From contig JADCFA010000023.1 in the NCBI GenBank assembly GCA_020249775.1, forward strand, positions 186,001 through 250,000: 64,000 nt of DNA. Reading direction: 5' to 3'. How positions within the stretch are numbered: position 1 is the stretch's first letter; each line of letters begins with the position of its first letter. Source of the stretch: Roseomonas sp. Its GTDB lineage: Bacteria; Pseudomonadota; Alphaproteobacteria; Acetobacterales; Acetobacteraceae. The notes beneath the pieces are model-generated. The model did no database searches. It was given only the letters and a program-made list of their open reading frames with translations, and was not told the origin of the DNA. Shown here piece by piece: positions 1 to 64,000 of the stretch. The translations under genes were made by a program, and so were the position numbers.

Positions 1-38
1 TTCACGGGCAGGAATTTCAGGCTTTCATCAATCGGCAT
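1..38 (-). CDS. moaB: molybdopterin adenylyltransferase MoaB, N-terminus only
   Basis: Only the first twelve codons are in the window, read leftwards from an ATG at 38; they give MPIDESLKFLPV. This matches the conserved N-terminal opening of MoaB/Mog-type molybdopterin adenylyltransferases, which activate molybdopterin with ATP during molybdenum cofactor synthesis. A purine-rich Shine-Dalgarno stretch (GAAGGAAGA on the minus strand) lies just upstream of the ATG. The call rests on a short N-terminus and cannot be confirmed without the flanking sequence. A need for molybdenum cofactor would fit the molybdenum hydroxylase at 39.3-43.1 kb. Confidence 0.5.
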   Translation of the reverse strand, partial: MPIDESLKFLPV

Positions 39-161
39 GGCGGCGTCTTCCTTCGGCAAGCGCCCTTATCATGGGGGTTCGGGCGGCTTGCGACAACGCC
101 CGCTTGCGGGGCGCGGGAAGTCGCGTGACACTTACCTGGATTGCATCCAGGGAAACGCTCC

Positions 162-1718
162 ATGAATTGGCAACCGGAACTTGAGGAGCTGAAGCGCCGC
201 CAAGCCATGGCCGAGGCCATGGGCGGGCCGGATAAGGTGAAGCGCCAGCATGATGGCGGACGGCTGACCGTGCGCGAACGCGTGTTGAAGCTTGTAGACA
301 AGAACAGCTTCCATGAAGTCGGCGCCATTGCCGGGCGCGGCGAATATGACGCCAAGGGCGATTTGGTGACGCTGACACCTTCCAATTGCGTCATGGGCCG
401 GGCCGAAATTGAAGGCCGCCCCGTGGTGGTAGTGGGTGATGATTTCACCGTGCGCGGCGGCAGCGCGGATGCGACCATTCGCGAAAAACCGATCATGGCG
501 GAGCGCATGGCGGCTGAATTGCGCCTGCCGATTATTCGCATGATTGAAGGCTCCGGCGGTGGCGGTTCGGTGAAAACCATTGAAACCACGGGCCGCGCCA
601 ATCTGCCGGGCGGCGTTGGCGGCACGCAGCTTTATCATCTGACCACGCAAAATCTTGGCCTGGTGCCGGTGGTGACCCTCGGCCTTGGGTCGGTTGCCGG
701 GCTTGGCGCGGCGCGGCTTGCGGCGGCGCATTATTCAGTGATGACGAAATCCTCGGCGATGTTTGTCGCGGGGCCCCCGGTGGTCGCGCGCTTGGGCGAG
801 AGCCTGGAAAAGCGCGACCTGGGCGGTTGGGAGATTCAATGCAAGGCCGGCGCGGTGGATGATGCGGTGGATACGGAAGAAGAAGCCTTTGCCGCCGCGC
901 GGCGCTTCCTATCCTACCTGCCGCAATCAGTGTTTGAGGTTTCACCCCGCTTGCGGTCACGCGATGATCCCGGGCGGCGCGACGCCAAGCTGATCAGCGC
1001 CATCCCGCGCGATCCGCGCCAAGCCTATAAGATGCGCCCGATTGTCGAAACACTTTTCGACAAGGGCAGTTTTTTCGAAATGGGCCGCTGGTTTGGCCGC
1101 CCGATCATCACGGGGCTTGCGCGGCTGGATGGCTTGCCGGTCGCGGTGATGGCATCCGATCCGGTATTCTCGGGCGGGTCCTGGACGGCGGATGCCTGTG
1201 CCAAGATCATTCGCTTCGTGGATATGGCGGACACCTTCCACCTGCCTGTGGTGTATCTGATGGATTGCCCCGGCTTCGCCGTTGGGTTGGATGCCGAGAA
1301 AACCGCGACCATTCGTTGGGGCGTGCGCGCCATGGCCGCTGTCAATCAATGCCGCGCGCCGTGGTGCACCGTTATTCTGCGCAATGCCTTTGGTGTCGCG
1401 GGTGTCGTGCATCAACCGGCTGGGCGCTATTCCATCCGCTATGCTTGGCCATCCGGGCGCTGGGGGTCCTTGCCACTCGAAGGCGGAATCGAAGCGGCCT
1501 ATGCGGCAGAAGTGAATGCGGCGACAGATCGCGAAGCGAAGATCGCCGAAATAGACGAGCGTTTGCAGAAGTTGCGTTCCCCCTTTCGCACCGCCGAGGC
1601 TTTCTGGGTCGAGGAAATCATTGACCCGCGCGAAACCCGCCCGCTGCTCTGCGATTTCGCGCGCATCGCGGAACCCTTGCGCGGCACGGGCTTGGCCGCA
1701 CTCACCATGCGGCCCTGA
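162..1718 (+). CDS. acyl-CoA carboxylase, carboxyltransferase (beta) subunit
   Basis: This 518-residue protein belongs to the biotin-dependent carboxyltransferase family (PccB/MmdA type), which moves the carboxyl group from carboxybiotin to an acyl-CoA such as propionyl-CoA or methylcrotonyl-CoA. Both halves of the crotonase-like fold are present. The N-terminal half has the glycine-rich EGSGGGGS segment near residue 130. The C-terminal half has DCPGFAVG and NAFGVAGV, and it ends with the family's IDPRETRPLL motif. An in-frame TTG exists at 141, but the ATG at 162 has an AGGGAAA sequence at a suitable distance and is preferred. No biotin carboxylase subunit lies next to it in the window, so the partner is elsewhere and the substrate is open. 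Its stop directly abuts the stop of the convergent gene. Confidence 0.85.
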   Translation: MNWQPELEELKRRQAMAEAMGGPDKVKRQHDGGRLTVRERVLKLVDKNSFHEVGAIAGRGEYDAKGDLVTLTPSNCVMGRAEIEGRPVVVVGDDFTVRGGSADATIREKPIMAERMAAELRLPIIRMIEGSGGGGSVKTIETTGRANLPGGVGGTQLYHLTTQNLGLVPVVTLGLGSVAGLGAARLAAAHYSVMTKSSAMFVAGPPVVARLGESLEKRDLGGWEIQCKAGAVDDAVDTEEEAFAAARRFLSYLPQSVFEVSPRLRSRDDPGRRDAKLISAIPRDPRQAYKMRPIVETLFDKGSFFEMGRWFGRPIITGLARLDGLPVAVMASDPVFSGGSWTADACAKIIRFVDMADTFHLPVVYLMDCPGFAVGLDAEKTATIRWGVRAMAAVNQCRAPWCTVILRNAFGVAGVVHQPAGRYSIRYAWPSGRWGSLPLEGGIEAAYAAEVNAATDREAKIAEIDERLQKLRSPFRTAEAFWVEEIIDPRETRPLLCDFARIAEPLRGTGLAALTMRP

Positions 1719-2498
1719 TCAGGCTTCGACGACGAGGTCCTTATAGGCATGCCAGGTGGCATGCCCGATCAGCGGCACCACAAGCGCAAGGCCAAGGAAG
1801 AAGGGCACCATCGCGAAGGCGGTGAACACCACAATCAGCCCGGCCCAGAAGATCATGGCGCCCGGATTGGTGAGCACTGCGCGGATGGAAAGCACAATCG
1901 CTTCCATGGCGGAGATATCGCGATCCACCAGCATGGGAATGGAAATCGCTGAAATTGCGAAAGCTGCCGCCGCCAGAATGGCGCCCGCGCCGGTGCCGAC
2001 AATCAGGAATGGCAGCAGCATGTCGGAACGCAACATGGCCATCGGCAAATCTTCCAGGCTTGGCGAGAAATTAATGCCGAACATCAGCATGAAAATCAGC
2101 GCCGCCACGCGCACCCAGAACAGATGCAGGATCACCAGCACCACGCCCAAGAAAGCAAGCTGCTGGCCATTGCGCGTGAAGCCGGCGAGGCAGGCGCCTA
2201 AGGTGACAGGCTTGCTCTCAGCACGAAGCCTGCTTGCCTCATAAAGCCCGGTCGCAAGCAAGGGGGCAATCATGAAAAACCCTGCCGAGGCCGGCAGGAT
2301 CACCCAGGCCGAACGCACGCCAAGCAGGATCAGAATCAGCAACCAGCCGGCTGCGGCCAAGGCGCCGCCATAGAAAAAACCGATCCTGGGATTCGCCATC
2401 AAATCGCGCCAACCAGCATTCAGCCACACCCAGGGACGATCAGGTGCCACCTTCCGAACAGTAAGCCGGCGCGGCGCAATGGCTGCATCGCTTGGCAT
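1719..2498 (-). CDS. DUF2189 family integral membrane protein
   Basis: This is a 259-residue multi-pass membrane protein of the DUF2189 family, which is common in proteobacteria and often encoded near respiratory genes. A roughly 35-residue polar N-terminus carries a VRKVAPDRPWVWLNAGWRD segment typical of the family. About six hydrophobic segments follow, including ones near residues 45-60, 66-85, 115-140, 155-180 and 210-245. It is read divergently from ccoN and convergently with the carboxyltransferase gene. The biochemical role of the family is not established. The divergent position allows shared control with ccoN, but the FNR-type box sits nearer ccoN. Confidence 0.75.
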   Translation of the reverse strand: MPSDAAIAPRRLTVRKVAPDRPWVWLNAGWRDLMANPRIGFFYGGALAAAGWLLILILLGVRSAWVILPASAGFFMIAPLLATGLYEASRLRAESKPVTLGACLAGFTRNGQQLAFLGVVLVILHLFWVRVAALIFMLMFGINFSPSLEDLPMAMLRSDMLLPFLIVGTGAGAILAAAAFAISAISIPMLVDRDISAMEAIVLSIRAVLTNPGAMIFWAGLIVVFTAFAMVPFFLGLALVVPLIGHATWHAYKDLVVEA

Positions 2499-2578
2499 GA
2501 AACCTTCCTCCGCTTGCCCCGCAGGCGCAAAGCCCGCGCGATCATGGCGTCAGGCTAAAGGTTCAGGCGCACCAGTAA

Positions 2579-2592
2579 TTGATCCTGATCAA
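2579..2592. promoter_or_regulatory. FNR/FixK-type operator upstream of ccoN
   Basis: The sequence TTGATCCTGATCAA is a perfect match to the FNR/FixK palindrome TTGAT-N4-ATCAA. It lies about 79 bases before the ccoN start codon. A site centred near -41.5 would put the transcription start around 2627, the usual class II activation geometry. Oxygen-sensing FNR or FixK/CRP-family regulators are known to induce ccoNOQP under low oxygen, so microaerobic activation is the straightforward reading. No regulator of that family is encoded in the window. Confidence 0.85.
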
Positions 2593-2670
2593 GGACGGCG
2601 CGCGCTGATGGTTCTTTCCTGCCCCCCGACGCGGCTGATTCCGAGTCCCGCGTCTTGAGGGAGACTAATC

Positions 2671-4149
2671 ATGGCCGCCATTGCCGCCACGGGGCGCGCA
2701 GCACCCGGGGATCAGCCCGTCTTTGTAGAAGGCCCGATCCGCGCCTTTGCCATTGCCACCGCCTTTTGGGGTGTGGTGGGATTTCTGGTGGGTGTTGTCA
2801 TCGCGCTGCAACTCGCATTCCCATTGCTCAATCTTGATCTGGAATGGACCAGCTTCGGGCGGCTCCGCCCGGTGCATACCAGCGCGGTGATTTTCGCCTT
2901 TGGCGGCAATGCGTTGTTCCTGACCAGCCTTTTCATTGTGCAGCGCACCTGCCGCGCCAGGCTATTCGGCGGCGATGATATGGGGTGGTTCCTGTTCTGG
3001 GGCTATCAATTCGTGATTGTCATGGCCGCCCTTGGCTATGTGCTCGGCATTACCCAGGGGAAGGAATACGCCGAACCGGAATGGTATGTGGATTTGTGGC
3101 TGACGGTGGTTTGGGTTTTCTACCTGATCGCCTTTGGCGGCACCATCATGCGGCGTGAAGAACCGCATATCTATGTGGCGAATTGGTTTTTCCTTGCCTT
3201 CATCATCACCGTTGCTTTGCTGCATATCGGCAATAATATCTCGATCCCCGTCGGGTTCGGATCATCGCATTCCTATTCCGCGCCGGCTGGCGTGCAGGGC
3301 GCCATGATCCAATGGTGGTATGGCCATAATGCGGTGGGCTTCTTCCTGACCGCGGGCTTTCTTGGCATGATGTATTACCTGATCCCGAAGCAGGCGGATC
3401 GGCCGGTGTATTCCTATCGGCTTTCGATCATCCATTTCTGGACCTTGATTTTCTTGTATATCTGGGCGGGGCCGCACCATCTGCATTACACCGCGCTGCC
3501 CGATTGGGCGCAGACGCTCGGCATGGTGTTTTCCGTCATGCTCTGGATGCCGTCCTGGGGTGGCATGATCAATGGTCTGATGACGCTCTCAGGCGCTTGG
3601 GACAAGCTCCGCACCAATCCGGCGCTGCGCTTCAGTGTGGCGGCAGTGGGCTTCTATGGCATGTCCACCTTTGAAGGCCCGGTCATGTCCATCAAGGCCG
3701 TCAATGGTCTTTCGCATTACACGGATTGGACCATTGGCCATGTGCATTCCGGTGCCATGGGCTGGGTGGGCTTTATTTCCTTCGGTGCGCTTTACTATCT
3801 TTTCCCTGTGCTCTGGCGGAAAAAAGCGATCTGGAGTGAACGCCTGATCTCCTGGCATTTCTGGATCGCGACCCTTGGCATTGTGTTCTACATCACCGCC
3901 ATGTGGGTATCGGGCATCATGCAGGGGCTGATGTGGCGCGCCTTTGATGAGCTCGGCTTTCTGCAATATTCCTTCGTGGAAACCGTGGAAGCCATGCATC
4001 CCTATTACGTCATTCGCGCGCTTGGTGGTGTTTTCTATCTGACCGGCGCGCTCATCATGGCCTTCAATTTATGGAAGACCGTCACTGAAGGCGAAGCCGC
4101 GGAACCCGCGCCGCGCTTTGCCCCTGCACATGCCGTCGCGGCGGAATAG
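2671..4149 (+). CDS. ccoN: cytochrome c oxidase, cbb3-type, subunit I
   Basis: This 492-residue subunit carries the catalytic haem b/haem b3-CuB centre of the high-affinity cbb3 oxidase, which reduces oxygen to water in the cytoplasmic membrane. About twelve transmembrane segments are visible. Histidine-bearing ligand segments include [36 protein letters not shown] and [14 protein letters not shown], in the order expected for haem and CuB ligation. The ATG at 2671 has a GAGGGAGA ribosome site. It heads a tightly spaced set (ccoO starts 16 bases after its stop) and is preceded by an FNR/FixK box. Length and motifs are normal for CcoN. Confidence 0.97.
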
Positions 4150-4164
4150 AAGGAGGATCGGCAA

Positions 4165-4899
4165 ATGTTCCGCTGGCTTCGTGATCATGGCGTTATTGAA
4201 CGCAATGTTGTCCTGATGGGTGTGCTGACGCTGCTCACGGTTTCCATTGGCGGTCTGGTGCAGATTGTCCCGCTTTTTGCAGTGGAAACCACGATTGAAC
4301 GGGTGCAGGGGGTCCGGCCCTATACACCGCTCGAACAAATGGGGCGCAATATCTATGTGCGGGAAGGCTGCTATGTCTGTCATAGCCAGATGATCCGCCC
4401 CTTTCGCGATGAATTGGAACGCTATGGCCATTTCAGCCTGGCGGCGGAGAGCATGTATGACCACCCCTTCCAATGGGGTTCCAAGCGCACCGGGCCTGAT
4501 TTGGCGCGGGTTGGTGGCCGCTATTCGGATGATTGGCATGCGGCGCATTTGCGCTCACCACGCGCGGTGGTGCCTGCTTCCATCATGCCGCCCTATTCCT
4601 TCCTGGATCGGCCTTTGGATTATGAACGTGTTGCGGATCATCTGCGTGCATTGCGTGCTGTGGGTGTGCCCTACACGGATGATATGATTGCGAACGCCAA
4701 GGCCGATCTGGAAGCCCAGGCGCGGCCAGATGCGGATGCAAGCGCCTTCAATGCCCGTTACGCGCGGGCGCGGCAGGCGGCCTTCGATGGCGATCCTGTG
4801 CGCATCACGGAAATGGATGCGCTGGTCGCTTATTTGCAAATGCTCGGCACGCTTGTGGATTTCCGCGATGTGACGCCGGCGCAGTTGCGCCAGCAGTAA
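4165..4899 (+). CDS. ccoO: cytochrome c oxidase, cbb3-type, subunit II (mono-haem)
   Basis: This 244-residue membrane-anchored c-type cytochrome passes electrons from CcoP to CcoN. One N-terminal membrane helix (about residues 12-35) is followed by a periplasmic domain with a single haem-attachment motif in [13 protein letters not shown] downstream [17 protein letters not shown] segment and a methionine-containing segment ([10 protein letters not shown]) supply the usual axial-ligand region. Ribosome site AAGGAGGA precedes the ATG. It is co-directional with ccoN and ccoQ. Length and order match the canonical ccoNOQP operon. Confidence 0.96.
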
Positions 4900-4915
4900 G
4901 GGGAGGGCGTTTCAA

Positions 4916-5086
4916 ATGGAAAGCCTGGTTGAACTCTACCCCGCGCTTCGCGCCCTTTGGGTGGTTTGGTTTTTTATCCTGTTCCTGGGGATGGTGTGGT
5001 TCGTCATGCGGCCATCGCGGCGCAAGCATTTCGAATCCCTTGCCGATATACCGCTGCGCGATGACCGCGCGCAGCCCCGTTCGTAA
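4916..5086 (+). CDS. ccoQ: cytochrome c oxidase, cbb3-type, small subunit CcoQ/FixQ
   Basis: This is a 56-residue protein beginning MESLVELYPALRALWV. It has one membrane helix (about residues 13-32, ending FLGMVWFVMRPS) followed by a basic patch RRK and a short polar tail. Size, topology and position between ccoO and ccoP identify it as CcoQ, which in other bacteria stabilises the cbb3 complex or protects its assembly. A GGGGAGGG sequence precedes the ATG. The stop overlaps the AAGGAG ribosome site of ccoP, a sign of translational coupling. Confidence 0.88.
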   Translation: MESLVELYPALRALWVVWFFILFLGMVWFVMRPSRRKHFESLADIPLRDDRAQPRS

Positions 5087-5098
5087 GGAGTAACGGTG

Positions 5099-5968
5099 AT
5101 GCCGACAAAAATCGAAAAAGACAGTTTGAGCGGTCAGAATACCACCGGCCATGAATGGGATGGGCTGAAGGAACTCAATACGCCTTTGCCGAAATGGTGG
5201 CTTTGGACCTTTTACGCGACCATCGCCTTCGCCCTGGTTTGGGTGGTGATCTATCCGGCGCTGCCGATCCCAGGCGCGACGGGCACTTCCGGCTGGATCG
5301 CGCGTGAGGCGGTGGTGCGTGATGTGCAGCAGGCGGAAGCGCGCATGGCGCCGATGATGTCGCGCCTGCGCGCCGCAACGCCGCAGCAGATTGTGGCTGA
5401 TCCGGAATTGCGCGCCTTTGCCATTGCCGGCGGGCGCGGTGCCTTCGCCAATAATTGCGCAAGCTGCCATGGTGCGGGTGGGCAGGGGGCGCTAGGGGGC
5501 TTCCCATCGCTGGCCGATGATGAATGGATCTGGGGTGGCAGCCTGGAAGCCATTCATCACACCATCACGCATGGCATTCGTTCGAATGAAAGCGATGATC
5601 AGCGCCAAAGCATGATGCCGCGCTTCCTGACCGATGGTTTGCTGACACGCCCGCAGGTGAGCGATGTGGCAGAACACGTGCTGTCCTTCACCAATCGCGC
5701 GACGGATCAGGCGGCGGCTACTCGTGGTGCGGCGCTATACGCCGATAATTGCGCGTCCTGCCATGGCGAAAAGGGAGAGGGCAATCGCGATGTCGGTGCG
5801 CCGCGGCTTTCCGATCAGGTCTGGCTTTATGGTGCCGACAAGGCTTCCATCGTGCAGAGCATTTCCAATGCGCGCGCTGGCGTGATGCCAAGCTGGGGCA
5901 AGCGGCTGGATCCCGCCATCATCAATATGCTGACAGTCTATGTGCATAGTCTTGGTGGCGGTGAATAG
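5099..5968 (+). CDS. ccoP: cytochrome c oxidase, cbb3-type, subunit III (di-haem)
   Basis: This 289-residue di-haem cytochrome c subunit accepts electrons from soluble or membrane cytochrome c. The N-terminal segment NTPLPKWWLWTFY leads into one membrane helix (about residues 33-55). Two cytochrome c domains follow, each with an attachment motif: CASCHGAGGQG near residue 121 and CASCHGEKGEG near residue 219. The tandem GTG-ATG at 5096/5099 leaves two possible starts; the ATG at 5099 is about eight bases from AAGGAG and is preferred. It completes the structural operon ccoNOQP. Confidence 0.96.
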   Translation: MPTKIEKDSLSGQNTTGHEWDGLKELNTPLPKWWLWTFYATIAFALVWVVIYPALPIPGATGTSGWIAREAVVRDVQQAEARMAPMMSRLRAATPQQIVADPELRAFAIAGGRGAFANNCASCHGAGGQGALGGFPSLADDEWIWGGSLEAIHHTITHGIRSNESDDQRQSMMPRFLTDGLLTRPQVSDVAEHVLSFTNRATDQAAATRGAALYADNCASCHGEKGEGNRDVGAPRLSDQVWLYGADKASIVQSISNARAGVMPSWGKRLDPAIINMLTVYVHSLGGGE

Positions 5969-5988
5969 GAAAAGCGCGGTCACTTCCG

Positions 5989-7494
5989 ATGGGCGAGATC
6001 AAAACCCCCGAGAAGCTGAAGCCTGAGGGCGTGGCGGCGGAAGCTGCACCGCCTTCGCTTTATGCTGTTCGCCAGCGTGTCTATCCGAAGGCGGTATTCG
6101 GCAAGGTCCGCAGTGTGAAATGGGCGGTGCTGATCCTGTGCCTCGCGCTTTACTATCTGGTGCCATGGCTGCGCTGGGATCGTGGCCCGGGCATGCCGGA
6201 TCAGGCCGTGCTGGTGGATATGACCAATGCGCGGCTGTTTTTCTTCTGGATCGAAATCTGGCCGCAGGAAATCTATTTCCTGACTGGCGCCTTGATCCTG
6301 GGGGCCTTTGCGCTATTCGCGGTTTCTTCGCTGTTTGGCCGGCTCTGGTGCGGTTTCACCTGCCCGCAAACCGTCTGGACCGATCTTTTCATGTTTGTTG
6401 AGCGTTGGATCGAAGGTGATCGCAATGCACGCATGAAGCTGGATGCCGGGCCGCGCAATGGCGCCTATTGGTCACGCAAGATTGCGAAACACGGCGCTTG
6501 GCTGCTGATCGCGGCTGCCACAGGCGGCGCCTGGATCATGTATTTCAATGATGCGCCCACCATCACGCGGCAATTCTTCACGGGTGATGCCGGCGTAACC
6601 GTCTATTTCTTCTTCGCGCTGTTTGCCGGCTTTACCTATCTGCTGGCCGGTTGGGCGCGCGAACAGGTCTGCGTCTATATGTGCCCCTGGCCGCGCTTTC
6701 AGGCGGCGATGCTGGATGAAAATTCGCTGGTCGTGACCTATCGCGATTGGCGCGGCGAACCGCGCGGCAAGGCCAAGGCCGAAGGGGTTGGCGATTGCGT
6801 GGATTGCGCGGCCTGCGTGCATGTCTGCCCAACCGGGATTGATATCCGTGATGGGCAGCAGCTTGAATGTATTGGCTGCGGGCTTTGCATTGATGCCTGC
6901 GATTCCGTCATGGGCAAGCTGAGCCGGCCCAAGGGGCTGGTTGCCTTTGAAACACTCAAGAATCTATCGGCCAGCGCGGCGGCGGCTGCGGCGCTGCCGC
7001 CAGGGCCGCAACGCCAGAAGGCAGGCATGGAAGCGCGCCGCGTGCCGCGCTTCATCCGCCCGCGCACCATCATGTATGGCGTGGCACTTGCCGTGGTGGC
7101 GCTGGTGATGTTGGGCGCCTTCCTGATGCGCTCCACGCTGGATGTCACGGTGCTCCGTGACCGCGCGCCGCTTTTCGTGCGCTTGTCGGATGGCGGCATT
7201 CGCAATGCCTATACGATCAAGATCGTGAACAAGACGCGTGATGAAGCGCCCCTGATGCTGGTGCTGGAAGCGCCGCCAGGGCTGCGCTTGACTGTTCAGG
7301 ATGTGGAAGCCGCTGCCGAAGGGCGCTATCCGCTGTCACGCCGCGCGGATGGCATTACGCAATATCGCGTTTTTGTCTCGGCGCCTGCTGGTTTGAAGCT
7401 GCAAGAATCAACGCCTGTCACCTTCCGCCTGTTGGATGGCGCGGGCCGCCCTGCCACCAGCCAGGCCAGTGTCTTTCTGGGACCGAAACAATGA
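5989..7494 (+). CDS. ccoG: cytochrome c oxidase accessory protein CcoG/FixG (ferredoxin-like copper reductase)
   Basis: This 501-residue membrane iron-sulfur protein is needed for cbb3 oxidase biogenesis; the family (FixG/RdxA) has been linked to reducing Cu(II) for insertion into CcoN. Several membrane helices lie in the first 220 residues, including the conserved GRLWCGFTCPQTVWTD segment. Two 4Fe-4S clusters follow, in CVDCAACVHVCP and CIGCGLCIDACD (about residues 266-305). A last helix near residue 355 precedes a C-terminal immunoglobulin-like FixG domain. It begins 20 bases after ccoP and overlaps ccoH by four bases, so it is co-expressed with the oxidase. Confidence 0.94.
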   Translation: MGEIKTPEKLKPEGVAAEAAPPSLYAVRQRVYPKAVFGKVRSVKWAVLILCLALYYLVPWLRWDRGPGMPDQAVLVDMTNARLFFFWIEIWPQEIYFLTGALILGAFALFAVSSLFGRLWCGFTCPQTVWTDLFMFVERWIEGDRNARMKLDAGPRNGAYWSRKIAKHGAWLLIAAATGGAWIMYFNDAPTITRQFFTGDAGVTVYFFFALFAGFTYLLAGWAREQVCVYMCPWPRFQAAMLDENSLVVTYRDWRGEPRGKAKAEGVGDCVDCAACVHVCPTGIDIRDGQQLECIGCGLCIDACDSVMGKLSRPKGLVAFETLKNLSASAAAAAALPPGPQRQKAGMEARRVPRFIRPRTIMYGVALAVVALVMLGAFLMRSTLDVTVLRDRAPLFVRLSDGGIRNAYTIKIVNKTRDEAPLMLVLEAPPGLRLTVQDVEAAAEGRYPLSRRADGITQYRVFVSAPAGLKLQESTPVTFRLLDGAGRPATSQASVFLGPKQ

Positions 7495-7973
7495 GCACCA
7501 CCATACAGCGCGATTATGACCCAAAGCGCGGGCGCTGGATCCCTTGGGTCTTTGTGGGTGGCATGGCGCTGGTGGTGGCGGTGAATGCGCTGCTGGTGTG
7601 GTTTTCGCTTTCCACCTTCACCGGCGTGACCGTACCGCGCGCTTATGAACGTGGCCGCGGTTATGATCAGGTGCTGGCCGAAGCCGCGCGGCAGGATGCT
7701 TTGGGCTGGCGCGGCGAAATCTCACTTGAAGCCGGCATACTGCGCCTTGTGATGCAGGACGCTCAGCAACAACCTCTCCATGGCCGGGTTGAGGGCATCA
7801 TGCTGCGCCCGCTGGAAGGAAATGAGGTGCCGCTCGGCTTCAATGCCACTGGCCATGGGCGTTTTGCGGCGCGGTTGGAGCCCTTGCGTGCCGGGCAATG
7901 GGAAGCGCGGCTGACCTTCTTTGATGAAGGCGGCACGGCTTTTGACTTGCGCAAGCGCTTTATCCTGCCATGA
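7491..7973 (+). CDS. ccoH: cbb3 oxidase assembly protein FixH/CcoH
   Basis: This 160-residue FixH-family protein has one N-terminal membrane helix (about residues 16-38) and a periplasmic beta-rich domain. The hallmark segment LSTFTGVTVPRAYERG follows the helix directly. CcoH is known to be required for stable cbb3 oxidase assembly and to associate with the complex. It overlaps ccoG by ATGA at the start and the copper ATPase gene by ATGA at the end. This coupled G-H-I-S order is the classical fixGHIS arrangement. Confidence 0.9.
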   Translation: MSTTIQRDYDPKRGRWIPWVFVGGMALVVAVNALLVWFSLSTFTGVTVPRAYERGRGYDQVLAEAARQDALGWRGEISLEAGILRLVMQDAQQQPLHGRVEGIMLRPLEGNEVPLGFNATGHGRFAARLEPLRAGQWEARLTFFDEGGTAFDLRKRFILP

Positions 7974-10312
7974 CCGATCTCTCACGCCCCTTGATTGCTG
8001 AAGCGCCGCAGAGCGCTGCCGCCTGCGCCCATTGCGGCGCGGCGCTGGCGCCTGGCCAGGGGCGCTTTTGCTGCACGGGGTGTGAGGCTGCCTATGGCTT
8101 GGTGCGCGGCCTTGGGCTGGATGCGTTTTATCGGCGGCGTGAGGGCGCGGATGGCGGGCTGCGCCCCGAAGCTGCACCACCGGTTTTTGATGCGCGGCCG
8201 CTGATCCACGAGGAAGCTGATGGTGTGAAATCGCTTGATCTCATGATCTCGGGCCTCACTTGTGGCGCCTGTGTCTGGTTGGTGGAACAGGCGCTGGCGG
8301 TGGAACCCGATGTGATCAAGGCGCGGGTTTCCTTTACCACACACCGGCTTGATTTACGTTGGCGTGGTGCCCCGTCTCGCGGCAATGAATTGATCGCGCT
8401 GCTCGCGCGCCTTGGGTTTCGCGTGGCGCCCTATACGCCGGCATGCATGCGCGCGACGGAAGATGCCGAAGGCCGTGCGCTGATCCGCGCGCTTGGTATC
8501 GCCGCCTTTGGCGCGATGAATGTCATGCTGGTGTCCATCGCCGTTTGGGTTGGCGATGATATGGGCGCCCATACGCGCGCATTCATGCATTGGCTGGCGG
8601 CGCTGATTGGCTTGCCGACGGTGCTGGTGGCGGGCATGCCCTTCTACCGTTCCGCTTCCGCGGCCTTGCGCGCGGGGCGTGTGAATATGGATATGGCGGT
8701 CTCACTTGGCGTGCTGGCGACTGCTGGCATGAGCCTGGTCGAGACCTTCGGCAACGGCCCCTATACTTGGTTCGATGGCGCAACGGCCTTGCTGGCGCTT
8801 TTACTGGCAGGGCGCGTTTTGGATCGCGCGGCGCGCAAAAAGGCGCGGCAGGCGGTGGCGGAATTGCTGGCGCTGCAGGATGGCATGGTGGCGTTGATCG
8901 CGGCGGATGGCACAACGCGGCTGGTGCCGGCGGCGTCCGTGGAAGCGGGGCAAGCCGTTCAGATCGCGGCGGGTGAGACCTTGCGCCTGGATGGGCAGGC
9001 CAGTGTTGAAACCTTCCTGGATACCGCAGCGATCACCGGTGAAAGCCTGCCGCGCAGGTTTGCGGCGGGTGCAGCCTTGCCGGCGGGTGCGGTGAATATG
9101 GGCGCGCCTTTTACCTTGCAGGTAACGGCACCAGCGCGTGATGGCTCCCTTGCCGCCATGGCGCGGTTATTGGAAGCGGCAGAACAAACCAAGGGGCGCT
9201 TTGTATCCTTAGCGGATCGTGCTGCGCGGTTTTACGTGCCGATTGCCCATGCCATCGCTGCCGCGACTTTCCTGTTGTGGTGGGTGGGTTTTGGTGCGCT
9301 CTGGCAAGAAGCCCTGGTGAATGCGGTGTGCGTGTTGCTGATCACCTGCCCTTGCGGCTTGGCGATTGCTGTCCCCGCCGTGCAGGTGGTGGCGAATGGC
9401 GCGCTCTTCAAACGTGGCGTGCTGGTCGCTTCCGCGACCGCGCTGGAACGCTTGGCCGAAGCCGATTGCGCCGTGCTGGACAAGACCGGCACGCTGACCG
9501 AAGGCCGCCCGGTGCTGATCGCGGAAGGGCAGGAACCGCAAACATTGCGTGCAGCGGCTGGCATGGCGCGCGCATCGCGTCATCCCTTGGCGAAGGCGCT
9601 GGTGCGCGCCTGTCCGGAAGCGCCGTTGCTGCCCGATACGCGCGAAATCCCGGGGCAGGGTTTGGAAGCGGGCGCGGCGCGTTTGGGCTCGCCAGGCTTT
9701 TGCGATGTGGTGGGGCTCAGCGATGGCATGGTGCTGGTCTATCGCGCGGGCGCCGAAGCCGCGCCGGTGATCTTCCGCTTCGCTGATCGGTTGCGCGCCG
9801 ATGCGCCGCAAGCGGTCGCTGATTTGAAGGCGCTCGGCCTGCCGGTGGAATTACTCTCCGGCGATGGTCCGGGCGCGGTCGGCGCTGCGGCCATGGCTGC
9901 GGGTATCGAGAGCTGGCGGGCCGAGGCTGATCCACGCGCCAAGGCCGCCCATATCGAAAGCCTGAAGGCTGCTGGCCGTAAGCCGCTAATGGTCGGTGAT
10001 GGTATCAATGATGCCGCAGCCCTGGCTGCTGCGCATGTTGCGGCAAGCCCAGCCGGCGCCACAGACCTTGCGCAAACCACTGCCGATATCGTGCTGCAAC
10101 GCGAAGGTTTGGCTGTGCTGCCGGATGCCATTCGCATCGCGCGCCGCGCGCAAATCCTGGCGCGGCAGAATATTGGCTTTGCGTTCGCCTATAACCTGGT
10201 AGCCGTGCCCGCGGCCATTGCCGGGCTGGTCAATCCGTTGATCGCGGCGCTGGTGATGGCTTCATCATCGCTGATCGTCATCGGCAATGCCCTGCGCGCG
10301 GGGAGGGCTTGA
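7970..10312 (+). CDS. ccoI: copper-translocating P-type ATPase CcoI/FixI
   Basis: This 780-residue P1B-type ATPase exports copper across the inner membrane to supply CuB of cbb3 oxidase. The N-terminus has a zinc-finger-like CAHCG...CCTGCEAAY region, then a heavy-metal-associated domain with the metal-binding GLTCGACVW (about residues 92-100). The membrane domain holds the transport motif TCPCGLAIAVP. The catalytic part shows the TGES actuator motif, the phosphorylation site DKTGTLTEG and the hinge GDGINDAAAL. Start and stop are coupled to neighbours, with ATGA overlap upstream and ccoS beginning two bases downstream. All key residues are intact. Confidence 0.95.
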   Translation: MTDLSRPLIAEAPQSAAACAHCGAALAPGQGRFCCTGCEAAYGLVRGLGLDAFYRRREGADGGLRPEAAPPVFDARPLIHEEADGVKSLDLMISGLTCGACVWLVEQALAVEPDVIKARVSFTTHRLDLRWRGAPSRGNELIALLARLGFRVAPYTPACMRATEDAEGRALIRALGIAAFGAMNVMLVSIAVWVGDDMGAHTRAFMHWLAALIGLPTVLVAGMPFYRSASAALRAGRVNMDMAVSLGVLATAGMSLVETFGNGPYTWFDGATALLALLLAGRVLDRAARKKARQAVAELLALQDGMVALIAADGTTRLVPAASVEAGQAVQIAAGETLRLDGQASVETFLDTAAITGESLPRRFAAGAALPAGAVNMGAPFTLQVTAPARDGSLAAMARLLEAAEQTKGRFVSLADRAARFYVPIAHAIAAATFLLWWVGFGALWQEALVNAVCVLLITCPCGLAIAVPAVQVVANGALFKRGVLVASATALERLAEADCAVLDKTGTLTEGRPVLIAEGQEPQTLRAAAGMARASRHPLAKALVRACPEAPLLPDTREIPGQGLEAGAARLGSPGFCDVVGLSDGMVLVYRAGAEAAPVIFRFADRLRADAPQAVADLKALGLPVELLSGDGPGAVGAAAMAAGIESWRAEADPRAKAAHIESLKAAGRKPLMVGDGINDAAALAAAHVAASPAGATDLAQTTADIVLQREGLAVLPDAIRIARRAQILARQNIGFAFAYNLVAVPAAIAGLVNPLIAALVMASSSLIVIGNALRAGRA

Positions 10313-10313
10313 T

Positions 10314-10475
10314 ATGGAAGCGCTGATCCTGCTGGTGCCCGTTTCGCTGCTGCTCGGCGCGCTTGGCCTGATCGGTTTCCTCTGGGCGCTGCGTTCGCGC
10401 CAATATGATGATCTGGAAGGCGCCGCCGCCCGGATCCTGTTTGACGATCAACCTGGAAAGGACCCTCCGCCATGA
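10314..10475 (+). CDS. ccoS: cbb3-type cytochrome oxidase assembly protein CcoS
   Basis: This 53-residue protein starts MEALILLVPVSLLLG and has a single membrane helix through about residue 25. It continues with the family's LWALRSRQYDDLEG motif and the DPPP end. CcoS is known to be required for haem and copper cofactor insertion into cbb3 oxidase. The ATG is preceded by GGGGAGGGCT and lies two bases after the ccoI stop. Longer in-frame starts inside ccoI are not needed. Confidence 0.93.
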   Translation: MEALILLVPVSLLLGALGLIGFLWALRSRQYDDLEGAAARILFDDQPGKDPPP

Positions 10476-10657
10476 ATGGTGCCCGCGTTTTCTTCCTTGC
10501 CCTTTATGGCCTGCTCGCCTTGCTTGGCCTTTTCACCGCCGCCGCCGCGCAGGATATCGGCATGAGCATTTTCGGCTTCGGGCTGATCGGTTTGGGGGTG
10601 CTGTGCATCTTCCACACGATCAAGTCGCATTTTGATCAGGCCGAGGCCCAGCACTAA
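10472..10657 (+). CDS. small two-helix membrane protein at the end of the cco operon, unknown function
   Basis: This 61-residue protein (MNGARVFFLALYGL...) overlaps ccoS by ATGA, so it is almost certainly translated with it. It has two hydrophobic stretches (about residues 5-25 and 32-48) and a polar tail ending FDQAEAQH. I recognise no family. A GGAAAGGA ribosome site lies inside the end of ccoS. Its place directly after the assembly genes suggests a role in the respiratory chain or in oxidase maturation, but that is inference from context only. Confidence 0.7.
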   Translation: MNGARVFFLALYGLLALLGLFTAAAAQDIGMSIFGFGLIGLGVLCIFHTIKSHFDQAEAQH

Positions 10658-10708
10658 GCCTTCACAAAGCGATTGGCATTCGCCCCGCCAATCGCCACAA
10701 TAGGGCGT

Positions 10709-13700
10709 ATGGGAAGCATCATCCGGCCAGAAGCCACACTCGAAGAACGTTGGGAAGCCCGCTCCGGCCCCGTCTTGCTCACGGGGACGCATGCGCTGGT
10801 ACGCCTGCCCATGCTGCGGCAGGAAATGGATGCAGCGGAGGGTTTCCGCACCGGGGGCTTCATTTCCGGCTATCGCGGATCGCCGCTTGGCGCCTTTGAC
10901 CGGGAATTGGCGCGTCAGGCTGAACGCCTCCGCGCCCATGATGTGGTGTTTCAGCCGGGCTTGAATGAGGATCTGGCCGCGACCGCCATTTGGGGTTCGC
11001 AGCAGGTGCATCTGACCCCCGGCGCGCGTTTGGATGGTGTTTTCGGCATTTGGTATGGCAAGGGGCCAGGCGTTGATCGCTCGGGTGATGTTCTGCGCCA
11101 CGCCAATTCCGCCGGCAGCGCGCCGCTTGGGGGTGTCTTGGCGCTGGCGGGGGATGATCCATCCTCCAAATCCTCCACGATCACCTCGGGCTGCGAATAC
11201 GCCTTCATGGATCTGGAAATCCCCATGCTCGATCCCGCCGATGTGGCGGAGGTGTTGGAATATGGGCTGAAGGGGATTGCGCTTAGTCGCTATGCCGGCA
11301 CCTGGGTTGGCATGAAATGCGTGGCCGACACCATGGATGCGACCATGACGGTGATGCTGGACCCCGCGCTTTACGCCACGCGCGAACCGCAGGGCATGCC
11401 GACGCCGCCCGATGGCGTGCATATTCGGGCGACTGACCCACCAATGGTGCAGGAAGAACGCCTGCGGCATGTGAAGCTGCCGCGCGCCAATGCCTTTGCG
11501 CGCAGCAATGGCATTGACCGCATGGTGCTGGATAGCGCCGATGCGCGCTTCGGTATCGCCGTGCGTGGCAAGGCATTCACGGTTTTGCGGCAGGCTTTGG
11601 CCGAAGCCGGCATTTCGGAAGATTTCGCCCGCGCCCAGGGCTTGCGCATCTGGAAGGTGGGCCTCGCCTGGCCCTTGGATGCCGATGCCGCGCGGGCTTT
11701 TGCTGAGGGGCTTGAGGAAATTCTGGTGGTCGAAGATCGCCGCCCCTTCCTGGAATGGCAGCTGCGCGATGCGCTGTTTCACATGGATCGCCGCCCGCGC
11801 ATCACCGGCAAGCGAGACGAAGCCGGGCGGCCCTTGCTGTCCGATTTGAACGAGCTTGATTCCGCACAAATTCTGCGCGCGCTTTTCGCGCGTCTGCCGC
11901 AAGCCTTTCGCACCAATGCCATGCTGGCGCGCATGGCGGCACTGGAAAGCCTTGCCGCCGGAGATCAATTGCCCGTGCATGGGCGCGACCCGTATTTCTG
12001 CCCTGGCTGCCCGCATAATACCTCAACCCGCGTGCCGGAAGGCAGCCGCGCGCTCGCCGGCATTGGCTGCCATTACCTCGCGCGCTTCATGAACAGGGAT
12101 ACGGATTTCTTCTGCCAAATGGGTGGCGAGGGTTCCGCCTGGATCGGGCAGGAACATTTCACCAGCCAGGAACATATCTTCGCCAATATGGGCGATGGCA
12201 CCTATGCCCATTCCGGCAGTCTTTCCGTCCGTTTTGCGGTGGCTGCCAAGGCCAATATCACCTTCAAGATTCTGGTGAATAGCGCTGTCGCCATGACCGG
12301 AGGGCAAACCCCGGAAGGCGAGATTGATGTGCCCCATATCGCCGCGCAATTGCACGGCGAAGGTGTCGGGCGGATTGAGATTGTCTCCGATGATCCGGAT
12401 CGGCATCGCGGTGATCCGCTGATACCGTCTACGGTTGGCTTTCATCACCGCGCGCGGCTTGATGCGGTGCAGAAGGAATTGCGCGCGGTGAAGGGTGTCA
12501 CCGCCATCATCTATGATCAGGAATGTGCGACCGAACGTCGGCGCAAGCGCAAGCGCGATCTGGCGCCGCGCGCCAATCGCCGCATCGCGATCAATCCGCG
12601 CATTTGTGAGGATTGCGGCGATTGTTCCCGCGCTTCGAATTGCCTGGCGGTGGAACCGATTGAAACGCCGTTCGGCCGCAAGCGCCGTATTGACCAATCC
12701 GCCTGCAATCAGGATTTTTCCTGTGTGGAGGGTTTTTGTCCGTCCTTCGTCAGCCTGATCGGCGCGGAACCGGCGCGCCCTGCGGCGATCACGCTGCCGC
12801 CTTTGCCGCCGGAACCAAGCCTGCCCGCCATTCAGGGTGAGGCGTGGAATCTGCTGATTGCCGGTGTGGGCGGGCAGGGCGTGTCTTCCATGGCGGCCAT
12901 TCTGGCACAGGCTGCGCATCTGGAAGGAAGGCCGGTGCGCACGCTGGACTTTTTGGGCCTCGCGCAAAAGGGCGGTGGCGTTTACGCGCAGCTTCGTATC
13001 GGCCCGGTGGGCGCGGCGGCGGATCAGCTTTCCGGCGCGCGTATTGCGGCCGGTGAGGCGGATTTGTTGCTCGCCGCTGATATGGTGGTGGCGCATGGCC
13101 GCACCGCGCGGCCTTTGCTCGGCCCCGCGCGTAGCATCGCGATTGTGAATGCGGATCTTTCGCCCACCGCGCAATTCGTGAAGGATACCGAAACGCGCTA
13201 CGATGCAGCCGCCATGCTGCAAAGCCTGGGCGCGGCGTGCCGCGAAGCGCTGACCATTCCGGCGCTCACGCGCGTTGAACGTGATTTGGGCGATGCCATT
13301 TACCTCAATCCTTTCATGCTCGGTTTTGCCTGGCAGCGCGGGCTGGTGCCGCTTTCGGCCGAGGCGATCCTGCGCGCCATTGAACTGAATGGCGCGGCGG
13401 TGGAGCGTAACAAGGGCGCCTTCGCGCTGGGCCGCATTGCCGCAACCGAAACACCCGAATCGCCGCGCGGACCGGAAACCTTGGATGAAATCATCGCGCG
13501 CTTCGCCGATGACCTGAAAGCCTATCAGTCTGCCCGCTATGCACGGCGTTATCAGGATTTTGTTGCACGCATCCGCGCGGCGGAAGCGGCGGCGGTGCCG
13601 GGCGAAGAACGGCTCTCCCGCGCCGTGGCGCGGCAATTATATCGCCTCATGGCCTATAAGGATGAATACGAAGTCGCGCGGCTGCATAGCTTGCCGGCAT

Positions 13701-14110
13701 GGCAGGAAAGCCTGACGCGCGGTTTTGCCGGCACGCAAAGGATTGAGGTGCATCTGGCGCCGCCCATCATCAGCAAGATCAATCCCGATACCGGCCTGCC
13801 GGAAAAACGCGCCTTCGGTCCCGGCATGCTGCGCGCGATGAAGCTGCTCCGCCATGGCAAGTTGCTCCGCGGCACCTGGCTTGATCCTTTCGCGCGCACC
13901 ACTGAAAGGCGCGAAGAACGCGCGCTGCCCCAGCAATATCGCGCCGGGCTGGAAGCGCTGTTGCCAAAGCTCTCGCCCGCCACGCATGGCGCCATTTGTG
14001 ATTGGGCGGAAGCCGCCGCCGGCATCAAGGGCTTTGGCCATGTGAAGGCGCGCAACCTTCAGGCCGCACGCGCGCGCATGGCCGATATCGCCAAGGGAAT
14101 CCCCGCATGA
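10709..14110 (+). CDS. indolepyruvate ferredoxin oxidoreductase family protein (fused alpha and gamma parts)
   Basis: This 1133-residue thiamine-diphosphate enzyme oxidatively decarboxylates aryl or branched 2-oxoacids to acyl-CoA, reducing ferredoxin. It is the fused IorA-IorB type common in alphaproteobacteria. The N-terminal pyrimidine-binding domain shows FISGYRGSPLGAFD near residue 50. The TPP region has CPGCPHNTST near residue 430 and a MGDGTYAHSG segment. A ferredoxin-like part has CEDCGDCSRASNC near residue 632. The gamma domain begins at GVGGQGVSSMAA near residue 718. A TTG at 10673 is in frame, but the ATG at 10709 fits the family start better. It overlaps the acyl-CoA dehydrogenase gene by ATGA, which points to joint amino-acid catabolism. 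Confidence 0.9.
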   Translation: MGSIIRPEATLEERWEARSGPVLLTGTHALVRLPMLRQEMDAAEGFRTGGFISGYRGSPLGAFDRELARQAERLRAHDVVFQPGLNEDLAATAIWGSQQVHLTPGARLDGVFGIWYGKGPGVDRSGDVLRHANSAGSAPLGGVLALAGDDPSSKSSTITSGCEYAFMDLEIPMLDPADVAEVLEYGLKGIALSRYAGTWVGMKCVADTMDATMTVMLDPALYATREPQGMPTPPDGVHIRATDPPMVQEERLRHVKLPRANAFARSNGIDRMVLDSADARFGIAVRGKAFTVLRQALAEAGISEDFARAQGLRIWKVGLAWPLDADAARAFAEGLEEILVVEDRRPFLEWQLRDALFHMDRRPRITGKRDEAGRPLLSDLNELDSAQILRALFARLPQAFRTNAMLARMAALESLAAGDQLPVHGRDPYFCPGCPHNTSTRVPEGSRALAGIGCHYLARFMNRDTDFFCQMGGEGSAWIGQEHFTSQEHIFANMGDGTYAHSGSLSVRFAVAAKANITFKILVNSAVAMTGGQTPEGEIDVPHIAAQLHGEGVGRIEIVSDDPDRHRGDPLIPSTVGFHHRARLDAVQKELRAVKGVTAIIYDQECATERRRKRKRDLAPRANRRIAINPRICEDCGDCSRASNCLAVEPIETPFGRKRRIDQSACNQDFSCVEGFCPSFVSLIGAEPARPAAITLPPLPPEPSLPAIQGEAWNLLIAGVGGQGVSSMAAILAQAAHLEGRPVRTLDFLGLAQKGGGVYAQLRIGPVGAAADQLSGARIAAGEADLLLAADMVVAHGRTARPLLGPARSIAIVNADLSPTAQFVKDTETRYDAAAMLQSLGAACREALTIPALTRVERDLGDAIYLNPFMLGFAWQRGLVPLSAEAILRAIELNGAAVERNKGAFALGRIAATETPESPRGPETLDEIIARFADDLKAYQSARYARRYQDFVARIRAAEAAAVPGEERLSRAVARQLYRLMAYKDEYEVARLHSLPAWQESLTRGFAGTQRIEVHLAPPIISKINPDTGLPEKRAFGPGMLRAMKLLRHGKLLRGTWLDPFARTTERREERALPQQYRAGLEALLPKLSPATHGAICDWAEAAAGIKGFGHVKARNLQAARARMADIAKGIPA

Positions 14111-15255
14111 ATGCCATCACCTTCGACCTGCCGGAAGAAACCCGCGCGCTGCAATCTGTCGCGCGAGATTTTGCCCGCGATGTGCTGGCGCCTAAAGCCC
14201 TGCAATGGGACCGCGAACAGCATTTCCCGGTGGCCGAAATGCGCGAAGCCGCCGCCCTTGGCATGGCGGCACTTTATGTGCGGGAAGGCTCAGGCGGTGC
14301 GGGCCTCACGCGGCTTGATGCGGCGGTGGTCTTTGAAGCACTTGCGACAGGCTGCCCCACCATCAGTGCCTTCATGTCCATCCATAACATGGTCGCCTGG
14401 ATGATTGACCGCTTCGGCAATGATGCGCAGCGCAGCATTTGGTTGCCGAAGCTGATCAGCATGGAAGCGATCGCTTCCTATTGCCTGACGGAACCGGGCT
14501 CGGGCAGCGATGCGGCGGCGCTGAAGGCGCGTGCAACGCGCGACAATCAGGGCTATGTGCTGAATGGCACCAAGCAATTCATCTCAGGCGCTGGTGCGTC
14601 TGACCTTTATCTGACGATGCTGCGCACCGGCGGTGATGGCCCGGGCGGTGTTTCCGCGCTGCTGATCCCGAAAGATACGCCCGGCCTTTCCTTCGGTGCC
14701 AATGAACGCAAGATGGGCTGGAATGCGCAGCCGACACGGCAGGTGATTTTCGAAGATGCGCGTGTGGGCGCTGAGGCTTTGCTCGGCGCGGAAGGGCAGG
14801 GGTTTCGCTTCGCCATGGCGGGGCTCGATGGCGGGCGCTTGAATATCGCCGCCTGTTCCTTGGGTGGTGCGGAAGCTGCCTTGGACATTGCGCTGCGCTA
14901 CACCCAGGAACGCCGCGCCTTTGGCAGGGCAATCAGCGATTTTCAGAATACGCAATTCAAGCTTGCCGATATGCGGATTGAATTGGAAGCGGCGCGCGCT
15001 TTGCTCTGGCGCGCCTGCGCCAAGCTTGATGGCAGTGAGGCAGACGCCACCATGTTCTGCGCCATGGCGAAGCGCTTTGTGACCGATACCGCGTCGCGCG
15101 TGGCGGATGATGCGCTGCAATTGCTGGGCGGTTATGGCTATCTGGCGGAATACGGCATTGAAAAAATCGTGCGTGATCTTCGCGTGCATCGTATTCTGGA
15201 AGGCACGAATGAGATCATGCGGCTGATCGTCGCGCGCAAGATGCTTGGCGGCTGA
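14107..15255 (+). CDS. acyl-CoA dehydrogenase (isobutyryl-CoA dehydrogenase-like)
   Basis: This 382-residue flavoprotein forms a 2,3-double bond in an acyl-CoA. Family marks include CLTEPGSGSDAAALK (about residues 124-138), NGTKQFISGAG, RRAFGRAISDFQ and the C-terminal ILEGTNEIMRLIVARKML, whose EGTNE carries the usual catalytic glutamate position. Spacing of these motifs most resembles isobutyryl- and short-branched-chain dehydrogenases. The ATG at 14107 overlaps the stop of the 2-oxoacid oxidoreductase gene (ATGA). An oxoacid oxidase producing branched acyl-CoA followed by this enzyme would make a plausible valine/isoleucine-type degradation route; the exact substrate is inferred. Confidence 0.9.
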   Translation: MNAITFDLPEETRALQSVARDFARDVLAPKALQWDREQHFPVAEMREAAALGMAALYVREGSGGAGLTRLDAAVVFEALATGCPTISAFMSIHNMVAWMIDRFGNDAQRSIWLPKLISMEAIASYCLTEPGSGSDAAALKARATRDNQGYVLNGTKQFISGAGASDLYLTMLRTGGDGPGGVSALLIPKDTPGLSFGANERKMGWNAQPTRQVIFEDARVGAEALLGAEGQGFRFAMAGLDGGRLNIAACSLGGAEAALDIALRYTQERRAFGRAISDFQNTQFKLADMRIELEAARALLWRACAKLDGSEADATMFCAMAKRFVTDTASRVADDALQLLGGYGYLAEYGIEKIVRDLRVHRILEGTNEIMRLIVARKMLGG

Positions 15256-15262
15256 AGCCGCG

Positions 15263-16159
15263 TCACGCGCGCTTACCGCGCAGCCAAGCTACTGTCCCGC
15301 CAAGCCCAGCCATATCGGCGCGGAGTTTTTCAAAACGCAGCGTCAGCCCATGGCCCAAAGCCTTGGACGCGTGGTGCCAAACCCGCGCCCAGGCTTCGCG
15401 CCGCGCGGCATCATCGCCCCGCATCAGCGCCATGTAATGCAAGCGGCTCCAGGCCATGTGCCGTGCCTTGAAGGCTGAAAGTGCTTGCGATGGTGCGGAA
15501 GAACCACCGCCCGCATGCTGCATCACCGCATCCGGCACCAGCACCAAGGCGCGCCCCTTGGCGCGGGCAGCGGCGCAAATCGCGTCATCCTCATAGAACA
15601 GGAAAAAGGCTTCATCGAAGCGCAACGCATCGGATGCGCGCAGCAATAGGCAAGCGCCAGAGAGAAACTCCGCGCAAAGCGGCCCCTCGGGCCAGGGCTC
15701 CGCGTCACGTTTGCGTTCCAATAACCGGCGATGGAGTTGCTCGACATCCCAGGACCTGACGCGCGCGCCGGTTTCATCGCAAAGCATGGGCGCCAGAATG
15801 GCCGCATCGGGAAAGGCATCGGCGGCTGCCACCAGCCGCGCAATCGCCGCCCCATCCAAGCGCGTATCGGGGTTGGCAAGCAGCACGAATTCGGTTGCCG
15901 CCGCATCCATCCCGATATTGCAGCCCGCGCCAAAGCCAAGATTGGCGCCATTGCGGATCACGCGCGCGCCAGCACCTTCCGCCACCGCTGCGCTGTCATC
16001 CGTGCTCGCGTTATCCACCACAATCGCGCCAAGACCAGGCGGCAGGCTCCCCAGCATGCCGCGCAAGGCAGCAGCGCTGTTATAGGCGACCGTGACGACG
16101 CAAACCCGCGCCAAGGCAGCTACAGTGTTCAGCCCTGCAAGCTCCGCAGGCCAGTGCAA
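15263..16159 (-). CDS. family 2 glycosyltransferase
   Basis: This is a roughly 298-residue GT2 enzyme. The N-terminal GT-A signature runs VCVVTVAYNSAAAL, then VVDNASTDDS and NPDTRLDG (nucleotide-sugar/metal site region). The rhamnosyltransferase-like LSGACLLLRASDAL and FLFYEDDAICAAARAKG (acceptor/base region) follow. It is soluble, with no obvious membrane helix. The start is uncertain. A TTG at 16159 has AGGTGG five bases upstream and overlaps the aminotransferase gene by 31 bases. A second TTG at 16114 would begin three codons before the conserved fold and avoid the overlap. It is the last gene of a leftward three-gene sugar cassette, so it probably transfers the sugar made by its neighbours to a polysaccharide or surface protein. 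Confidence 0.85.
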   Translation of the reverse strand: MHWPAELAGLNTVAALARVCVVTVAYNSAAALRGMLGSLPPGLGAIVVDNASTDDSAAVAEGAGARVIRNGANLGFGAGCNIGMDAAATEFVLLANPDTRLDGAAIARLVAAADAFPDAAILAPMLCDETGARVRSWDVEQLHRRLLERKRDAEPWPEGPLCAEFLSGACLLLRASDALRFDEAFFLFYEDDAICAAARAKGRALVLVPDAVMQHAGGGSSAPSQALSAFKARHMAWSRLHYMALMRGDDAARREAWARVWHHASKALGHGLTLRFEKLRADMAGLGGTVAWLRGKRA

Positions 16160-17268
16160 ATGCGTTCCACCTGCGCATCGGTCAATTCGGGATACATGGG
16201 CAGGCTCATTACCTCTCGCGCGGCATCCGCGGTCTCGGCGCAGCCGGCGGGGCCCAGAGGCACGCGGCCCTGATAGGCCGGCTGCAAATGCACCGGCACT
16301 GGGTAGTGAATACCCGTACCAACGCCCTGTTCCTTGAGCTTCGCCTGCACCGCGGCACGATCCGGCACGCGCAGCACATACTGGTGAAACACATGCTCTG
16401 CCCCCGCGCGGCGCTGCGGTGGCGCATAAGGGCTGCCCGCCAAAGCGGCGTCATAGGCGGCTGCAATCGCGCGGCGGCGTTCATTGCCGGCATCAAGCGC
16501 GGTCAGCTTCACGCGCAGAATGGCGGCCTGCACTTCATCCAACCGCGAATTCACGCCGACCATGTCGCTGATATAGCGCTCCTTCCAGCCATATTGCCGA
16601 ATGGCGGCAATGCGGTCCGCCAATTCCTCATCATTGGTGGCCAGCACACCACCATCACCCAGCGCGCCGAGGTTCTTGGTGGGATAGAGGCTGAAGGCGG
16701 AAGCCGTGCCAAGCGTGCCGAGCTTCGCGCCATTCAGCGTTGCGCCATGGCATTGCGCGCAATCTTCAATCAACGCGATCCCCGCCGCGCGCGTGGCTTC
16801 CAGCATCGGCTCCAGATCACAGGCCTGGCCATAGATATGCACCGGGATCACAGCGCGCAAAGGCGGCAGGCCGGGCGGCGGATGATCAATCACACTCAGC
16901 AATTCATCCGGATCCATGGTGTAGGTATCTGGATCAATATCGAGCAACAGCGGCGTGGCACCCACCATTTCAATCGCGGCCACGGTCGCAACGGCGGTGT
17001 GCGAGACAGTGGCCACACTCATGCCCGGTCCAATGCCAAGCCCGCGCAGGATCAAGGCCAGCGCATCCGTGCCATTGGCGCAGCCAATCGCGCGGCGCGT
17101 GCCTAACCAGGCCGCGTATTCTTCCTCAAACGCGGCACCTTCCTTGCCAAGGATATACCAGCCGCTGGCGAGCGCGCGCGCCACTGCGGCGTCAATTTCG
17201 GCCTTCTGGGCGCGATAGCCGGCGCCGGGATCGGCCTGGGGGATCATGGTGATGACAGGCGCATTCAT
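16129..17268 (-). CDS. DegT/DnrJ/EryC1/StrS-family PLP-dependent aminotransferase
   Basis: This 379-residue sugar aminotransferase transfers an amino group from glutamate to a nucleotide-linked keto-sugar. The PLP-binding lysine is in SLYPTKNLGALGDGG, and other family marks are CANGTDALALILRG (about residues 53-66), HIYGQACDLEPM and IEDCAQCHGA. The C-terminus has the HYPVPVHLQPAY loop that contacts the sugar nucleotide. The ATG at 17268 is preceded by AAGGGAAAGA; an upstream in-frame start at 17328 would run into the epimerase gene and is rejected. It lies 22 bases downstream of the epimerase stop in the same direction. Confidence 0.92.
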   Translation of the reverse strand: MNAPVITMIPQADPGAGYRAQKAEIDAAVARALASGWYILGKEGAAFEEEYAAWLGTRRAIGCANGTDALALILRGLGIGPGMSVATVSHTAVATVAAIEMVGATPLLLDIDPDTYTMDPDELLSVIDHPPPGLPPLRAVIPVHIYGQACDLEPMLEATRAAGIALIEDCAQCHGATLNGAKLGTLGTASAFSLYPTKNLGALGDGGVLATNDEELADRIAAIRQYGWKERYISDMVGVNSRLDEVQAAILRVKLTALDAGNERRRAIAAAYDAALAGSPYAPPQRRAGAEHVFHQYVLRVPDRAAVQAKLKEQGVGTGIHYPVPVHLQPAYQGRVPLGPAGCAETADAAREVMSLPMYPELTDAQVERICTGLRSLQG

Positions 17269-17290
17269 ATTGCGTTCTTTCCCTTCAGGG

Positions 17291-18283
17291 TCACAAATAA
17301 TCCGCCAGGCGTTGGCGATACCAGTCAAGGGAAAGCTTCAGCCCCTGATCGAGGTCAATCGCCGGCGCCCAGCCGGTCGCGTGGCGGAAGGCACGATCAT
17401 CGGCGGCGTAGGATCCGATATCAATCGGCGCCCGATCGGCAGGAAATTCGCGTGTCTCAAAACTACCCTCACCGCCATTGGCAGCGATCAGCTTCGCGGC
17501 CAGATCCAGAAGGGAAATCGGCGGGCTGCCACCGATATTGAACACCTGGCCGGATACATCGGGCTTACCGGATTGCTCGGCCGCCATCAGAAAGGCGCTG
17601 GTGACATCATCCACGTAAGTCAGGTCGCGGAGCTGCGCGCCGCCCCAGACTTCGAAGGCTTCGCTTTCCAGCACGCGGCGGATCCAGATGCCCAAAAAGG
17701 TCTGGCGTGCATCACGAATACGCAGCCTTGGCCCGTAGCAATTGGTCAAGCGCAGAGACACCACGGGCCGATGCAGCACACGGTTTTCCAAAAGCCAATA
17801 TTGCTCACCCGCCCATTTGGAAACGCCATTGGCATCGGGCGGGTTCACTGGATGAAGCTCATCCACCGGCAGGCTGCGCGGCCGGCCATAGAATTGCCTT
17901 GTGGAAGCATGCACCACGATTGCTTTCGGTGCCGCTTCACGCATCACGCCAATCAGGCGCACCTGAGCGACGGCATTGATCGCGATATCGGCAACGGGGT
18001 CCTTCTGCCCGCCCATATGGCTGGTTTGCGCCGCCATATTGAACAGCACATCAATGCCTTCACAAAGGGAATGCAATTCCGTGTCGCGAATATCGCCGCG
18101 CACCAGCAAAACGCCCGCCCCTTCCAGATTGCGCGCGGAGGCCCCGCCATCTGGCATCATGGCATCCAGCGCGGTGACACGCGCCCCCATGCCGGCCAAG
18201 GCGTGACATAGGTTGGAGCCAAGAAAGCCCGCCCCCCCGGTCACGAGAACCCGTTTCCCTTGCCAATAGGCTGGCGTTACCAT
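17291..18283 (-). CDS. NAD-dependent sugar epimerase/dehydratase (extended SDR) with Asn at the catalytic Tyr position
   Basis: This 330-residue extended short-chain dehydrogenase acts on a nucleotide sugar. The NAD site GGAGFLGSNL lies near residue 16, DIRD and the NMAAQTSHM segment follow, and LTNCYGPRLR and RDLTYVDDV are in the expected places. The active-site segment reads DANGVSKWAGEQY where most relatives have YxxxK, so the tyrosine is replaced by asparagine while the lysine is kept. STRQFYG provides the serine/threonine region. It is the first gene of the leftward sugar cassette. Product specificity (for example a UDP- or GDP-hexose 4-epimerase or 4,6-dehydratase) cannot be read from sequence. 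Confidence 0.88.
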   Translation of the reverse strand: MVTPAYWQGKRVLVTGGAGFLGSNLCHALAGMGARVTALDAMMPDGGASARNLEGAGVLLVRGDIRDTELHSLCEGIDVLFNMAAQTSHMGGQKDPVADIAINAVAQVRLIGVMREAAPKAIVVHASTRQFYGRPRSLPVDELHPVNPPDANGVSKWAGEQYWLLENRVLHRPVVSLRLTNCYGPRLRIRDARQTFLGIWIRRVLESEAFEVWGGAQLRDLTYVDDVTSAFLMAAEQSGKPDVSGQVFNIGGSPPISLLDLAAKLIAANGGEGSFETREFPADRAPIDIGSYAADDRAFRHATGWAPAIDLDQGLKLSLDWYRQRLADYL

Positions 18284-18342
18284 GAGCAGCGATCCTAAAG
18301 CGAATGAAGGGATGCAATACCCTAATTGCGGCGGAATGGCGC

Positions 18343-19296
18343 CTATTGGCTGGCAGACCCGGGGCGTTTTTCCTCACGCTCTGTCATGCGCACGCGGCGG
18401 CTGCGCATGATTTCCGCAAAACCGAATAGCAACAGGATTTGCCCCGCCAGCACCTGCACGCCGGTCAGCAGCCTGATGCCATCATCATGCGGCGTCACAT
18501 CGCCAAAGCCGACCGTCGCTTGCGTGACCAGGCTGAAATAAAGCGCATCCGGAAAACTCAGCCTGATCGGGCCGCCCTGGCCATGAAATAAGGGCAGGCG
18601 GGAAAGCCCATCCGCGATGCGATAAAAGCAGGCAAAGGAAATCACCAGCAGGCTATAGAGCGTCAGGAAAGCCACCACCGGCACGGTGATGCGCCGAAGC
18701 CGGGCGAAAAGCTCCTCGGTAATCAGGGTCAGATCACTCAGCAACAAGACGACAGGGCGGACGGAGACGGTGACAATGGTCGCAATGCCGCCCATGGCGG
18801 CCAGCAGGGCCAAGCCCTGATCGAAGGAGGATAGGCGATTGAGCGGCAAGGAAAGGCTGAAGCCCCCCACCACCCAAACCGGGATCAGCCAGCGCGCCAT
18901 GCGCGGCAAATGGCCGTGATCAAAGGGTGCATCGGCTTCTGCGGCGCGGCGCAGACTATCCCGCCTAACCCAGACCGAGCCCAGAAAGGCAAAGACCGGC
19001 AATAGAAAGGCCAGGGCATGAGCCAAGGCAGGGGCTTCTGGGAAGGCCGCTCGGCCGATCACCACGAAAAGGCAGGCATAGACGGCAAGCCCCGCACTCG
19101 CGCCGAAGGCGAAATGCATGCCCTGCGGGAAGAGCAGATAGAAGAAGCCGATGGCCGTCGCGGCAATGCCAATTACCAAAAGCGGCAGGGCCCCGCCATG
19201 ATCGGCAATCCCGCCCGCCACCAGCAAGCCAAAACCGAGCGTGGCCAGGGCGGCTCGCAGCCAGCCATCCGGTCGGTGGTGCGAAGGGGGCGTCAC
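18343..19296 (-). CDS. two-pore-helix type potassium channel family protein
   Basis: This 317-residue membrane protein has six or more hydrophobic segments in its first 220 residues. It ends with an ion-channel pore unit: an outer helix (LTLYSLLVISFACFYRI), a pore loop with selectivity filter TVGFGDVTPHD, and an inner helix (VLAGQILLLFGFAEIM). The filter is the GFG variant of GYG, seen in some known K+ channels. There is no visible cytoplasmic TrkA-like domain. The GTG start at 19296 overlaps the RidA stop by four bases (GTGA), so the two are translationally coupled. Potassium selectivity is inferred from the filter. Confidence 0.8.
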   Translation of the reverse strand: MTPPSHHRPDGWLRAALATLGFGLLVAGGIADHGGALPLLVIGIAATAIGFFYLLFPQGMHFAFGASAGLAVYACLFVVIGRAAFPEAPALAHALAFLLPVFAFLGSVWVRRDSLRRAAEADAPFDHGHLPRMARWLIPVWVVGGFSLSLPLNRLSSFDQGLALLAAMGGIATIVTVSVRPVVLLLSDLTLITEELFARLRRITVPVVAFLTLYSLLVISFACFYRIADGLSRLPLFHGQGGPIRLSFPDALYFSLVTQATVGFGDVTPHDDGIRLLTGVQVLAGQILLLFGFAEIMRSRRVRMTEREEKRPGSASQ

Positions 19297-19643
19297 GGGG
19301 CCAAGGCAACCCCGGTGATTTCCACCTTCCAGGCTGGGTCCACCAGCGCGGCCTCAATCGTCATGCGGGCCGGCTTATGGCCATGATCGAGCCAGCGATC
19401 CCAGGCGCGATTCATCGCCGGCGCATCGCGGATATCGGCCAGAACCACCGTGGCCGAGAGCAAGGCGCGCTTATCCGTTCCAGCTTCGGCCAGCAGGGCA
19501 TCAATCTGTTTCAGGATATCCGCGGTCTGGCCTTCCGTATCCAGGCTGGTATCATCGGCCACCTGGCCGGCCAGCCAAATCAGCCCGCCGCCAATCACAG
19601 CGCCGGAGAGGCGTTCTTCGGGGGCAAGGCGGATGATGTTCAT
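19293..19643 (-). CDS. RidA/YjgF-family protein
   Basis: This 116-residue RidA-family protein contains the family core GLIWLAGQVADD near residues 20-31. The C-terminal MTIEAALVDPAWKVEI has the glutamate of the RidA motif, but the usual arginine-containing VEVxxLP pattern is altered. Classical RidA hydrolyses reactive enamines and imines from PLP enzymes to protect the cell. This version belongs to the wider family (DUF-type RidA 4-7 relatives), whose substrates are mostly unknown. It is first in a coupled pair with the K+ channel gene, an unusual pairing with no clear functional link. Confidence 0.82.
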   Translation of the reverse strand: MNIIRLAPEERLSGAVIGGGLIWLAGQVADDTSLDTEGQTADILKQIDALLAEAGTDKRALLSATVVLADIRDAPAMNRAWDRWLDHGHKPARMTIEAALVDPAWKVEITGVALAP

Positions 19644-20021
19644 GGGTGCTGATCCTTTTTTGCAATGCCAATTCCTGCGCGCTTTCTCATACCGTCAATT
19701 CCCGGGAAGCAAAAACCCTTTTGGGGATGAGGCGCGCTTGCGGAACGGGAACAAAATAAATACAATCAACGCGGGGGCAGGAAGATGCGCATCTTATGGT
19801 TGTATTTTTTACGTTGTAGCTGGTTCTCCAGGGTGATTTTTAATGATGATTCCATAGAATCAGTTACTTGAAAATATTAAAGTGAAATTTTAAGAAAACG
19901 CTCTTAGGTGTCATTTTGACTCGAAGTTTTGCCATTTTAAATGGTGAATTTTGCTTGCCTTGAGCCTCATGATTCATTTTAACTAAACCTTAGGTTGTAT
20001 TCTTGAGAGGCAATTCGTGTA
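19644..20021. other. AT-rich non-coding stretch
   Basis: From about 19750 to 20010 the sequence becomes clearly A/T-rich compared with its surroundings, with runs such as TTAAAGTGAAATTTTAAG and GCCATTTTAAATGG (an inverted repeat GCCATTT/AAATGGT near 19930). No convincing reading frame, tRNA or transposase remnant was seen. It lies between two divergent genes, RidA to the left and the orphan protein at 20022 to the right, and could hold both promoters. Composition this different from neighbours is also compatible with acquired DNA or a protein-binding (H-NS-like) region. Confidence 0.5.
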
Positions 20022-20669
20022 ATGAGCGAAGCCCTGCGTAGCGATCGCAAGACCATCAGGCTCGACAACATCGTCCGGGCCCGGCTCAAAACCTGGCCAC
20101 AGCGCCCACCAGGTGCCAGCGCAAGCGCCGGCGCGTCCTGGCTGCGCGCCCGCCCGAGTGAAGGTGAACCCATCGCCCAACCCTATCTGAAGGTGCCGGG
20201 CTCTGACCGCATGCGCACCATCCCGGATGGGCTTTGGCTGCATTTCGGCGGCTCGCCGGAAGACCCTTATGCGGATATCCTCTGCATCGAAGCCTGTTCC
20301 ACTTTTCAGAATTTGCTGGATAAGCGGTCCCGCTTCGCGCCTTCTACCACTTCCTTGCTCGCCTTCTGTCCTTTGCCTTGGCTGCTTGCCCCCATTCAGC
20401 CTGGGGATGAAACGCCGCGGTGGCGCATGATCCCGGCCTGTGTCGCGGAGCCCGCGTCCGGGCTGACGCTGCCGGTGCGCGATATCCGTGTGCTTTATGG
20501 CTTGCAGCGGGAACATTACGCCGGCTTCGCGCGCAACCAGGTGCCGCAGCCGCATGAGTATTTCTGCCCGATGGAGGCGCTGACCGCGCATGAGGGGCAT
20601 GAAAACCCATCCATGCGGTCGCTGATTGCCCGCGCTTCCATGTCCTCGGCCTTCATGGACCCGCCTTAG
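20022..20669 (+). CDS. hypothetical protein of 215 residues
   Basis: I do not recognise a family. The protein has a basic, Ala/Pro-rich N-terminal 45 residues and then a more regular, apparently soluble part. It is rich in Trp, Phe and Pro and contains DGLWLHFGGSPEDPYADI and LAFCPLPWLLAPIQ. There is no signal peptide or clear membrane helix. The ATG follows a GAGAGG sequence eleven bases upstream. Codon use in the gene is GC-rich like the rest of the window, in contrast with the AT-rich DNA just before it. No operon partner is present; the next gene is convergent. Confidence 0.6.
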   Translation: MSEALRSDRKTIRLDNIVRARLKTWPQRPPGASASAGASWLRARPSEGEPIAQPYLKVPGSDRMRTIPDGLWLHFGGSPEDPYADILCIEACSTFQNLLDKRSRFAPSTTSLLAFCPLPWLLAPIQPGDETPRWRMIPACVAEPASGLTLPVRDIRVLYGLQREHYAGFARNQVPQPHEYFCPMEALTAHEGHENPSMRSLIARASMSSAFMDPP

Positions 20670-20736
20670 CGCGGGTTACGCTCACATGGGTTCACGCAAG
20701 CCGCTCTACATTGTTGTTTTTCGAACATCTTCACAG

Positions 20737-20758
20737 GTTCAGATGATTCCATCTGAAC
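20737..20758. repeat. perfect 9-bp inverted repeat at the 3' end of gntK
   Basis: GTTCAGATG-attc-CATCTGAAC is a perfect nine-base-pair stem with a four-base loop. It overlaps the last codons and stop of the gluconokinase gene and sits between that gene and the convergent orphan gene. There is no adjacent T-run on either strand, so it is not a classical intrinsic terminator. It may stabilise or end transcripts from one or both sides. Confidence 0.6.
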
Positions 20759-21293
20759 GTGATCTGGTCGAGATTGGAGGAGTGGGCCCGCCTTGGGCCA
20801 GATGTTCCAGCGCGGCGGCCACCACGTCATGGGGGGAAGACAATACCGAGATCGTCACGGCATCCGCCTCTGCGGCCGGGTCTTCCAGGGTGGCGAATTG
20901 GCTCGCCATCAGGGATGGTGGCATGAAATGTCCCTGACGGGCTGCCTGGCGCTTGGCAATCACCTCGGGCGCGCCGGCCAGATGCAGGAATAGAAGATCA
21001 TTATGCCCGGCGCGCAGCCGTTCCCGATAAGCGCGCCGCAGCGCCGAACAGGCCACCACCACGGGCTGCGCTGCCTGGCGCGCCGTGGCGATATGCGCGG
21101 CAATCGCATCCAACCAGGGCCAGCGATCCGCATCCGTCAGCGGCTGACCAGAGGCCATTTTCGCAACATTGGCCGCCGGGTGAAAGCCATCCGCATCGGC
21201 AAAGGGCCAGCCCAGCTTTTCGGCCAGCAGGGCGCCAATGGTGGATTTGCCCGACCCCGATACCCCCATGACGATGATCGCGGCGGGGCGCAT
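20739..21293 (-). CDS. gntK: gluconokinase
   Basis: This 184-residue GntK-type kinase phosphorylates gluconate to 6-phosphogluconate. The P-loop GVSGSGKST is at residues 10-18. It is followed by the family's DADGFHPAANVAKMASGQPLTD substrate region and the CSALRRAYRERLR segment. HFMPPSLMASQFATLE is the conserved C-terminal gluconate-kinase motif. It begins two bases after the stop of the 6-phosphogluconate dehydrogenase gene and is read in the same direction. The two genes thus form a gluconate-to-pentose-phosphate unit. Confidence 0.94.
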   Translation of the reverse strand: MRPAAIIVMGVSGSGKSTIGALLAEKLGWPFADADGFHPAANVAKMASGQPLTDADRWPWLDAIAAHIATARQAAQPVVVACSALRRAYRERLRAGHNDLLFLHLAGAPEVIAKRQAARQGHFMPPSLMASQFATLEDPAAEADAVTISVLSSPHDVVAAALEHLAQGGPTPPISTRSRSDGII

Positions 21294-21295
21294 GG

Positions 21296-22270
21296 CTATT
21301 TCGGCTCCAGATGCCCGCCAAAACCGTGGCGCATGGCCGAAAGCGCGCGGTCGCCGAAATTGACCTGATCACGCGACCGGAAACGGGCGTAAAGCGCCGC
21401 CGTCAGCACCGGTGCCGCGACGGCGGTTTCCACCGCCTGCTGCACTGTCCAGCGGCCTTCGCCGGAATCGCCTACCTTGCCGGAATATTTCGCAAGATCA
21501 GGATCTTCGGCCAAGGCACTCGCAGTCAGGTCCAAAAGCCAGGAGGTAATGACCGAACCGCGCCGCCAGGCTTCCGTCACATCGGCGATATCCACGCTAA
21601 GGCGCTGATCTTCCGGCAATTCAGGGCTATCGGCGTGGCGCAGCAGATCGAGCCCTTCGGCCAACGCCTGCATCATGCCGTATTCAATGCCGTTATGGAC
21701 CATCTTGACCAGATGCCCCGCACCATGATCGCCGCAATGAATCCAGCCTTCTTCGATATTTGCGGGTCGTCCTTCACGCCGTGGCGTGGCGGGAATATCC
21801 CCCCGCCCAGGTGCCAGGGCGGTGAAGATCGGCGCCAAGCGTTCGACGGGTGCTGGCTTGCCGCCAATCATCAGGCAATAGCCGCGCTTCAGCCCCCAAA
21901 CCCCACCCGAGGTGCCGATATCCAGGTAATCAATCCCCTTGGTGCCGAGTGCCTTGGCGCGGCGGATATCATCCTTCCAATGGGTATTGCCGCCATCAAT
22001 CGCGGTATCGCCGGGGGCAAGCAGCCCGCCCAGTTGATCGAGCGCGTCTTCCGTCGGCGCGCCATGGGGCAGCATGACCCAAACGGCGCGCGGCGGCGTC
22101 AAGGCCGCGACCAGCCCGGCGAGGTCCGCAACACCCGCCGCGCCCTCGGCAGCCAAGGCGGCGACCGCGGTGGCATCCTTGTCCCAAACCACGGCGCGAT
22201 GCCCCGCCTGCATCAGGCGGCGCGCGATATTGCCGCCCATGCGGCCCAGACCGACAATGCCGATTTCCAT
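21296..22270 (-). CDS. gnd: 6-phosphogluconate dehydrogenase, decarboxylating (short form)
   Basis: This 324-residue enzyme oxidises and decarboxylates 6-phosphogluconate to ribulose 5-phosphate. The dinucleotide site GIVGLGRMGGN opens the protein, DGGNTHWKDD and the signature DIGTSGGVWGLKRG follow, and VKMVHNGIEYGMMQ carries the catalytic lysine region. The length corresponds to the shorter GntZ/GndA-type branch, often NAD-preferring, rather than the roughly 470-residue form. The ATG at 22270 starts directly at the nucleotide-binding fold; an upstream in-frame start at 22363 would overlap the serine hydrolase gene and is rejected. It is coupled to gntK. Confidence 0.94.
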   Translation of the reverse strand: MEIGIVGLGRMGGNIARRLMQAGHRAVVWDKDATAVAALAAEGAAGVADLAGLVAALTPPRAVWVMLPHGAPTEDALDQLGGLLAPGDTAIDGGNTHWKDDIRRAKALGTKGIDYLDIGTSGGVWGLKRGYCLMIGGKPAPVERLAPIFTALAPGRGDIPATPRREGRPANIEEGWIHCGDHGAGHLVKMVHNGIEYGMMQALAEGLDLLRHADSPELPEDQRLSVDIADVTEAWRRGSVITSWLLDLTASALAEDPDLAKYSGKVGDSGEGRWTVQQAVETAVAAPVLTAALYARFRSRDQVNFGDRALSAMRHGFGGHLEPK

Positions 22271-22286
22271 GGCTTGCGTCACCTCT

Positions 22287-23396
22287 TCAGACCAAGGCCG
22301 CGCGCACGCGACCAATAAAACCATCCATCGCCTTGGGATCGGTCCAGCGCAGCACCGCGACAATGCCGGAACTCGGGTCCACCCAGGTCAGATTGCCCCC
22401 GGCGCCCGAGGCGAAAAACGCATCCCGCGCGGCAGAGGGGAAACGCTCTCCTGATGTGTTGAGCCACCAGAGGAAGCCATAGGAAGGGTTGAGTGCACAG
22501 GCTTCAGTGGACCAGTCAAACCATTGTGCCGGCAGGATTTCACTGCCCGCCCAGCGCCCGCGATTGAGCGCCAATAGTCCGATCCGCGCCTGATCTTCGG
22601 CATGGATGGCAACGCCGCCGCCCCAATGCGTGCCGCCGGGGACGGATTGCACGCGCTGGCCATTTTCCAAGGTGACCCAGGAGGTGCGATAGCCATCCCA
22701 GCGCCACTCCCGGCTGCCGCCAATTGGGTTCAGGATGCGCTCAGCGAAAACCTCCGGCAAGGGGCGGCCAAAGCGCCGCAGCAGCGCCAAAGAAAGGCGG
22801 TTCACGCGGACGTCATTGTATTCCCAATGCGTGCCGGGGGGCTGCAATTGGCGCATCCCTTTCTTGCCCTGGCCTTCGGCGCCAAGGTCGCGGCCACGGT
22901 CAATGCTGTCCGATTTGCCGAATAGCGTGCCTTCCCATTCCGACATGTTTTGCAGCAAATGCCGCCAGGTGATCGGGGCGTTTTGGGGCGAAGCAAACCC
23001 GCCATCCTTGACGGTTTCGCCGACGCGCTGATCGAGGTCCGGGATCAGCCCATCGGCCCAGGCGATACCGGCCAGCAGTGAGAGGTAGGATTTGGCGACG
23101 CTGAAGGTTTGGCTGACTTCGCGCGTATCGCCCCAGCTTGTGACTAAAGCACCATGGCGCGTGATCAGGCCGCAAGGCGCACCGCGCGGGCTGAGGGGGC
23201 CGAGTACCTCATTATCCGGCGGCGCTTCGAAAAAGCCGCGGCCGATATGGCCGGCCAGATCATAGGGCCAGGGGGTTTCATGCGCGGCGGCGAAAGCGAC
23301 CGCGCTTTGCAATTTCGCCGCATCGAAACCGGCTTCGGCGGGGGTGGCGCTTGGCCATGCGGCCGGGGCGGGGGCGGGGAAGATCATGCTGGTCAT
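22287..23396 (-). CDS. serine hydrolase of the beta-lactamase/penicillin-binding (class C-like) family
   Basis: This 369-residue serine hydrolase has the SxxK motif SVAK at residues 99-102, in TFSVAKSYLSLLAG. A second active-site region is in EYNDVRVNRL, and a C-terminal GAGGNLTWVDP segment corresponds to the KTG-like box region. No signal peptide is evident, so it is probably cytoplasmic; such proteins are usually esterases or peptidases rather than resistance enzymes. It lies 16 bases upstream of gnd in the same direction, but no functional link to sugar metabolism is apparent. Confidence 0.85.
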   Translation of the reverse strand: MTSMIFPAPAPAAWPSATPAEAGFDAAKLQSAVAFAAAHETPWPYDLAGHIGRGFFEAPPDNEVLGPLSPRGAPCGLITRHGALVTSWGDTREVSQTFSVAKSYLSLLAGIAWADGLIPDLDQRVGETVKDGGFASPQNAPITWRHLLQNMSEWEGTLFGKSDSIDRGRDLGAEGQGKKGMRQLQPPGTHWEYNDVRVNRLSLALLRRFGRPLPEVFAERILNPIGGSREWRWDGYRTSWVTLENGQRVQSVPGGTHWGGGVAIHAEDQARIGLLALNRGRWAGSEILPAQWFDWSTEACALNPSYGFLWWLNTSGERFPSAARDAFFASGAGGNLTWVDPSSGIVAVLRWTDPKAMDGFIGRVRAALV

Positions 23397-23500
23397 GGCG
23401 GGACCATGCGGCTTTCTGCGTCACTCTCCAAGAGGGGGCGTGCTGGACCAGGGCACGGCAAAGCGGCATTGTGCTGGGCCCTTGCAGAGGAGGAAGCCCC

Positions 23501-24193
23501 ATGGATAGCGCGACCGAAGCCAATGCCGGCAGTTTGGATGTGATTTCGGATGCGATCTGCCCCTGGTGCTGGATCGGTAAGCGCAATCTGGATGCGGCTT
23601 TGGAGATGCTTTCGGAGGAGGGGCTGCACTTTAAGGTCCGCTTCCGGCCCTTCCAATTGAACCCAGAAATGCCGGCTGAGGGCGTGGATCGGCGGGAATA
23701 TCGCAGCGCCAAATTCGGCTCACTGGAAAAATCCCAGGAATTGGACCGGCGCGTCGCTGATGCCGGGCGGGTCGCCGGGCTTGAATTCCGCCATGACCTG
23801 ATGGCGCGCACGCCCAATACCTTGGAAGCGCATCGGCTGATTCGGCTGGCGGGTGGGGATGGCCGCCAGCGCGAAGTCGCCGAGGCGATCTTCCAGGCCT
23901 ATTTCCAGGAGGGGCGCGATATTGGCGATATCGCAACACTCGACGCCCTGGGTGTGGCTGCGGGCATGTCAGCGGAAAGCCTGACCGCCTTCAGCGCGGG
24001 GGATGCCGGGCGGCATGAGGTGCTGGCCGAGGATGAGGGCTATCGCCGCGCCGGGATTTCCGGCGTGCCATCCTTTGTGTTGGATCGGCATTTGCTGTTC
24101 TCCGGCGCCATGCCACCTGAGAATATCGCCGATGGGCTGCGCCGAGCGGTCGCTATTTTGCGCGAACGCGCCCGCGATGCCGCGCGGGCGTAG
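23501..24193 (+). CDS. DsbA-family oxidoreductase, FrnE-like
   Basis: This 230-residue thioredoxin-fold protein of the FrnE subfamily (cytoplasmic dithiol/disulfide isomerase-like) has the active site CPWCW near residues 21-25, within SDAICPWCWIGKR. The helical insert contains NTLEAHRLIRLA, and the C-terminal GISGVPSFVLDRHLLFSGA holds the cis-proline of the fold. No signal peptide is present, so it acts in the cytoplasm. The ATG at 23501 has a strong AGAGGAGGAAG ribosome site; longer upstream starts are unsupported. It is read divergently from the serine hydrolase and ends four bases from the convergent small SOS-type gene. Confidence 0.9.
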   Translation: MDSATEANAGSLDVISDAICPWCWIGKRNLDAALEMLSEEGLHFKVRFRPFQLNPEMPAEGVDRREYRSAKFGSLEKSQELDRRVADAGRVAGLEFRHDLMARTPNTLEAHRLIRLAGGDGRQREVAEAIFQAYFQEGRDIGDIATLDALGVAAGMSAESLTAFSAGDAGRHEVLAEDEGYRRAGISGVPSFVLDRHLLFSGAMPPENIADGLRRAVAILRERARDAARA

Positions 24194-24197
24194 GGGG

Positions 24198-24377
24198 TCA
24201 GCCCCCGCTCAGCCAGAGCGCCAGTTCCGCCGCGCCCCAGGCCAGCGCCAGCAAAAGCGTGAAATCGCGCATGGCGCTGCGCGCCTTATCGAAGCCTGCG
24301 CGGTGCGTGCGAAAGCGCACGCGCACCGGGCGTTGCGGGATAATCAGGGAGGGGTCTTGGTAAAGGGTGCTGCTCAT
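24198..24377 (-). CDS. small membrane protein (59 residues) under a LexA-type operator
   Basis: I do not recognise the family. The protein starts MSSTLYQDPSLIIPQRP and continues with a basic region (VRVRFRTHRAG). It ends in one hydrophobic segment (about residues 38-57, FTLLLALAWGAAELALWL) followed by SGG, which suggests a C-terminally anchored inner-membrane protein. There is no Shine-Dalgarno sequence. The inferred promoter places the transcript start within a few bases of the ATG, so a leaderless mRNA is likely. A perfect alphaproteobacterial LexA box lies in that promoter. By analogy with small SOS-induced membrane inhibitors of division (SidA of Caulobacter), a damage-response role is possible, but sequence similarity to them is not evident. 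Confidence 0.65.
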   Translation of the reverse strand: MSSTLYQDPSLIIPQRPVRVRFRTHRAGFDKARSAMRDFTLLLALAWGAAELALWLSGG

Positions 24378-24384
24378 GGTTTGG

Positions 24385-24413
24385 AATAGAACAAAACAAG
24401 AACAATATGGCAA
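24385..24413 (-). promoter_or_regulatory. LexA-repressed promoter (SOS box inside a sigma70 promoter)
   Basis: On the minus strand the order is TTGCCA (-35, 24413-24408), 17 bases, TCTATT (-10, 24390-24385), then seven bases to the ATG at 24377. Inside the spacer and reaching into the -10 element is GTTC-TTGTTTT-GTTC (24403-24389), a perfect match to the alphaproteobacterial LexA consensus GTTC-N7-GTTC. The -35 matches five of six consensus bases and the -10 four of six. Operator placement over the spacer is what LexA repression requires. Confidence 0.8.
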
Positions 24414-24448
24414 GGGAAAAATGGCGCCGAGACCGAAAAATTTTTAAC

Positions 24449-24991
24449 CTATTGTTTTCCTGATATTTCCGGCGGCGTGGCGGCGCCAGCCCCAAGCGGG
24501 CGCTGCATCAGCACGCTATCCACCCAGCGCCCATGCTTCCATCCCGCTGCCGTGAGCAGCCCCGCCGGGGTGAAGCCTGCACGGCGATGGAGCGCGATGG
24601 AAGCCGCATTGCCGCTATCACCAATCACCGCCACCATTTGCCGAAACCCCGCCGCCGTGCAGCGCGCAATCACTTCTTCCATCAGCGTCAGGCCAATCCC
24701 GCGCTGCCCGGCACCTGGCGCGACATAGACTGAGTTTTCCACGGTGAAGCGATAGGCAGGCCGGGTGCGATAAGCGCTGGCATAGGCATAGCCGAGCACG
24801 CCCTCCCGCGCCTCGGCCACCAGATAGGGAAAGCCGGCGGCCAGCACTGCGTCGCGCCGGCCCGCCAGCTCCGCCGGCTCGGGCGGTTCGATCTCAAAGC
24901 TGGCGAGCCCATGGGTGACCCAATGGGCGTAAATGGCCGTGATGCTCTGGATATCGGCAGGGCTGCTGTCGCGGATCAGGAATTGCTTCAT
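24449..24991 (-). CDS. GNAT family N-acetyltransferase (phosphinothricin-acetyltransferase-like)
   Basis: This 180-residue GNAT enzyme transfers acetyl from acetyl-CoA to a small amine. The N-terminal IRDSSPADIQSITAIYAHWV resembles the phosphinothricin/methionine-sulfoximine acetyltransferase branch, as does FEIEPPEP. The acetyl-CoA loop is in PGAGQRGIGLTLMEEVI, and the GNAASIALHRRAGFTPAG segment is the typical motif B. The true substrate is unknown. Such enzymes in soil bacteria usually modify amino-acid analogues. It ends 71 bases upstream of the small SOS-type gene and is separated from it by that gene's own promoter. Confidence 0.88.
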   Translation of the reverse strand: MKQFLIRDSSPADIQSITAIYAHWVTHGLASFEIEPPEPAELAGRRDAVLAAGFPYLVAEAREGVLGYAYASAYRTRPAYRFTVENSVYVAPGAGQRGIGLTLMEEVIARCTAAGFRQMVAVIGDSGNAASIALHRRAGFTPAGLLTAAGWKHGRWVDSVLMQRPLGAGAATPPEISGKQ

Positions 24992-25124
24992 GGATGGCGC
25001 TTATAGGGGGTGGTTCGAAGATTCACGATTGCCGGGCGTTGCGGCGTGATGCCTTGAGGCAAATTGCTTTATAAGTCATTGGATAGTGCAACCCGTCCGC
25101 CCGGACGCCGGGAAGGAGAGAGCC

Positions 25125-25637
25125 GTGCCACTGCCCCCCGATTCACCCTTGCGCCGCCGCTTGCTGGTGCTGCGCCTGGCGGGCACCGGTGCCGCGCTTC
25201 CTTTGGGTGGCGCGCTGGCGCAGGGCCGCAAATCCCCCGCACCGCCGGAGCCAGATGTGCCGCGCAATAATCGCCCCCCTGCTGAACAACGCCCCAGCGG
25301 TGAGACCGATGCCGATCCCGGCGATGCGCCGGGCAATGGCCGCGGCGCGGCGCGCGGCGCTCCTTCGCTGGAAGCCACGGATGCTGATCCAAGCGATCCG
25401 CCTGGCCGGGGCCGCGCTGGCAATGGCGTGAACGATGCCGATCCTGGCGATATGCCGGGCCGTGGGCGGGGCAATGCGCGGGTGACGGATGCTGACCCAG
25501 GTGATCAGCCTGGCCAGGGCCGGGGCGGTGGCGGCCAGGCGGGGCCGAGCGATGCCGATCCGGGCGACCCCGCGGGGCAGGGGCGCGGCACCGCGCCGCC
25601 GCAGCTCAGGACCGGATTTCCTGCGAAAAAGGCCTAG
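25125..25637 (+). CDS. exported repeat protein with five DADPGD-type repeats
   Basis: This is a 170-residue protein with an N-terminal export signal. LRRRLLVLRL is followed by a hydrophobic stretch ending GGALAQ (residues 9-33); the twin arginines make Tat export possible. The mature part is low-complexity. Five repeats begin at residues 61, 85, 103, 121 and 142, each of the form [TNS]DADP[GS]Dx-PGxGRG, with 18-24 residue spacing. Acidic D-x-D-x-x-D clusters followed by Arg-Gly might bind metal ions, but this is inference. The GTG start follows GGAAGGAGAG. I recognise no family. The gene stands alone between a leftward GNAT gene and the spacer at 25638. Confidence 0.7.
   Translation: MPLPPDSPLRRRLLVLRLAGTGAALPLGGALAQGRKSPAPPEPDVPRNNRPPAEQRPSGETDADPGDAPGNGRGAARGAPSLEATDADPSDPPGRGRAGNGVNDADPGDMPGRGRGNARVTDADPGDQPGQGRGGGGQAGPSDADPGDPAGQGRGTAPPQLRTGFPAKKA
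25305..25610 (+). repeat. in-gene imperfect repeats coding DADPGD units
   Basis: Five imperfect nucleotide repeats with the core GATGCCGATCC(C/G)GGCGA lie inside the exported repeat protein gene. Units three and four are spaced by 54 bases. They keep the reading frame and vary mainly at third codon positions, as expected for selection on the protein rather than recent copying. Confidence 0.75.
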
Positions 25638-25999
25638 GAGCCTGTCTGAGAATTGGCCAGCCGGTTGTCTCTATCTATGCTTCACGGCAACGCACCAATT
25701 ACGCTTTCCAGATCATCCCAGTGGTGCGATTCATGCTGATCTTTCCCGCCCCGGAATGTCCCCGCGCACCAAAAGCCTTTTGTTTGGTGGCCCGATTCAC
25801 GCTGCTGCCGGGCAACGGCAGCAGCGATCTGACCACTAGGTCGTTTCTTGGCGCCTGTCTTTTGAAGGCGCCTGATCGCATGACGTTTTTGTAATCAGCC
25901 GCGCCCACCCCGAAACGCCGGCAAGGGCTTTACCTTGCTTGCAGAAAGCGTAGCTTCAGCGCAGCCGCAAAGGCTTTGAAGCAATTGGGAGGAAAGCTC
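25638..25999. other. 362-base intergenic region carrying a dispersed structured repeat
   Basis: No convincing gene is present. The stretch starts GGAGCCTGTCTGAGAATT next to the repeat-protein stop, which looks like a possible insertion-sequence end but has no visible partner. It then contains the dispersed repeat at 25720-25839. A hairpin GGCGCCT/AGGCGCC follows at 25850-25872, and the ribosome site GGGAGGAAAG of the Liv-type binding protein closes the region. Confidence 0.5.
25720..25839 (+). repeat. dispersed structured repeat, copy A
   Basis: About 120 bases align with a second copy at 47792-47912. Both begin with the same 20 bases (agtggtgcgattcatgctga) and end CACTAG. Copy A has an inverted repeat TGGTGCG (25722-25728) / CGCACCA (25765-25771). 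It also has a perfect ten-base-pair hairpin GCTGCTGCCG-ggcaa-CGGCAGCAGC (25801-25825). An internal direct repeat, GGTG...CGATTCA(T/C)GCTG, occurs near both ends. No coding frame is shared. It may be a MITE/REP-like element or a structured RNA. Confidence 0.7.
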
Positions 26000-27238
26000 A
26001 TGAAAGTAACGCGTCGCACGGCCCTCGCGGCCGGCGCGGGTATTGGCTCCGGCATTGGTGGCCTACCCTGGCAGAGCGCGAAGGCGCAGGCTGCGAATAC
26101 CGTCAAGATCGCGCTGCTGACCGATTTCTCGGGCACATATCGCGACGTCACCGGTCCGACAAAGCTCGCCTGCCTGCGCCAAGCGGCAGCCGAAATGAGC
26201 AATAAAGGTTTCAACATCGAAATCGTCTTTGGTGACAACCAAAATCGTCCGGATGTCGGTTCCAACCTGACGCGGCAATGGATTGATCGCGATGGCGTTG
26301 ATGCGGTGGTGGATGGCGGCGCTTCTTCCGTTGCGCTTGCCGTGAATGAAATAATTCGTGACAAGAACAAGGTTTTTTTGAATACATCCTCGGCGACATC
26401 GGACCTCACGGGCCGTGCTTGCACGCCGAATACCGTGCATTGGACCTATGATACCTGGATGCTGGCTCGTTCAACTGGCGGTGCGACGGTGCGCGCAGGT
26501 GGCGATAGCTGGTTCTTCATCACGGCCGATTATGCCTTTGGCCATGCGCTGGAACGCGATACGGCCAATTTCGTGCGCAATGCGGGCGGGCGGGTTCTGG
26601 GTCAGGTGCGCACGCCCTTCCCGGGTACAACGGATTTCTCGGCCTTCCTGGTCCAGGCGCAGGCATCGCGGGCCAAGGTGATCGGGCTTGCCAATGCCGG
26701 CAGTGATACCATCAATTGCATCAAGCAGGCGGCGGAATTCGGCATCATGCGCCGTGGCATCAAGCTTGCCAGCCTGCTGATGTTCCTGCCGGATGTGCAT
26801 TCGCTTGGGCTTGCCACCACGCAGGGTCTGATCTGCACCGAAACCTTCTATTGGGATTTGAATGACCGTACGCGCGCTTTCTCGGCCCGTGTGCGGCCCA
26901 ATATCGGGCAGAATGCGCTTTGCATGAACCATGCGGGCGGCTATGCGGCGGTGATCCATTACCTCAAGACCGTTGCTGATATGGGCGTGGCGCAGGCGAA
27001 GCAAAGCGGCGCGGCAACGGTTGCGCGCATGAAGGCCATTCCCTGTGACGATGATTGCTTCGGCCCTGGCACCATCCGCGCCGATGGCCGCAAGCTGCAT
27101 CCCGCCTATCTTTTTGAGGTGAAGAAGCCCGAAGAAAGCCGTGGCGTGTTTGATTATTACAAGCTGCTGCAAACCACAGCCGGTGAGGACGCCTTCCGCC
27201 CCGTGGCTGATGGCGGCTGCAACTTCGTGCGGAGCTGA
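26000..27238 (+). CDS. ABC transporter substrate-binding protein, branched-chain amino acid (LivK) type
   Basis: This 412-residue periplasmic binding protein has an N-terminal twin-arginine-like signal (KVTRRTALAAGAGIGSG, cleaved near AKAQA at about residue 33). The type-I periplasmic fold begins NTVKIALLTDFSGTYRDVTGP and shows GGASSVALAVNEIIRDKN. The family binds amino acids or small aromatic and aliphatic acids for a Liv-type importer. No permease or ATPase genes are adjacent, so it is an orphan binding protein. The ATG at 26000 has a GGGAGGAAAG ribosome site. It ends at a strong hairpin shared with the convergent GtrA gene. Confidence 0.9.
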   Translation: MKVTRRTALAAGAGIGSGIGGLPWQSAKAQAANTVKIALLTDFSGTYRDVTGPTKLACLRQAAAEMSNKGFNIEIVFGDNQNRPDVGSNLTRQWIDRDGVDAVVDGGASSVALAVNEIIRDKNKVFLNTSSATSDLTGRACTPNTVHWTYDTWMLARSTGGATVRAGGDSWFFITADYAFGHALERDTANFVRNAGGRVLGQVRTPFPGTTDFSAFLVQAQASRAKVIGLANAGSDTINCIKQAAEFGIMRRGIKLASLLMFLPDVHSLGLATTQGLICTETFYWDLNDRTRAFSARVRPNIGQNALCMNHAGGYAAVIHYLKTVADMGVAQAKQSGAATVARMKAIPCDDDCFGPGTIRADGRKLHPAYLFEVKKPEESRGVFDYYKLLQTTAGEDAFRPVADGGCNFVRS

Positions 27239-27247
27239 AACCTGAAT

Positions 27248-27278
27248 GGCGCGATGGGCGGCTTTACCCCATCGCGCC
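27248..27278. terminator. bidirectional hairpin between convergent genes
   Basis: GGCGCGATGGG (27248-27258) and CCCATCGCGCC (27268-27278) form a perfect eleven-base-pair stem. It lies between the Liv-type binding protein stop and the GtrA stop, touching the latter. There is no long T-run, so termination efficiency is uncertain, but the position fits a shared terminator. Confidence 0.6.
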
Positions 27279-27727
27279 TAGCCCCGCGTCCGAAACACCA
27301 ATTGGCGCGAGAGCACGAAATTCCCGAACATCCCGGCAATCGCCCCGGCGGCCACGCCCAATACAGGATGCGCCGCAACCATCGGCACAAAGGCGATCAG
27401 CGCGGCATAGGTGCCGTAATTCATCGCGAAGCCAACAAGATTCACCACCAAAAACAGCGCCCATTGCTGATGCACGGGGCCATCGGCGCGCCCGCGAAAG
27501 GTCCAAACGCGATTGAGCGCCCAGGTCGTGGTCGCCGCCACCAGGTAAGACACTGCGCGCCCGCCATAAAGCCCAAGGCCGAGCGCCAAGCCGGCGTAAA
27601 GCACCGCGGTATCCACCACAAAGCCGATCGTGCCCACCACACCAAAGCGCAGAAATTCCATCAGCACGCCAAAGCGCGTCGCGCCGATCATGTTTTCAAT
27701 GCGCGAAAGGATTGCCCGAAACGCCAT
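27278..27727 (-). CDS. GtrA family membrane protein
   Basis: This 149-residue protein has four membrane helices (roughly residues 25-45, 48-68, 85-105 and 118-138). The GtrA-family opening FLRFGVVGTIGFVVDTAVLY and the SYLVAATTTWALNRVWTFRG motif are both present. GtrA proteins are thought to help move lipid-linked sugars, such as undecaprenyl-phosphate glucose, across the membrane during surface glycan modification. The ATG at 27727 is chosen as the start; an internal ATG at 27691 is also possible. It is read divergently from the dehydrogenase gene at 27836 and is unlinked to the sugar cassette at 15-18 kb. Confidence 0.88.
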   Translation of the reverse strand: MAFRAILSRIENMIGATRFGVLMEFLRFGVVGTIGFVVDTAVLYAGLALGLGLYGGRAVSYLVAATTTWALNRVWTFRGRADGPVHQQWALFLVVNLVGFAMNYGTYAALIAFVPMVAAHPVLGVAAGAIAGMFGNFVLSRQLVFRTRG

Positions 27728-27835
27728 GCGCGCCTGTAACGCAGGAAAGCGGGAAGGCGCAAACCGCCATGGCCCTGGCGGCCTTCCGGCGCTATCACAT
27801 GGGCCCGGAAAATCCTGACCTGGAGGGAAGCGCGC

Positions 27836-28693
27836 ATGGTCGCTGTGATTGGTCTCGGCAATATGGGCATGGCCATGCTGGGGCGTTTGCTCGCCACCGG
27901 GCATCAGCCGCGCGCCTGGGATCTGGACCCGGCCAAGCGCGACGCGGCGCGGCAGGCGGGCGCGGCAATCGGCGCCGATATCGCCGACAATGTGGCGGAT
28001 CCTACCATCTTCTCCCTGCCTCATGATGCCGCAGTGGCCGAAGTGCTGGACCACGTGCTTCCAGCTTTGCCGCGCGGCGCCGCGATCATTGATACCTCCA
28101 CCCTTTCGCCGCGTGCCGTGCGTGGTTTCGCCGAACAAGCCGCGGCGCGGGGCGTTTTCTACCTTGATGCGCCAGTCTCCGGTGGTCCGGGCGGTGCGGC
28201 GGCGGGCAGCATGGCCATGATGGTGGGCGGCGATGCCGCTGCGCTGGAACGCGCGACACCCTTGCTGAAACACCTGACCGCGCGGCTTTTGCATATCGGG
28301 CCATCTGGGGCGGGGCAGGTGGCGAAGCTTGTGAACAACCTTCTTGTCGCAAGCCATCTGGTGACGGCTGGTGAGGCGCTGCGCCTTGGCGCCGCTGCAG
28401 GGGTGGCGCCGGAAGCGCTTTTGCCGGTATTGAATGGCGCTTCTGGCCGTTCCGCGGTGACCGAGGTGAATTGGCCGCGCTGGATCATTCCCGGCAGCTT
28501 TGACTCAGGCTTCAGCGCCGGCCTTATGCGCAAGGATGTTGGCCTCGCCCTTGAACTCGCGCGGGAATTGGATGTGCCGCTGGAAGCCACTGGCCGCGCC
28601 GCCGCACTCTGGCAGGAATTGCGCGCGGCCGTGCCGGATGATGCCGATTTCAACCGGCTCTCGGCAGCGCTGTTCACAGGAGCCAAGCCATGA
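27836..28693 (+). CDS. NAD(P)-dependent oxidoreductase, 3-hydroxyisobutyrate dehydrogenase family
   Basis: This 285-residue beta-hydroxyacid dehydrogenase has the nucleotide site VIGLGNMGMAMLG at the extreme N-terminus, the substrate-binding DAPVSGGPGGAAAGS near residue 118, and the catalytic lysine in GAGQVAKLVNNLLV near residue 165. Family members oxidise 3-hydroxyisobutyrate, tartronate semialdehyde, 2-(hydroxymethyl)glutarate and similar acids. A GGAGGGAAG ribosome site precedes the ATG. It overlaps the aldehyde dehydrogenase gene by ATGA. The pair could convert a hydroxy acid to a semialdehyde and then an acid; the substrate is not known. Confidence 0.9.
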   Translation: MVAVIGLGNMGMAMLGRLLATGHQPRAWDLDPAKRDAARQAGAAIGADIADNVADPTIFSLPHDAAVAEVLDHVLPALPRGAAIIDTSTLSPRAVRGFAEQAAARGVFYLDAPVSGGPGGAAAGSMAMMVGGDAAALERATPLLKHLTARLLHIGPSGAGQVAKLVNNLLVASHLVTAGEALRLGAAAGVAPEALLPVLNGASGRSAVTEVNWPRWIIPGSFDSGFSAGLMRKDVGLALELARELDVPLEATGRAAALWQELRAAVPDDADFNRLSAALFTGAKP

Positions 28694-30210
28694 CCCCCTT
28701 CAGCGCGAAAACCGTGCTTGCTGATGAAGTCGCCGCGCTATTGGGCGGGCGCGCGGGCAGCCTGGTGGATGGCGAAATCATCGCCGGTGAGGGCAGCACC
28801 ATCACCCTGCAAGACCCGACAAGCGGCGCGGCACTACTGGACTATACCAGCGCCGGACCCGGCCTTGTCGCGCAAGCCACCAGCAGTGCAGCGCGCGCGC
28901 AGGGCGTTTGGCAGGGCTTGAGCGGCGCCGAACGCACCCGCCGGCTATGGGCCATTGCGCCCTTGCTCCGGCAATACGCGGAAAACCTGGCACGGTTGGA
29001 ATCCGCACAAACCGGCAAGCCCCTGCGCGACACGCGGGCCGAGGTCGCCCGCGTCGCGGAAATGGCCGAATATTGGGCCGGCTGGTGCGACAAGATCGAA
29101 GGCCGCGTCATCCCCGTCCCATCCGGCCATACCGTCATGGTGAAACGCGAAGCGCTCGGCGTGGTGCTGGCCATCACGCCCTGGAATGCGCCGATTTTCA
29201 CCGCCGGCTGGAATGTCTTTCCTGCACTCGCGGCTGGCAATGCGGTGGTGCTTAAGCCATCGGAATTCACCCCGCTGACATCACTGGCGCTTGGGTTGCT
29301 TGCCGAAAAGGCCGGGCTGCCGCGCGGCCTGTTTCAGGTGATCGCCGGGCCAGGGCAGGGGACAGGTGCCGCTTTGCTTGCCGCCCCCGAAATCGCCAAG
29401 GTGGTATTCGTGGGCGGCGTCGCGGCGGGGCGCGCCGTTGCCACAAGTGCCGCCGCGCGTGGCGTACCGAGCTTGCTCGAACTCGGCGGCAAAAGTGCGA
29501 ATATCGTTTTTGATGATGCCGATTTCGCCAGCGCCATCCAGGGTGCGCAGCAGGCGATTTATGCCGGCAGCGGGCAGTCCTGTGTCGCGGGATCGCGGCT
29601 TCTGGTGCAGCGCAGCCTGCATGATCGTTTCGTCGCGGCCCTTGCCGAAACGCAGCGGCGCATTCGGCTTGGTGATCCATTGGATGCCGCAACCGAAATG
29701 GGCCCTGTTGCCAATGCGCGGCAATTCGCCCATGTGCGGGAATTGCTCGCCGTCGGCGCTGCCTCCGGCGCTGCGGTCATGGCAGCGGCGCGGCCCAGCG
29801 CATTACCGGAAGGCGGCTTTTGGGTGCCACCCACCTTGCTCGCCGGGCTTACCAATGAAGCGCGCCCTGTGCGGGAGGAAATCTTCGGCCCCGTCGTCGT
29901 CGCCATCCCCTTCGATGATGAGGATGAGGCCATAACTCTTGCCAATGCCACGCCCTTTGGCCTCGCTGGCGCGGTCTGGACGCGTGATTTGGGCCGCGCG
30001 CATCGTGTGGCGGCCAGGGTCAGGGCAGGGACGTTTTGGGTGAATGGCTATCGCACCATTCATGTCTCGGTGCCCTTTGGTGGCTTTGGTGCCTCTGGCC
30101 ATGGGCGTTCCTCGGGGCAGGAGGTCCTGGCCGAGCTGACGCAAAGCAAGGCAATCTGGATTGATACTGCCCAGGAACCGGCCTTGGGCTTTGGCCATAA
30201 GCCGGGCTGA
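28690..30210 (+). CDS. NAD(P)-dependent aldehyde dehydrogenase
   Basis: This 506-residue aldehyde dehydrogenase has the catalytic glutamate in LELGGKSANIVFDDAD and the nucleophile cysteine in GSGQSCVAGSRLLVQ. The coenzyme segment TPWNAPIFTAGWNVFPALAAGNAVVLKPSE is intact but is quoted only by its ends here: TPWNAP to LKPSE, residues about 160-190. The C-terminal GPVVVAIPFDDEDEAI and the FGLAGAVWT motif complete the fold. It begins inside the stop of the upstream hydroxyacid dehydrogenase gene. It oxidises an aldehyde to the acid; specificity is open (betaine-aldehyde/semialdehyde-like). It lies upstream of the ABC importer genes but is separated from them by 68 bases. Confidence 0.92.
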   Translation: MTPFSAKTVLADEVAALLGGRAGSLVDGEIIAGEGSTITLQDPTSGAALLDYTSAGPGLVAQATSSAARAQGVWQGLSGAERTRRLWAIAPLLRQYAENLARLESAQTGKPLRDTRAEVARVAEMAEYWAGWCDKIEGRVIPVPSGHTVMVKREALGVVLAITPWNAPIFTAGWNVFPALAAGNAVVLKPSEFTPLTSLALGLLAEKAGLPRGLFQVIAGPGQGTGAALLAAPEIAKVVFVGGVAAGRAVATSAAARGVPSLLELGGKSANIVFDDADFASAIQGAQQAIYAGSGQSCVAGSRLLVQRSLHDRFVAALAETQRRIRLGDPLDAATEMGPVANARQFAHVRELLAVGAASGAAVMAAARPSALPEGGFWVPPTLLAGLTNEARPVREEIFGPVVVAIPFDDEDEAITLANATPFGLAGAVWTRDLGRAHRVAARVRAGTFWVNGYRTIHVSVPFGGFGASGHGRSSGQEVLAELTQSKAIWIDTAQEPALGFGHKPG

Positions 30211-30278
30211 GGGCAGGTCGCGCTTGCGCGGCCTGCCGCAAGCGGGTCTGATAGCCGGAATACGAAAAGGGGGTTCAC

Positions 30279-31868
30279 ATGCAACGTCGGGATGTCTTCA
30301 AACTGGGTGCCGCCGCAGCGGCAAGCACGCTGCCTTCCTTTGCCATTGCGCAGCCGGCGCAGAACCGCGTGCTGAAAATGGTGCCGCAGGCGAACCTCAC
30401 CAGCCTCGATCCCATTTGGACCACGGCCAATATCACCCGCAATTTCGGGCATATGGTGTTTGATTCGCTCTATGGCATGGATGCGCAATTCCAGCCACAG
30501 CCGCAAATGGCCGCCGGCCATAGCAGCGATGATGGCGGGCGCAGCGTTACCATCACGCTCCGCCCTGGCCTCAAATTCCATGATGGAGAACCCGTGCGCG
30601 CGCAGGATGTGGTGCCAAGCCTGCAGCGCTGGATGAAGCGGAATCCTTTCGGCCAGAAGCTTGCGACTGTCACGGATGATATTCTGATCGTGGATGACAT
30701 GCGCATCCGCTTCCGGCTGAAAAAACCCTTCCCGCTGCTGTTTCATGCGCTGGCGCAGGTTTCCAATAGCCCGGCCTTCATCATGCCTGAGCGTCTGGCC
30801 AAGACCGACCCCTTCCAGCAGGTGCGGGAGGCCATCGGGTCCGGCCCCTTCCGCTTCAAGGCAAGTGAATTCAATTCCGGCAGCCTGGTGGTCTATGAAC
30901 GCTTCGCCGATTACGTGCCCGTGCAATCCGGCACGCCAAGCCTGACCGCCGGGCCGAAAATCGCCCATTTCGATCGTGTGGAATGGCACATCATTGTGGA
31001 TGCCGCGACCGCCGCCGCCGCGCTGCAAACCGGTGAGATTGACTGGTACGAACAACCGCCGCCGGAAGTGCAACAGCTTCTGCGTCGTAACCGGCAGGTG
31101 GTGATTGAAGCGATTGACCCGCTGCCCCTGACCGGCATTCTCCGCTTCAACCATGCGCATGCGCCCTTCAATAACAAGGCCCTGCGCCAAGCCTTGCTGC
31201 CTGCGATCAGCCAGCAGGATTTCATGCAGGCATCGGTGGGGACGGATGCGTCGCTTTACACCACCGGGGTTGGCATGTTCACGCCGGGTACGCCGCTGGC
31301 CAATGATGCTGGCCTCGCGCCGCTGATGGGGCCGCGCAGCATTGACCGCGCGCGGGCCTTGATGCGCGAAGCGGGCTATACGAACCAGACCATGCGGCTG
31401 ATTGGCCCTACTGATATTCTGGTGCCGGCCGCACTCACGCAGGTAGGAGCTGATCTGGTGCGCCGGCTTGGCTTCAATGCTGATATTGTGCTGAGCGATT
31501 GGGGCACCACGGTGCAGCGCCGCACCTCGCGCGAGCCGGTGGAGCGGGCAGGTTGGTCCATGCTGTTTACCTCATTCTCGTCCTTCGATTTCGCCGATCC
31601 GGCGGCGCATTTCCCGCTGCGTGGCAATGGCACCAATGCCTGGTTCGGCTGGCCGGATATCCCGAAGCTTGAGGAATTGCGCGATGCCTGGTTTGACGCT
31701 CCTGACCTTGCAGCGCAGCAGGCCATCGCGCGGGATATGCAGACGGTCGCGATGGATGAACTGCCCTATATTCCGCTCGGTTCCTATAAATCCATGACGG
31801 CCTTGCGCGCCAACCTGTCTGGGCGCGTGCCGGGTCTGGCACTTTATTGGGGCATCAGGCGGAGCTGA
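30279..31868 (+). CDS. ABC transporter substrate-binding protein, family 5 (peptide/nickel type), paralogue 1
   Basis: This 529-residue exported binding protein has the signal MQRRDVFKLGAAAAASTLP...AIAQ, a Tat-like double arginine at residues 3-4. The mature part opens LKMVPQANLTSLDPIWTTA, as in the DppA/OppA/GsiB family, and contains TITLRPGLKFHDGEPVRAQDV and GSGPFRFKASEF. It captures di-/oligopeptides, glutathione or similar ligands for the importer encoded downstream. A GGGGG-containing ribosome site lies before the ATG. It is the first of three successive paralogues. The second starts 14 bases after its stop. Confidence 0.92.
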   Translation: MQRRDVFKLGAAAAASTLPSFAIAQPAQNRVLKMVPQANLTSLDPIWTTANITRNFGHMVFDSLYGMDAQFQPQPQMAAGHSSDDGGRSVTITLRPGLKFHDGEPVRAQDVVPSLQRWMKRNPFGQKLATVTDDILIVDDMRIRFRLKKPFPLLFHALAQVSNSPAFIMPERLAKTDPFQQVREAIGSGPFRFKASEFNSGSLVVYERFADYVPVQSGTPSLTAGPKIAHFDRVEWHIIVDAATAAAALQTGEIDWYEQPPPEVQQLLRRNRQVVIEAIDPLPLTGILRFNHAHAPFNNKALRQALLPAISQQDFMQASVGTDASLYTTGVGMFTPGTPLANDAGLAPLMGPRSIDRARALMREAGYTNQTMRLIGPTDILVPAALTQVGADLVRRLGFNADIVLSDWGTTVQRRTSREPVERAGWSMLFTSFSSFDFADPAAHFPLRGNGTNAWFGWPDIPKLEELRDAWFDAPDLAAQQAIARDMQTVAMDELPYIPLGSYKSMTALRANLSGRVPGLALYWGIRRS

Positions 31869-31882
31869 GGGAGAATATAAAA

Positions 31883-33469
31883 ATGGATCGCAGAAGCTTT
31901 ATCGGCGCCACAGCCGGGATTGCGGCGGCGGGTCTTGGCGCGCCAGCCTATTCCCAAGGGGCGGCAGCGCGCACGCTGCGCGTCATTCCACAGGCTAACC
32001 TCACCAGCCTTGATCCGGTGTGGACCACGGCGGTGGTCACGCGCAACAACGCCTTCATGATCTATGATCAGCTTTGCGCCGAAAACGCGAAGGGCGAGAT
32101 CAAGCCGCAAATGGCCGAAGGCTGGGAAACGTCACCGGATGGGCTGACGCTCACCTTCACGCTCCGCGATGGGCTGATGTTCCATGATGGGGAGAAGGTG
32201 CTCGCCAAGGATTGCGTGGCGTCCATCAATCGCTGGGCGCGGCGTGATCCCTTCACTCAGGTGCTTTGGCCCAATGTCGCTGCCTTGGAAGCCTTGGATG
32301 ATAAGCGCTTTCGCTTCCGCTTCCATAAGCCAACGCCCTTGCTGATCATGGCCTTGGGGCAGACGCAATTCCCCTGCTTCATCATGCCCGAACGCATCGC
32401 GGCGACCGATGCCTTCCAGCAAATCCGCGAAACCGTGGGCAGCGGGCCGTTCCGCTTCATCCGCGATGAATGGAACCCGGGCCAGCGCGCGGTCTGGGTG
32501 AAGAATGAACGCTATGTGCCGCGCCAGGAAGAAGTGGATGGGCTCGCCGGCGGGCGCGCACCGAAGATTGACCGCGTGGAATGGACCATCATCACAGACC
32601 CCGCCACCAGCGGCAATGCCATGGTGACCGGCGAACAGGATTACTGGGAATACCCGCTGCATGATTTGCTGCCGCAGTTGCGGCGCGCGCGTGGTGTGAC
32701 GGTGCAGCAAAGATTGCTGGATGGCACTTACGGCGTTTGCCGCTTCAACACGCTGCAACCGCCCTTCAACAACCCCGCCATTCGCCGCGCTGTCGCCATG
32801 GCGGTGGATCAGCGCGACTATCTGACCGCCGTTGCCGGCAATGACCCTGCCGGCTGGGGCGTGTGTGAGGGGGTTTTCACTTGTGGCACGCCGCTCGCCA
32901 ATGAACAGGGCAGCGAATTGCTGAAAACCCGCAACATCGAACGCGCGCGGGAAGCGCTGCGCGCGGCGGGTTATAATGGCGAGAAGGTCGTCTTGATTGC
33001 GCCGGGCGATTATCCGCAGATCAATGCGCTATCGCTCATGACCGCGGATATCATCCGCCGCCTTGGCATGAATCTGGAACTGATTGCGGCTGATTGGGGC
33101 ACGCTGGTGCAGCGGCGCACCAGCAAGGAGCCAGTGGAACGCGGCGGCTGGAGCATCATCCATACCACATCCTCTGGCCAGAGCCTCGCACTGCCGGTCT
33201 ATCACCTGTTCCTGCGCGCCAATGGTGATAATGCCTGGTTCGGCTGGCCCAATGTGCCGGAAATTGAGGCTTTGCGCGCCGAATGGGTGGAAAAGGGCGC
33301 GGACCCGGCCGAGAGCCAGCGCATCGCCCGGCTGCTGAACGCCAAGGCCATGGAGCAGATGTATTACATCCCCTTGGGCTTCTATTGGCAGCCCTCTGCC
33401 TGGCGGAGCAATGTCACGGGCGTCTTCCGCGCGCCTGCGACGGTGTTCTGGAATATCGGCAAGGGATGA
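31883..33469 (+). CDS. ABC transporter substrate-binding protein, family 5, paralogue 2
   Basis: This 528-residue paralogue of the preceding protein has a twin-arginine-type signal (MDRRSFIGATAGIAAAGLG...YSQ) and the same layout: LRVIPQANLTSLDPVWTTAVV at the mature N-terminus, then FTLRDGLMFHDGEKVLAKDC and GSGPFRFIRDEWNPG. Ligand-lining regions differ from paralogue 1, so a different ligand set is likely. The ATG at 31883 has GAGGGAGA upstream; an earlier in-frame start inside the previous gene is rejected. A stable hairpin lies between its stop and paralogue 3. Confidence 0.92.
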   Translation: MDRRSFIGATAGIAAAGLGAPAYSQGAAARTLRVIPQANLTSLDPVWTTAVVTRNNAFMIYDQLCAENAKGEIKPQMAEGWETSPDGLTLTFTLRDGLMFHDGEKVLAKDCVASINRWARRDPFTQVLWPNVAALEALDDKRFRFRFHKPTPLLIMALGQTQFPCFIMPERIAATDAFQQIRETVGSGPFRFIRDEWNPGQRAVWVKNERYVPRQEEVDGLAGGRAPKIDRVEWTIITDPATSGNAMVTGEQDYWEYPLHDLLPQLRRARGVTVQQRLLDGTYGVCRFNTLQPPFNNPAIRRAVAMAVDQRDYLTAVAGNDPAGWGVCEGVFTCGTPLANEQGSELLKTRNIERAREALRAAGYNGEKVVLIAPGDYPQINALSLMTADIIRRLGMNLELIAADWGTLVQRRTSKEPVERGGWSIIHTTSSGQSLALPVYHLFLRANGDNAWFGWPNVPEIEALRAEWVEKGADPAESQRIARLLNAKAMEQMYYIPLGFYWQPSAWRSNVTGVFRAPATVFWNIGKG

Positions 33470-33522
33470 GGCTTCGGCTGGCACGGCGAATGCTTTGCCG
33501 GACACAGGACGACTGGATGGAC

Positions 33523-33556
33523 CTTTGGGAAGCGGCTATAGCCGCCGCTTCCAAAG
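33523..33556 (+). other. intercistronic hairpin between binding-protein paralogues 2 and 3
   Basis: CTTTGGGAAGCGGC pairs with GCCGCTTCCAAAG around a TATAGCC loop, giving a stem of about 13 base pairs with one bulged base. No T-run follows directly. In ABC operons such structures commonly protect upstream binding-protein mRNA from 3' decay or partly terminate transcription; either would help set binding-protein dosage over membrane components. Confidence 0.6.
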
Positions 33557-33658
33557 CGGGTTAATCGGGTTTTGACAGGCGCTTCTGCCGCTCGCTAAGG
33601 CAAAGTGACTTTTACCTGGGCAGACTGGGCTGCCCTGAACATGAATGGGAGACGGGCG

Positions 33659-35260
33659 ATGGATCGTAGAAATTTCCTCAAGGCAAGTGCCGGCGTTGCG
33701 GCGCTGGCTGGTACGGCTGGGGTTTCCGCCCCGGCGCTTTCGCAGGGCGCTGCTGCGCGCACGCTGCGCTTTGTGCCGCAGGCCAATCTGGCCAATTTCG
33801 ACCCGATCTGGGGCACGCAATATGTGGTGCGCAATGCCGCGGCCCTGGTGTGGGACACGCTTTATGGGTTTGACGACAAGCTGGAAGCCAAGCGCCAGAT
33901 GGTGGAAAGCGAGGAAGTATCCTCCGATGGCAAGGTCTGGACCTTCCGCCTGCGTGACGGGCTGATGTGGCATGACGGCGCCAAGGTGACCGCGGCCGAT
34001 TGCGTCGCCAGCCTCAATCGCTGGGCGGTGCGCGATGGCATGGGCCAGATGATCCGTGCGATCCAGGAAGAATTGGTGGCGGTGGATGACCGCACCTTCC
34101 GCTGGCGCCTGAAGGCACCTTACCCCAAGATGCTTTTGGCACTCGGCAAGAATAATACGCCAATGGCCTTCATGATGCCGGAGCGTATTGCGCGCACCGA
34201 CCCGTTCCAACAGGTCACGGAATTCGTTGGTTCCGGCCCCATGCGCTTTGTGCGTAATGAATGGGTTCCCGGCGCCCGCGCGGTCTTCACGCGCTTTGAG
34301 CAATATGTCCCACGCAATGAGCCTCCGTCATGGTTGGCGGGTGGCAAGCGCATGGGTGTGGACCGCATCGAATGGATCATCATGCCAGACCCGGCGACCG
34401 CTTCGGCGGCGCTGATGAATGGTGAAATTGATTGGTGGGAAACCCCGCTGACCGATTTGATCCCGGCACTGCGGCGCAACCGCAATGTGCGCGTGGATAT
34501 TGCTGACCCGCTTGGCAATATCGGTTCCTTCCGCTTCAACCATTTGCACGCGCCGTTCAATGATGTGCGCGCGCGCCGTGCGGTTGCGATGGTGCTGAAC
34601 CAGGAAGACTATATGCGCGCAGTGGTCGGTGATGACCGGGCGCTATGGCAGACCCTGCCCTCCTTCTTCACACCGGGCACACCGCTTTACACGGAAGCCG
34701 GCGGGGACATCCTGAAGGGGCCGCGCAACGTGGAAGCGGCGCGCGCGCTACTGCGTGAAGCCGGCTATAATGGCCAGCCCATCACGGTGCTGGTTGGCCA
34801 GGATCAGGCGCCGCTGAAGGCCATGGGCGAGGTCACCAATGCGCTGCTGCGGTCCATTGGCATGAATGTGGATTTCGTGGCGACCGATTGGGGCACCGTT
34901 GGTCAGCGCCGCGCATCCAAATCCCCGCCCGGTCAGGGCGGCTGGCACATCTTCCATACCTGGCATGCGGGTGCGGATTGCATCAACCCGGCGGCCTATC
35001 TGGCCCTTCGCGCCCATGGCGATGGCGCCTGGTTCGGCTGGCCCAAGGATGATGCGGTGGAAGCGGCGCGTGACAAGTGGTTCGCCGCACCCGATGTGGC
35101 GGCGGAAAAAGCGGCAGTTGCGGAAATGAATGCTGCGGCCATGAGCCACATGACCTATGCGCCGACCGGCTTCTACAAGACCTATCAGGCGTGGCGCAGC
35201 AATGTCACCGGCATTGTCGGCGGCCCGCTGCCCTTCTTCTGGGGTGTGAACAAGTCCTAA
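33659..35260 (+). CDS. ABC transporter substrate-binding protein, family 5, paralogue 3
   Basis: This 533-residue paralogue, the one nearest the permease genes, has a signal (MDRRNFLKASAGVAALAG...ALSQ) again with a double arginine. The mature part begins GAAARTLRFVPQANLANFDPIWG and contains TFRLRDGLMWHDGAKVTAADC and GSGPMRFVRNEWVPG. Motif order is the same in all three paralogues, which points to gene duplication. The ATG at 33659 has GGGAGACGGG upstream; a longer in-frame start at 33605 lacks a ribosome site. The permease gene starts 21 bases downstream. Confidence 0.92.
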   Translation: MDRRNFLKASAGVAALAGTAGVSAPALSQGAAARTLRFVPQANLANFDPIWGTQYVVRNAAALVWDTLYGFDDKLEAKRQMVESEEVSSDGKVWTFRLRDGLMWHDGAKVTAADCVASLNRWAVRDGMGQMIRAIQEELVAVDDRTFRWRLKAPYPKMLLALGKNNTPMAFMMPERIARTDPFQQVTEFVGSGPMRFVRNEWVPGARAVFTRFEQYVPRNEPPSWLAGGKRMGVDRIEWIIMPDPATASAALMNGEIDWWETPLTDLIPALRRNRNVRVDIADPLGNIGSFRFNHLHAPFNDVRARRAVAMVLNQEDYMRAVVGDDRALWQTLPSFFTPGTPLYTEAGGDILKGPRNVEAARALLREAGYNGQPITVLVGQDQAPLKAMGEVTNALLRSIGMNVDFVATDWGTVGQRRASKSPPGQGGWHIFHTWHAGADCINPAAYLALRAHGDGAWFGWPKDDAVEAARDKWFAAPDVAAEKAAVAEMNAAAMSHMTYAPTGFYKTYQAWRSNVTGIVGGPLPFFWGVNKS

Positions 35261-35281
35261 TCAGGAAAGATCGCCGGGATC

Positions 35282-36223
35282 ATGTTCGCCTATATCGTCC
35301 GACGCGTCTTGGCCACCATTCCGGTGATGGCCTTTGTCGCGCTCTTTGTCTTCAGCTTGCTCTACATCGCGCCGGGTGATCCGGCCGCGGTGATTGCTGG
35401 CGATCAGGCCACACCTGAGGATGTGGAACGCATCCGCGCGAGCCTTGGCCTCGACCGGCCCTTCTTGATCCGGTTTGGGGAATGGGTCTGGCGTATTCTC
35501 CAGGGTGATCTCGGCGTTTCGATTTTCACTAACCTGCCGGTATCCACCATGATCCAGCAGCGTATTGAACCGACGCTGTCGCTCATGATCATCACGCTGA
35601 TCCTGGCGGTTTCGGTTGCCATCCCGATGGGGGTGATCGCCGCCTGGAAGCAGGGGACAGTGGTTGACCGCACGGTGATGGGCTTTGCGGTGCTGGGCTT
35701 TTCCGTGCCCGTCTTCGTGGTGGGCTATGTGCTGGCCTATGTCTTTGCGCTGGAACTCGATTGGGTGCCGGTGCAGGGCTATACGCCGATCAAGCAGGGT
35801 TTCTTTCCCTGGTTTCAGAATTTGATCCTGCCGGCAATTGCCTTGGGCACGGTCTATATCGCGCTGATCGCGCGCATCACGCGGGCGACCATGCTGGAAG
35901 TGCTACAACAGGATTACATCCGCACCGCCCGCGCCAAGGGGGCGGGGCAGCGCAACATCCTGTTCCTTCATGCGTTGAAGAATGCGGCCGTGCCGATCGT
36001 GACCGTAATCGGGATCGGTATCGCGCTGCTGATCGGTGGCGCGGTGGTGACGGAAAGCGTCTTCGCCATTCCGGGCCTCGGGCGCCTGACGGTGGATGCC
36101 ATTCTGCGGCGTGACTACCCGGTGATCCAGGGTGTCGTGCTGCTGTTTTCCTTTGTCTATGTGCTGGTGAATCTGATGATTGACCTGCTCTATACCATTC
36201 TGGACCCCAGGATCAGATACTGA
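35282..36223 (+). CDS. ABC transporter permease, DppB/OppB type
   Basis: This 313-residue inner-membrane permease opens MFAYIVRRVLATIPVM, the classical DppB N-terminus. It has about six membrane helices and a cytoplasmic coupling loop in DYIRTARAKGAGQRNILFLHALKNA, which contains the EAA-type glycine motif, quoted here in two parts (ARAKGAG and LHALKNA). It forms half of the channel for the peptide/nickel-type importer. Its stop overlaps the start of the second permease by one base (TGATG), so the two are co-translated. Confidence 0.95.
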   Translation: MFAYIVRRVLATIPVMAFVALFVFSLLYIAPGDPAAVIAGDQATPEDVERIRASLGLDRPFLIRFGEWVWRILQGDLGVSIFTNLPVSTMIQQRIEPTLSLMIITLILAVSVAIPMGVIAAWKQGTVVDRTVMGFAVLGFSVPVFVVGYVLAYVFALELDWVPVQGYTPIKQGFFPWFQNLILPAIALGTVYIALIARITRATMLEVLQQDYIRTARAKGAGQRNILFLHALKNAAVPIVTVIGIGIALLIGGAVVTESVFAIPGLGRLTVDAILRRDYPVIQGVVLLFSFVYVLVNLMIDLLYTILDPRIRY

Positions 36224-37149
36224 TGTCCGCTTCCATCCTCGACCCCAAGGGCATCACCGCGGCCAATGTGGCCGTGGCACCGACCCTGCCCGACATCATG
36301 CCGCCGGTGAAGCCGCGCAAAGGCTTCTTCGGCTTCATGCGGCGCAATCCGGCAATCGCCATTGGCGGATCGCTGGTCATGCTGATGGTGCTGATTGCGA
36401 TTTTCGCGCCCTTCCTGTTCACGACCGACCCGACTGCCTTGGCCCCCGCGCGGCGTACGCGTGAACCATCCGCCCTGTATTGGTTCGGCACGGATATGCT
36501 GGGACGCGATATCTATTCGCGCGTGCTTTATGGTGCGCGCGTGTCGCTGCTGGTTGGTTTTTCGGTCGCCGTGCTGGCTTCCATCATCGGCCTTACGATC
36601 GGGATGATTTCCGGCTTTGTGCGCTGGGCCGATAGCATCATCATGCGCGTGATGGATGGCATGATGTCCATCCCGCCCATCCTGCTCGCCATTGCGCTGA
36701 TGGCGTTGACGCGTGGTTCGGTGCAAAATGTGATCATCGCCATCACCATTGCGGAAATCCCGCGCGTCTCGCGCCTGGTGCGCGGCGTGGTGCTGTCCTT
36801 GCGTGAACAGCCCTATGTGGATGCGGCGGTAGCGGCAGGTACGCGCACGCCGGTCATCATCTGGCGCCATATCCTGCCCAATACGCTGGCGCCGATTACC
36901 GTGCAGGCAACCTATATCTGCGCCTCGGCGATGATTGTGGAAAGCATCCTGTCCTTCATTGGCGCCGGTACGCCGCCCATCATCCCATCCTGGGGGAATA
37001 TCATGGCCGAAGGCCGCGCGCTCTGGCAGGTGAAACCCTATATCGTCTTTTTCCCCGCCATCTTCCTGTCCATCACCGTGCTGGCCGTGAACCTGCTCGG
37101 CGATGGTTTGCGGGATGCGCTCGACCCGCGCATGGCAAAGAGGCTCTGA
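36223..37149 (+). CDS. ABC transporter permease, DppC/OppC type
   Basis: This 308-residue second permease has a roughly 35-residue cytoplasmic N-terminus, then the first helix near residue 45. The DppC signature WFGTDMLGRDIYSRVLYGAR lies near residue 87. Further helices follow, and the coupling loop contains AAVAAGTRTPVIIWRHILPN. It pairs with the DppB-like subunit. The gene begins within the stop codon of its partner and ends three bases before the first ATPase gene. Confidence 0.95.
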   Translation: MSASILDPKGITAANVAVAPTLPDIMPPVKPRKGFFGFMRRNPAIAIGGSLVMLMVLIAIFAPFLFTTDPTALAPARRTREPSALYWFGTDMLGRDIYSRVLYGARVSLLVGFSVAVLASIIGLTIGMISGFVRWADSIIMRVMDGMMSIPPILLAIALMALTRGSVQNVIIAITIAEIPRVSRLVRGVVLSLREQPYVDAAVAAGTRTPVIIWRHILPNTLAPITVQATYICASAMIVESILSFIGAGTPPIIPSWGNIMAEGRALWQVKPYIVFFPAIFLSITVLAVNLLGDGLRDALDPRMAKRL

Positions 37150-37152
37150 CCC

Positions 37153-38142
37153 ATGGCGATGCTCGAAATTGACAATCTGCAAACCCATTTCCGCACGCCC
37201 GATGGCATTAACCGTGCGGTGGATGGCGTTTCCTTTCATGTCGAAGCCGGGGAAACGCTGGCTGTGGTGGGCGAAAGCGGTTGCGGCAAATCCGTCACCG
37301 CCATGTCCATCCTGCGCCTGATCCCGGAACCGCCCGGCAAGCTGGCCGGTGCCATCCGCTTCAATGGCAAGAACCTGCTTGATCTCTCGGAAGCCGAAAT
37401 GCGCGGCATTCGCGGCAATGAGATCAGCATGATCTTCCAGGAACCCATGACCTCGCTGAACCCGGTGCTGACGGTGGGCCGCCAGATCGGGGAGACTTTG
37501 CGCCTCCACCAGGGCATGTCGGCGCAGCAGGCGGAAGACCGCGCGGTGGAAATGCTGAAGCTGGTCGGCATTCCAGAAGCCGAGCGCCGCGTGAAGGAAT
37601 ATCCGCATCAGCTTTCAGGCGGTATGCGCCAGCGCGTGATGATCGCGATCGCGCTTGCCTGCAACCCGAAGCTGCTGATCGCCGATGAACCGACCACGGC
37701 GCTGGACGTGACCATTCAGGCGCAGATCCTCGATCTGATGCGCGACCTCAAGCATCGCGTCGGTGCGGCCATTGTGCTGATCACGCATGATCTTGGCGTG
37801 GTCGCGGAAGTGGCCGAACGCGTGGTGGTCATGTATGCCGGGCGTAAGGTGGAAGAAGCCAAGGTCGGGCCCTTGTTCCGCAATCCGCGCCACCCCTATA
37901 CGCAAGGCCTGCTTGGGTCCGTTCCGAAGCTCGGTTCCTCACTGGATGGGACGGAAACACGCTTGCAGGAAATCCCCGGCCTGGTGCCAAGCCTCAAGAA
38001 GAAGCTTGAAGGCTGCGTTTTCGCCAGCCGCTGCAACTATGCCACCGATCTCTGTCGCAGCGTCGCCCCGGGCCTCGAAGAAAAGGCGCCCGGCCATATC
38101 GTTGCCTGTCATTACGCCGTGAAGGAGGCCGCCGCGGCATGA
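37153..38142 (+). CDS. ABC transporter ATP-binding protein, DppD/OppD type
   Basis: This 329-residue ATPase subunit has Walker [11 protein letters not shown] near residue 38, signature [15 protein letters not shown], Walker [13 protein letters not shown] and the switch histidine in LITHDLGVV. The C-terminal oligopeptide-transporter extension contains [14 protein letters not shown], a cysteine pattern that binds an iron-sulfur cluster in characterised relatives. It powers the importer with the DppF-like partner, which it overlaps by ATGA. All catalytic motifs are intact. Confidence 0.95.
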
Positions 38143-39170
38143 GCACGCCTCTGCTCGAGGTCCATGACCTCAAGAAACACTTCCCCGTCCGCGCCGGCTT
38201 CCTGGGCGGCGTCACGGGCCATGTCTATGCGGTGGATGGCATTTCCTTTTCCATCGCCAAGGGGGAAACCCTGTCGCTGGTGGGTGAATCCGGCTGCGGC
38301 AAATCCACCGTCGGCAAGGCCATTCTGCGCCTGTTCGACATCACCGGCGGGCAGGTCACGCTGGATGGCACGCGGATTGACGATATGCCCGCCAGTACGC
38401 TCCGCCCGCTGCGCCGGCGCATGCAGGTGGTGTTTCAGGACCCCTATTCCTCGCTCAATCCGCGCATGAGGGTACGCGACATTCTGGCCGAGCCGATCCG
38501 CAATTTTGGCTTGGCCAAGGATGCCGCTGATCTGGAAAAGCGGGTTGGCGATCTGATGGACCGCGTGCGCCTGCCGCGTGACGCCGTTGGGCGCTGGCCG
38601 CATGAATTCTCGGGCGGGCAGCGCCAGCGCATCGGCATCGCCCGCGCGCTGGCAGCCGAGCCTGACCTGATCATTTGCGATGAGGCGGTCTCGGCGCTGG
38701 ATGTGTCCGTGAAGGCGCAGATCGTGAACCTGCTGCAGGATTTGCAGAAGGAACTTGGCCTTGCGCTGCTGTTCATCAGCCATGATCTGGCGATTGTGGA
38801 ACACATGACGCATCGCGTGGCGGTCATGTACCTTGGCAAGATCGTGGAAGTGGCCCCGAAGCGTGAGTTGTTTGCCGCGCCGAAGCACCCCTATACGGAG
38901 GCGCTGCTGTCTGCCGTGCCGGTGCCTGAACCCGGCGCGCAGCGCGAACGCGTAATCCTCAAGGGCGATGTGCCAAGCCCGATCAACCCGCCCAAGGGCT
39001 GCCGCTTCCATACGCGCTGCCCCTATGCCTTTGATCGCTGCCGGCAGGATGAACCCGCGCTGCGCCAGACCGAGCCCGGTCATTGGTCCGCCTGCCATTT
39101 GCATGACCGTCCGGCGGCGGAAAACCCCCTGGCCGGGGCCAAGGGTGCCGCGCTGATCGCCAAGCACTAA
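38139..39170 (+). CDS. ABC transporter ATP-binding protein, DppF/OppF type
   Basis: This 343-residue ATPase subunit has Walker [17 protein letters not shown]-loop [14 protein letters not shown], signature [15 protein letters not shown] and Walker [13 protein letters not shown], in which the residue after the catalytic glutamate is alanine rather than proline, as usual in DppF proteins. The C-terminal extension has [14 protein letters not shown]. The GAAGGAGG ribosome site lies inside the end of the DppD-like gene. It is the last gene of the importer operon and is followed directly by an intrinsic terminator. Confidence 0.95.
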
Positions 39171-39174
39171 ATTG

Positions 39175-39208
39175 GAAAGCGCCCCCTTGCCGCGGGGCGC
39201 TTTCTTCG
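39175..39208 (+). terminator. intrinsic terminator after the ABC importer operon
   Basis: GAAAGCGCCCC (39175-39185) and GGGGCGCTTTC (39194-39204) form a perfect eleven-base-pair stem with an eight-base loop, ending in TTTCTTC. It starts four bases after the stop of the second ATPase gene and separates the importer from the molybdenum hydroxylase genes. Confidence 0.85.
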
Positions 39209-39319
39209 GGCATGATTTTACTCGGAAAAGCTTGACGAAGCCCCATCGCTTGGGTGAGGCTTTGGGTTGAAACATCCCTGGCCCATGGTCAGGTAGAAAC
39301 AAAGATTGGGAGACGCGCT

Positions 39320-39823
39320 ATGCCGCAGGTGACACTTACCGTGAATGGTCAAACCCATACGGCCGAGGTTGAAGGCCGTACGCTTCTGGTGGAATTGCTG
39401 CGTGAGAAGCTACGCATGACCGGCACGCATGTCGGCTGCGATACCAGCCAATGCGGCGCCTGCGTGGTGCATATCAATGGCGAAAGCGTGAAATCCTGCA
39501 CAACGCTGGCAGTGATGTGCAATGGCGCGAGTGTGACCACCATTGAAGGCCTGGCCGCCGCCGATGGCACGCTGCATGTGATGCAGGAAGCCTTCCGCGA
39601 ATACCACGCGCTGCAATGCGGCTTCTGCACACCGGGCATGGTCATGAGCGCGATTGACCTGGTGAACAAGCACCCGAACGGCATCACGGAACAGCAAATC
39701 CGCGAAGGGCTTGAAGGCAATCTCTGCCGCTGCACTGGCTATCACAACATCGTGAAGGCCATCGCGGCAGCGGCGGAAGTGATGCAGGGCAGGCGCCGTG
39801 AAATGGCGCGCGCTGCCGACTAA
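39320..39823 (+). CDS. molybdenum hydroxylase small subunit, 2Fe-2S (CoxS-like)
   Basis: This 167-residue iron-sulfur subunit of the xanthine-oxidase family has an N-terminal plant-type 2Fe-2S domain with [21 protein letters not shown] shown by its cysteines near residues 42-62. A C-terminal helical domain carries the second cluster in [10 protein letters not shown] and CRCTGYHNI. It passes electrons from the molybdenum centre to the FAD subunit. The ATG at 39320 is preceded by GGGAGACGCG; a longer upstream frame has no support. It heads the S-L-M set, with the large subunit starting 80 bases downstream. Confidence 0.93.
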
Positions 39824-39902
39824 GGGGGCAGGGGCAAAACCCTGCCTTTGGGCCAGCAATAAGGCCGCGACACAGCAATCAGCCTGATGGGAGGCAAGAC
39901 AA

Positions 39903-42293
39903 ATGAACGTGGTGACACCGTTTGAAGGCATCGGCGCCAGCGTCCGCCGCAAGGAAGATTTCCGCTTCATTCAAGGCCGCGGCGCCTATACGGATGATGC
40001 GGATAAGCCCGGGCAGCTTCATGCCTGGATCCTGCGCAGCCCGCATGCCCATGCCCGCATCAAATCCGTGGACATCTCGGCTGCCGCATCCATGCCGGGT
40101 GTCGTCGAAATCTATACCGGCGCCGATATGGCGAAGGATGGCGTGGGTGGCCTGCCTTGCGGCTGGCAAATCCACAATAAGGATGGTTCGCCCATGGCCG
40201 AACCGCCGCACCCGGTTTTGGCACAGGACAAGGTGCGCCATGTGGGTGACCCGGTGGCGGTTGCCATTGCCGCCACGCGCCAACAGGCGCGCGATGCCGC
40301 CGAAGCGATCTCCGTTGATTATGAAGTGCTGTCCGCCGCCGCCACCATGGAAGCGGCGCTGAAGCCGGGTGCCGCTGCCATTCATGACGGTGTGGCAGGG
40401 AACCTGTGTTATGACTGGCACATTGGCGACAAGGCCGTGGTGGATGCCGCCTTTGCCAATGCCGCGCATGTCGTGAAATTCGATCTGGTGAATAACCGCC
40501 TGATCCCGAATGCCATGGAACCGCGGTCAGCGGTGGGCGAGTTTGATCGCAGCTCGGGCGATTACACACTCACCACCACCAGCCAGAACCCGCATGTCAT
40601 TCGCCTGCTCATGGGTGCCCATGTGCTCCATCTGCCGGAAAGCAAGCTCCGCGTGATTGCACCCGATGTGGGCGGTGGTTTTGGCAGCAAGATCTACCAT
40701 TACGCGGAAGAAGCCATCGTCACCTGGTCCGCCGGCAAGCTCGGCCGCCCGGTACGCTGGACGGCGGATCGTACCGAAAGCTTCATGTCCGATGCGCATG
40801 GGCGCGATCATGTGAGCCACGCCGAATTGGCGCTGGATGGCAATGGCAAGATCCTCGGGCTGCGGGTTTCCACCCTTGCGAATATGGGCGCCTATCTTTC
40901 CACCTTCGCGCCCTGCGTGCCGACCTATCTTTACGCCACGCTGCTTGCGGGCGTGTACACCACGCCGGTGATCTATTGCGAAGTGAAGGCCGTTTTCACC
41001 AATACCGTGCCGGTGGATGCCTATCGCGGCGCCGGCCGGCCGGAAGCGACCTTCCTGCTGGAACGCCTGATGGATGTGGCCGCGAAGCAGACCGGGATTG
41101 ACCGGGTGGAACTGCGTCGGCGGAATTTTATTCAGCCCGATCAATTCCCGTATCAGACGCCGGTCGCGCTGCAATATGACAGCGGCAATTACCACGCGAC
41201 CCTGGAACAGGCGCTCGCCTCCGCCGATTGGGCCGGCTTCCCGGCACGGCGTGCGGAAGCGGCCAAGCGCGGCAAGCTGCGCGGCATTGGCTGTTCCACC
41301 TATCTGGAAGCCTGCGGCATCGCGCCTTCCGCCGTGGTTGGTAGCCTTGGCGCTCGCGCCGGGCTTTATGAGGTTGGAACCATCCGCGTGCATCCTACCG
41401 GCAGCGTGACCGTCCTGACCGGCGCGCATAGCCATGGTCAGGGGCATGAGACCACCTTCGCGCAGTTGGTCGCTGACAAGCTCGGCGTGCCAGTGGCGCA
41501 GGTTGATATCGTGCATGGCGATACCGCCAAGGTGCCCTTTGGGATGGGGACCTATGGGTCGCGCAGCCTGGCCGTCGGTGGCAGCGCCATGATGAAGGCG
41601 ATGGACAAGATCATCGCCAAGGGCAAACGCATCGCCGCGCACCTCATGGAAGCCTCGGTCGATGATATCGAATTCGATCGTGGCACCTTCCGCGTGGCCG
41701 GCACGGACAAGACCAAGGCGCTGGTGGATATCAGCGTCGCGGCCTATGTGCCGCACAACTACCCGATTGAGGAATTGGAGCCGGGCCTGGAAGAAACCGC
41801 CTTCTATGACCCGAAGAACTTCACCTATCCGGGCGGTTGCCACATCGCAGAGGTGGAGATTGATCCCGAAACCGGTCGCACATCCGTGATTAACTTCACC
41901 GCCGTGGATGATGTGGGCCGCGTGATCAACCCGATGATCGTGGAAGGCCAGGTGCAGGGCGGTGTCGCGCAGGGGATCGGGCAGGCCTTGCTTGAAACCT
42001 GCGTCTATGACGCGAATGGCCAGCTGCTGTCCGGTTCCATGATGGATTACACCATGCCAAGGGCGGATGATCTGCCGCCCGTTTCGGTCGCAACCCATAC
42101 CACGCTTTGCACGCATAACCCGCTTGGGGTGAAGGGCTGCGGCGAAGTGGGGGCCATCGGCTCACCGCCCGCCGTGATCAATGCGGTGGTGGATGCGCTA
42201 TCCGATTATGGCGTGACGCATGTCGAAATGCCGGCAACCCCGGCAAAACTCTGGCAGATCATCAATAGCGGCCGCCGCGCGGCGGCAGAATAA
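39903..42293 (+). CDS. molybdenum hydroxylase large subunit (CoxL-like, form II)
   Basis: This 796-residue catalytic subunit binds molybdopterin cytosine dinucleotide and hydroxylates a substrate carbon with water-derived oxygen. It opens with [22 protein letters not shown], quoted here only by its core [11 protein letters not shown]. Cofactor motifs are GGGFGSK near residue 260 and the active loop [12 protein letters not shown] near residue 374. That loop is the form II type, not the AYxCSFR loop of true carbon monoxide dehydrogenases. The C-terminal [14 protein letters not shown] holds the catalytic glutamate. The substrate is therefore probably an N-heterocycle, aldehyde or purine-like compound rather than CO. 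Confidence 0.93.
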
Positions 42294-42305
42294 GGGACCA
42301 TAGCC

Positions 42306-43097
42306 ATGTATGATTTCGCCTATCACAAGCCCACCAACCTTGCCGATGCCGCGAAGCTGCTGGCTGATCCGGATGCCAAGGCCGTCTCTGGCGGGCATAC
42401 GCTGATCCCGGCGCTGAAGCACCGGCTGAACAAGCCATCAGCGCTGGTGGATTTGTCCGGCATTGCGGAGATGAAGGGCATTCGCCGTGAAGGCAATGCG
42501 ATCATCATTGGCGCGCTGACGCGCCATGTGGAAGTCGCCAATAGCGCGGAAGTGAAGGCCGCCATTCCGGCGCTCGCCTATATGGCGTCCCATATTGGTG
42601 ATGTGCAGGTGCGCAATCGCGGCACGATTGGTGGTTCGGTTTCCAACAACGACCCGGCGGCGGATTACCCGGCGGCGGTGCTCGGCCTTGGTGCCACCAT
42701 CCACACCAATAAGCGCAAGATCGCCGCGGATGATTTCTTCCAGGGCATGTTCACCACGGCGCTCGGCGCGGACGAAATCCTGGTGGCGGTGGAATTCCCG
42801 ATCCCTGAGAAGGCGGGCTACGCCAAGATGAAGAACCCGGCCAGCCGCTATGTCATGGCGGGGGTTTTCATCTCCAAGGGCGCAGGCGGCGTGCGGGTTG
42901 CGGTGAATGGCGCCGGGCCTTGCGTGTTCCGGCAGGCCGATATGGAAAAGGCGCTCGCGGCCAATTGGTCCGCCAATGCGGTGGCCGGCATCAGCCAATC
43001 CGCCGATGGCCTCAATAGCGATATCCATGGCAGCGCCGAATATCGCGCCCATCTGGTCGGTGTGATGGCCAAGCGCGCGATGGCGGCCGCTGGCTGA
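42306..43097 (+). CDS. molybdenum hydroxylase medium subunit, FAD-binding (CoxM-like)
   Basis: This 263-residue flavoprotein subunit receives electrons from the 2Fe-2S clusters. The FAD-binding motifs are AVSGGHTLIPALKHR near residue 30 and the pair GDVQVRNRGTIGGSVSNNDPAAD (quoted by its ends, near residues 98-120), with the TIGGSxxxxDP pattern of the family. The C-terminal domain is slightly short but complete. It starts 12 bases after the large-subunit stop and is followed by an intrinsic terminator, so S-L-M is a closed transcription unit. Confidence 0.93.
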   Translation: MYDFAYHKPTNLADAAKLLADPDAKAVSGGHTLIPALKHRLNKPSALVDLSGIAEMKGIRREGNAIIIGALTRHVEVANSAEVKAAIPALAYMASHIGDVQVRNRGTIGGSVSNNDPAADYPAAVLGLGATIHTNKRKIAADDFFQGMFTTALGADEILVAVEFPIPEKAGYAKMKNPASRYVMAGVFISKGAGGVRVAVNGAGPCVFRQADMEKALAANWSANAVAGISQSADGLNSDIHGSAEYRAHLVGVMAKRAMAAAG

Positions 43098-43123
43098 AGC
43101 GTCTTCGGCTTTCGTAACGTAAG

Positions 43124-43155
43124 AAATGGCGGCCTTCGGGTCGCCATTTTTGTTT
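43124..43155 (+). terminator. intrinsic terminator after the molybdenum hydroxylase genes
   Basis: AAATGGCG (43124-43131) and CGCCATTT (43142-43149) form an eight-base-pair stem around a ten-base loop, followed by TTGTTTTTGG. It lies 27 bases after the medium-subunit stop. Confidence 0.85.
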
Positions 43156-43227
43156 TTGGTTCGTGCCCGCTGGCACCACATGCGCTTCTGCGCCATGATT
43201 GCTGCATAAGCAGCGGGAGAAGGCGCC

Positions 43228-43632
43228 ATGGAAATCAACAATCCCGAGACCATCGCCGAAGTGCGCGCGGTGTTTGACCGTTATGAGGCCGCCATCGCCG
43301 CCAATGATGCCGCGGTGCTGGATAGTTCCTTTTGGGATGATCCGCGCGTTGTGCGTTACGGGATCACGGAATTGCTTTACGGGATCGACGCCATCCGCGC
43401 CTTTCGCGCCAGCGTGAAATCCTATGCGCCGCGTGCGCAGAAGAAGATCACCATCACCAGTTTCGGGCGCGATTTCGCCACCACCAATCTGGAATACCAA
43501 CGCCTGGATAGCGGCTTGGTGGGGCGGGAGACCAAGATCATGGCGCGCATCCCAGGCCAGGGCTGGCGCGTTGTCTCCGCCCATGTCTCACTACTGGCGC
43601 AAACCGATCCAGGCCGTGTCGCGAAAGGCTGA
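43228..43632 (+). CDS. DUF3225 / HpxZ-AtzH-like protein
   Basis: This 134-residue SnoaL/NTF2-like protein contains the DUF3225 pattern DPRVVRYGITELLYGIDAI and FGRDFATTNLEYQ. Relatives include HpxZ, encoded with oxalurate-degradation genes of the purine pathway, and AtzH of s-triazine degradation, which acts on 1,3-dicarboxyurea. The fold is a small alpha-beta barrel without a cofactor motif. The ATG has a GGGAGAAGG ribosome site. The isomerase-like gene begins four bases after its stop, so they share a transcript. The family assignment supports a urea-, purine- or amide-related catabolic setting for this cluster. Confidence 0.8.
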   Translation: MEINNPETIAEVRAVFDRYEAAIAANDAAVLDSSFWDDPRVVRYGITELLYGIDAIRAFRASVKSYAPRAQKKITITSFGRDFATTNLEYQRLDSGLVGRETKIMARIPGQGWRVVSAHVSLLAQTDPGRVAKG

Positions 43633-43636
43633 AGCC

Positions 43637-44287
43637 ATGAGCAAAACCGTCGAATGCTTCTACACGCTATCCTCCCCCTGGATGTATCTGGGGGGAAAGC
43701 AGTTATCCGACATCATCAAGCGCCACGGCGCCAATCTTGTGCTGCGGCCTTATGATTTCCGCCTGGTGGTGCCGCATACGGGGGGCATTGCGCTCCGCAC
43801 CCGCCCGGAACCACGCCAGGATTACCACGCTTTGGAACTGGATCGCTGGGCACTGCATCTTGGCATCCCAATCAAGCTGAAGCCAAAACACTACCCGCCA
43901 TCGGATCAACGCCCGGCGGGGCATATGGTCATGGCCGCCGCCGCGCGTGGCATGGATGCGATGCGGCTTTCCCATGCGCTGCTCACCGCGCTTTGGCTGG
44001 AAGACCGTGACATTGCAGACCCGCATATCCGCGTTGCCATTGCCGAAGAACAGGGCATGCCGGGCGAAAGCCTGCACCGCGAAGAGGAAAGTGCGAGCAT
44101 CCAGGCGGAGTTCGAGCGCAACAATCGCGACGCCATCGCCCGCGGGGTCTTCGGCGCGCCGACCTATATATGTCATGAACTGTTCCTTTGGGGCCAGGAC
44201 CGGCTGTTCTTCCTGGACAAGTATTTGAGCGGCGAGGCTGTGCAATCCGGCCCCGTCAGGACCATCGCCAAGAGCCGGGCGCGCTGA
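43637..44287 (+). CDS. 2-hydroxychromene-2-carboxylate isomerase family protein (DsbA fold)
   Basis: This 216-residue kappa-GST/HCCA-isomerase-like protein opens TVECFYTLSSPWMYLGGKQL, where a serine sits at the position of the DsbA cysteine (SSPW). Serine there is normal in this subfamily and binds glutathione. The C-terminus has the cis-proline motif GVFGAPTYICHELFLWGQDRL, of which GVFGAPTYI is the key part. Characterised members isomerise naphthalene-degradation intermediates; many others have unknown substrates. The next gene begins two bases after its stop, so the three genes 43228-45564 form one unit. Confidence 0.88.
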   Translation: MSKTVECFYTLSSPWMYLGGKQLSDIIKRHGANLVLRPYDFRLVVPHTGGIALRTRPEPRQDYHALELDRWALHLGIPIKLKPKHYPPSDQRPAGHMVMAAAARGMDAMRLSHALLTALWLEDRDIADPHIRVAIAEEQGMPGESLHREEESASIQAEFERNNRDAIARGVFGAPTYICHELFLWGQDRLFFLDKYLSGEAVQSGPVRTIAKSRAR

Positions 44288-44289
44288 GC

Positions 44290-45564
44290 GTGGTGGCTCG
44301 GCATGTTGTCATCATCGGCGCAGGTGCCGTTGGCGCGGCCTCGGCACTCGCGGCGCTGAAGGAAGGCTACCGCGTCACCATCCTCGATCCCGGTGAGCCG
44401 GGCGGGGAGCAGGCGGCGTCTTACGGCAATGGCTGCTGGCTCAGCCCCATGTCGGTGATCCCGCCAGCGGTGCCGGGCATTTGGAAGAAGCTGCCGAAAT
44501 TCCTCTCGGACCCGCTGGGACCGCTCGCCATTCGCTGGGGCTATTTGCCGAAGGTCGCGCCCTGGCTGATCCGCTATCTGGCTTCTGGCTGGCGGTGGCG
44601 GGATGTGGCGCGGACCGCCCATGCACTCCGCCCGCTGGTGCAGGATGCGCCCCGGCTGCACAAGGCTTTGGCGGAACAAGCCGGGGTTGGCCATCTGATC
44701 GAAAGGCGGGGGCTGATCTATATCTACCCCTCCCGCGCGGATTTTGAGGCTGAGCGGAAGGCCTGGGACATCCGCCATCAGGTCGGCGTGCGCTGGATTG
44801 AGCTTGACGCGGATGAGTTGCGCCAGCGGGAGCCTGATCTGGACCGCCGCTATGGTTTCGCGGTTTTCGTGGATGAGGGTGGGCATTGCACCGACCCTGG
44901 TGCTTATGTGGCGGCGCTGATCGCCCTTGCCCAGGCCGAAGGTGCCAAGCTTCTGCGGGATTACGCCACCGGCTTTCGCATCGAAGCCGGCCGGCTGCGT
45001 GCCGTGACGACAGGGCAGGGGGAGGTCGCCTGCGACGCCGCCGTGATCGCCGCCGGGGTGCATTCCAAGCCGCTGGCCCGTGCGGCCGGGGATGATGTGC
45101 CATTGGAAAGTGAACGCGGCTATCACGCCGAAATCAACGCGCCGGAAGTGGCGCCGCGCCATGGGCTGATGCCATCCGATGGGAAGATGTCCATCATGCG
45201 CACGGCGCGGGGCTTGCGCTGCGCGGGCCAGGTGGAGATTGCCGGGATTGCCGCGGCACCCAATTGGCAGCGTGCGGAAATCCTCAAAAATCATTTGCTG
45301 AGCTGCTTTCCTGGCCTCCCGCGCGACCTGCCGGCGGATCGGGTGAAGTTTTGGCTCGGGCATCGGCCCTCCATGCCCGATGGCATGCCCTGCCTTGGCC
45401 CATCCCGCGCAACGGCGGATGTGATCCACGCCTTTGGCCATGGCCATACCGGGCTTGTGGCGGCGGCCCGGACGGGGGAGGTAGTGGCAGCGCTGCTTGC
45501 CCGCCGCGCGCCGCCGATCCCGATCGCTGCCTTCGACTCGCGGCGCTTCAAGGCGTTTTTTTAG
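44290..45564 (+). CDS. FAD-dependent amino-acid oxidoreductase, DadA-like
   Basis: This 424-residue flavoprotein of the DAO/DadA family has a GTG start immediately before the dinucleotide motif HVVIIGAGAVGAASALAAL (GxGxxG at residues 10-15). The family motif GEQAASYGNGCWLSP is present, and the FAD-closing HGHTGLVAAARTGEVVAAL lies near the C-terminus. DadA enzymes oxidise D-amino acids or related amines to oxo-acids and ammonia, passing electrons to the respiratory chain. A second in-frame GTG at 44293 is an equal alternative start. It ends the three-gene unit with the DUF3225 and isomerase-like genes. Confidence 0.88.
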   Translation: MVARHVVIIGAGAVGAASALAALKEGYRVTILDPGEPGGEQAASYGNGCWLSPMSVIPPAVPGIWKKLPKFLSDPLGPLAIRWGYLPKVAPWLIRYLASGWRWRDVARTAHALRPLVQDAPRLHKALAEQAGVGHLIERRGLIYIYPSRADFEAERKAWDIRHQVGVRWIELDADELRQREPDLDRRYGFAVFVDEGGHCTDPGAYVAALIALAQAEGAKLLRDYATGFRIEAGRLRAVTTGQGEVACDAAVIAAGVHSKPLARAAGDDVPLESERGYHAEINAPEVAPRHGLMPSDGKMSIMRTARGLRCAGQVEIAGIAAAPNWQRAEILKNHLLSCFPGLPRDLPADRVKFWLGHRPSMPDGMPCLGPSRATADVIHAFGHGHTGLVAAARTGEVVAALLARRAPPIPIAAFDSRRFKAFF

Positions 45565-45612
45565 CTTTTCGTGCTTCGTCCTTAAGATTTTGCTCGCTTT
45601 TCCAGAAACGCG

Positions 45613-46434
45613 GTGCCATGTTCCGAAATGGCGGCGTTGCATCCCGCGCGCGGCGGTCATTTATGTGTGGATAGTCAAACAGTGTTTCCTGAAAACGAAC
45701 ACCAGGATAGCACCGGGCCGATCGAGGCCGAGGTGAAGTGGTATAACTCCCGTAAAGGCTTCGGCTTCGTACTGGGACCAGATGGGCAGGACGTGTTTTT
45801 TCACGCCTCGGCCCTGACAGAGGCAGGCATTGAGCCGCCAGATACCGGCGATAAGCTGGTCTGTGAAATCGGGTCTGACCGGCAAGGCCGGCGCCTGATC
45901 ACGCGGATCATGCAGCTGAAGAAAGGCGAAGGCGGTGGCGAAGCGCGCCCGCCGCGCCGTGAATTCGGCGGCGGTGGCGGCTTTGGGGATCGTCCCCCGC
46001 GCCGCGATTTTGGGGATCGCCCCCCGCGTCGTGATTTCGGGGATCGCCCGCCGCGCCGTGATTTCGGTGGCGGCGGCTTTGGTGGCGGTGGCTTCGGTGA
46101 CCGTCCCCCGCGCCGTGATTTCGGGGGCGGTGGCTTTGGTGGCGGTGGCTTCGGCGATCGTCCCCCGCGGCGCGATTTTGGTGATCGCCCCCCGCGGCGC
46201 GAATTCAACCGCGATGAAGGCGGGCCGACCTATGACATCGCTGGCACGGTGAAATGGTTTGACCAGGTGCGCGGCTTTGGCTTCGTGACGCCGGAAGATG
46301 GCGGGCAGGATGTATTCCTCCATTCATCGGTATTGCAGCGCGCTGGCAAGCAGGATGTGCAGCAGGGCGAGAAGGTTGCCCTTGAAGTGCGTGACGGCCA
46401 GCGCGGCCGCCAGGCTGTGAATATGAAGGACTGA
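45613..46434 (+). CDS. double cold-shock-domain protein with an RPPRR-Gly repeat linker
   Basis: This protein of up to 273 residues has two cold-shock (nucleic-acid binding) domains. Domain 1 (about residues 38-100) has RNP1 KGFGFV and RNP2 DVFFH. Domain 2 (about residues 207-273) has RGFGFV and DVFLH. The linker between them has seven copies of RPPRR[DE]F separated by glycine-rich GGGGFGG segments, resembling RGG-type RNA-binding regions. It probably binds RNA or single-stranded DNA and may act as an RNA chaperone. The start is uncertain: no clear ribosome site is seen for GTG 45613, ATG 45628 or GTG 45667. An intrinsic terminator follows. Confidence 0.85.
   Translation: MPCSEMAALHPARGGHLCVDSQTVFPENEHQDSTGPIEAEVKWYNSRKGFGFVLGPDGQDVFFHASALTEAGIEPPDTGDKLVCEIGSDRQGRRLITRIMQLKKGEGGGEARPPRREFGGGGGFGDRPPRRDFGDRPPRRDFGDRPPRRDFGGGGFGGGGFGDRPPRRDFGGGGFGGGGFGDRPPRRDFGDRPPRREFNRDEGGPTYDIAGTVKWFDQVRGFGFVTPEDGGQDVFLHSSVLQRAGKQDVQQGEKVALEVRDGQRGRQAVNMKD
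45940..46215 (+). repeat. in-frame tandem repeats in the cold-shock linker
   Basis: Near-identical units built on GATCG(C/T)CCCCCGCG(C/T)CG(C/T)GATTT recur seven times, separated by glycine-coding GGCGGTGGC blocks. Nucleotide similarity is high, including a repeated longer block (about 46060-46155). Copying by slippage is therefore likely, and the copy number may vary between strains. Confidence 0.8.
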
Positions 46435-46481
46435 AGCCCAGCTTTTCGCCGGCCTTTGGCTGGTGAAACTGAAGTGACGGG

Positions 46482-46512
46482 AAAAGCGAGGGCCATGGCT
46501 CCTCGCTTTTTT
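46482..46512 (+). terminator. intrinsic terminator after the cold-shock gene
   Basis: AAAAGCGAGG (46482-46491) and CCTCGCTTTT (46501-46510) form a perfect ten-base-pair stem with the loop GCCATGGCT, followed by TTC. It is 48 bases after the stop codon and isolates the gene from the flagellin downstream. Confidence 0.9.
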
Positions 46513-46657
46513 CTTGGCGTATTTGGCTGAGGTCCGTTTCCATTGCAGATTGAGAAAACTGAAGACGCTACCGGCATCTTTACCGAATTTCAATAAAAAA
46601 TGTGGTTTTTCAATGGTTTATTTAACCGGTTTTTCACTTCCACCTGAGAAATTCAGG

Positions 46658-46677
46658 GTGTCCCGAAAATCGGGCAC
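46658..46677 (+). promoter_or_regulatory. hairpin in the 5' leader of flagellin gene 1
   Basis: GTG-t-CCCGA-aaa-TCGGG-CAC forms a stem-loop with one bulged base ending 17 bases before the flagellin ATG. The ribosome site itself (AAGGGAAAATCCC) can also fold as GGG-AAAAT-CCC just before the ATG. In other alphaproteobacteria (Caulobacter FlbT) flagellin mRNA is controlled through its 5' leader; a similar role here is inference. Confidence 0.5.
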
Positions 46678-46694
46678 AGCGAAGGGAAAATCCC

Positions 46695-47528
46695 ATGAAT
46701 CTGAATTCCGTAAATACCAACCTGGCGGCCATGACCGCCCTGCAATCCCTGAACCGCACCAATGACGCGCTGGGGGTAGTTCAAAAGCGAGTCTCAACCG
46801 GGTTTCGGGTGGCCGATGCCAAGGATGATGGTGGCGCCTTTGCCGTAGCCCAATCAGTGCGCGGCGATGCTGCGGGGCTCACAGCCGCCAATGAACAATT
46901 GGGTGGCCTCAAGGGCGTGATTGATGTGACCTTGCATGGGCTTGGTCAGGTTTCCAAAACCATGGTGGATCTGCGGACCGTGCTGACGCGTCTCGCCGAT
47001 GGCACGATCAATGATCAACAGCGCGACCAATATGAACAGCAATATGATCAGCTGCGTACGCAGGTAGAGCGTTTCATTGAAGACGCTACCTATAACGGGC
47101 GCAATCTCCTGACGACCGCGACCACGGCGGGCGGCGGCGACATCGTTGCGATTCGCAATGAAGCCGGCACGACGCTGACCATCGGGGCTTTCGATGGCGC
47201 GACTGCCTTAGTGGTTTCCGCGGCACCTACTGATGCCGCTGGCGCACAGACCGCCATTAGTGGTGATTGGACCAACATAAATGAAGCGATCAATGATGCG
47301 CTCAATCGGCTTGGGTCGGATGCGCGCTACATAGATGCGCAAGTGAATTATAACCGCGACAAGCTTGATGCGGTGGAAGGCGGACTTGGTGCCCTGATTG
47401 ACGCTGATATCGCCAAGGAAGCCGCGCGGCTTCAGGCGTTGCAGATTCGCCAGCAGCTTGGCACGCAGACGCTGTCCATCACCAACCAGGCACCGCAGGC
47501 ACTCCTCTCACTCTTCGGCGGTCGCTGA
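46695..47528 (+). CDS. flagellin 1
   Basis: This 277-residue flagellin forms the flagellar filament after export by the flagellar type III apparatus. The N-terminal D0/D1 region reads SVNTNLAAMTALQSLNRTND and continues VQKRVSTGFRVADAKDDGGAFAVAQ, quoted here by the core STGFRVADAKDDG. The C-terminal D1/D0 helices contain LGSDARYIDAQVNYNRDKLDA and end SITNQAPQALLSLFGGR. The variable D2/D3 centre is very short, as in many alphaproteobacteria. The ATG has GAAGGGAAAA upstream. No other flagellar structural genes are in the window besides flagellin 2. Confidence 0.95.
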   Translation: MNLNSVNTNLAAMTALQSLNRTNDALGVVQKRVSTGFRVADAKDDGGAFAVAQSVRGDAAGLTAANEQLGGLKGVIDVTLHGLGQVSKTMVDLRTVLTRLADGTINDQQRDQYEQQYDQLRTQVERFIEDATYNGRNLLTTATTAGGGDIVAIRNEAGTTLTIGAFDGATALVVSAAPTDAAGAQTAISGDWTNINEAINDALNRLGSDARYIDAQVNYNRDKLDAVEGGLGALIDADIAKEAARLQALQIRQQLGTQTLSITNQAPQALLSLFGGR

Positions 47529-47589
47529 TCGTGGTCTGATGCAAGTGGTTTGAATAACAATAATGAGCAGCCACGCCACGAAGTCATGA

Positions 47590-47630
47590 CTACAGCGCGT
47601 CATCCAAAATGGGTCGCGCTGTAGTTTTTT
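47590..47630 (+). terminator. intrinsic terminator after flagellin gene 1
   Basis: CTACAGCGCG (47590-47599) and CGCGCTGTAG (47615-47624) form a perfect ten-base-pair stem with a fifteen-base loop, followed by six T residues. It lies 61 bases after the flagellin stop, so flagellin 2 needs its own promoter. Confidence 0.93.
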
Positions 47631-47791
47631 GTTGCGCGGTTGACAAACGGTCTTGGCTTGACGCTTCTGCGACCCGGAAGTCAGCAATGCAAAACCTCAC
47701 TTCATGTTGCGAAATATGCAGAAGGCTCCCAAGCCGCCGGTTTCACCTCGCACCATTAGCCCTTGTGTTGGTTGCTTGTCTCGTGCCGCCG

Positions 47792-47912
47792 AGTGGTGCG
47801 ATTCATGCTGACCTTGCCCAAGGCAAACCTGCCCCCGCGCACCACTAGCCCTTTATTTGGTGGGCCGATTCAGGCTGTTGTCTGGAACCGTCAGCAGCGA
47901 CAGCATCACTAG
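47792..47912 (+). repeat. dispersed structured repeat, copy B
   Basis: This is the second copy of the roughly 120-base element at 25720. It starts with the identical 20 bases and ends CACTAG. Here the outer inverted repeat is longer and perfect: AGTGGTGCG (47792-47800) with CGCACCACT (47838-47846). The second hairpin is kept by G-U pairing (GCTGTTG with CAGCAGC) despite base changes. The TTTGGTGG(G/C)CCGATTCA core is also kept. Conservation of pairing with changed bases argues for a structured element. Confidence 0.7.
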
Positions 47913-48159
47913 AATTTGTTCAAGCCAAGTTGAATCGCTTGGCTTTCCGGAAAACGCGACCGAACAAAAGTTCAGCGCGTTCCCTGTGAACCAATGTGAA
48001 CGGCAAACGCTCTGGAGATTCCACTTGGCCCAGATATGCTTCATGCAAGCCATCAAGTGAGTGTTGAATCTTGAACGAGAAATTTTCGATAAAAGACTTC
48101 GGCAAGTAAATCTCTCCGAGCATTCATAGAATTTTATACTTTTGTGGGCAGAGTGAGGT

Positions 48160-48179
48160 CGGATCAAAAAACTGATCCG
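48160..48179 (+). promoter_or_regulatory. hairpin in the 5' leader of flagellin gene 2
   Basis: CGGATCA-aaaaac-TGATCCG is a perfect seven-base-pair stem-loop ending 19 bases before the ATG of flagellin 2. The following ribosome site GAAGGAAAAATTCC can fold as GGAA-AAA-TTCC. The arrangement (stem-loop, then a mini-hairpin holding the ribosome site) is the same as at flagellin 1, although the sequences differ. Confidence 0.55.
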
Positions 48180-48198
48180 TGATGAAGGAAAAATTCCG

Positions 48199-49047
48199 AT
48201 GAGTCTCACATCCATCAATACCAATATTGGCGCCATGACGGCGCTGCAGTCGCTGAATCGCACCAATGATGCTTTGGCCCAGGTGCAAAAGCGTATTTCC
48301 ACCGGATATCGCGTGGCAGACGCCAGGGATGATGGCGGTGCTTATGCCGTGGCGCAAACTGTCAGGTCGAATTCCTCAGCCCTGACCGCAGTCAATGAGC
48401 AAATGGGCGGGCTAAGAGGCCTTGTGGATGTGTCGCTTACGGCGCTTGAAGAAGTCTCCAAGACCATGATCGAAATCCGCAGCGTGCTGACGCGTCTCGC
48501 CGATGGCACGGTGGGCGACCAGGCGCGCGATCAGTATAATCAGCAATATGACCAGCTGAGAACGCAGGTGACGAATTTCTTGGCTGACGCGGATTATTTT
48601 GGCAAGAACCTGCTGACTGGCTCAACGCCCACTGATGACATTGTAACGCTGCGGAGCGAATCGGTCGAAACAGCGGATTTATACACGCTACCTGCTCTTG
48701 GTCCGGACACGAAATTCATTGTTGCTGCTGGACCCTTTGCGGATGCTGCCGCTGCGCGCGCAGCGCTTGATGAAACAACCGGCGATTATCAAATCGTAAA
48801 CAAAACCATCAATAATGCAATGAATCGCCTTGGGTCCGATGCGCGCTATATTGATGCGCAAATTACCTATAATCGAGACAAGGTTGATGCCATGGAAGTC
48901 GGGCTCGGCGCCCTGATTGATGCCGATCTCGCCCGCGAATCCGCGCGGCTTCAGGCACTGCAAATCCGCCAGCAGCTTGGCAGCCAGACGCTGTCCATCG
49001 CCAATCAGGCGCCGCAATTCCTGATGTCGCTGTTTGGTGGGCGGTGA
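48199..49047 (+). CDS. flagellin 2
   Basis: This 282-residue flagellin closely resembles flagellin 1 at both ends: SINTNIGAMTALQSLNRTND at the start, LGSDARYIDAQITYNRDKVDA and ...IANQAPQFLMSLFGGR at the end. The middle third (about residues 150-200, VETADLYTLPALGPDTKF and neighbours) is clearly different, so the two filament proteins would expose different surfaces. Multiple flagellins are common in alphaproteobacteria. The ATG has GAAGGAAAAA upstream, behind a leader hairpin. The next gene is convergent, 30 bases downstream. Confidence 0.95.
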   Translation: MSLTSINTNIGAMTALQSLNRTNDALAQVQKRISTGYRVADARDDGGAYAVAQTVRSNSSALTAVNEQMGGLRGLVDVSLTALEEVSKTMIEIRSVLTRLADGTVGDQARDQYNQQYDQLRTQVTNFLADADYFGKNLLTGSTPTDDIVTLRSESVETADLYTLPALGPDTKFIVAAGPFADAAAARAALDETTGDYQIVNKTINNAMNRLGSDARYIDAQITYNRDKVDAMEVGLGALIDADLARESARLQALQIRQQLGSQTLSIANQAPQFLMSLFGGR

Positions 49048-49077
49048 TCCTATGGATGGCCCTCACCACTCAACCGG

Positions 49078-49818
49078 CTAGCCAAAGCGCCGCGGCCTGA
49101 GCCCGGCATGGAACCAGGTGATCATGGAATAGATATCATAGACCGGCAGGCCGAGTGCGTCCCTAAGCGCCGCCGCATAGGGCGGCATATTGGTGCATTC
49201 CAAAACAATGGCGCCAACATCCGGATGCTGCGCCACCAGCGCGCGCCCCGCATCCAGGATATCCTGGGTCGCAAGGTCAATATCCATATCCTGCTGATCG
49301 GCGCGAATCAGGACGCGGAAAAACTCCCGCCCGCCTTCCGTGCCGACACAGGGGATATCGCGCGCCACACCTGCGGCATCCAAATGCGCCGGCGTCAGGG
49401 ATTGCTTGCTGACGGTAATCACGCCAACGCGCTTGCCGGGGGGCAGCGTCGCCTGCACCCAGGGCACCTGCATCAGGGATGATGTCGCGACCGGCACTTG
49501 CACGGCTTCGGCCAATTCGCGCTGGAACAGGGATAGGAAGCCGCAATTGGTGGTGATGGCCTCGGCGCCCAGATGGACCAGCTCCTGCGCCGCCGCGATG
49601 AAATCCGGCAAAAGCCCCTTGGCGCCGAGCAGCACGACCTTTTCAGGGGTCGCGCCGCGCACCACGCGAAACAATACGGGGAAGGGCCAGGTCTCGCCAT
49701 TGCCCATATCGCCGGGGATGCGGGGAAAGCGCGCTTCCAGCATCAATATGCCAAGCGGCGCGCCATAGATGGATTTGCCGCCACGCGCGATGCGCGGCGC
49801 TGAATTTGGGCTGTTCAT
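49078..49818 (-). CDS. aspartate/glutamate racemase family protein
   Basis: This 246-residue protein of the Asp/Glu/hydantoin racemase superfamily has both catalytic cysteines, in ITTNCGFLSLFQ near residue 93 and VLECTNMPPYAAAL near residue 206. These are the hallmark of two-cysteine racemases; related members include maleate isomerase and arylmalonate decarboxylase, so the reaction could be racemisation, isomerisation or decarboxylation of a dicarboxylate. The ATG at 49818 is preferred over a TTG two codons upstream. It is divergent from a Bug-type binding protein gene 55 bases away, a common arrangement in which the intergenic region holds both promoters. Confidence 0.85.
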   Translation of the reverse strand: MNSPNSAPRIARGGKSIYGAPLGILMLEARFPRIPGDMGNGETWPFPVLFRVVRGATPEKVVLLGAKGLLPDFIAAAQELVHLGAEAITTNCGFLSLFQRELAEAVQVPVATSSLMQVPWVQATLPPGKRVGVITVSKQSLTPAHLDAAGVARDIPCVGTEGGREFFRVLIRADQQDMDIDLATQDILDAGRALVAQHPDVGAIVLECTNMPPYAAALRDALGLPVYDIYSMITWFHAGLRPRRFG

Positions 49819-49873
49819 TCCCAAAGCTTAGATGGCTAAGATGGCTCCCAACAATCCCGGGGAGTTTCAAACC

Positions 49874-50857
49874 ATGCGCTTTCGCCTGCTCGCCGCCCTT
49901 TTCGCTGTCCTGGTCGCCTCGCCCGCCCTGGCGCAGGGTGATTGGCCCAATCGTCCGATCACGCTGATGGGCGGATTCCCGAATGGCGCGGGGACGGATA
50001 TTTATGCGCGGCGCCTCGCGGAACCGCTTTCCCGCGTGCTGGGCCAGCCTGTCGTGGTGGATAACCGCACCGGCGCCGGGGGCAATATCGGTTCAGACTT
50101 TGTCGCGAAATCCCGCCCCGATGGCTATACTTTCTACTTTGGCACGGCGGGGACGCATGCCATCAACGCCGCGCTCTATAAAAGTTTGCCTTTTGATGTG
50201 CAGCGGGATTTCACGCCTGTCCTGCTGCTTGGCGATGTGCCCAATGTGATGATCGTCAGCCCCGAAAAACGCCCGCAATTCCAGAATTGCGCGCAGGTGC
50301 TGGCGGCGGCGCGGGCGCGGCCCCAGGCGGTTTCCTATGGCTCGACCGGCAATGGCGCCTCCACCCACCTCGCCGGGGTGCAATTCGCCATCGCTGCCGG
50401 GCTTGACCTGCTGCATGTGCCCTATCGCGGCCAGCCGGGCGCCATGGCGTCTCTGCTGGCGGGCGATACCGACCTGTTCTTCAACCAATCGGGCGCTGCC
50501 ATGGGGCCGATCCGCCAGGGCCAGGTGCGCCCCTTGGCGGTGATGAGCCCGGCACGGCTTGCCGCGCTGCCTGATGTGCCCACAGTGGCTGAGGCTTGCG
50601 GCACGCCACCCATGGATACCAGCACCTGGTATGCCATCCTGGCCCCGGCTGGCCTGCCGGACCCGATCCTGCGGCGCATGAATACTGAGGTGAACCGCAT
50701 CATCGCAGCGCCCGAATTCCGCACCTGGCTGGTGCAGGATCAGGCCATCACGCCCCCCGCCGCGCCCAATACGCCCGAGCAATTCCGCGAAACCCTGGCA
50801 CGCGATATTGCCCGCTGGGCTGAGGTGGTGCGGCGTTCCGGCGCCACGGTGGATTGA
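49874..50857 (+). CDS. Bug-family (tripartite tricarboxylate transporter) substrate-binding protein 1
   Basis: This 327-residue periplasmic TctC/Bug protein has a signal peptide (MRFRLLAALFAVLVASPALAQ), given here by its ends MRFRLL to ALAQ, residues 1-21. The mature fold begins DWPNRPITLMGGFPNGAGTD, with the Bug signature VVDNRTGAGGNIGSDFVA and the STGNGASTHLAG loop. Such proteins bind carboxylates for TctAB permeases or act in sensing. No TctA/TctB genes are in the window. The ATG has GGGGAG upstream. It heads a rightward cluster with acyl-CoA dehydrogenase and CoA-transferase genes. Confidence 0.92.
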   Translation: MRFRLLAALFAVLVASPALAQGDWPNRPITLMGGFPNGAGTDIYARRLAEPLSRVLGQPVVVDNRTGAGGNIGSDFVAKSRPDGYTFYFGTAGTHAINAALYKSLPFDVQRDFTPVLLLGDVPNVMIVSPEKRPQFQNCAQVLAAARARPQAVSYGSTGNGASTHLAGVQFAIAAGLDLLHVPYRGQPGAMASLLAGDTDLFFNQSGAAMGPIRQGQVRPLAVMSPARLAALPDVPTVAEACGTPPMDTSTWYAILAPAGLPDPILRRMNTEVNRIIAAPEFRTWLVQDQAITPPAAPNTPEQFRETLARDIARWAEVVRRSGATVD

Positions 50858-50923
50858 AGCCGCCCATCATCTTGCAAGGCGGGCCTGCCGGCCCTAATCC
50901 GGGCGCAAACCGGAGCAAGACCG

Positions 50924-52090
50924 ATGGATATGCATCATTCCCAGGAAGCCCATGCCGAAATTCGTGAGGAGGTGCGCAAGCTCTGCGCCCGCTTTCCCGG
51001 CGAATATTGGCGTGAACTTGATACGCGCCGCGGCTACCCCACTGAATTCGTCAAGGCGCTGACTGATGCAGGCTGGCTCGCGGCGCTGATTCCGGAAGAA
51101 TATGGCGGGTCTGGCCTGCCTCTGTCAGCGGCTGCGGCGATTCTGGAAGAAATCCACGCCACGGGCTGCAATGCGGCTGCCTGCCACGCGCAAATGTACA
51201 TCATGGGCACCATCCTGAAGCATGGCAGCCCAGAGCAGAAGCAGAAGTATCTGCCGAAAATCGCCACCGGCGAATTGCGCCTGCAAGCCTTTGGCGTGAC
51301 CGAACCGACCAGCGGCACGGATACCACCAGCCTTCGCACCTTCGCGCAAAAGCAGGGCGACAAGTATATCGTGAACGGTCAGAAGATCTGGACCAGCCGG
51401 GCGGAGCATTCCGATCTCATGCTGCTGCTGGCGCGCACCACGCCGCGCGATCAGGTCGCCAAGCGCACCGATGGGCTTTCGACCTTCATCGTGGATATGA
51501 AAAAGGCGCTCGGCAATGGTCTCACCATTCGCCCGATCCGCACCATGATGAACCATAATTCCTGCGAGGTGTTTTTCGACAATATGGAAGTGCCAGCGGA
51601 GAATCTGGTCGGCCAGGAAGGCAAGGGCTTCCGCTATATTCTGGATGGCATGAATGCCGAACGCCTGCTGATTTCGGCCGAGACCATTGGTGACGCCAAA
51701 TGGTTCATCAACAAGGCCGTTGATTATTCCAAGCAACGCGTGCTGTTCGGCCGACCCATCGGCCAGAATCAGGGCGTGCAATTCCCGATCGCCAAGGCCT
51801 ATGCCCAGATGCGCGCGGCTGAGGCTCTGATCCAGAAGGGCCTCGAGAAATTCGAAGCGGGGCTCCCCTGCGGCGAGGAAGCCAATATGGGCAAGATGCT
51901 CGGCGCCGATGCGGCCTGGGCTGCGGCGGAAGCCTGCGTGCAAACCCATGGCGGCTTCGGCTTTGCCGAGGAATACGATGTGGAGCGCAAATTCCGCGAA
52001 GCGCGGCTTTATCAAGTGGCGCCGATCAGCACCAACCTGGTGCTGAGCTATGTGGGCGAGCATGTGCTCGGCATGCCGCGGTCCTACTGA
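50924..52090 (+). CDS. acyl-CoA dehydrogenase family protein lacking the usual C-terminal glutamate motif
   Basis: This 388-residue flavoprotein has family marks FGVTEPTSGTDTTSLRT near residue 124, VNGQKIWTSRAEHSDLM and RVLFGRPIGQNQGVQFP. The C-terminal region reads FREARLYQVAPISTNLVLSY where classical members have YEGT(N/A), so the standard catalytic glutamate position is not kept; this is a recognisable subfamily. It may use another base or act on unusual acyl-CoAs. Its stop overlaps the start of the CoA-transferase gene by one base (TGATG). With that neighbour and two Bug proteins it suggests uptake, CoA activation and desaturation of a carboxylate. Confidence 0.88.
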   Translation: MDMHHSQEAHAEIREEVRKLCARFPGEYWRELDTRRGYPTEFVKALTDAGWLAALIPEEYGGSGLPLSAAAAILEEIHATGCNAAACHAQMYIMGTILKHGSPEQKQKYLPKIATGELRLQAFGVTEPTSGTDTTSLRTFAQKQGDKYIVNGQKIWTSRAEHSDLMLLLARTTPRDQVAKRTDGLSTFIVDMKKALGNGLTIRPIRTMMNHNSCEVFFDNMEVPAENLVGQEGKGFRYILDGMNAERLLISAETIGDAKWFINKAVDYSKQRVLFGRPIGQNQGVQFPIAKAYAQMRAAEALIQKGLEKFEAGLPCGEEANMGKMLGADAAWAAAEACVQTHGGFGFAEEYDVERKFREARLYQVAPISTNLVLSYVGEHVLGMPRSY

Positions 52091-53217
52091 TGGCCTCTCA
52101 GCCCTTGAAGGGCCTGTTCGTCGTTTCGATGGAACAGGCGGTCGCCGCGCCCTATTGCGCGTCTCGGCTGGCGGATGCCGGGGCGCGCGTCATCAAGATC
52201 GAAAGGCAGGAAGGCGATTTCGCCCGCGCCTATGATGCGGTGGCGAATGGGCAATCGAGCTATTTCATCTGGCTCAATCGCGGCAAGGAAAGCCTTTGCC
52301 TGGATATCAAAAAGCCGGAAGACAAGGCGCTGCTTGAAACACTGATCGCCAAGGCGGATGTCTTCATCCAGAACCTTGCCCCCGGCGCCATGGCGCGGGC
52401 GGGCTTCGGTTCGGCTGATTTGCGCGCGCGGCATCCGCGCCTGATCACCGTGGATATCTCGGGCTATGGCGAGGAAGGCGACTACGCCGCCATGAAGGCC
52501 TATGATTTGCTGGTGCAGGCGGAAAGCGGCCTTGCTTACGTCACGGGCCGTGCGGAAGGACCGGGGCGCGTTGGGGTTTCGGCCTGCGATATTGCGTGCG
52601 GCATGCATGCCTATGCCGCGGTGCTGGAGGCGCTGATTGATCGCGGCATTACCGGCAAGGGCAAGGGTATTGCGGTGTCGCTATTCGATGGCATGGCGGA
52701 TTGGATGACGGTGCCGCTGCTGCAATATGAAGGCACCGGCAAGAACCCACCGCGCATCGGCATGGCGCATCCTTCCATCTGCCCCTATGGCGCCTTCACC
52801 ACCAAGGATGGCGCTGATGTCTTGATCGCCATCCAGAATGAACGCGAATGGGCCGGCTTCTGCGCGCATTTCCTGGATGAACCCGATCTGCCGCAGCGTG
52901 AGGGGTTTCGCGTCAATAATGAACGTGTTGCCAATCGCCCCATGGTTGATGGCCATATCGGCAAGATGTTCGCGACCCTGACGCGGGAAGAATGCGCGGC
53001 CAAACTCCGCCGCGCCAATACCGCCTTTGGTTTCATCAATGATTGCGGCGGCCTGCGTGACCATCCGGCGCTCAGGCGCGTGACGGTCGCAACCGAAAAA
53101 GGCCCGATCAAGATCGGCGCGCCGCCGGCGAAGCTTTCCGATGGGGCGCGCAGCCTGGGGCCGGTGCCGCGGCTTGGGGAGCATTCAGCGGCCATTCGGG
53201 CAGAATTTGGCGGATAG
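52090..53217 (+). CDS. CaiB/BaiF family CoA-transferase (class III)
   Basis: This 375-residue class III CoA-transferase moves CoA between an acyl-CoA and a free carboxylic acid. The N-terminal LKGLFVVSMEQAVAAPYCAS and DAGARVIKIERQEGDFAR are typical, as are LNRGKESLCLDIK and NLAPGAMARAGF. The catalytic aspartate lies in KAYDLLVQAESGLAYVTG (near residue 140). Start and upstream stop share one base, so it is translated with the acyl-CoA dehydrogenase. The probable job is to make the CoA thioester that the dehydrogenase uses; the acid is not known. Confidence 0.92.
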   Translation: MASQPLKGLFVVSMEQAVAAPYCASRLADAGARVIKIERQEGDFARAYDAVANGQSSYFIWLNRGKESLCLDIKKPEDKALLETLIAKADVFIQNLAPGAMARAGFGSADLRARHPRLITVDISGYGEEGDYAAMKAYDLLVQAESGLAYVTGRAEGPGRVGVSACDIACGMHAYAAVLEALIDRGITGKGKGIAVSLFDGMADWMTVPLLQYEGTGKNPPRIGMAHPSICPYGAFTTKDGADVLIAIQNEREWAGFCAHFLDEPDLPQREGFRVNNERVANRPMVDGHIGKMFATLTREECAAKLRRANTAFGFINDCGGLRDHPALRRVTVATEKGPIKIGAPPAKLSDGARSLGPVPRLGEHSAAIRAEFGG

Positions 53218-53290
53218 GGCGGGCAGGGGGCTGGAACACGCCACCCGCCGCGCCAATCTCCCGTCCGATCAAATCAACAAGGGGGTTTTC

Positions 53291-54268
53291 ATGCAACGTC
53301 GTCATGTTCTGGGTTTGGCTGGCGCCGCCGCGCTGGCGCCGCTCACGCGTCCGGCCCTGGCGCAAGCCTGGCCCTCTGGCCCGGGCCGGCTGATTGTGCC
53401 CTTCGCCGCCGGCGGCCCAACAGATATTCCGGCGCGCCTGATCGCGGAAGAAATGTCCAAATTCCTGCCCGCGCGGCTTGTGGTGGAAAACCGCACCGGG
53501 TCGGGCGTGGTGATCGGCACGGATCTGGTCAGCAAGGCGCCCAAGGATGGCCAGACGATCCTCTACACCACCATCGCCCATGCCTGCCTGCGCGCGCTGT
53601 TTGATCGCCTGCCGTTTGACCCGGTCGCGGATTTCACGCCGACCACCTATATCGGGCAAATCCCGATGATCATGCTGGTCAATAAGGACCTGCCCGCGCG
53701 CACCCTGCCGGAACTGATTGCGCTGCTGCGTAACAACCCCGGCAAGTATGATTACGCCTCCAGCGGCAATGGCGGCGCGGTGCATTTGGCGAGTGAACTG
53801 TTCCTGCATATGGCGGGCGGGCTCAAGGCGAATCACATCCCCTTCCGTGGGTCATCAGCGGCCATGCCGGAAGTGCTTTCCGGGCGTATCCCAATCATGC
53901 TGGATGTGGCGGCGGCAGCGCTGCCTTACATGCAGCGCGGCGAATTGCGCGCGCTTGCGATCAGCACCAAGGAACGCATGCCCTATGCGCGTGATCTGCC
54001 GACCTTCATCGAAGGCGGGGTTGCGGGGTATGAGGCCTATACTTGGCACATGGCGCTGGTGCCTTCCGGCACGCCAGCCGCGACGGTGCAAGCCATCAAT
54101 GCCGCCTTCAACCGCGCGCTGTCGCAGGATGCGGTGAAGAATCGCCTGTCCGAATTGACCATGGATGTCACGACCGACAGCACGCCGGAAAGCGCGGCGC
54201 GCTTCCTGGCGGCTGAAATGGCCAAGTGGGAACCGATCATCCGCGCAGCCGGCATCAAGCCGAATTGA
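53291..54268 (+). CDS. Bug-family (tripartite tricarboxylate transporter) substrate-binding protein 2
   Basis: This 325-residue TctC/Bug protein has a short export signal with a double arginine (MQRRHVLGLAGAAALAP...ALAQ, to residue 25). The mature part has GRLIVPFAAGGPTDIPARLIA, of which PFAAGGPTDI is the Bug core, then VENRTGSGVVIGTDLV and YASSGNGGAVHLASELF. It is clearly diverged from Bug protein 1. A longer in-frame extension into the preceding gene (from 53141) is rejected because it would precede the signal peptide. A GGGGG run lies upstream of the ATG. It is 73 bases after the CoA-transferase stop, so probably in the same operon. Confidence 0.92.
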   Translation: MQRRHVLGLAGAAALAPLTRPALAQAWPSGPGRLIVPFAAGGPTDIPARLIAEEMSKFLPARLVVENRTGSGVVIGTDLVSKAPKDGQTILYTTIAHACLRALFDRLPFDPVADFTPTTYIGQIPMIMLVNKDLPARTLPELIALLRNNPGKYDYASSGNGGAVHLASELFLHMAGGLKANHIPFRGSSAAMPEVLSGRIPIMLDVAAAALPYMQRGELRALAISTKERMPYARDLPTFIEGGVAGYEAYTWHMALVPSGTPAATVQAINAAFNRALSQDAVKNRLSELTMDVTTDSTPESAARFLAAEMAKWEPIIRAAGIKPN

Positions 54269-54333
54269 TCTTTCGCGGGCGGGGGCTCGGCCTTCGCTCG
54301 CTACTTTCGCATCACCACTGAAAGGCAACCGCC

Positions 54334-55338
54334 ATGACCAAGCTGCCCGCCTCCATGACTTTCATTGACCATGGCAAGGGCGGCGGGCCAGAGGTTCTGG
54401 TGCCGGCGCAAGCCGCCCTGCCGATACCGGCAGCGGATGAGGTGCTGATCCGCGTCATGGTGACAGGCGTCAATCGCCCGGATGTGGCGCAGCGTGAGGG
54501 CAGCTACCCGCCGCCGCCCGGCGCCTCACCGATTATCGGCCTGGAATGCGCGGGCGAAGTGGTGGCGGTGGGCGCGGGCGTCACGCGCTACCGCATTGGG
54601 GATCGTGTTTGCGCGCTGACCAATGGCGGCGCCTATGCCGAATATTGCGCGGCGCCTGAGGCGCAAACCCTGCCCTGGCCCAAGGGCTATGATGCTTTGC
54701 GCGCCGCTGCCCTGCCCGAGACCTATTTCACTGTCTGGGCCAATATGTTTGGTCATGGGCGGCTCGCGGCGGGGGAGGCAGCGCTGATCCATGGCGGGTC
54801 TTCCGGCATTGGCGTTACCGCCATTCAATTGGCCAAGGCTTTCGGCGCGCGGGTCATCTCCACCGCCGGGAATGCGACGAAATGCGCTGCCTGCCTGGAA
54901 TTGGGCGCCGATGCCGCGATTGATTATCGCGCCCAGGATTTCGCCGAGGAAATCCACCGCCTGACCGATGGCAAGGGCGTGAATGTGATCCTGGATATGG
55001 TGGGGGCGGAGTATTTTGCGCGTAACCTCAAATGCCTGGCGCGTGATGGGCGCCTTGTGATCATCGCCTTTCTGGGCGGCTTCAAGACGGAGGCCGATCT
55101 GCGCCCGATCATGGTAAAGCGCCTGACCGTGACGGGTAGCACCATGCGCCCCCGCACTACCGCCGAGAAGGGAGAAATCGCGGCCGCTTTGGCTGCCAAG
55201 GTTTGGCCAATGCTGGAAGCGGGCAAGGCGGGGCCGCGCATTTTCCAGACCTTCCCGCTGACTGAAGCGGCGGCGGCGCATCGGCTGATGGAAAGCAGCG
55301 CGCATATCGGCAAGATCATGCTGAAGGTGGCGGATTAG
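54334..55338 (+). CDS. NAD(P)H quinone oxidoreductase (PIG3/zeta-crystallin type)
   Basis: This 334-residue medium-chain reductase, zinc-free, is related to PIG3 quinone oxidoreductases. The N-terminal GroES-like domain has VTGVNRPDVAQREGSYPPPPG and IIGLECAGEVVAVG. The nucleotide site is ALIHGGSSGIGVTAIQLAK near residue 150, then LGADAAIDYRAQDF. The C-terminus ends AHRLMESSAHIGKIML, as in the family. It reduces quinones or enones with NADPH. It stands 65 bases after the Bug protein 2 stop in the same direction and may belong to the same operon, though a link to carboxylate use is not evident. Confidence 0.92.
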   Translation: MTKLPASMTFIDHGKGGGPEVLVPAQAALPIPAADEVLIRVMVTGVNRPDVAQREGSYPPPPGASPIIGLECAGEVVAVGAGVTRYRIGDRVCALTNGGAYAEYCAAPEAQTLPWPKGYDALRAAALPETYFTVWANMFGHGRLAAGEAALIHGGSSGIGVTAIQLAKAFGARVISTAGNATKCAACLELGADAAIDYRAQDFAEEIHRLTDGKGVNVILDMVGAEYFARNLKCLARDGRLVIIAFLGGFKTEADLRPIMVKRLTVTGSTMRPRTTAEKGEIAAALAAKVWPMLEAGKAGPRIFQTFPLTEAAAAHRLMESSAHIGKIMLKVAD

Positions 55339-55347
55339 GCGCGGCGC

Positions 55348-55533
55348 TTGTTCTATCTGCTGCTGCTGGCCGCGTTTGGCTGCGCGCTTTTGCTGTGGCG
55401 CCAGCCACGCGGGGCAGGCAGGGCGCTGACCGCCGGGGCAGGGGTGCTGTTCCTGGCTGCGGCGCTGATGCTGCTGTTGCGGCAAGGTTTTCTGCCGGGC
55501 CATGGGCCGCGCCGTTGGACGGTTAATGGTTAA
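55348..55533 (+). CDS. small hydrophobic protein, unknown function
   Basis: This frame gives 61 residues from a TTG at 55348. It has two hydrophobic stretches (about residues 2-16, FYLLLLAAFGCALLL, and 29-44, GAGVLFLAAALMLLLR), a basic loop between them and a short polar tail. No family is recognised and there is no strong ribosome site. It starts nine bases after the quinone oxidoreductase stop, which supports read-through expression. It could be a genuine small membrane protein or a chance frame in GC-rich DNA. Confidence 0.5.
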   Translation: MFYLLLLAAFGCALLLWRQPRGAGRALTAGAGVLFLAAALMLLLRQGFLPGHGPRRWTVNG

Positions 55534-55657
55534 CGGCAGCCCTCTCTCCAGACGGTCATTTTCCAATCCGCAACAAATCGGCTTGAATGGTCTTGTAAGA
55601 TTCGCGCCGCTTGCGAAATCTTTCCTGAAATAGGGCTTGGGGGCACGCCATAACGCG

Positions 55658-56515
55658 ATGAAATCATCGCTGCATCATCTGTTGATTGCCATTTTTCTCT
55701 TTGGCGGCGCTTGGCCCATCACCAAGGCAGCTCTGGCGGATGCCACCCCCATGTGGTTCGGCTTTGGGCGCGCGGCGCTGGCAAGCCTTGTGGCTTCACT
55801 TTTGCTCCTGGCGCTCAAGCGTTTTCATCGCCCGCAGCGCGAGGATTTGCCCACTGTTTTTGCTGTCGGGCTCTTGCAACTTGGCGGCTTTTTTGTGCTG
55901 GCGCATGCGGCGGTGGCCATGGTGGAAGCGGGACGCACCGCCATCATTTCCGCAGTCGTGACCTATTGGCTCATTCCGCTATCCATGCTGGTGATGGGGG
56001 AAAAGGTCTCGGCGCGGCGCTGGCTGGCGGCGCTGCTTGGGCTGGCTGGCATTCTTGTCCTGGCTGGCCCCTGGGCGGTGGATTGGTCATCGCGCGATCA
56101 GGTGCTGGGCCATGCCATGCTGATCCTGGCCGCCCTACTTTGGAGTATCGCCATCATCGTCACGCGGCGCTTCCCGGCGAAATCCCCAATGTTCGACCTG
56201 CTGCCCTGGGCCTTCACGGCGGGCGCCCTGGTCATCCTGCCCTTTGCCTTGGTGCTGGAACCGAATGGCGGGATCGGCCCGGCTTCCTGGCCCTTCATGC
56301 TCTATATCGGGCTGATCGTCGCACCCATTGGCACCTGGTGCGTGGTGGAGGTAGGGCGGCGCCTGCCCGGCGCGGTTGCTTCTGTGGCCTTTCTGCTGGT
56401 GCCGGCCTTTGGGGTGTTTGTTTCGACCCTTTGGCTGGGTGAGCCCTTTGGCTGGGACATGATACTGGGCGGTGGCTTGATCGTGGGATCGGTCATTCTG
56501 GCGGCGGCGGAATAG
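55658..56515 (+). CDS. DMT-superfamily (EamA) transporter
   Basis: This 285-residue inner-membrane protein has about ten helices in two EamA repeats, each with the typical openings LIAIFLFGGAWPITKAAL and VLGHAMLILAALLWSIAII. The family exports metabolites such as amino acids, or carries out drug/metabolite exchange. The segment GRTAIISAVVTYWLIPLSMLVMGE matches the conserved helix 4-5 region, quoted here by ISAVVTYWLIPL. The ATG at 55658 is chosen because the first helix follows directly. Its stop is two bases before the hydrolase start, so the two are co-transcribed. Confidence 0.9.
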   Translation: MKSSLHHLLIAIFLFGGAWPITKAALADATPMWFGFGRAALASLVASLLLLALKRFHRPQREDLPTVFAVGLLQLGGFFVLAHAAVAMVEAGRTAIISAVVTYWLIPLSMLVMGEKVSARRWLAALLGLAGILVLAGPWAVDWSSRDQVLGHAMLILAALLWSIAIIVTRRFPAKSPMFDLLPWAFTAGALVILPFALVLEPNGGIGPASWPFMLYIGLIVAPIGTWCVVEVGRRLPGAVASVAFLLVPAFGVFVSTLWLGEPFGWDMILGGGLIVGSVILAAAE

Positions 56516-56517
56516 GC

Positions 56518-57282
56518 ATGAGGCTGCATGCGATTGAAGCCGGGCAGGGGCCGCCGTTTGTGCTGCTGCATGGGCTTTTCGGTTCGGCGCGCAATTGGGG
56601 CGCGGTGCAAAAAGCGCTGGCGGGCGAATATCGGGTGGTGGCGCTGGATTTGCGCAATCACGGGGCGTCACCCCATGCGGCGGGCATGGGCTACGCGGCG
56701 CAGGCGGCGGATGTGGCTGAAACCCTGACAGCGCTTGGCATCGAAAGCGCTGTGGTATTGGGCCATTCCATGGGCGGCAAGGCTGCGATGATGCTGGCGC
56801 TGACGCGGCCCGAATTGGTGGAGCGCCTGATCATCGCCGATATCGCCCCGCGCCCCTATGCGCCCGCCTTGCGCACCGTGGTGGCTGCGATGCAAGCGGT
56901 TCCATTGCATGCCGCCCTGACGCGCACAGAAGCCGATCAGGCTTTACGCGCTGCCGTGCCGGAAGCGCCGATCCGAAGCTTTCTGTTGCAGAATCTCCGC
57001 TTTGAAACCACGCCGCGAAGCTGGCGTATGGGCCTTGCTGAAATTGCCGCCGCCATGCCGGAGATCGAGGATTTTGCGCCGCCACAAGGCACGCGGTTTG
57101 ATGGCCCGGCGCTTGCCATGGCCGGCGCGCTTTCGCCCTATATTCGCGCCGAAGACCATGCGGCGTTTCGCGCGCTGTTTCCGCGCATTGGTTTTGCGAG
57201 CATCCCCCGCGCCGGCCATTGGCTGCATGCGGAGAATCCCGAGGGCTTCCTGGCGGCGCTGAGAGCATTTCTGGCCACTTGA
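56518..57282 (+). CDS. alpha/beta-fold hydrolase (YbfF-like esterase)
   Basis: This 254-residue hydrolase has the oxyanion motif LLHGLFGSARNWG near residue 18, the nucleophile elbow GHSMGGKAAM (serine near residue 82), and a C-terminal catalytic histidine in AGHWLHAENPEGF. The LFGSARNWG and LDLRNHGASPH segments place it with YbfF/BioH-like short-chain esterases. It probably hydrolyses a small ester or thioester; the natural substrate is unknown. It begins two bases after the transporter stop. A GC-rich inverted repeat follows at 57284-57304 without a T-run. Confidence 0.9.
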   Translation: MRLHAIEAGQGPPFVLLHGLFGSARNWGAVQKALAGEYRVVALDLRNHGASPHAAGMGYAAQAADVAETLTALGIESAVVLGHSMGGKAAMMLALTRPELVERLIIADIAPRPYAPALRTVVAAMQAVPLHAALTRTEADQALRAAVPEAPIRSFLLQNLRFETTPRSWRMGLAEIAAAMPEIEDFAPPQGTRFDGPALAMAGALSPYIRAEDHAAFRALFPRIGFASIPRAGHWLHAENPEGFLAALRAFLAT

Positions 57283-57366
57283 TCCCGCGCAAGACGGGCG
57301 CGGGCTTTCCTGCCATGCTTGTCATCAGCATTACCCATGACAGCGCAACAGAATCTCGGGGGGATT

Positions 57367-58113
57367 ATGCGCTTCGCCATCCTGGCCGATATCCATGCCA
57401 ATCGTCAGGCGCTGGAAGCCTGCCTTGCGCATCTGGCCGGCCAGCGCATTGATCGCATCATCTATCTTGGCGACATGCTGGGCTATGGCGCTGATCCGCA
57501 TTGGGTGCTGGACCAAATACGCGACCACATCGCGCGCGGCATGGCGGAAGCGCTGCTCGGCAATCATGAGGAAGCGGTGCTATCGGCAAAGGCAAGCGGC
57601 ATGAACCCGGTCGCGGAAGCGGCCATTGCCTGGCAACGCGGCCGGCTTGGCGCTGATGAGCGCGCCTTCATCGCAGCCCTGCCCATGGTCATTGATACTG
57701 AGGGCGTGTGCTTCGTTCATGCCGATCCGGCCGCCCCGAAACGCTGGACCTATGTGACGGATATCGAGGCCGCAACGCAAAGCCTGAAAGGCAGCCCGGC
57801 CATGCTTGCCATTTGCGGCCATGTGCATCGCCCGGCGCTTTATGGCGTGCAGGCTGCGGGCAGGGTGATTTCCTTCCGCCCACCCGCCAATGAAGCCGTG
57901 CCCTTGCTGCGCGCGCGGCGCTGGCTCGCGGTAATGGGCGCGGTTGGCCAACCGCGCGATGGCAATGCCGCTGCCTGCTACGGCATTCTGGATACCGCCG
58001 CCGCCGAATGCAGCTGGCAGCGCGTGGCCTATGATGTGGAAGGCGCCGCCGCTGCCATTCGCGCCGCTGGCCTGCCCGATACGCTCGCCGCGCGGCTGCT
58101 ACGTGGGGAATGA
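57367..58113 (+). CDS. metallophosphoesterase (YfcE/diadenosine-tetraphosphatase-like fold)
   Basis: This 248-residue calcineurin-like phosphoesterase has all metal-binding motifs in order: ADIHAN at residues 7-12, LGDMLGYGADP near residue 36, LGNHEEAVL near residue 66 and CGHVHRPALYG near residue 154. Such enzymes hydrolyse phosphate mono- or diesters or dephosphorylate proteins. The ATG at 57367 has CGGGGGGATT upstream and begins at the fold; an ATG at 57337 is possible. Its stop overlaps the start region of the kinase gene, so phosphatase and kinase are translated together, which suggests opposite activities on one target. Confidence 0.9.
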   Translation: MRFAILADIHANRQALEACLAHLAGQRIDRIIYLGDMLGYGADPHWVLDQIRDHIARGMAEALLGNHEEAVLSAKASGMNPVAEAAIAWQRGRLGADERAFIAALPMVIDTEGVCFVHADPAAPKRWTYVTDIEAATQSLKGSPAMLAICGHVHRPALYGVQAAGRVISFRPPANEAVPLLRARRWLAVMGAVGQPRDGNAAACYGILDTAAAECSWQRVAYDVEGAAAAIRAAGLPDTLAARLLRGE

Positions 58114-58115
58114 AT

Positions 58116-59534
58116 ATGGCTGCGGAGAAACTCGCCCCTGGTTCGGTGATTGATGGCTTCACCCTGGGCCCGCTTTTGCATCGTGGCGGCATGGCGAGCC
58201 TGTATGAGGTGACGCATCCGGATTGGCCGGACCTGCCCATGCTCATGAAACTCCCCAAGCTGCATGCGGGTGAGGATCATGCCGCCATCGTTTCCTTCGA
58301 GATGGAATTGATGATTCTGCCGCGCCTGAGCGGGCCGCATGTGCCGCGCTGCATCGCGACCAAGGGCTTTGAGGCAACGCCCTATATCGTCATGGAACGG
58401 ATTGAAGGCGCGTCACTGCTGCCGCTGGTCAAGCAAGTGCCCTTGCCGATTGATCAGCTTGTGGAAATTGGCCAGCGCGTTGCGCATGCCCTGGATGATC
58501 TGCATCGCCAACATGTTGTTCACCTGGATATCAAGCCTTCCAATATCCTGCGCCGGGCGGATGGCGCGGTGGTGCTGGCGGATTTTGGTCTGGCGCATCA
58601 CGCGAAGCTGCCCGATTTGATGCAGGAGGAATTTCGCCTGCCCTATGGCACCGCGCCCTATATGGCGCCGGAGCAGGTCATGGGCGTGCGTGGCGATCCG
58701 CGCAGCGATATCTTTGCCCTTGGTGTCTTGCTCTATTTCTTCACGACCGGAGAGCGCCCCTTTGGCGATCCGCAAAGCCTGAAGGGGTTGAAGCGGCGCA
58801 TCTGGCGTGATCCCGCGCCACCGCTTGCGCTGCGCAAGGATTGCCCGGCATGGCTGCAAGAAATCATTCTGCGCTGCCTGGAAGTGGAACCGGCGCGGCG
58901 TTATCCGAATGCGGCGCAATTGGCGTTTGACCTTGCGCATCGGGACCAGGTGGCGCTGACGGCGCGCGCCGCAAAGCGCCAACGCGATGGCTGGGCGGCG
59001 GTATTGCGTCGGCGTTTCAACCCGGAAGCGCAGCCGGTATTTCGCCTGCCAAGTGCCGCGCTTCGTCAACAATCCCAGGCGCCGATCATGGCGGTGGCGA
59101 TTTATCTTCACGAAGCCGAATCAGGGCTGGCGGAGAATCTCCGCGACGCCGTGCGCCGCATTCTGCCAAGCCTGCCGGGCGCGCGCCTTGCCTGCCTGCA
59201 TGTGCAAAAGACCAGCCTGATTGGCCTTGATGAGGATACGGATCAGGAAGGGCGCAATCGCCACGCGCTTGCCCTTGCCGCGCTCAAGCTTTGGGCCACG
59301 CCGCTGGGGCTGCCGGAGGAAAGCGTCACCTTTCATGTGCTCGAAGCGGTCAGTGTAGCCAGTGCCATTCTGGAATATGCTACGGTAAACCGCGTGGATC
59401 ATATTCTGCTGGCGGCGCGTTCGCCCTCAGCGCGGCGCCGCTGGTTGGGGTCGGTTTCGGCTGAGGTGGCGGAAAAGGCGGAATGTTCCGTGACCGTCGT
59501 GCGGCCGCGGCGGCTGGCGCGGGACAGCGAATAA
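58116..59534 (+). CDS. Ser/Thr protein kinase fused to a universal stress protein domain
   Basis: This 472-residue fusion has an N-terminal Hanks-type kinase domain (about residues 14-285). It shows the glycine loop LLHRGGMASLYEV, the ATP lysine K45, glutamate E64, the catalytic loop HLDIKPSN (residues 136-143, with Leu for the usual Arg, a non-RD kinase), DFG at 156-158 and the APEQV segment. The C-terminal part (about residues 322-465) is a UspA-like domain with LLAARSPSARRRWLGSVSAEV near the end, of which GSVSAEV is the key. There is no membrane helix, so it is cytosolic. ATG 58116 is preferred over ATG 58110 because GGGGA is six bases away. Confidence 0.88.
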   Translation: MAAEKLAPGSVIDGFTLGPLLHRGGMASLYEVTHPDWPDLPMLMKLPKLHAGEDHAAIVSFEMELMILPRLSGPHVPRCIATKGFEATPYIVMERIEGASLLPLVKQVPLPIDQLVEIGQRVAHALDDLHRQHVVHLDIKPSNILRRADGAVVLADFGLAHHAKLPDLMQEEFRLPYGTAPYMAPEQVMGVRGDPRSDIFALGVLLYFFTTGERPFGDPQSLKGLKRRIWRDPAPPLALRKDCPAWLQEIILRCLEVEPARRYPNAAQLAFDLAHRDQVALTARAAKRQRDGWAAVLRRRFNPEAQPVFRLPSAALRQQSQAPIMAVAIYLHEAESGLAENLRDAVRRILPSLPGARLACLHVQKTSLIGLDEDTDQEGRNRHALALAALKLWATPLGLPEESVTFHVLEAVSVASAILEYATVNRVDHILLAARSPSARRRWLGSVSAEVAEKAECSVTVVRPRRLARDSE

Positions 59535-59543
59535 GGCTTCGCT

Positions 59544-60716
59544 TCACCCCCGCCGCTTCGCCAACCACGCCTCCATCCGCGCAAGCGCCTCATCCATCAC
59601 TGCATCGCCCTTGCAGAAGGCAAAGCGTGCATAATGCGAAGGTGCATCCTCACTGGCATAAAACGCCGTCACCGGAATCGCGGTGACCTTCGCTTCTTCC
59701 GTCAAAGTTCGGCAGAAGGAGACATCATCACCATTGAAGCCAAGCGGGCGGAAATCCGTGGTGATGAAATAGGAACCCTTGGTCGGCAGCACATCAAAGC
59801 CAAGCCGCGCGAGGCCGGCGCCAAGCTTGTCACGCTTGGCCTGCAAATGCGTCGAAAGCCCGTGGAAATAGGCATCATCCTTCATCAGCCCCACCGCAAC
59901 GCCGCGTTGCAGATTGGGTGCCGTGGTGAAGGTCAGGTTTTGGTGCGCCTTTGTCACATTGGGCGCGATGCTGCGATCCGCCGTGATATAGCCAATCTTC
60001 CAACCCGTCAGCGAAAAGGTCTTGCCCGCGCTGCCAACCCGCATGCAGCGCTGCCGCATGCCAGGCAGCGTCATCAGCGGGATATGCTTCGCGCCATCAA
60101 AGGTCAGATGTTCATAAACCTCATCGCAAATCGCGTAGCAATCATGCTGTTCCAGCAGGCCCGCGATGAAGCGGAGTTCTTCTTCCGTGAATACTTTCCC
60201 GGTCGGGTTCATCGGCGTATTCAGCAATAGCGCCTTGGTCTTCGGCCCGAAAGCCGCCGCCAATTCCGCGCGCGGCAATGCCCATTCCGGCGGGCTCAAC
60301 CGCACCAGCTTAGGGATGGCGCCCAGCAAGCGCACAACAGGCAAGTAGGTGTCATAAAGCGGCTCAATCAGCACACATTCATCGCCGGGGTTGAGCACGG
60401 CCATCAGGCAAGCGGTGATTGCCTCCGTGGCGCCAGAGGTTACCACCACCTCAGTGTTAGGGTCTGCCTCAATGCCATAGAAGCGCTTATTGTGGTGCGC
60501 GACTGCTTGGCGCAGTTCAGGCACCCCGCTCATGGGCGGGTATTGGTTGCGGCCATCCAGCAGCGCCGCGGCGGCGGCATGGATGACATCGGGTGGCCCG
60601 TCATAATCGGGGAAACCCTGGCCCAGATTCACCGCGCCATGCTGATTGGCGAGTGCCGACATGACGGTGAAGATGGTGGTGCCAATGCCTGAAAGGACGT
60701 CGTTCTGCGGCTTCAT
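59544..60716 (-). CDS. class I/II PLP-dependent aminotransferase
   Basis: This 390-residue fold-type I aminotransferase has the N-terminal NLGQGFPDYDGPPDVI typical of the aspartate aminotransferase/kynurenine aminotransferase-like branch. The PLP lysine is in SAGKTFSLTGWKIGY near residue 232. NTPMNPTGKVFTEEEL and the C-terminal arginine region HYARFAFCKGDAVMDEAL are intact. Relatives (YbdL, KAT-type) use methionine, glutamine or aromatic amino acids. It is convergent with the kinase gene, with nine bases between the stops, and divergent from glnB. Confidence 0.92.
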   Translation of the reverse strand: MKPQNDVLSGIGTTIFTVMSALANQHGAVNLGQGFPDYDGPPDVIHAAAAALLDGRNQYPPMSGVPELRQAVAHHNKRFYGIEADPNTEVVVTSGATEAITACLMAVLNPGDECVLIEPLYDTYLPVVRLLGAIPKLVRLSPPEWALPRAELAAAFGPKTKALLLNTPMNPTGKVFTEEELRFIAGLLEQHDCYAICDEVYEHLTFDGAKHIPLMTLPGMRQRCMRVGSAGKTFSLTGWKIGYITADRSIAPNVTKAHQNLTFTTAPNLQRGVAVGLMKDDAYFHGLSTHLQAKRDKLGAGLARLGFDVLPTKGSYFITTDFRPLGFNGDDVSFCRTLTEEAKVTAIPVTAFYASEDAPSHYARFAFCKGDAVMDEALARMEAWLAKRRG

Positions 60717-60847
60717 CTACCTTGCCTGAATGCTGCTAACCCTGGCCGGACCGCGCCGGCCCTTTGGGGCTTATGGGGTGCCGCGCAGCGCGGGGCAAGC
60801 CGCCCTCGCGGCGTGGTGAATTTATGGGCAATTTGAACGAAAAATAG

Positions 60848-61330
<483 letters not shown>

Positions 61331-61342
61331 CGGGTGTGAGTT

Positions 61343-61378
61343 TCGCCCCACCCCATCTCGGCGGGGGTTGCGGGGCGA
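61343..61378 (+). other. GC-rich hairpin between glnB and glnA
   Basis: TCGCCCC-ACCCC pairs with GGGGT-tgc-GGGGCGA, giving twelve base pairs with a three-base bulge, 13 bases after the glnB stop. No T-run follows. It could act as an RNA processing or partial termination site that lets glnA be expressed at a different level from glnB. The rest of the 200-base gap shows no gene. Confidence 0.55.
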
Positions 61379-61530
61379 GGAGCGGCGGGACTGATACCGC
61401 TGCGCCTGAACAAGCCGGGCGGGTGCCCTTTGGGTGCTTGCCTGGTGCCGGACTGGGCCGCGGGATACCGAAGTCGCGGCTTGGGGCAGTTTCTTTCGGG
61501 GTTCGCTAGCAGGGAATAGGATCGCATAGG

Positions 61531-62970
61531 ATGGCCAAGAAGCCAGCAGCCGCCGCGGGTGGCAACGCCGTCTCCAAGGTTATGGAGATGATCAAGGAAC
61601 ATAGCGTGGAATATGTGGATTTCCGTTTCACGGATCCGCGCGGCAAGTGGCAGCACACCGCCCAGCATGTTTCGACCATTGAACCGGAAATCTTCGAAGA
61701 GGGGATCATGTTTGATGGTTCTTCCATCGCGGGTTGGAAGGCCATCAATGAATCCGACATGATCCTGATGCCTGATGCGACCACTGCGGTGATGGATCCC
61801 TTCTCGGCCAAGCCGCAGATGATCCTGTTCTGCGACATTTATGAGCCCTCCACCGGTCAGCGCTACAATCGTGACCCGCGCTCCACCGCGAAGAAAGCGG
61901 AAGAATTCCTGAAGTCCACTGGGATTGGCGATACCGCCTTCTTCGGCCCGGAAGCGGAATTTTTCGTGTTCGACAATGTGAAGTTCGGCACGGGCGGCAA
62001 TTTCGGCCATTTCTCGCTGGATAGCGTTGAAGGCCCCGGCGCCAACATGAAGGATTTCCCGGAAGGCAATATGGGCCATCGCCCGGTCGTGAAGGGTGGC
62101 TATTTCCCGGTCCCGCCGGTGGATAGCGAACAGGATCTCCGCGCCGAGATGCTCTCCACCATGGGTGAGATGGGCCTGCCGATCGAAAAGCATCACCATG
62201 AAGTGGCGCAGTCCCAGCATGAGCTCGGCACGAAGTTTGGCCCGCTGGTGCAGCAGGCGGATTTCATGCAGATCTACAAATACTGCGTGCACAATGTTGC
62301 CCATAGCTACGGCAAGACCGCGACCTTCATGCCAAAGCCGATCTATGGCGATAATGGTTCGGGCATGCATGTGCACCAATCCATCTGGAAGTCCGGCAAG
62401 CCGGTTTTCGCGGGCAATGGTTATGCCGATCTGTCGGAAACGGCGCTCTATTACATTGGCGGCATCATCAAGCACGCCAAGGCGCTGAATGCCTTCACCA
62501 ACCCGCTGACCAATTCCTACAAGCGGTTGATCCCGGGTTTTGAAGCCCCCGTGCTGCTCGCCTATTCCGCGCGCAACCGTTCGGCTTCCTGCCGCATTCC
62601 TTACGCGACCAGCCCGAAGGCGAAGCGCGTGGAAGTGCGCTTCCCGGATCCGGGTGCGAACCCCTACCTTGCCTTCTCTGCCATGCTGATGGCCGGCATT
62701 GATGGCATCAAGAACAAGATCCATCCGGGCGATCCGATGGACAAGGATCTCTATGACCTGCCGCCGGAAGAGCTGAAGGGCATTCCGACCGTGTGCGGTT
62801 CCTTGCTTGAAGCGCTGCAGGCGCTGGAAGCGGATCACGACTTCCTGCTCGCCGGCGATGTCTTCTCCAAGGATCAGATCGAAAGCTATATCGAACTCAA
62901 GTGGTCGGAAGTGTATAAGTTTGAGCACACCCCGCACCCGGTTGAGTTTGAGATGTACTACTCCGTCTGA
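61531..62970 (+). CDS. glnA: type I glutamine synthetase
   Basis: This 479-residue GlnA condenses ammonia and glutamate to glutamine with ATP. The N-terminal [16 protein letters not shown] and [10 protein letters not shown] are typical, and [12 protein letters not shown] provides metal-binding glutamates. [10 protein letters not shown] marks the substrate/arginine region, and the adenylylation tyrosine lies in [12 protein letters not shown], so it is under GlnE control. It is slightly longer than the usual 468 residues because of an Ala-rich N-terminus ([13 protein letters not shown]). It follows glnB and is closed by an intrinsic terminator. Confidence 0.98.
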
Positions 62971-62994
62971 TCCCCACCGGATTGGAAAGGGGAA

Positions 62995-63024
62995 GGGGCC
63001 TCGCGGGATACGCGGGGCCCTTTT
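62995..63024 (+). terminator. intrinsic terminator after glnA
   Basis: GGGCCTCGCG (62996-63005) pairs with CGCGGGGCCC (63011-63020), a ten-base stem with one T-G pair and a five-base loop, followed by TTTT. It starts 25 bases after the glnA stop. Confidence 0.85.
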
Positions 63025-63058
63025 GCATTTCAGGGGCTGGCGTGATCAGCTAGACGCC

Positions 63059-64000
63059 ATGATCCCCGACCCCAAAACCTTCCTATCGAACCCCGCCTTG
63101 CTGGATGAGGCGCTGGCGGGTGGCGATATCGCGCCCTTGCTGATGGTGCTGGTGCATCTTTCTGGCGAAGCGGAATGGCTCGACCGACTGGCACCGCATA
63201 TCAAGGGCCCTTGGAATTTCCACGAAGCCGCACCTGATGAATTGCGCGCGGCACTACGCGCCCGGCTGCGCGAGGTGCTGTTGGATTACGCGCAAAGCGG
63301 GCGCGCATTGCCCGCAGAACCGCCCGCGCATCTGCTGCATCGGATGCTTTCCGTTGGTGTGGGGGCCGAGGTGCCGGCGGAATACCTGCCGCTGATCCGC
63401 GAAGAAACCGTGGTGGATGCGCCGGACCCGAAAACCGTGCAATGGCGCCGCGATGTGCCGTCAGCGCGTCGTGCGGCGATTCGCACCGGGATTATCGGGG
63501 CGGGGGTTTCCGGCCTGCTGATGGCGATCAAGCTACAGGAAGCCGGGCTGCCCTTCACGATATTCGAAAAGAATGATGCGGTCGGCGGCACCTGGTATGA
63601 AAACGATTATCCGGGCTGCGGCGTGGATACGCCCAATCACTTCTATTCGCTGTCCTTTGAGCCCAATCATGATTGGCCGGAACATTTCTCCAAGCGTGAT
63701 CAGCTTTGGCAGTATCTGGAAGGCATTGCCGACAAATACGGGCTGCGGCGCCATTTGCATCTGAATACCAGCGTGATCGCAGCGCGTTATGATGAAGCGG
63801 CGGCGCTCTGGCGCGTAACCACCCGTAATGCCGAAGGGCGCGAAGAAACCCATGAATTCGAAGCGCTGGTCGGTGCCGTTGGCACCATCAGCCGGCCGGT
63901 CATTCCACCCATTCCAGGGGTCGCGGATTTCGCCGGCCCGCTATTTCACACCGCGCGGTGGGATCACAGTATTGCGCTTGATGGCAAGCGGGTTGCGATG
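63059..64000 (+). CDS. flavin-containing Baeyer-Villiger-type monooxygenase, 5' part (runs off the window)
   Basis: Only the first 314 codons are present. After an N-terminal extension of about 130 residues the FAD site GIIGAGVSGLLMAIK appears near residue 148, followed by VGGTWYENDYPGCGVD. The Baeyer-Villiger fingerprint FxGxxxHxxxW is met by FAGPLFHTARWD near residue 299. The enzyme would insert oxygen next to a ketone carbonyl using NADPH and O2. An N-terminal extension of this size is known from 4-hydroxyacetophenone monooxygenase-type members, so an aromatic ketone is possible. The ATG at 63059 has no strong ribosome site (GCTAGACGCC upstream). Confidence 0.85.
   Translation, partial: MIPDPKTFLSNPALLDEALAGGDIAPLLMVLVHLSGEAEWLDRLAPHIKGPWNFHEAAPDELRAALRARLREVLLDYAQSGRALPAEPPAHLLHRMLSVGVGAEVPAEYLPLIREETVVDAPDPKTVQWRRDVPSARRAAIRTGIIGAGVSGLLMAIKLQEAGLPFTIFEKNDAVGGTWYENDYPGCGVDTPNHFYSLSFEPNHDWPEHFSKRDQLWQYLEGIADKYGLRRHLHLNTSVIAARYDEAAALWRVTTRNAEGREETHEFEALVGAVGTISRPVIPPIPGVADFAGPLFHTARWDHSIALDGKRVAM

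What the first reader, a model, noticed from the sequence alone, without database searches (positions are those of the whole stretch)
24198..24413. Perfect alphaproteobacterial LexA operator inside the promoter of an unknown 59-residue membrane protein gene
Seen: GTTC-N7-GTTC without mismatch, lying in a 17-base spacer between TTGCCA and TCTATT, with the ATG seven bases after the -10 and no ribosome site. Known: LexA of alphaproteobacteria binds this direct repeat, and SOS-induced small membrane proteins (SidA in Caulobacter) block division. Inference: this is a DNA-damage-induced, leaderless gene for a tail-anchored inner-membrane protein, possibly a division checkpoint or membrane-stress factor that has not been described. 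It sits alone, not in the imuAB-dnaE2 cassette.
Basis: partly seen in the sequence, partly recalled or inferred. Interest (0 to 1): 0.72.

Follow-up and report, generated by a model that had tools for sequence, protein, structure and literature searches.

The report
DNA-damage-switched tiny membrane protein family
A 59-residue single-helix membrane protein, with a DNA-damage (LexA) switch built into its promoter, belongs to an apparently unnamed family found in many relatives of Roseomonas; by its build it may be a brake on cell division while DNA is repaired, but that has not been tested.

Summary
A perfect GTTC-N7-GTTC lies at 24389-24403 (-), in the 17-bp spacer of TTGCCA/TCTATT, 11 nt before an ATG (24377) that starts a 59-codon frame. 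In the window alone the motif is not significant (1 seen, 0.83 expected). Comparison makes it so: of the loci found by protein similarity, all 41 with upstream sequence carry a perfect box 10-11 nt before the ATG, arms invariant while the region upstream drifts. Same-type boxes in this genome sit at lexA, recA, a tentative imuA, uvrA/ssb and a radical-SAM gene. The frame evolves as coding sequence (pN/pS 0.18). A promoter-pattern search of 397 Acetobacteraceae genomes gave 69 hits against 2 for the reversed control; 61 (57 genomes, 14 genera) precede small proteins with one membrane helix near the C terminus; for 7 of those genomes homology is not shown. No Pfam, NCBIfam, PHROG or PADLOC family matches the members tested. 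So: an apparently undescribed SOS-controlled, probably leaderless, tail-anchored microprotein family. Division inhibition like SidA is the best guess, untested. Regulation about 0.93; division role about 0.5.

The parts
24198..24377 (-). gene for a 59-residue protein: ~35-residue N-tail with IPxxP and arginines, then one C-terminal membrane helix with a conserved Glu (E51)
   Evidence: frame; homologues; pN/pS 0.18, changes concentrated at third codon positions; architecture
24389..24403 (-). predicted LexA operator GTTCTTGTTTTGTTC
   Evidence: conserved in 41 of 41 protein-found loci with upstream sequence; same type of box at lexA and recA of this genome
24408..24413 (-). -35-like TTGCCA; CTTGC is conserved in relatives
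   Evidence: consensus gCTTGC over 41 loci
24385..24390 (-). -10-like TCTATT (mostly TCTTAT in the genus), overlapping the box by two bases
   Evidence: not called by the generic scan
24375..24377 (-). ATG, 11 nt after the box and 7 nt after the -10: predicted leaderless start
   Evidence: box-to-ATG distance 11 nt in 25 and 10 nt in 16 of 41 loci
23501..24193 (+). convergent neighbour, DsbA-like (PF01323); ends 4 nt from the stop of the small gene; also beside g53 and g72 members
24449..24991 (-). GNAT acetyltransferase gene upstream on the same strand (found so in only some near-clade loci)

Best explanation
LexA bound in the spacer between -35 and -10 keeps the gene off. DNA damage activates RecA, LexA is cleaved, and the promoter fires a transcript that starts at or next to the ATG (leaderless). 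The 59-residue product inserts by its C-terminal helix into the inner membrane, N-tail in the cytoplasm (positive-inside), with a few residues on the periplasmic side. The conserved helix (W47, E51) binds a membrane partner, most likely in the late divisome (FtsW/FtsI/FtsN), so that septation is held while DNA is repaired; repression returns when LexA is resynthesised. Shown by sequence comparison: the box, its conservation and position, the coding frame, the family and its architecture. Inferred from established LexA biology: induction by damage. Inferred by analogy only: the division target.
For: Box perfect in 41/41 protein-found loci at 10-11 nt from the ATG; arms 100% identical, N7 92%, -50..-16 only 51%. 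Of 49 perfect boxes in the own genome, 8 have at least 6/7 A/T in the spacer; these include lexA, recA, tentative imuA, uvrA/ssb and a PA0069-type radical SAM. Promoter pattern: 69 hits against 2 in the reversed control over 397 family genomes, 61 of them before small proteins with one helix near the C terminus. Purifying selection. Acidic residue inside the helix in 73 of 80 distinct members, the 7 exceptions all g41-type; IPxxP in 69 of 80. Extra copies in five relatives carry their own box wherever upstream sequence is present. Literature: SidA, a 29-aa inner-membrane SOS protein, acts on FtsW (PMC4211646, passages); YneA binds FtsW through its TM helix, and low-confidence AF3 models put SidA, SosA and ChiZ on FtsW TM7 (PMC13396833, abstract and Discussion).
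Against: No expression, binding or phenotype data. No profile tested matches the family, and SidA itself was not compared (its sequence was not fetched). Small SOS membrane proteins can have other jobs (TisB-like toxins). Conservation along the helix shows no significant one-face pattern (0.08 of shuffles reach it), so a specific helix-helix interface is not demonstrated. The generic promoter scan did not call the site. The g41-type proteins (7 genomes) lack the helix Glu and IPxxP and are not linked to the rest by profile comparison (probability 6-31%). In 340 of the 397 sampled Acetobacteraceae no member was found with this promoter pattern: the gene is absent there or lies behind a promoter that the pattern misses.
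Confidence: 0.5

Rival explanations
1. LexA-controlled membrane-active peptide that lowers the proton-motive force and causes dormancy, in the manner of TisB of E. coli (mechanism recalled; the title of PMC11575346 in a search listing, calls TisB a dormancy-inducing membrane toxin).
For: Small, with a predicted SOS operator and a single helix holding an acidic residue.
Against: A conserved IPxxP/arginine-containing tail is not needed for a pore; extra copies are kept in some genomes; Rfam gave no RNA family in the window at its gathering scores, though an antisense RNA was not searched for specially.
Confidence: 0.13
2. SOS-induced membrane adaptor or regulator of another envelope process (a protease, a transporter, lipid A export, peptidoglycan synthesis outside division), or a membrane tether for a repair factor through the IPxxP/Arg tail.
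For: I13, P14 and P17 of the tail are near-invariant in the 34 chosen members, so the tail probably binds something; a box before an MsbA-like gene hints that envelope genes may be in this SOS regulon.
Against: Of the four neighbours tested only the DsbA-like gene is widely linked, and it is convergent.
Confidence: 0.25
3. The box is conserved for another reason: it is part of a promoter read by another regulator, and the gene is not in the SOS regulon.
For: The -35, box and -10 are interlocked, so promoter constraint could explain part of the conservation.
Against: The eight GTTC positions are invariant while the N7 in the same spacer varies (84% in the divergent subset); a spacer is not normally conserved base for base; the same repeat marks lexA and recA in this genome.
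Confidence: 0.05
4. Not a gene: chance reading frame near a chance box.
For: Box frequency alone is at chance level in the window.
Against: Homologues in 33 of 35 sampled genomes of the genus, pN/pS 0.18 and 0.34 in two clades, third-position bias, the fixed box in 41/41.
Confidence: 0.01

Closest known systems
SidA of Caulobacter crescentus
   Same: Small LexA-regulated inner-membrane protein of an alphaproteobacterium whose LexA consensus is GTTCN7GTTC (PMC4211646 and PMC12700426, passages)
   Different: SidA has 29 residues; this family has 43-102, mostly with an IPxxP tail and a helix Glu. Sequence relation not tested; function here unknown; whether sidA is leaderless was not found
DidA of Caulobacter
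   Same: 71-aa protein with a single TM helix, damage-induced division inhibitor
   Different: [quoted passage not shown] the window protein has almost no periplasmic part by prediction
YneA (Bacillus), SosA (Staphylococcus), ChiZ (Mycobacterium)
   Same: DNA-damage-induced small single-pass membrane division inhibitors; YneA binds FtsW through its TM helix
   Different: YneA and ChiZ carry a LysM domain outside the membrane, and the extended region of SosA is critical for its toxicity (PMC13396833, abstract and Discussion); here the conserved soluble part is the N-tail, predicted cytoplasmic
TisB of E. coli
   Same: LexA-controlled membrane peptide (recalled)
   Different: Toxin with an antisense RNA and structured leader (recalled); here a probably leaderless gene with a long N-tail

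Membership tests
LexA (SOS) regulon of alphaproteobacteria | GTTCN7GTTC operator in the promoter | tested here: met
LexA (SOS) regulon of alphaproteobacteria | lexA in the same genome, itself with such a box | tested here: met
   lexA at G000:C43:13665 with a perfect box (on the opposite strand) 63 nt upstream of the ATG used
LexA (SOS) regulon of alphaproteobacteria | induced by DNA damage, RecA-dependent, bound by LexA | not testable with these tools
   needs RNA-seq, ChIP or footprinting
Leaderless genes | transcript starts at the start codon, no ribosome site | tested here: inconclusive
   box lies 10-11 nt from the ATG in 41/41 loci, leaving no room for a leader behind the -10; the 5' end was not measured
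SidA-type SOS division inhibitors | small single-pass inner-membrane protein under LexA | tested here: met
   by prediction only: hydropathy and charge, box
SidA-type SOS division inhibitors | blocks septation through FtsW/FtsN | not testable with these tools
   no phenotype or complex data; structure prediction switched off
SidA-type SOS division inhibitors | sequence homology to SidA | not tested
   the SidA sequence was not fetched
Any named family in Pfam, NCBIfam, PHROGs or PADLOC | profile match | tested here: not met
   8 representatives in Pfam (one chance match at E 0.49), the same 8 in NCBIfam, 4 in PHROGs and 4 in PADLOC

The most novel reading that the evidence does not exclude
Many Acetobacteraceae (Roseomonas-like genera) use an undescribed division checkpoint: a leaderless, LexA-gated, tail-anchored microprotein family whose glutamate-bearing helix docks onto FtsW or its complex and whose IPxxP cytoplasmic tail makes a second, conserved contact. 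This would be a checkpoint acting from the cytoplasmic face rather than the periplasmic one, with a protein that evolves fast while its promoter stays almost fixed.
Probability: 0.35. Interest if true: 0.75.

Novelty: new variant of a known kind. Interest (0 to 1): 0.62.

Why it matters
The search listings showed no paper on how Acetobacteraceae stop dividing during DNA damage (open-licence library only, listings by title and abstract start). A promoter-defined set in 57 of 397 sampled genomes (50 without the g41 type) gives a ready candidate. It also shows how a strict operator-to-start arrangement can find fast-evolving microproteins that sequence search misses: the 14-row protein profile found 17 genomes with believable members among 397, the promoter pattern 57.

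Tried and rejected
Chance box: rejected by conservation. The 71-aa TTG-started ORF: it begins inside the -35, and the longer in-frame ATG starts that some relatives show are not shared by all. Mobile or phage gene: the window protein had no tblastn match in the plasmid or phage collections at E 0.01, no PHROG for four members. Class-wide spread: the strict promoter pattern in 385 genomes (5 of them Acetobacteraceae) gave 6 hits besides the own genome; the frames behind them were a UmuD/LexA-like one (L156, label by eye) and short or unrelated ones, none of this family. The 34-row profile in 337 class genomes gave 10 weak matches besides the own genome (one of the ten, G114, in the same family; best E 3.8e-4; 5 of the 10 with stops inside); one of the ten loci holds a perfect box, hundreds of bases from the match. 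Both searches have limited reach. Weak profile matches in the family search (L084-L089 and L091, 7 of 24 genomes) have no perfect box and were set aside; G086 (E 0.007) was kept because it has the box and the DsbA-like neighbour. Helix-face conservation: not significant, 0.08. Profile comparison of subgroups: my first grouping mixed one g41-type and one other sequence into the g120 set and so overstated the g41 link; regrouped by genus the genus set is linked to g120 (93%, E 2.9e-7) and to a set of g61/g49/g88/g84/g115 members (97%, E 1e-10), g41 is not (6-31%), and reversed controls give 0.4-2.8%. Ten of the 80 members (g28, g46, g53, g72, g100, g113) were in no set of that comparison.

Papers: PMC4211646, PMC12700426 and PMC9578287 passages only; PMC13396833 outline, abstract and Discussion; all others search listings only. 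TisB's mechanism, the positive-inside rule and the labels SRAP-like (L135), sigma-like, TetR, MarR, hydrolase and nitroreductase are recalled or by eye.

Full report
What is there. On the minus strand of the window, between a convergent DsbA-like gene (23501-24193, +) and a GNAT acetyltransferase gene (24449-24991, -), lies CTTGCCATATTGTTCTTGTTTTGTTCTATTCCAAACCATG. It contains a -35-like TTGCCA (24413-24408), a 17-base spacer, a -10-like TCTATT (24390-24385), a perfect GTTC-N7-GTTC (24403-24389) and, seven bases after the -10, the ATG (24377) of a 59-codon frame whose stop ends at 24198, four bases from the stop of the DsbA-like gene. There is no ribosome-binding sequence between box and ATG. 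As a single motif the box is worth little: one match in the window with 0.83 expected, 49 in the 4.07-Mb genome, and a generic promoter scan calls nothing.

Is it a gene. A search of 59 genomes found the protein in 33, all in the same genus (33 of its 35 sampled genomes), none in the 24 genomes of other families. Named records, which share contig lengths with these genomes, show that the genus holds Neoroseomonas strains and MAGs labelled Roseomonas. Sequences evolve as coding: in the near clade (18 sequences, 153 pairs) mean pS 0.292 and pN 0.052, in a second clade (the 8 sequences of 59 codons, 28 pairs) 0.377 and 0.129; differences by codon position are 664/414/2008 and 207/238/539. One of the 153 pairs in the near clade had pN at or above pS, none of the 28.

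Is the box real. I took loci found by protein similarity only (the 39 places and three strong distant ones). One (L207) is cut by a contig end. In the other 41 of 41 a perfect box lies 25-26 bases before the ATG that begins the shared N terminus, that is 11 bases (25 loci) or 10 bases (16 loci) between box and ATG. The eight GTTC positions are identical in all 41, the N7 is 92% identical on average, and positions -50 to -16 before the box 51% (in the 18 divergent loci: N7 84%, upstream 46%). In the own genome the perfect boxes with at least six A/T in the spacer are 8 of 49. They lie at lexA, recA, an imuA-like gene, the uvrA/ssb divergent promoter, a PA0069-family radical SAM gene, an MsbA-like ABC transporter, a gene that looks sigma-factor-like, and the gene in question. 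ImuA scored below the NCBIfam cut-off (57.6 against 150 bits), so that name is tentative. A less AT-rich box sits between the ligase-associated exonuclease and a helicase-like frame. Box-to-start distances at seven of these genes are 21-177 bases with the starts I chose; alternative upstream starts would give 18 for lexA and 20 for the radical SAM gene. None of these is as short as the 11 bases here.

How far does it reach. A profile of 14 genus proteins (A1) over 397 Acetobacteraceae genomes matched 24: 13 of the genus, three clear distant ones (G224, G184, G079), one weak but believable (G086) and seven weak ones without a perfect box. Searching instead for the promoter, CTTGC-N5-TGTTC-N7-GTTC, hit 51 of the 397 genomes, with 2 control hits for the reversed pattern; 13 of its 53 hits do not precede such a protein. 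The form CTTG-N7-GTTC-N7-GTTC with an ATG 9-12 bases downstream gave 69 hits in 65 genomes against 2 in the control. Of the 69, 61 (57 genomes, 14 of the 102 sampled genera) begin a protein of 43-102 residues with one hydrophobic helix at or near the C terminus; the other 8 begin long, very short or non-membrane frames. One of the 61 (G028) failed my automatic hydropathy filter but is a plain member by sequence. Because these loci were chosen by their promoter, they say nothing about box conservation; only the 41 protein-found loci do.

The proteins. All fetched loci together give 80 distinct members. They have on average 7.1 K+R and 2.9 D+E before the helix (R 543, K 25 in all), IPxxP in the tail in 69 of 80, and an acidic residue inside the helix in 73 of 80; the 7 without it are all of the g41 type, which also lacks IPxxP. 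In a chosen set of 34 of the 80 (no g41 type) I13, P14, P17, A35, L43 and E51 are the most conserved after M1. Profile comparison by genus links the window's genus with g120 (93%, E 2.9e-7) and with a g61/g49/g88/g84/g115 set (97%, E 1e-10), but not with g41 (6%; 11-31% with the other two sets); reversed controls give 0.4-2.8%. So g41 (7 genomes) shares promoter and build, but homology is not shown; without it the count is 54 hits, 50 genomes, 13 genera. The DsbA-like neighbour is present around all 30 loci L001-L030 and beside g53 and g72 members, which supports descent of the locus; a frame with short repeats near it may be shared with g120, on short matches only. Outside the family neither the strict promoter pattern (385 class genomes, 6 other hits, none of this kind) nor the 34-row profile (337 genomes, 10 weak matches, one of them inside the family) found a member. 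Both could miss forms with another promoter or greater divergence, and each sample held few Acetobacteraceae.

How it probably works. The operator between -35 and -10 means that LexA and RNA polymerase should exclude each other; loss of LexA would fire the promoter, and the transcript would start at the ATG. These are inferences from known LexA biology. The protein should sit N-in, C-out with a few residues in the periplasm (positive-inside rule, recalled). SOS membrane proteins of this size in other bacteria include several division inhibitors: SidA in Caulobacter, 29 residues, acts on FtsW (PMC4211646, passages); YneA binds TM7 of FtsW with its helix, and low-confidence AF3 models place SidA, SosA and ChiZ there too (PMC13396833, Discussion). 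I therefore commit to a division checkpoint acting through a helix contact, at about 0.5. A membrane-depolarising peptide (0.13) or an adaptor for another envelope process (0.25) remain open. The conservation pattern along the helix does not by itself prove a one-sided contact face (0.08 of shuffles reach it).

Known or new. No Pfam or NCBIfam model matched eight representatives beyond one chance-level hit, and no PHROG or PADLOC model matched four. Paper searches for LexA with Acetobacteraceae, Roseomonas, Rhodospirillales and Gluconobacter, for leaderless SOS genes in alphaproteobacteria, and for small SOS membrane proteins listed nothing that by title or abstract start describes such a protein; the library is open-licence only. 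I rate it a new variant of a known kind: an apparently undescribed family that resembles the SidA class in place and regulation but differs in its close, probably leaderless promoter and its conserved tail. Whether it belongs to that functional class has not been tested.

What changed on checking: the g41 link was overstated by a mixed grouping and is withdrawn; the tail motif is IPxxP rather than IPPxP (the window protein reads IPQRP).

Noticed in passing
L208 (G019), L209 (G024), L210 (G033), L211 (G034), L212/L213 (G031): In five near relatives the small gene occurs in two or three copies, each with its own perfect LexA box where the upstream sequence is present; the 2-5 kb between copies hold some or all of genes that look like TetR, alpha/beta hydrolase, nitroreductase and MarR (labels by eye), as if a cassette had entered beside a duplication.
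   Followed up: partly
L066 1469-1483 (G000:C10:235468-235482): Perfect AT-rich box about 70 bases before an MsbA-like ABC transporter gene (box in the reverse orientation), a possible envelope gene in the SOS regulon.
   Followed up: partly
L070 (G000:C24:49560-49574): AT-rich perfect box upstream of a frame that looks sigma-factor-like, with GGGGTGCA-type repeats between.
   Followed up: no
L069 (G000:C26:234-248) and L067 (G000:C12:26084-26098): Perfect boxes at a PA0069-family radical SAM gene and between the ligase-associated exonuclease and a helicase-like frame; both look like SOS members of this genome.
   Followed up: partly
L135 (G136) and L156 (G584): Other frames starting 7-10 bases behind a perfect box: one that looks SRAP/YedK-like (recalled label) and one that looks UmuD/LexA-like, so close box-to-start spacing is not unique to this family.
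   Followed up: no
window 25086-25637 (+): Reading frame with an export-signal-like start and a DADPGDxPGxGR-type repeat; short matches lie near the small gene in g120 genomes.
   Followed up: no
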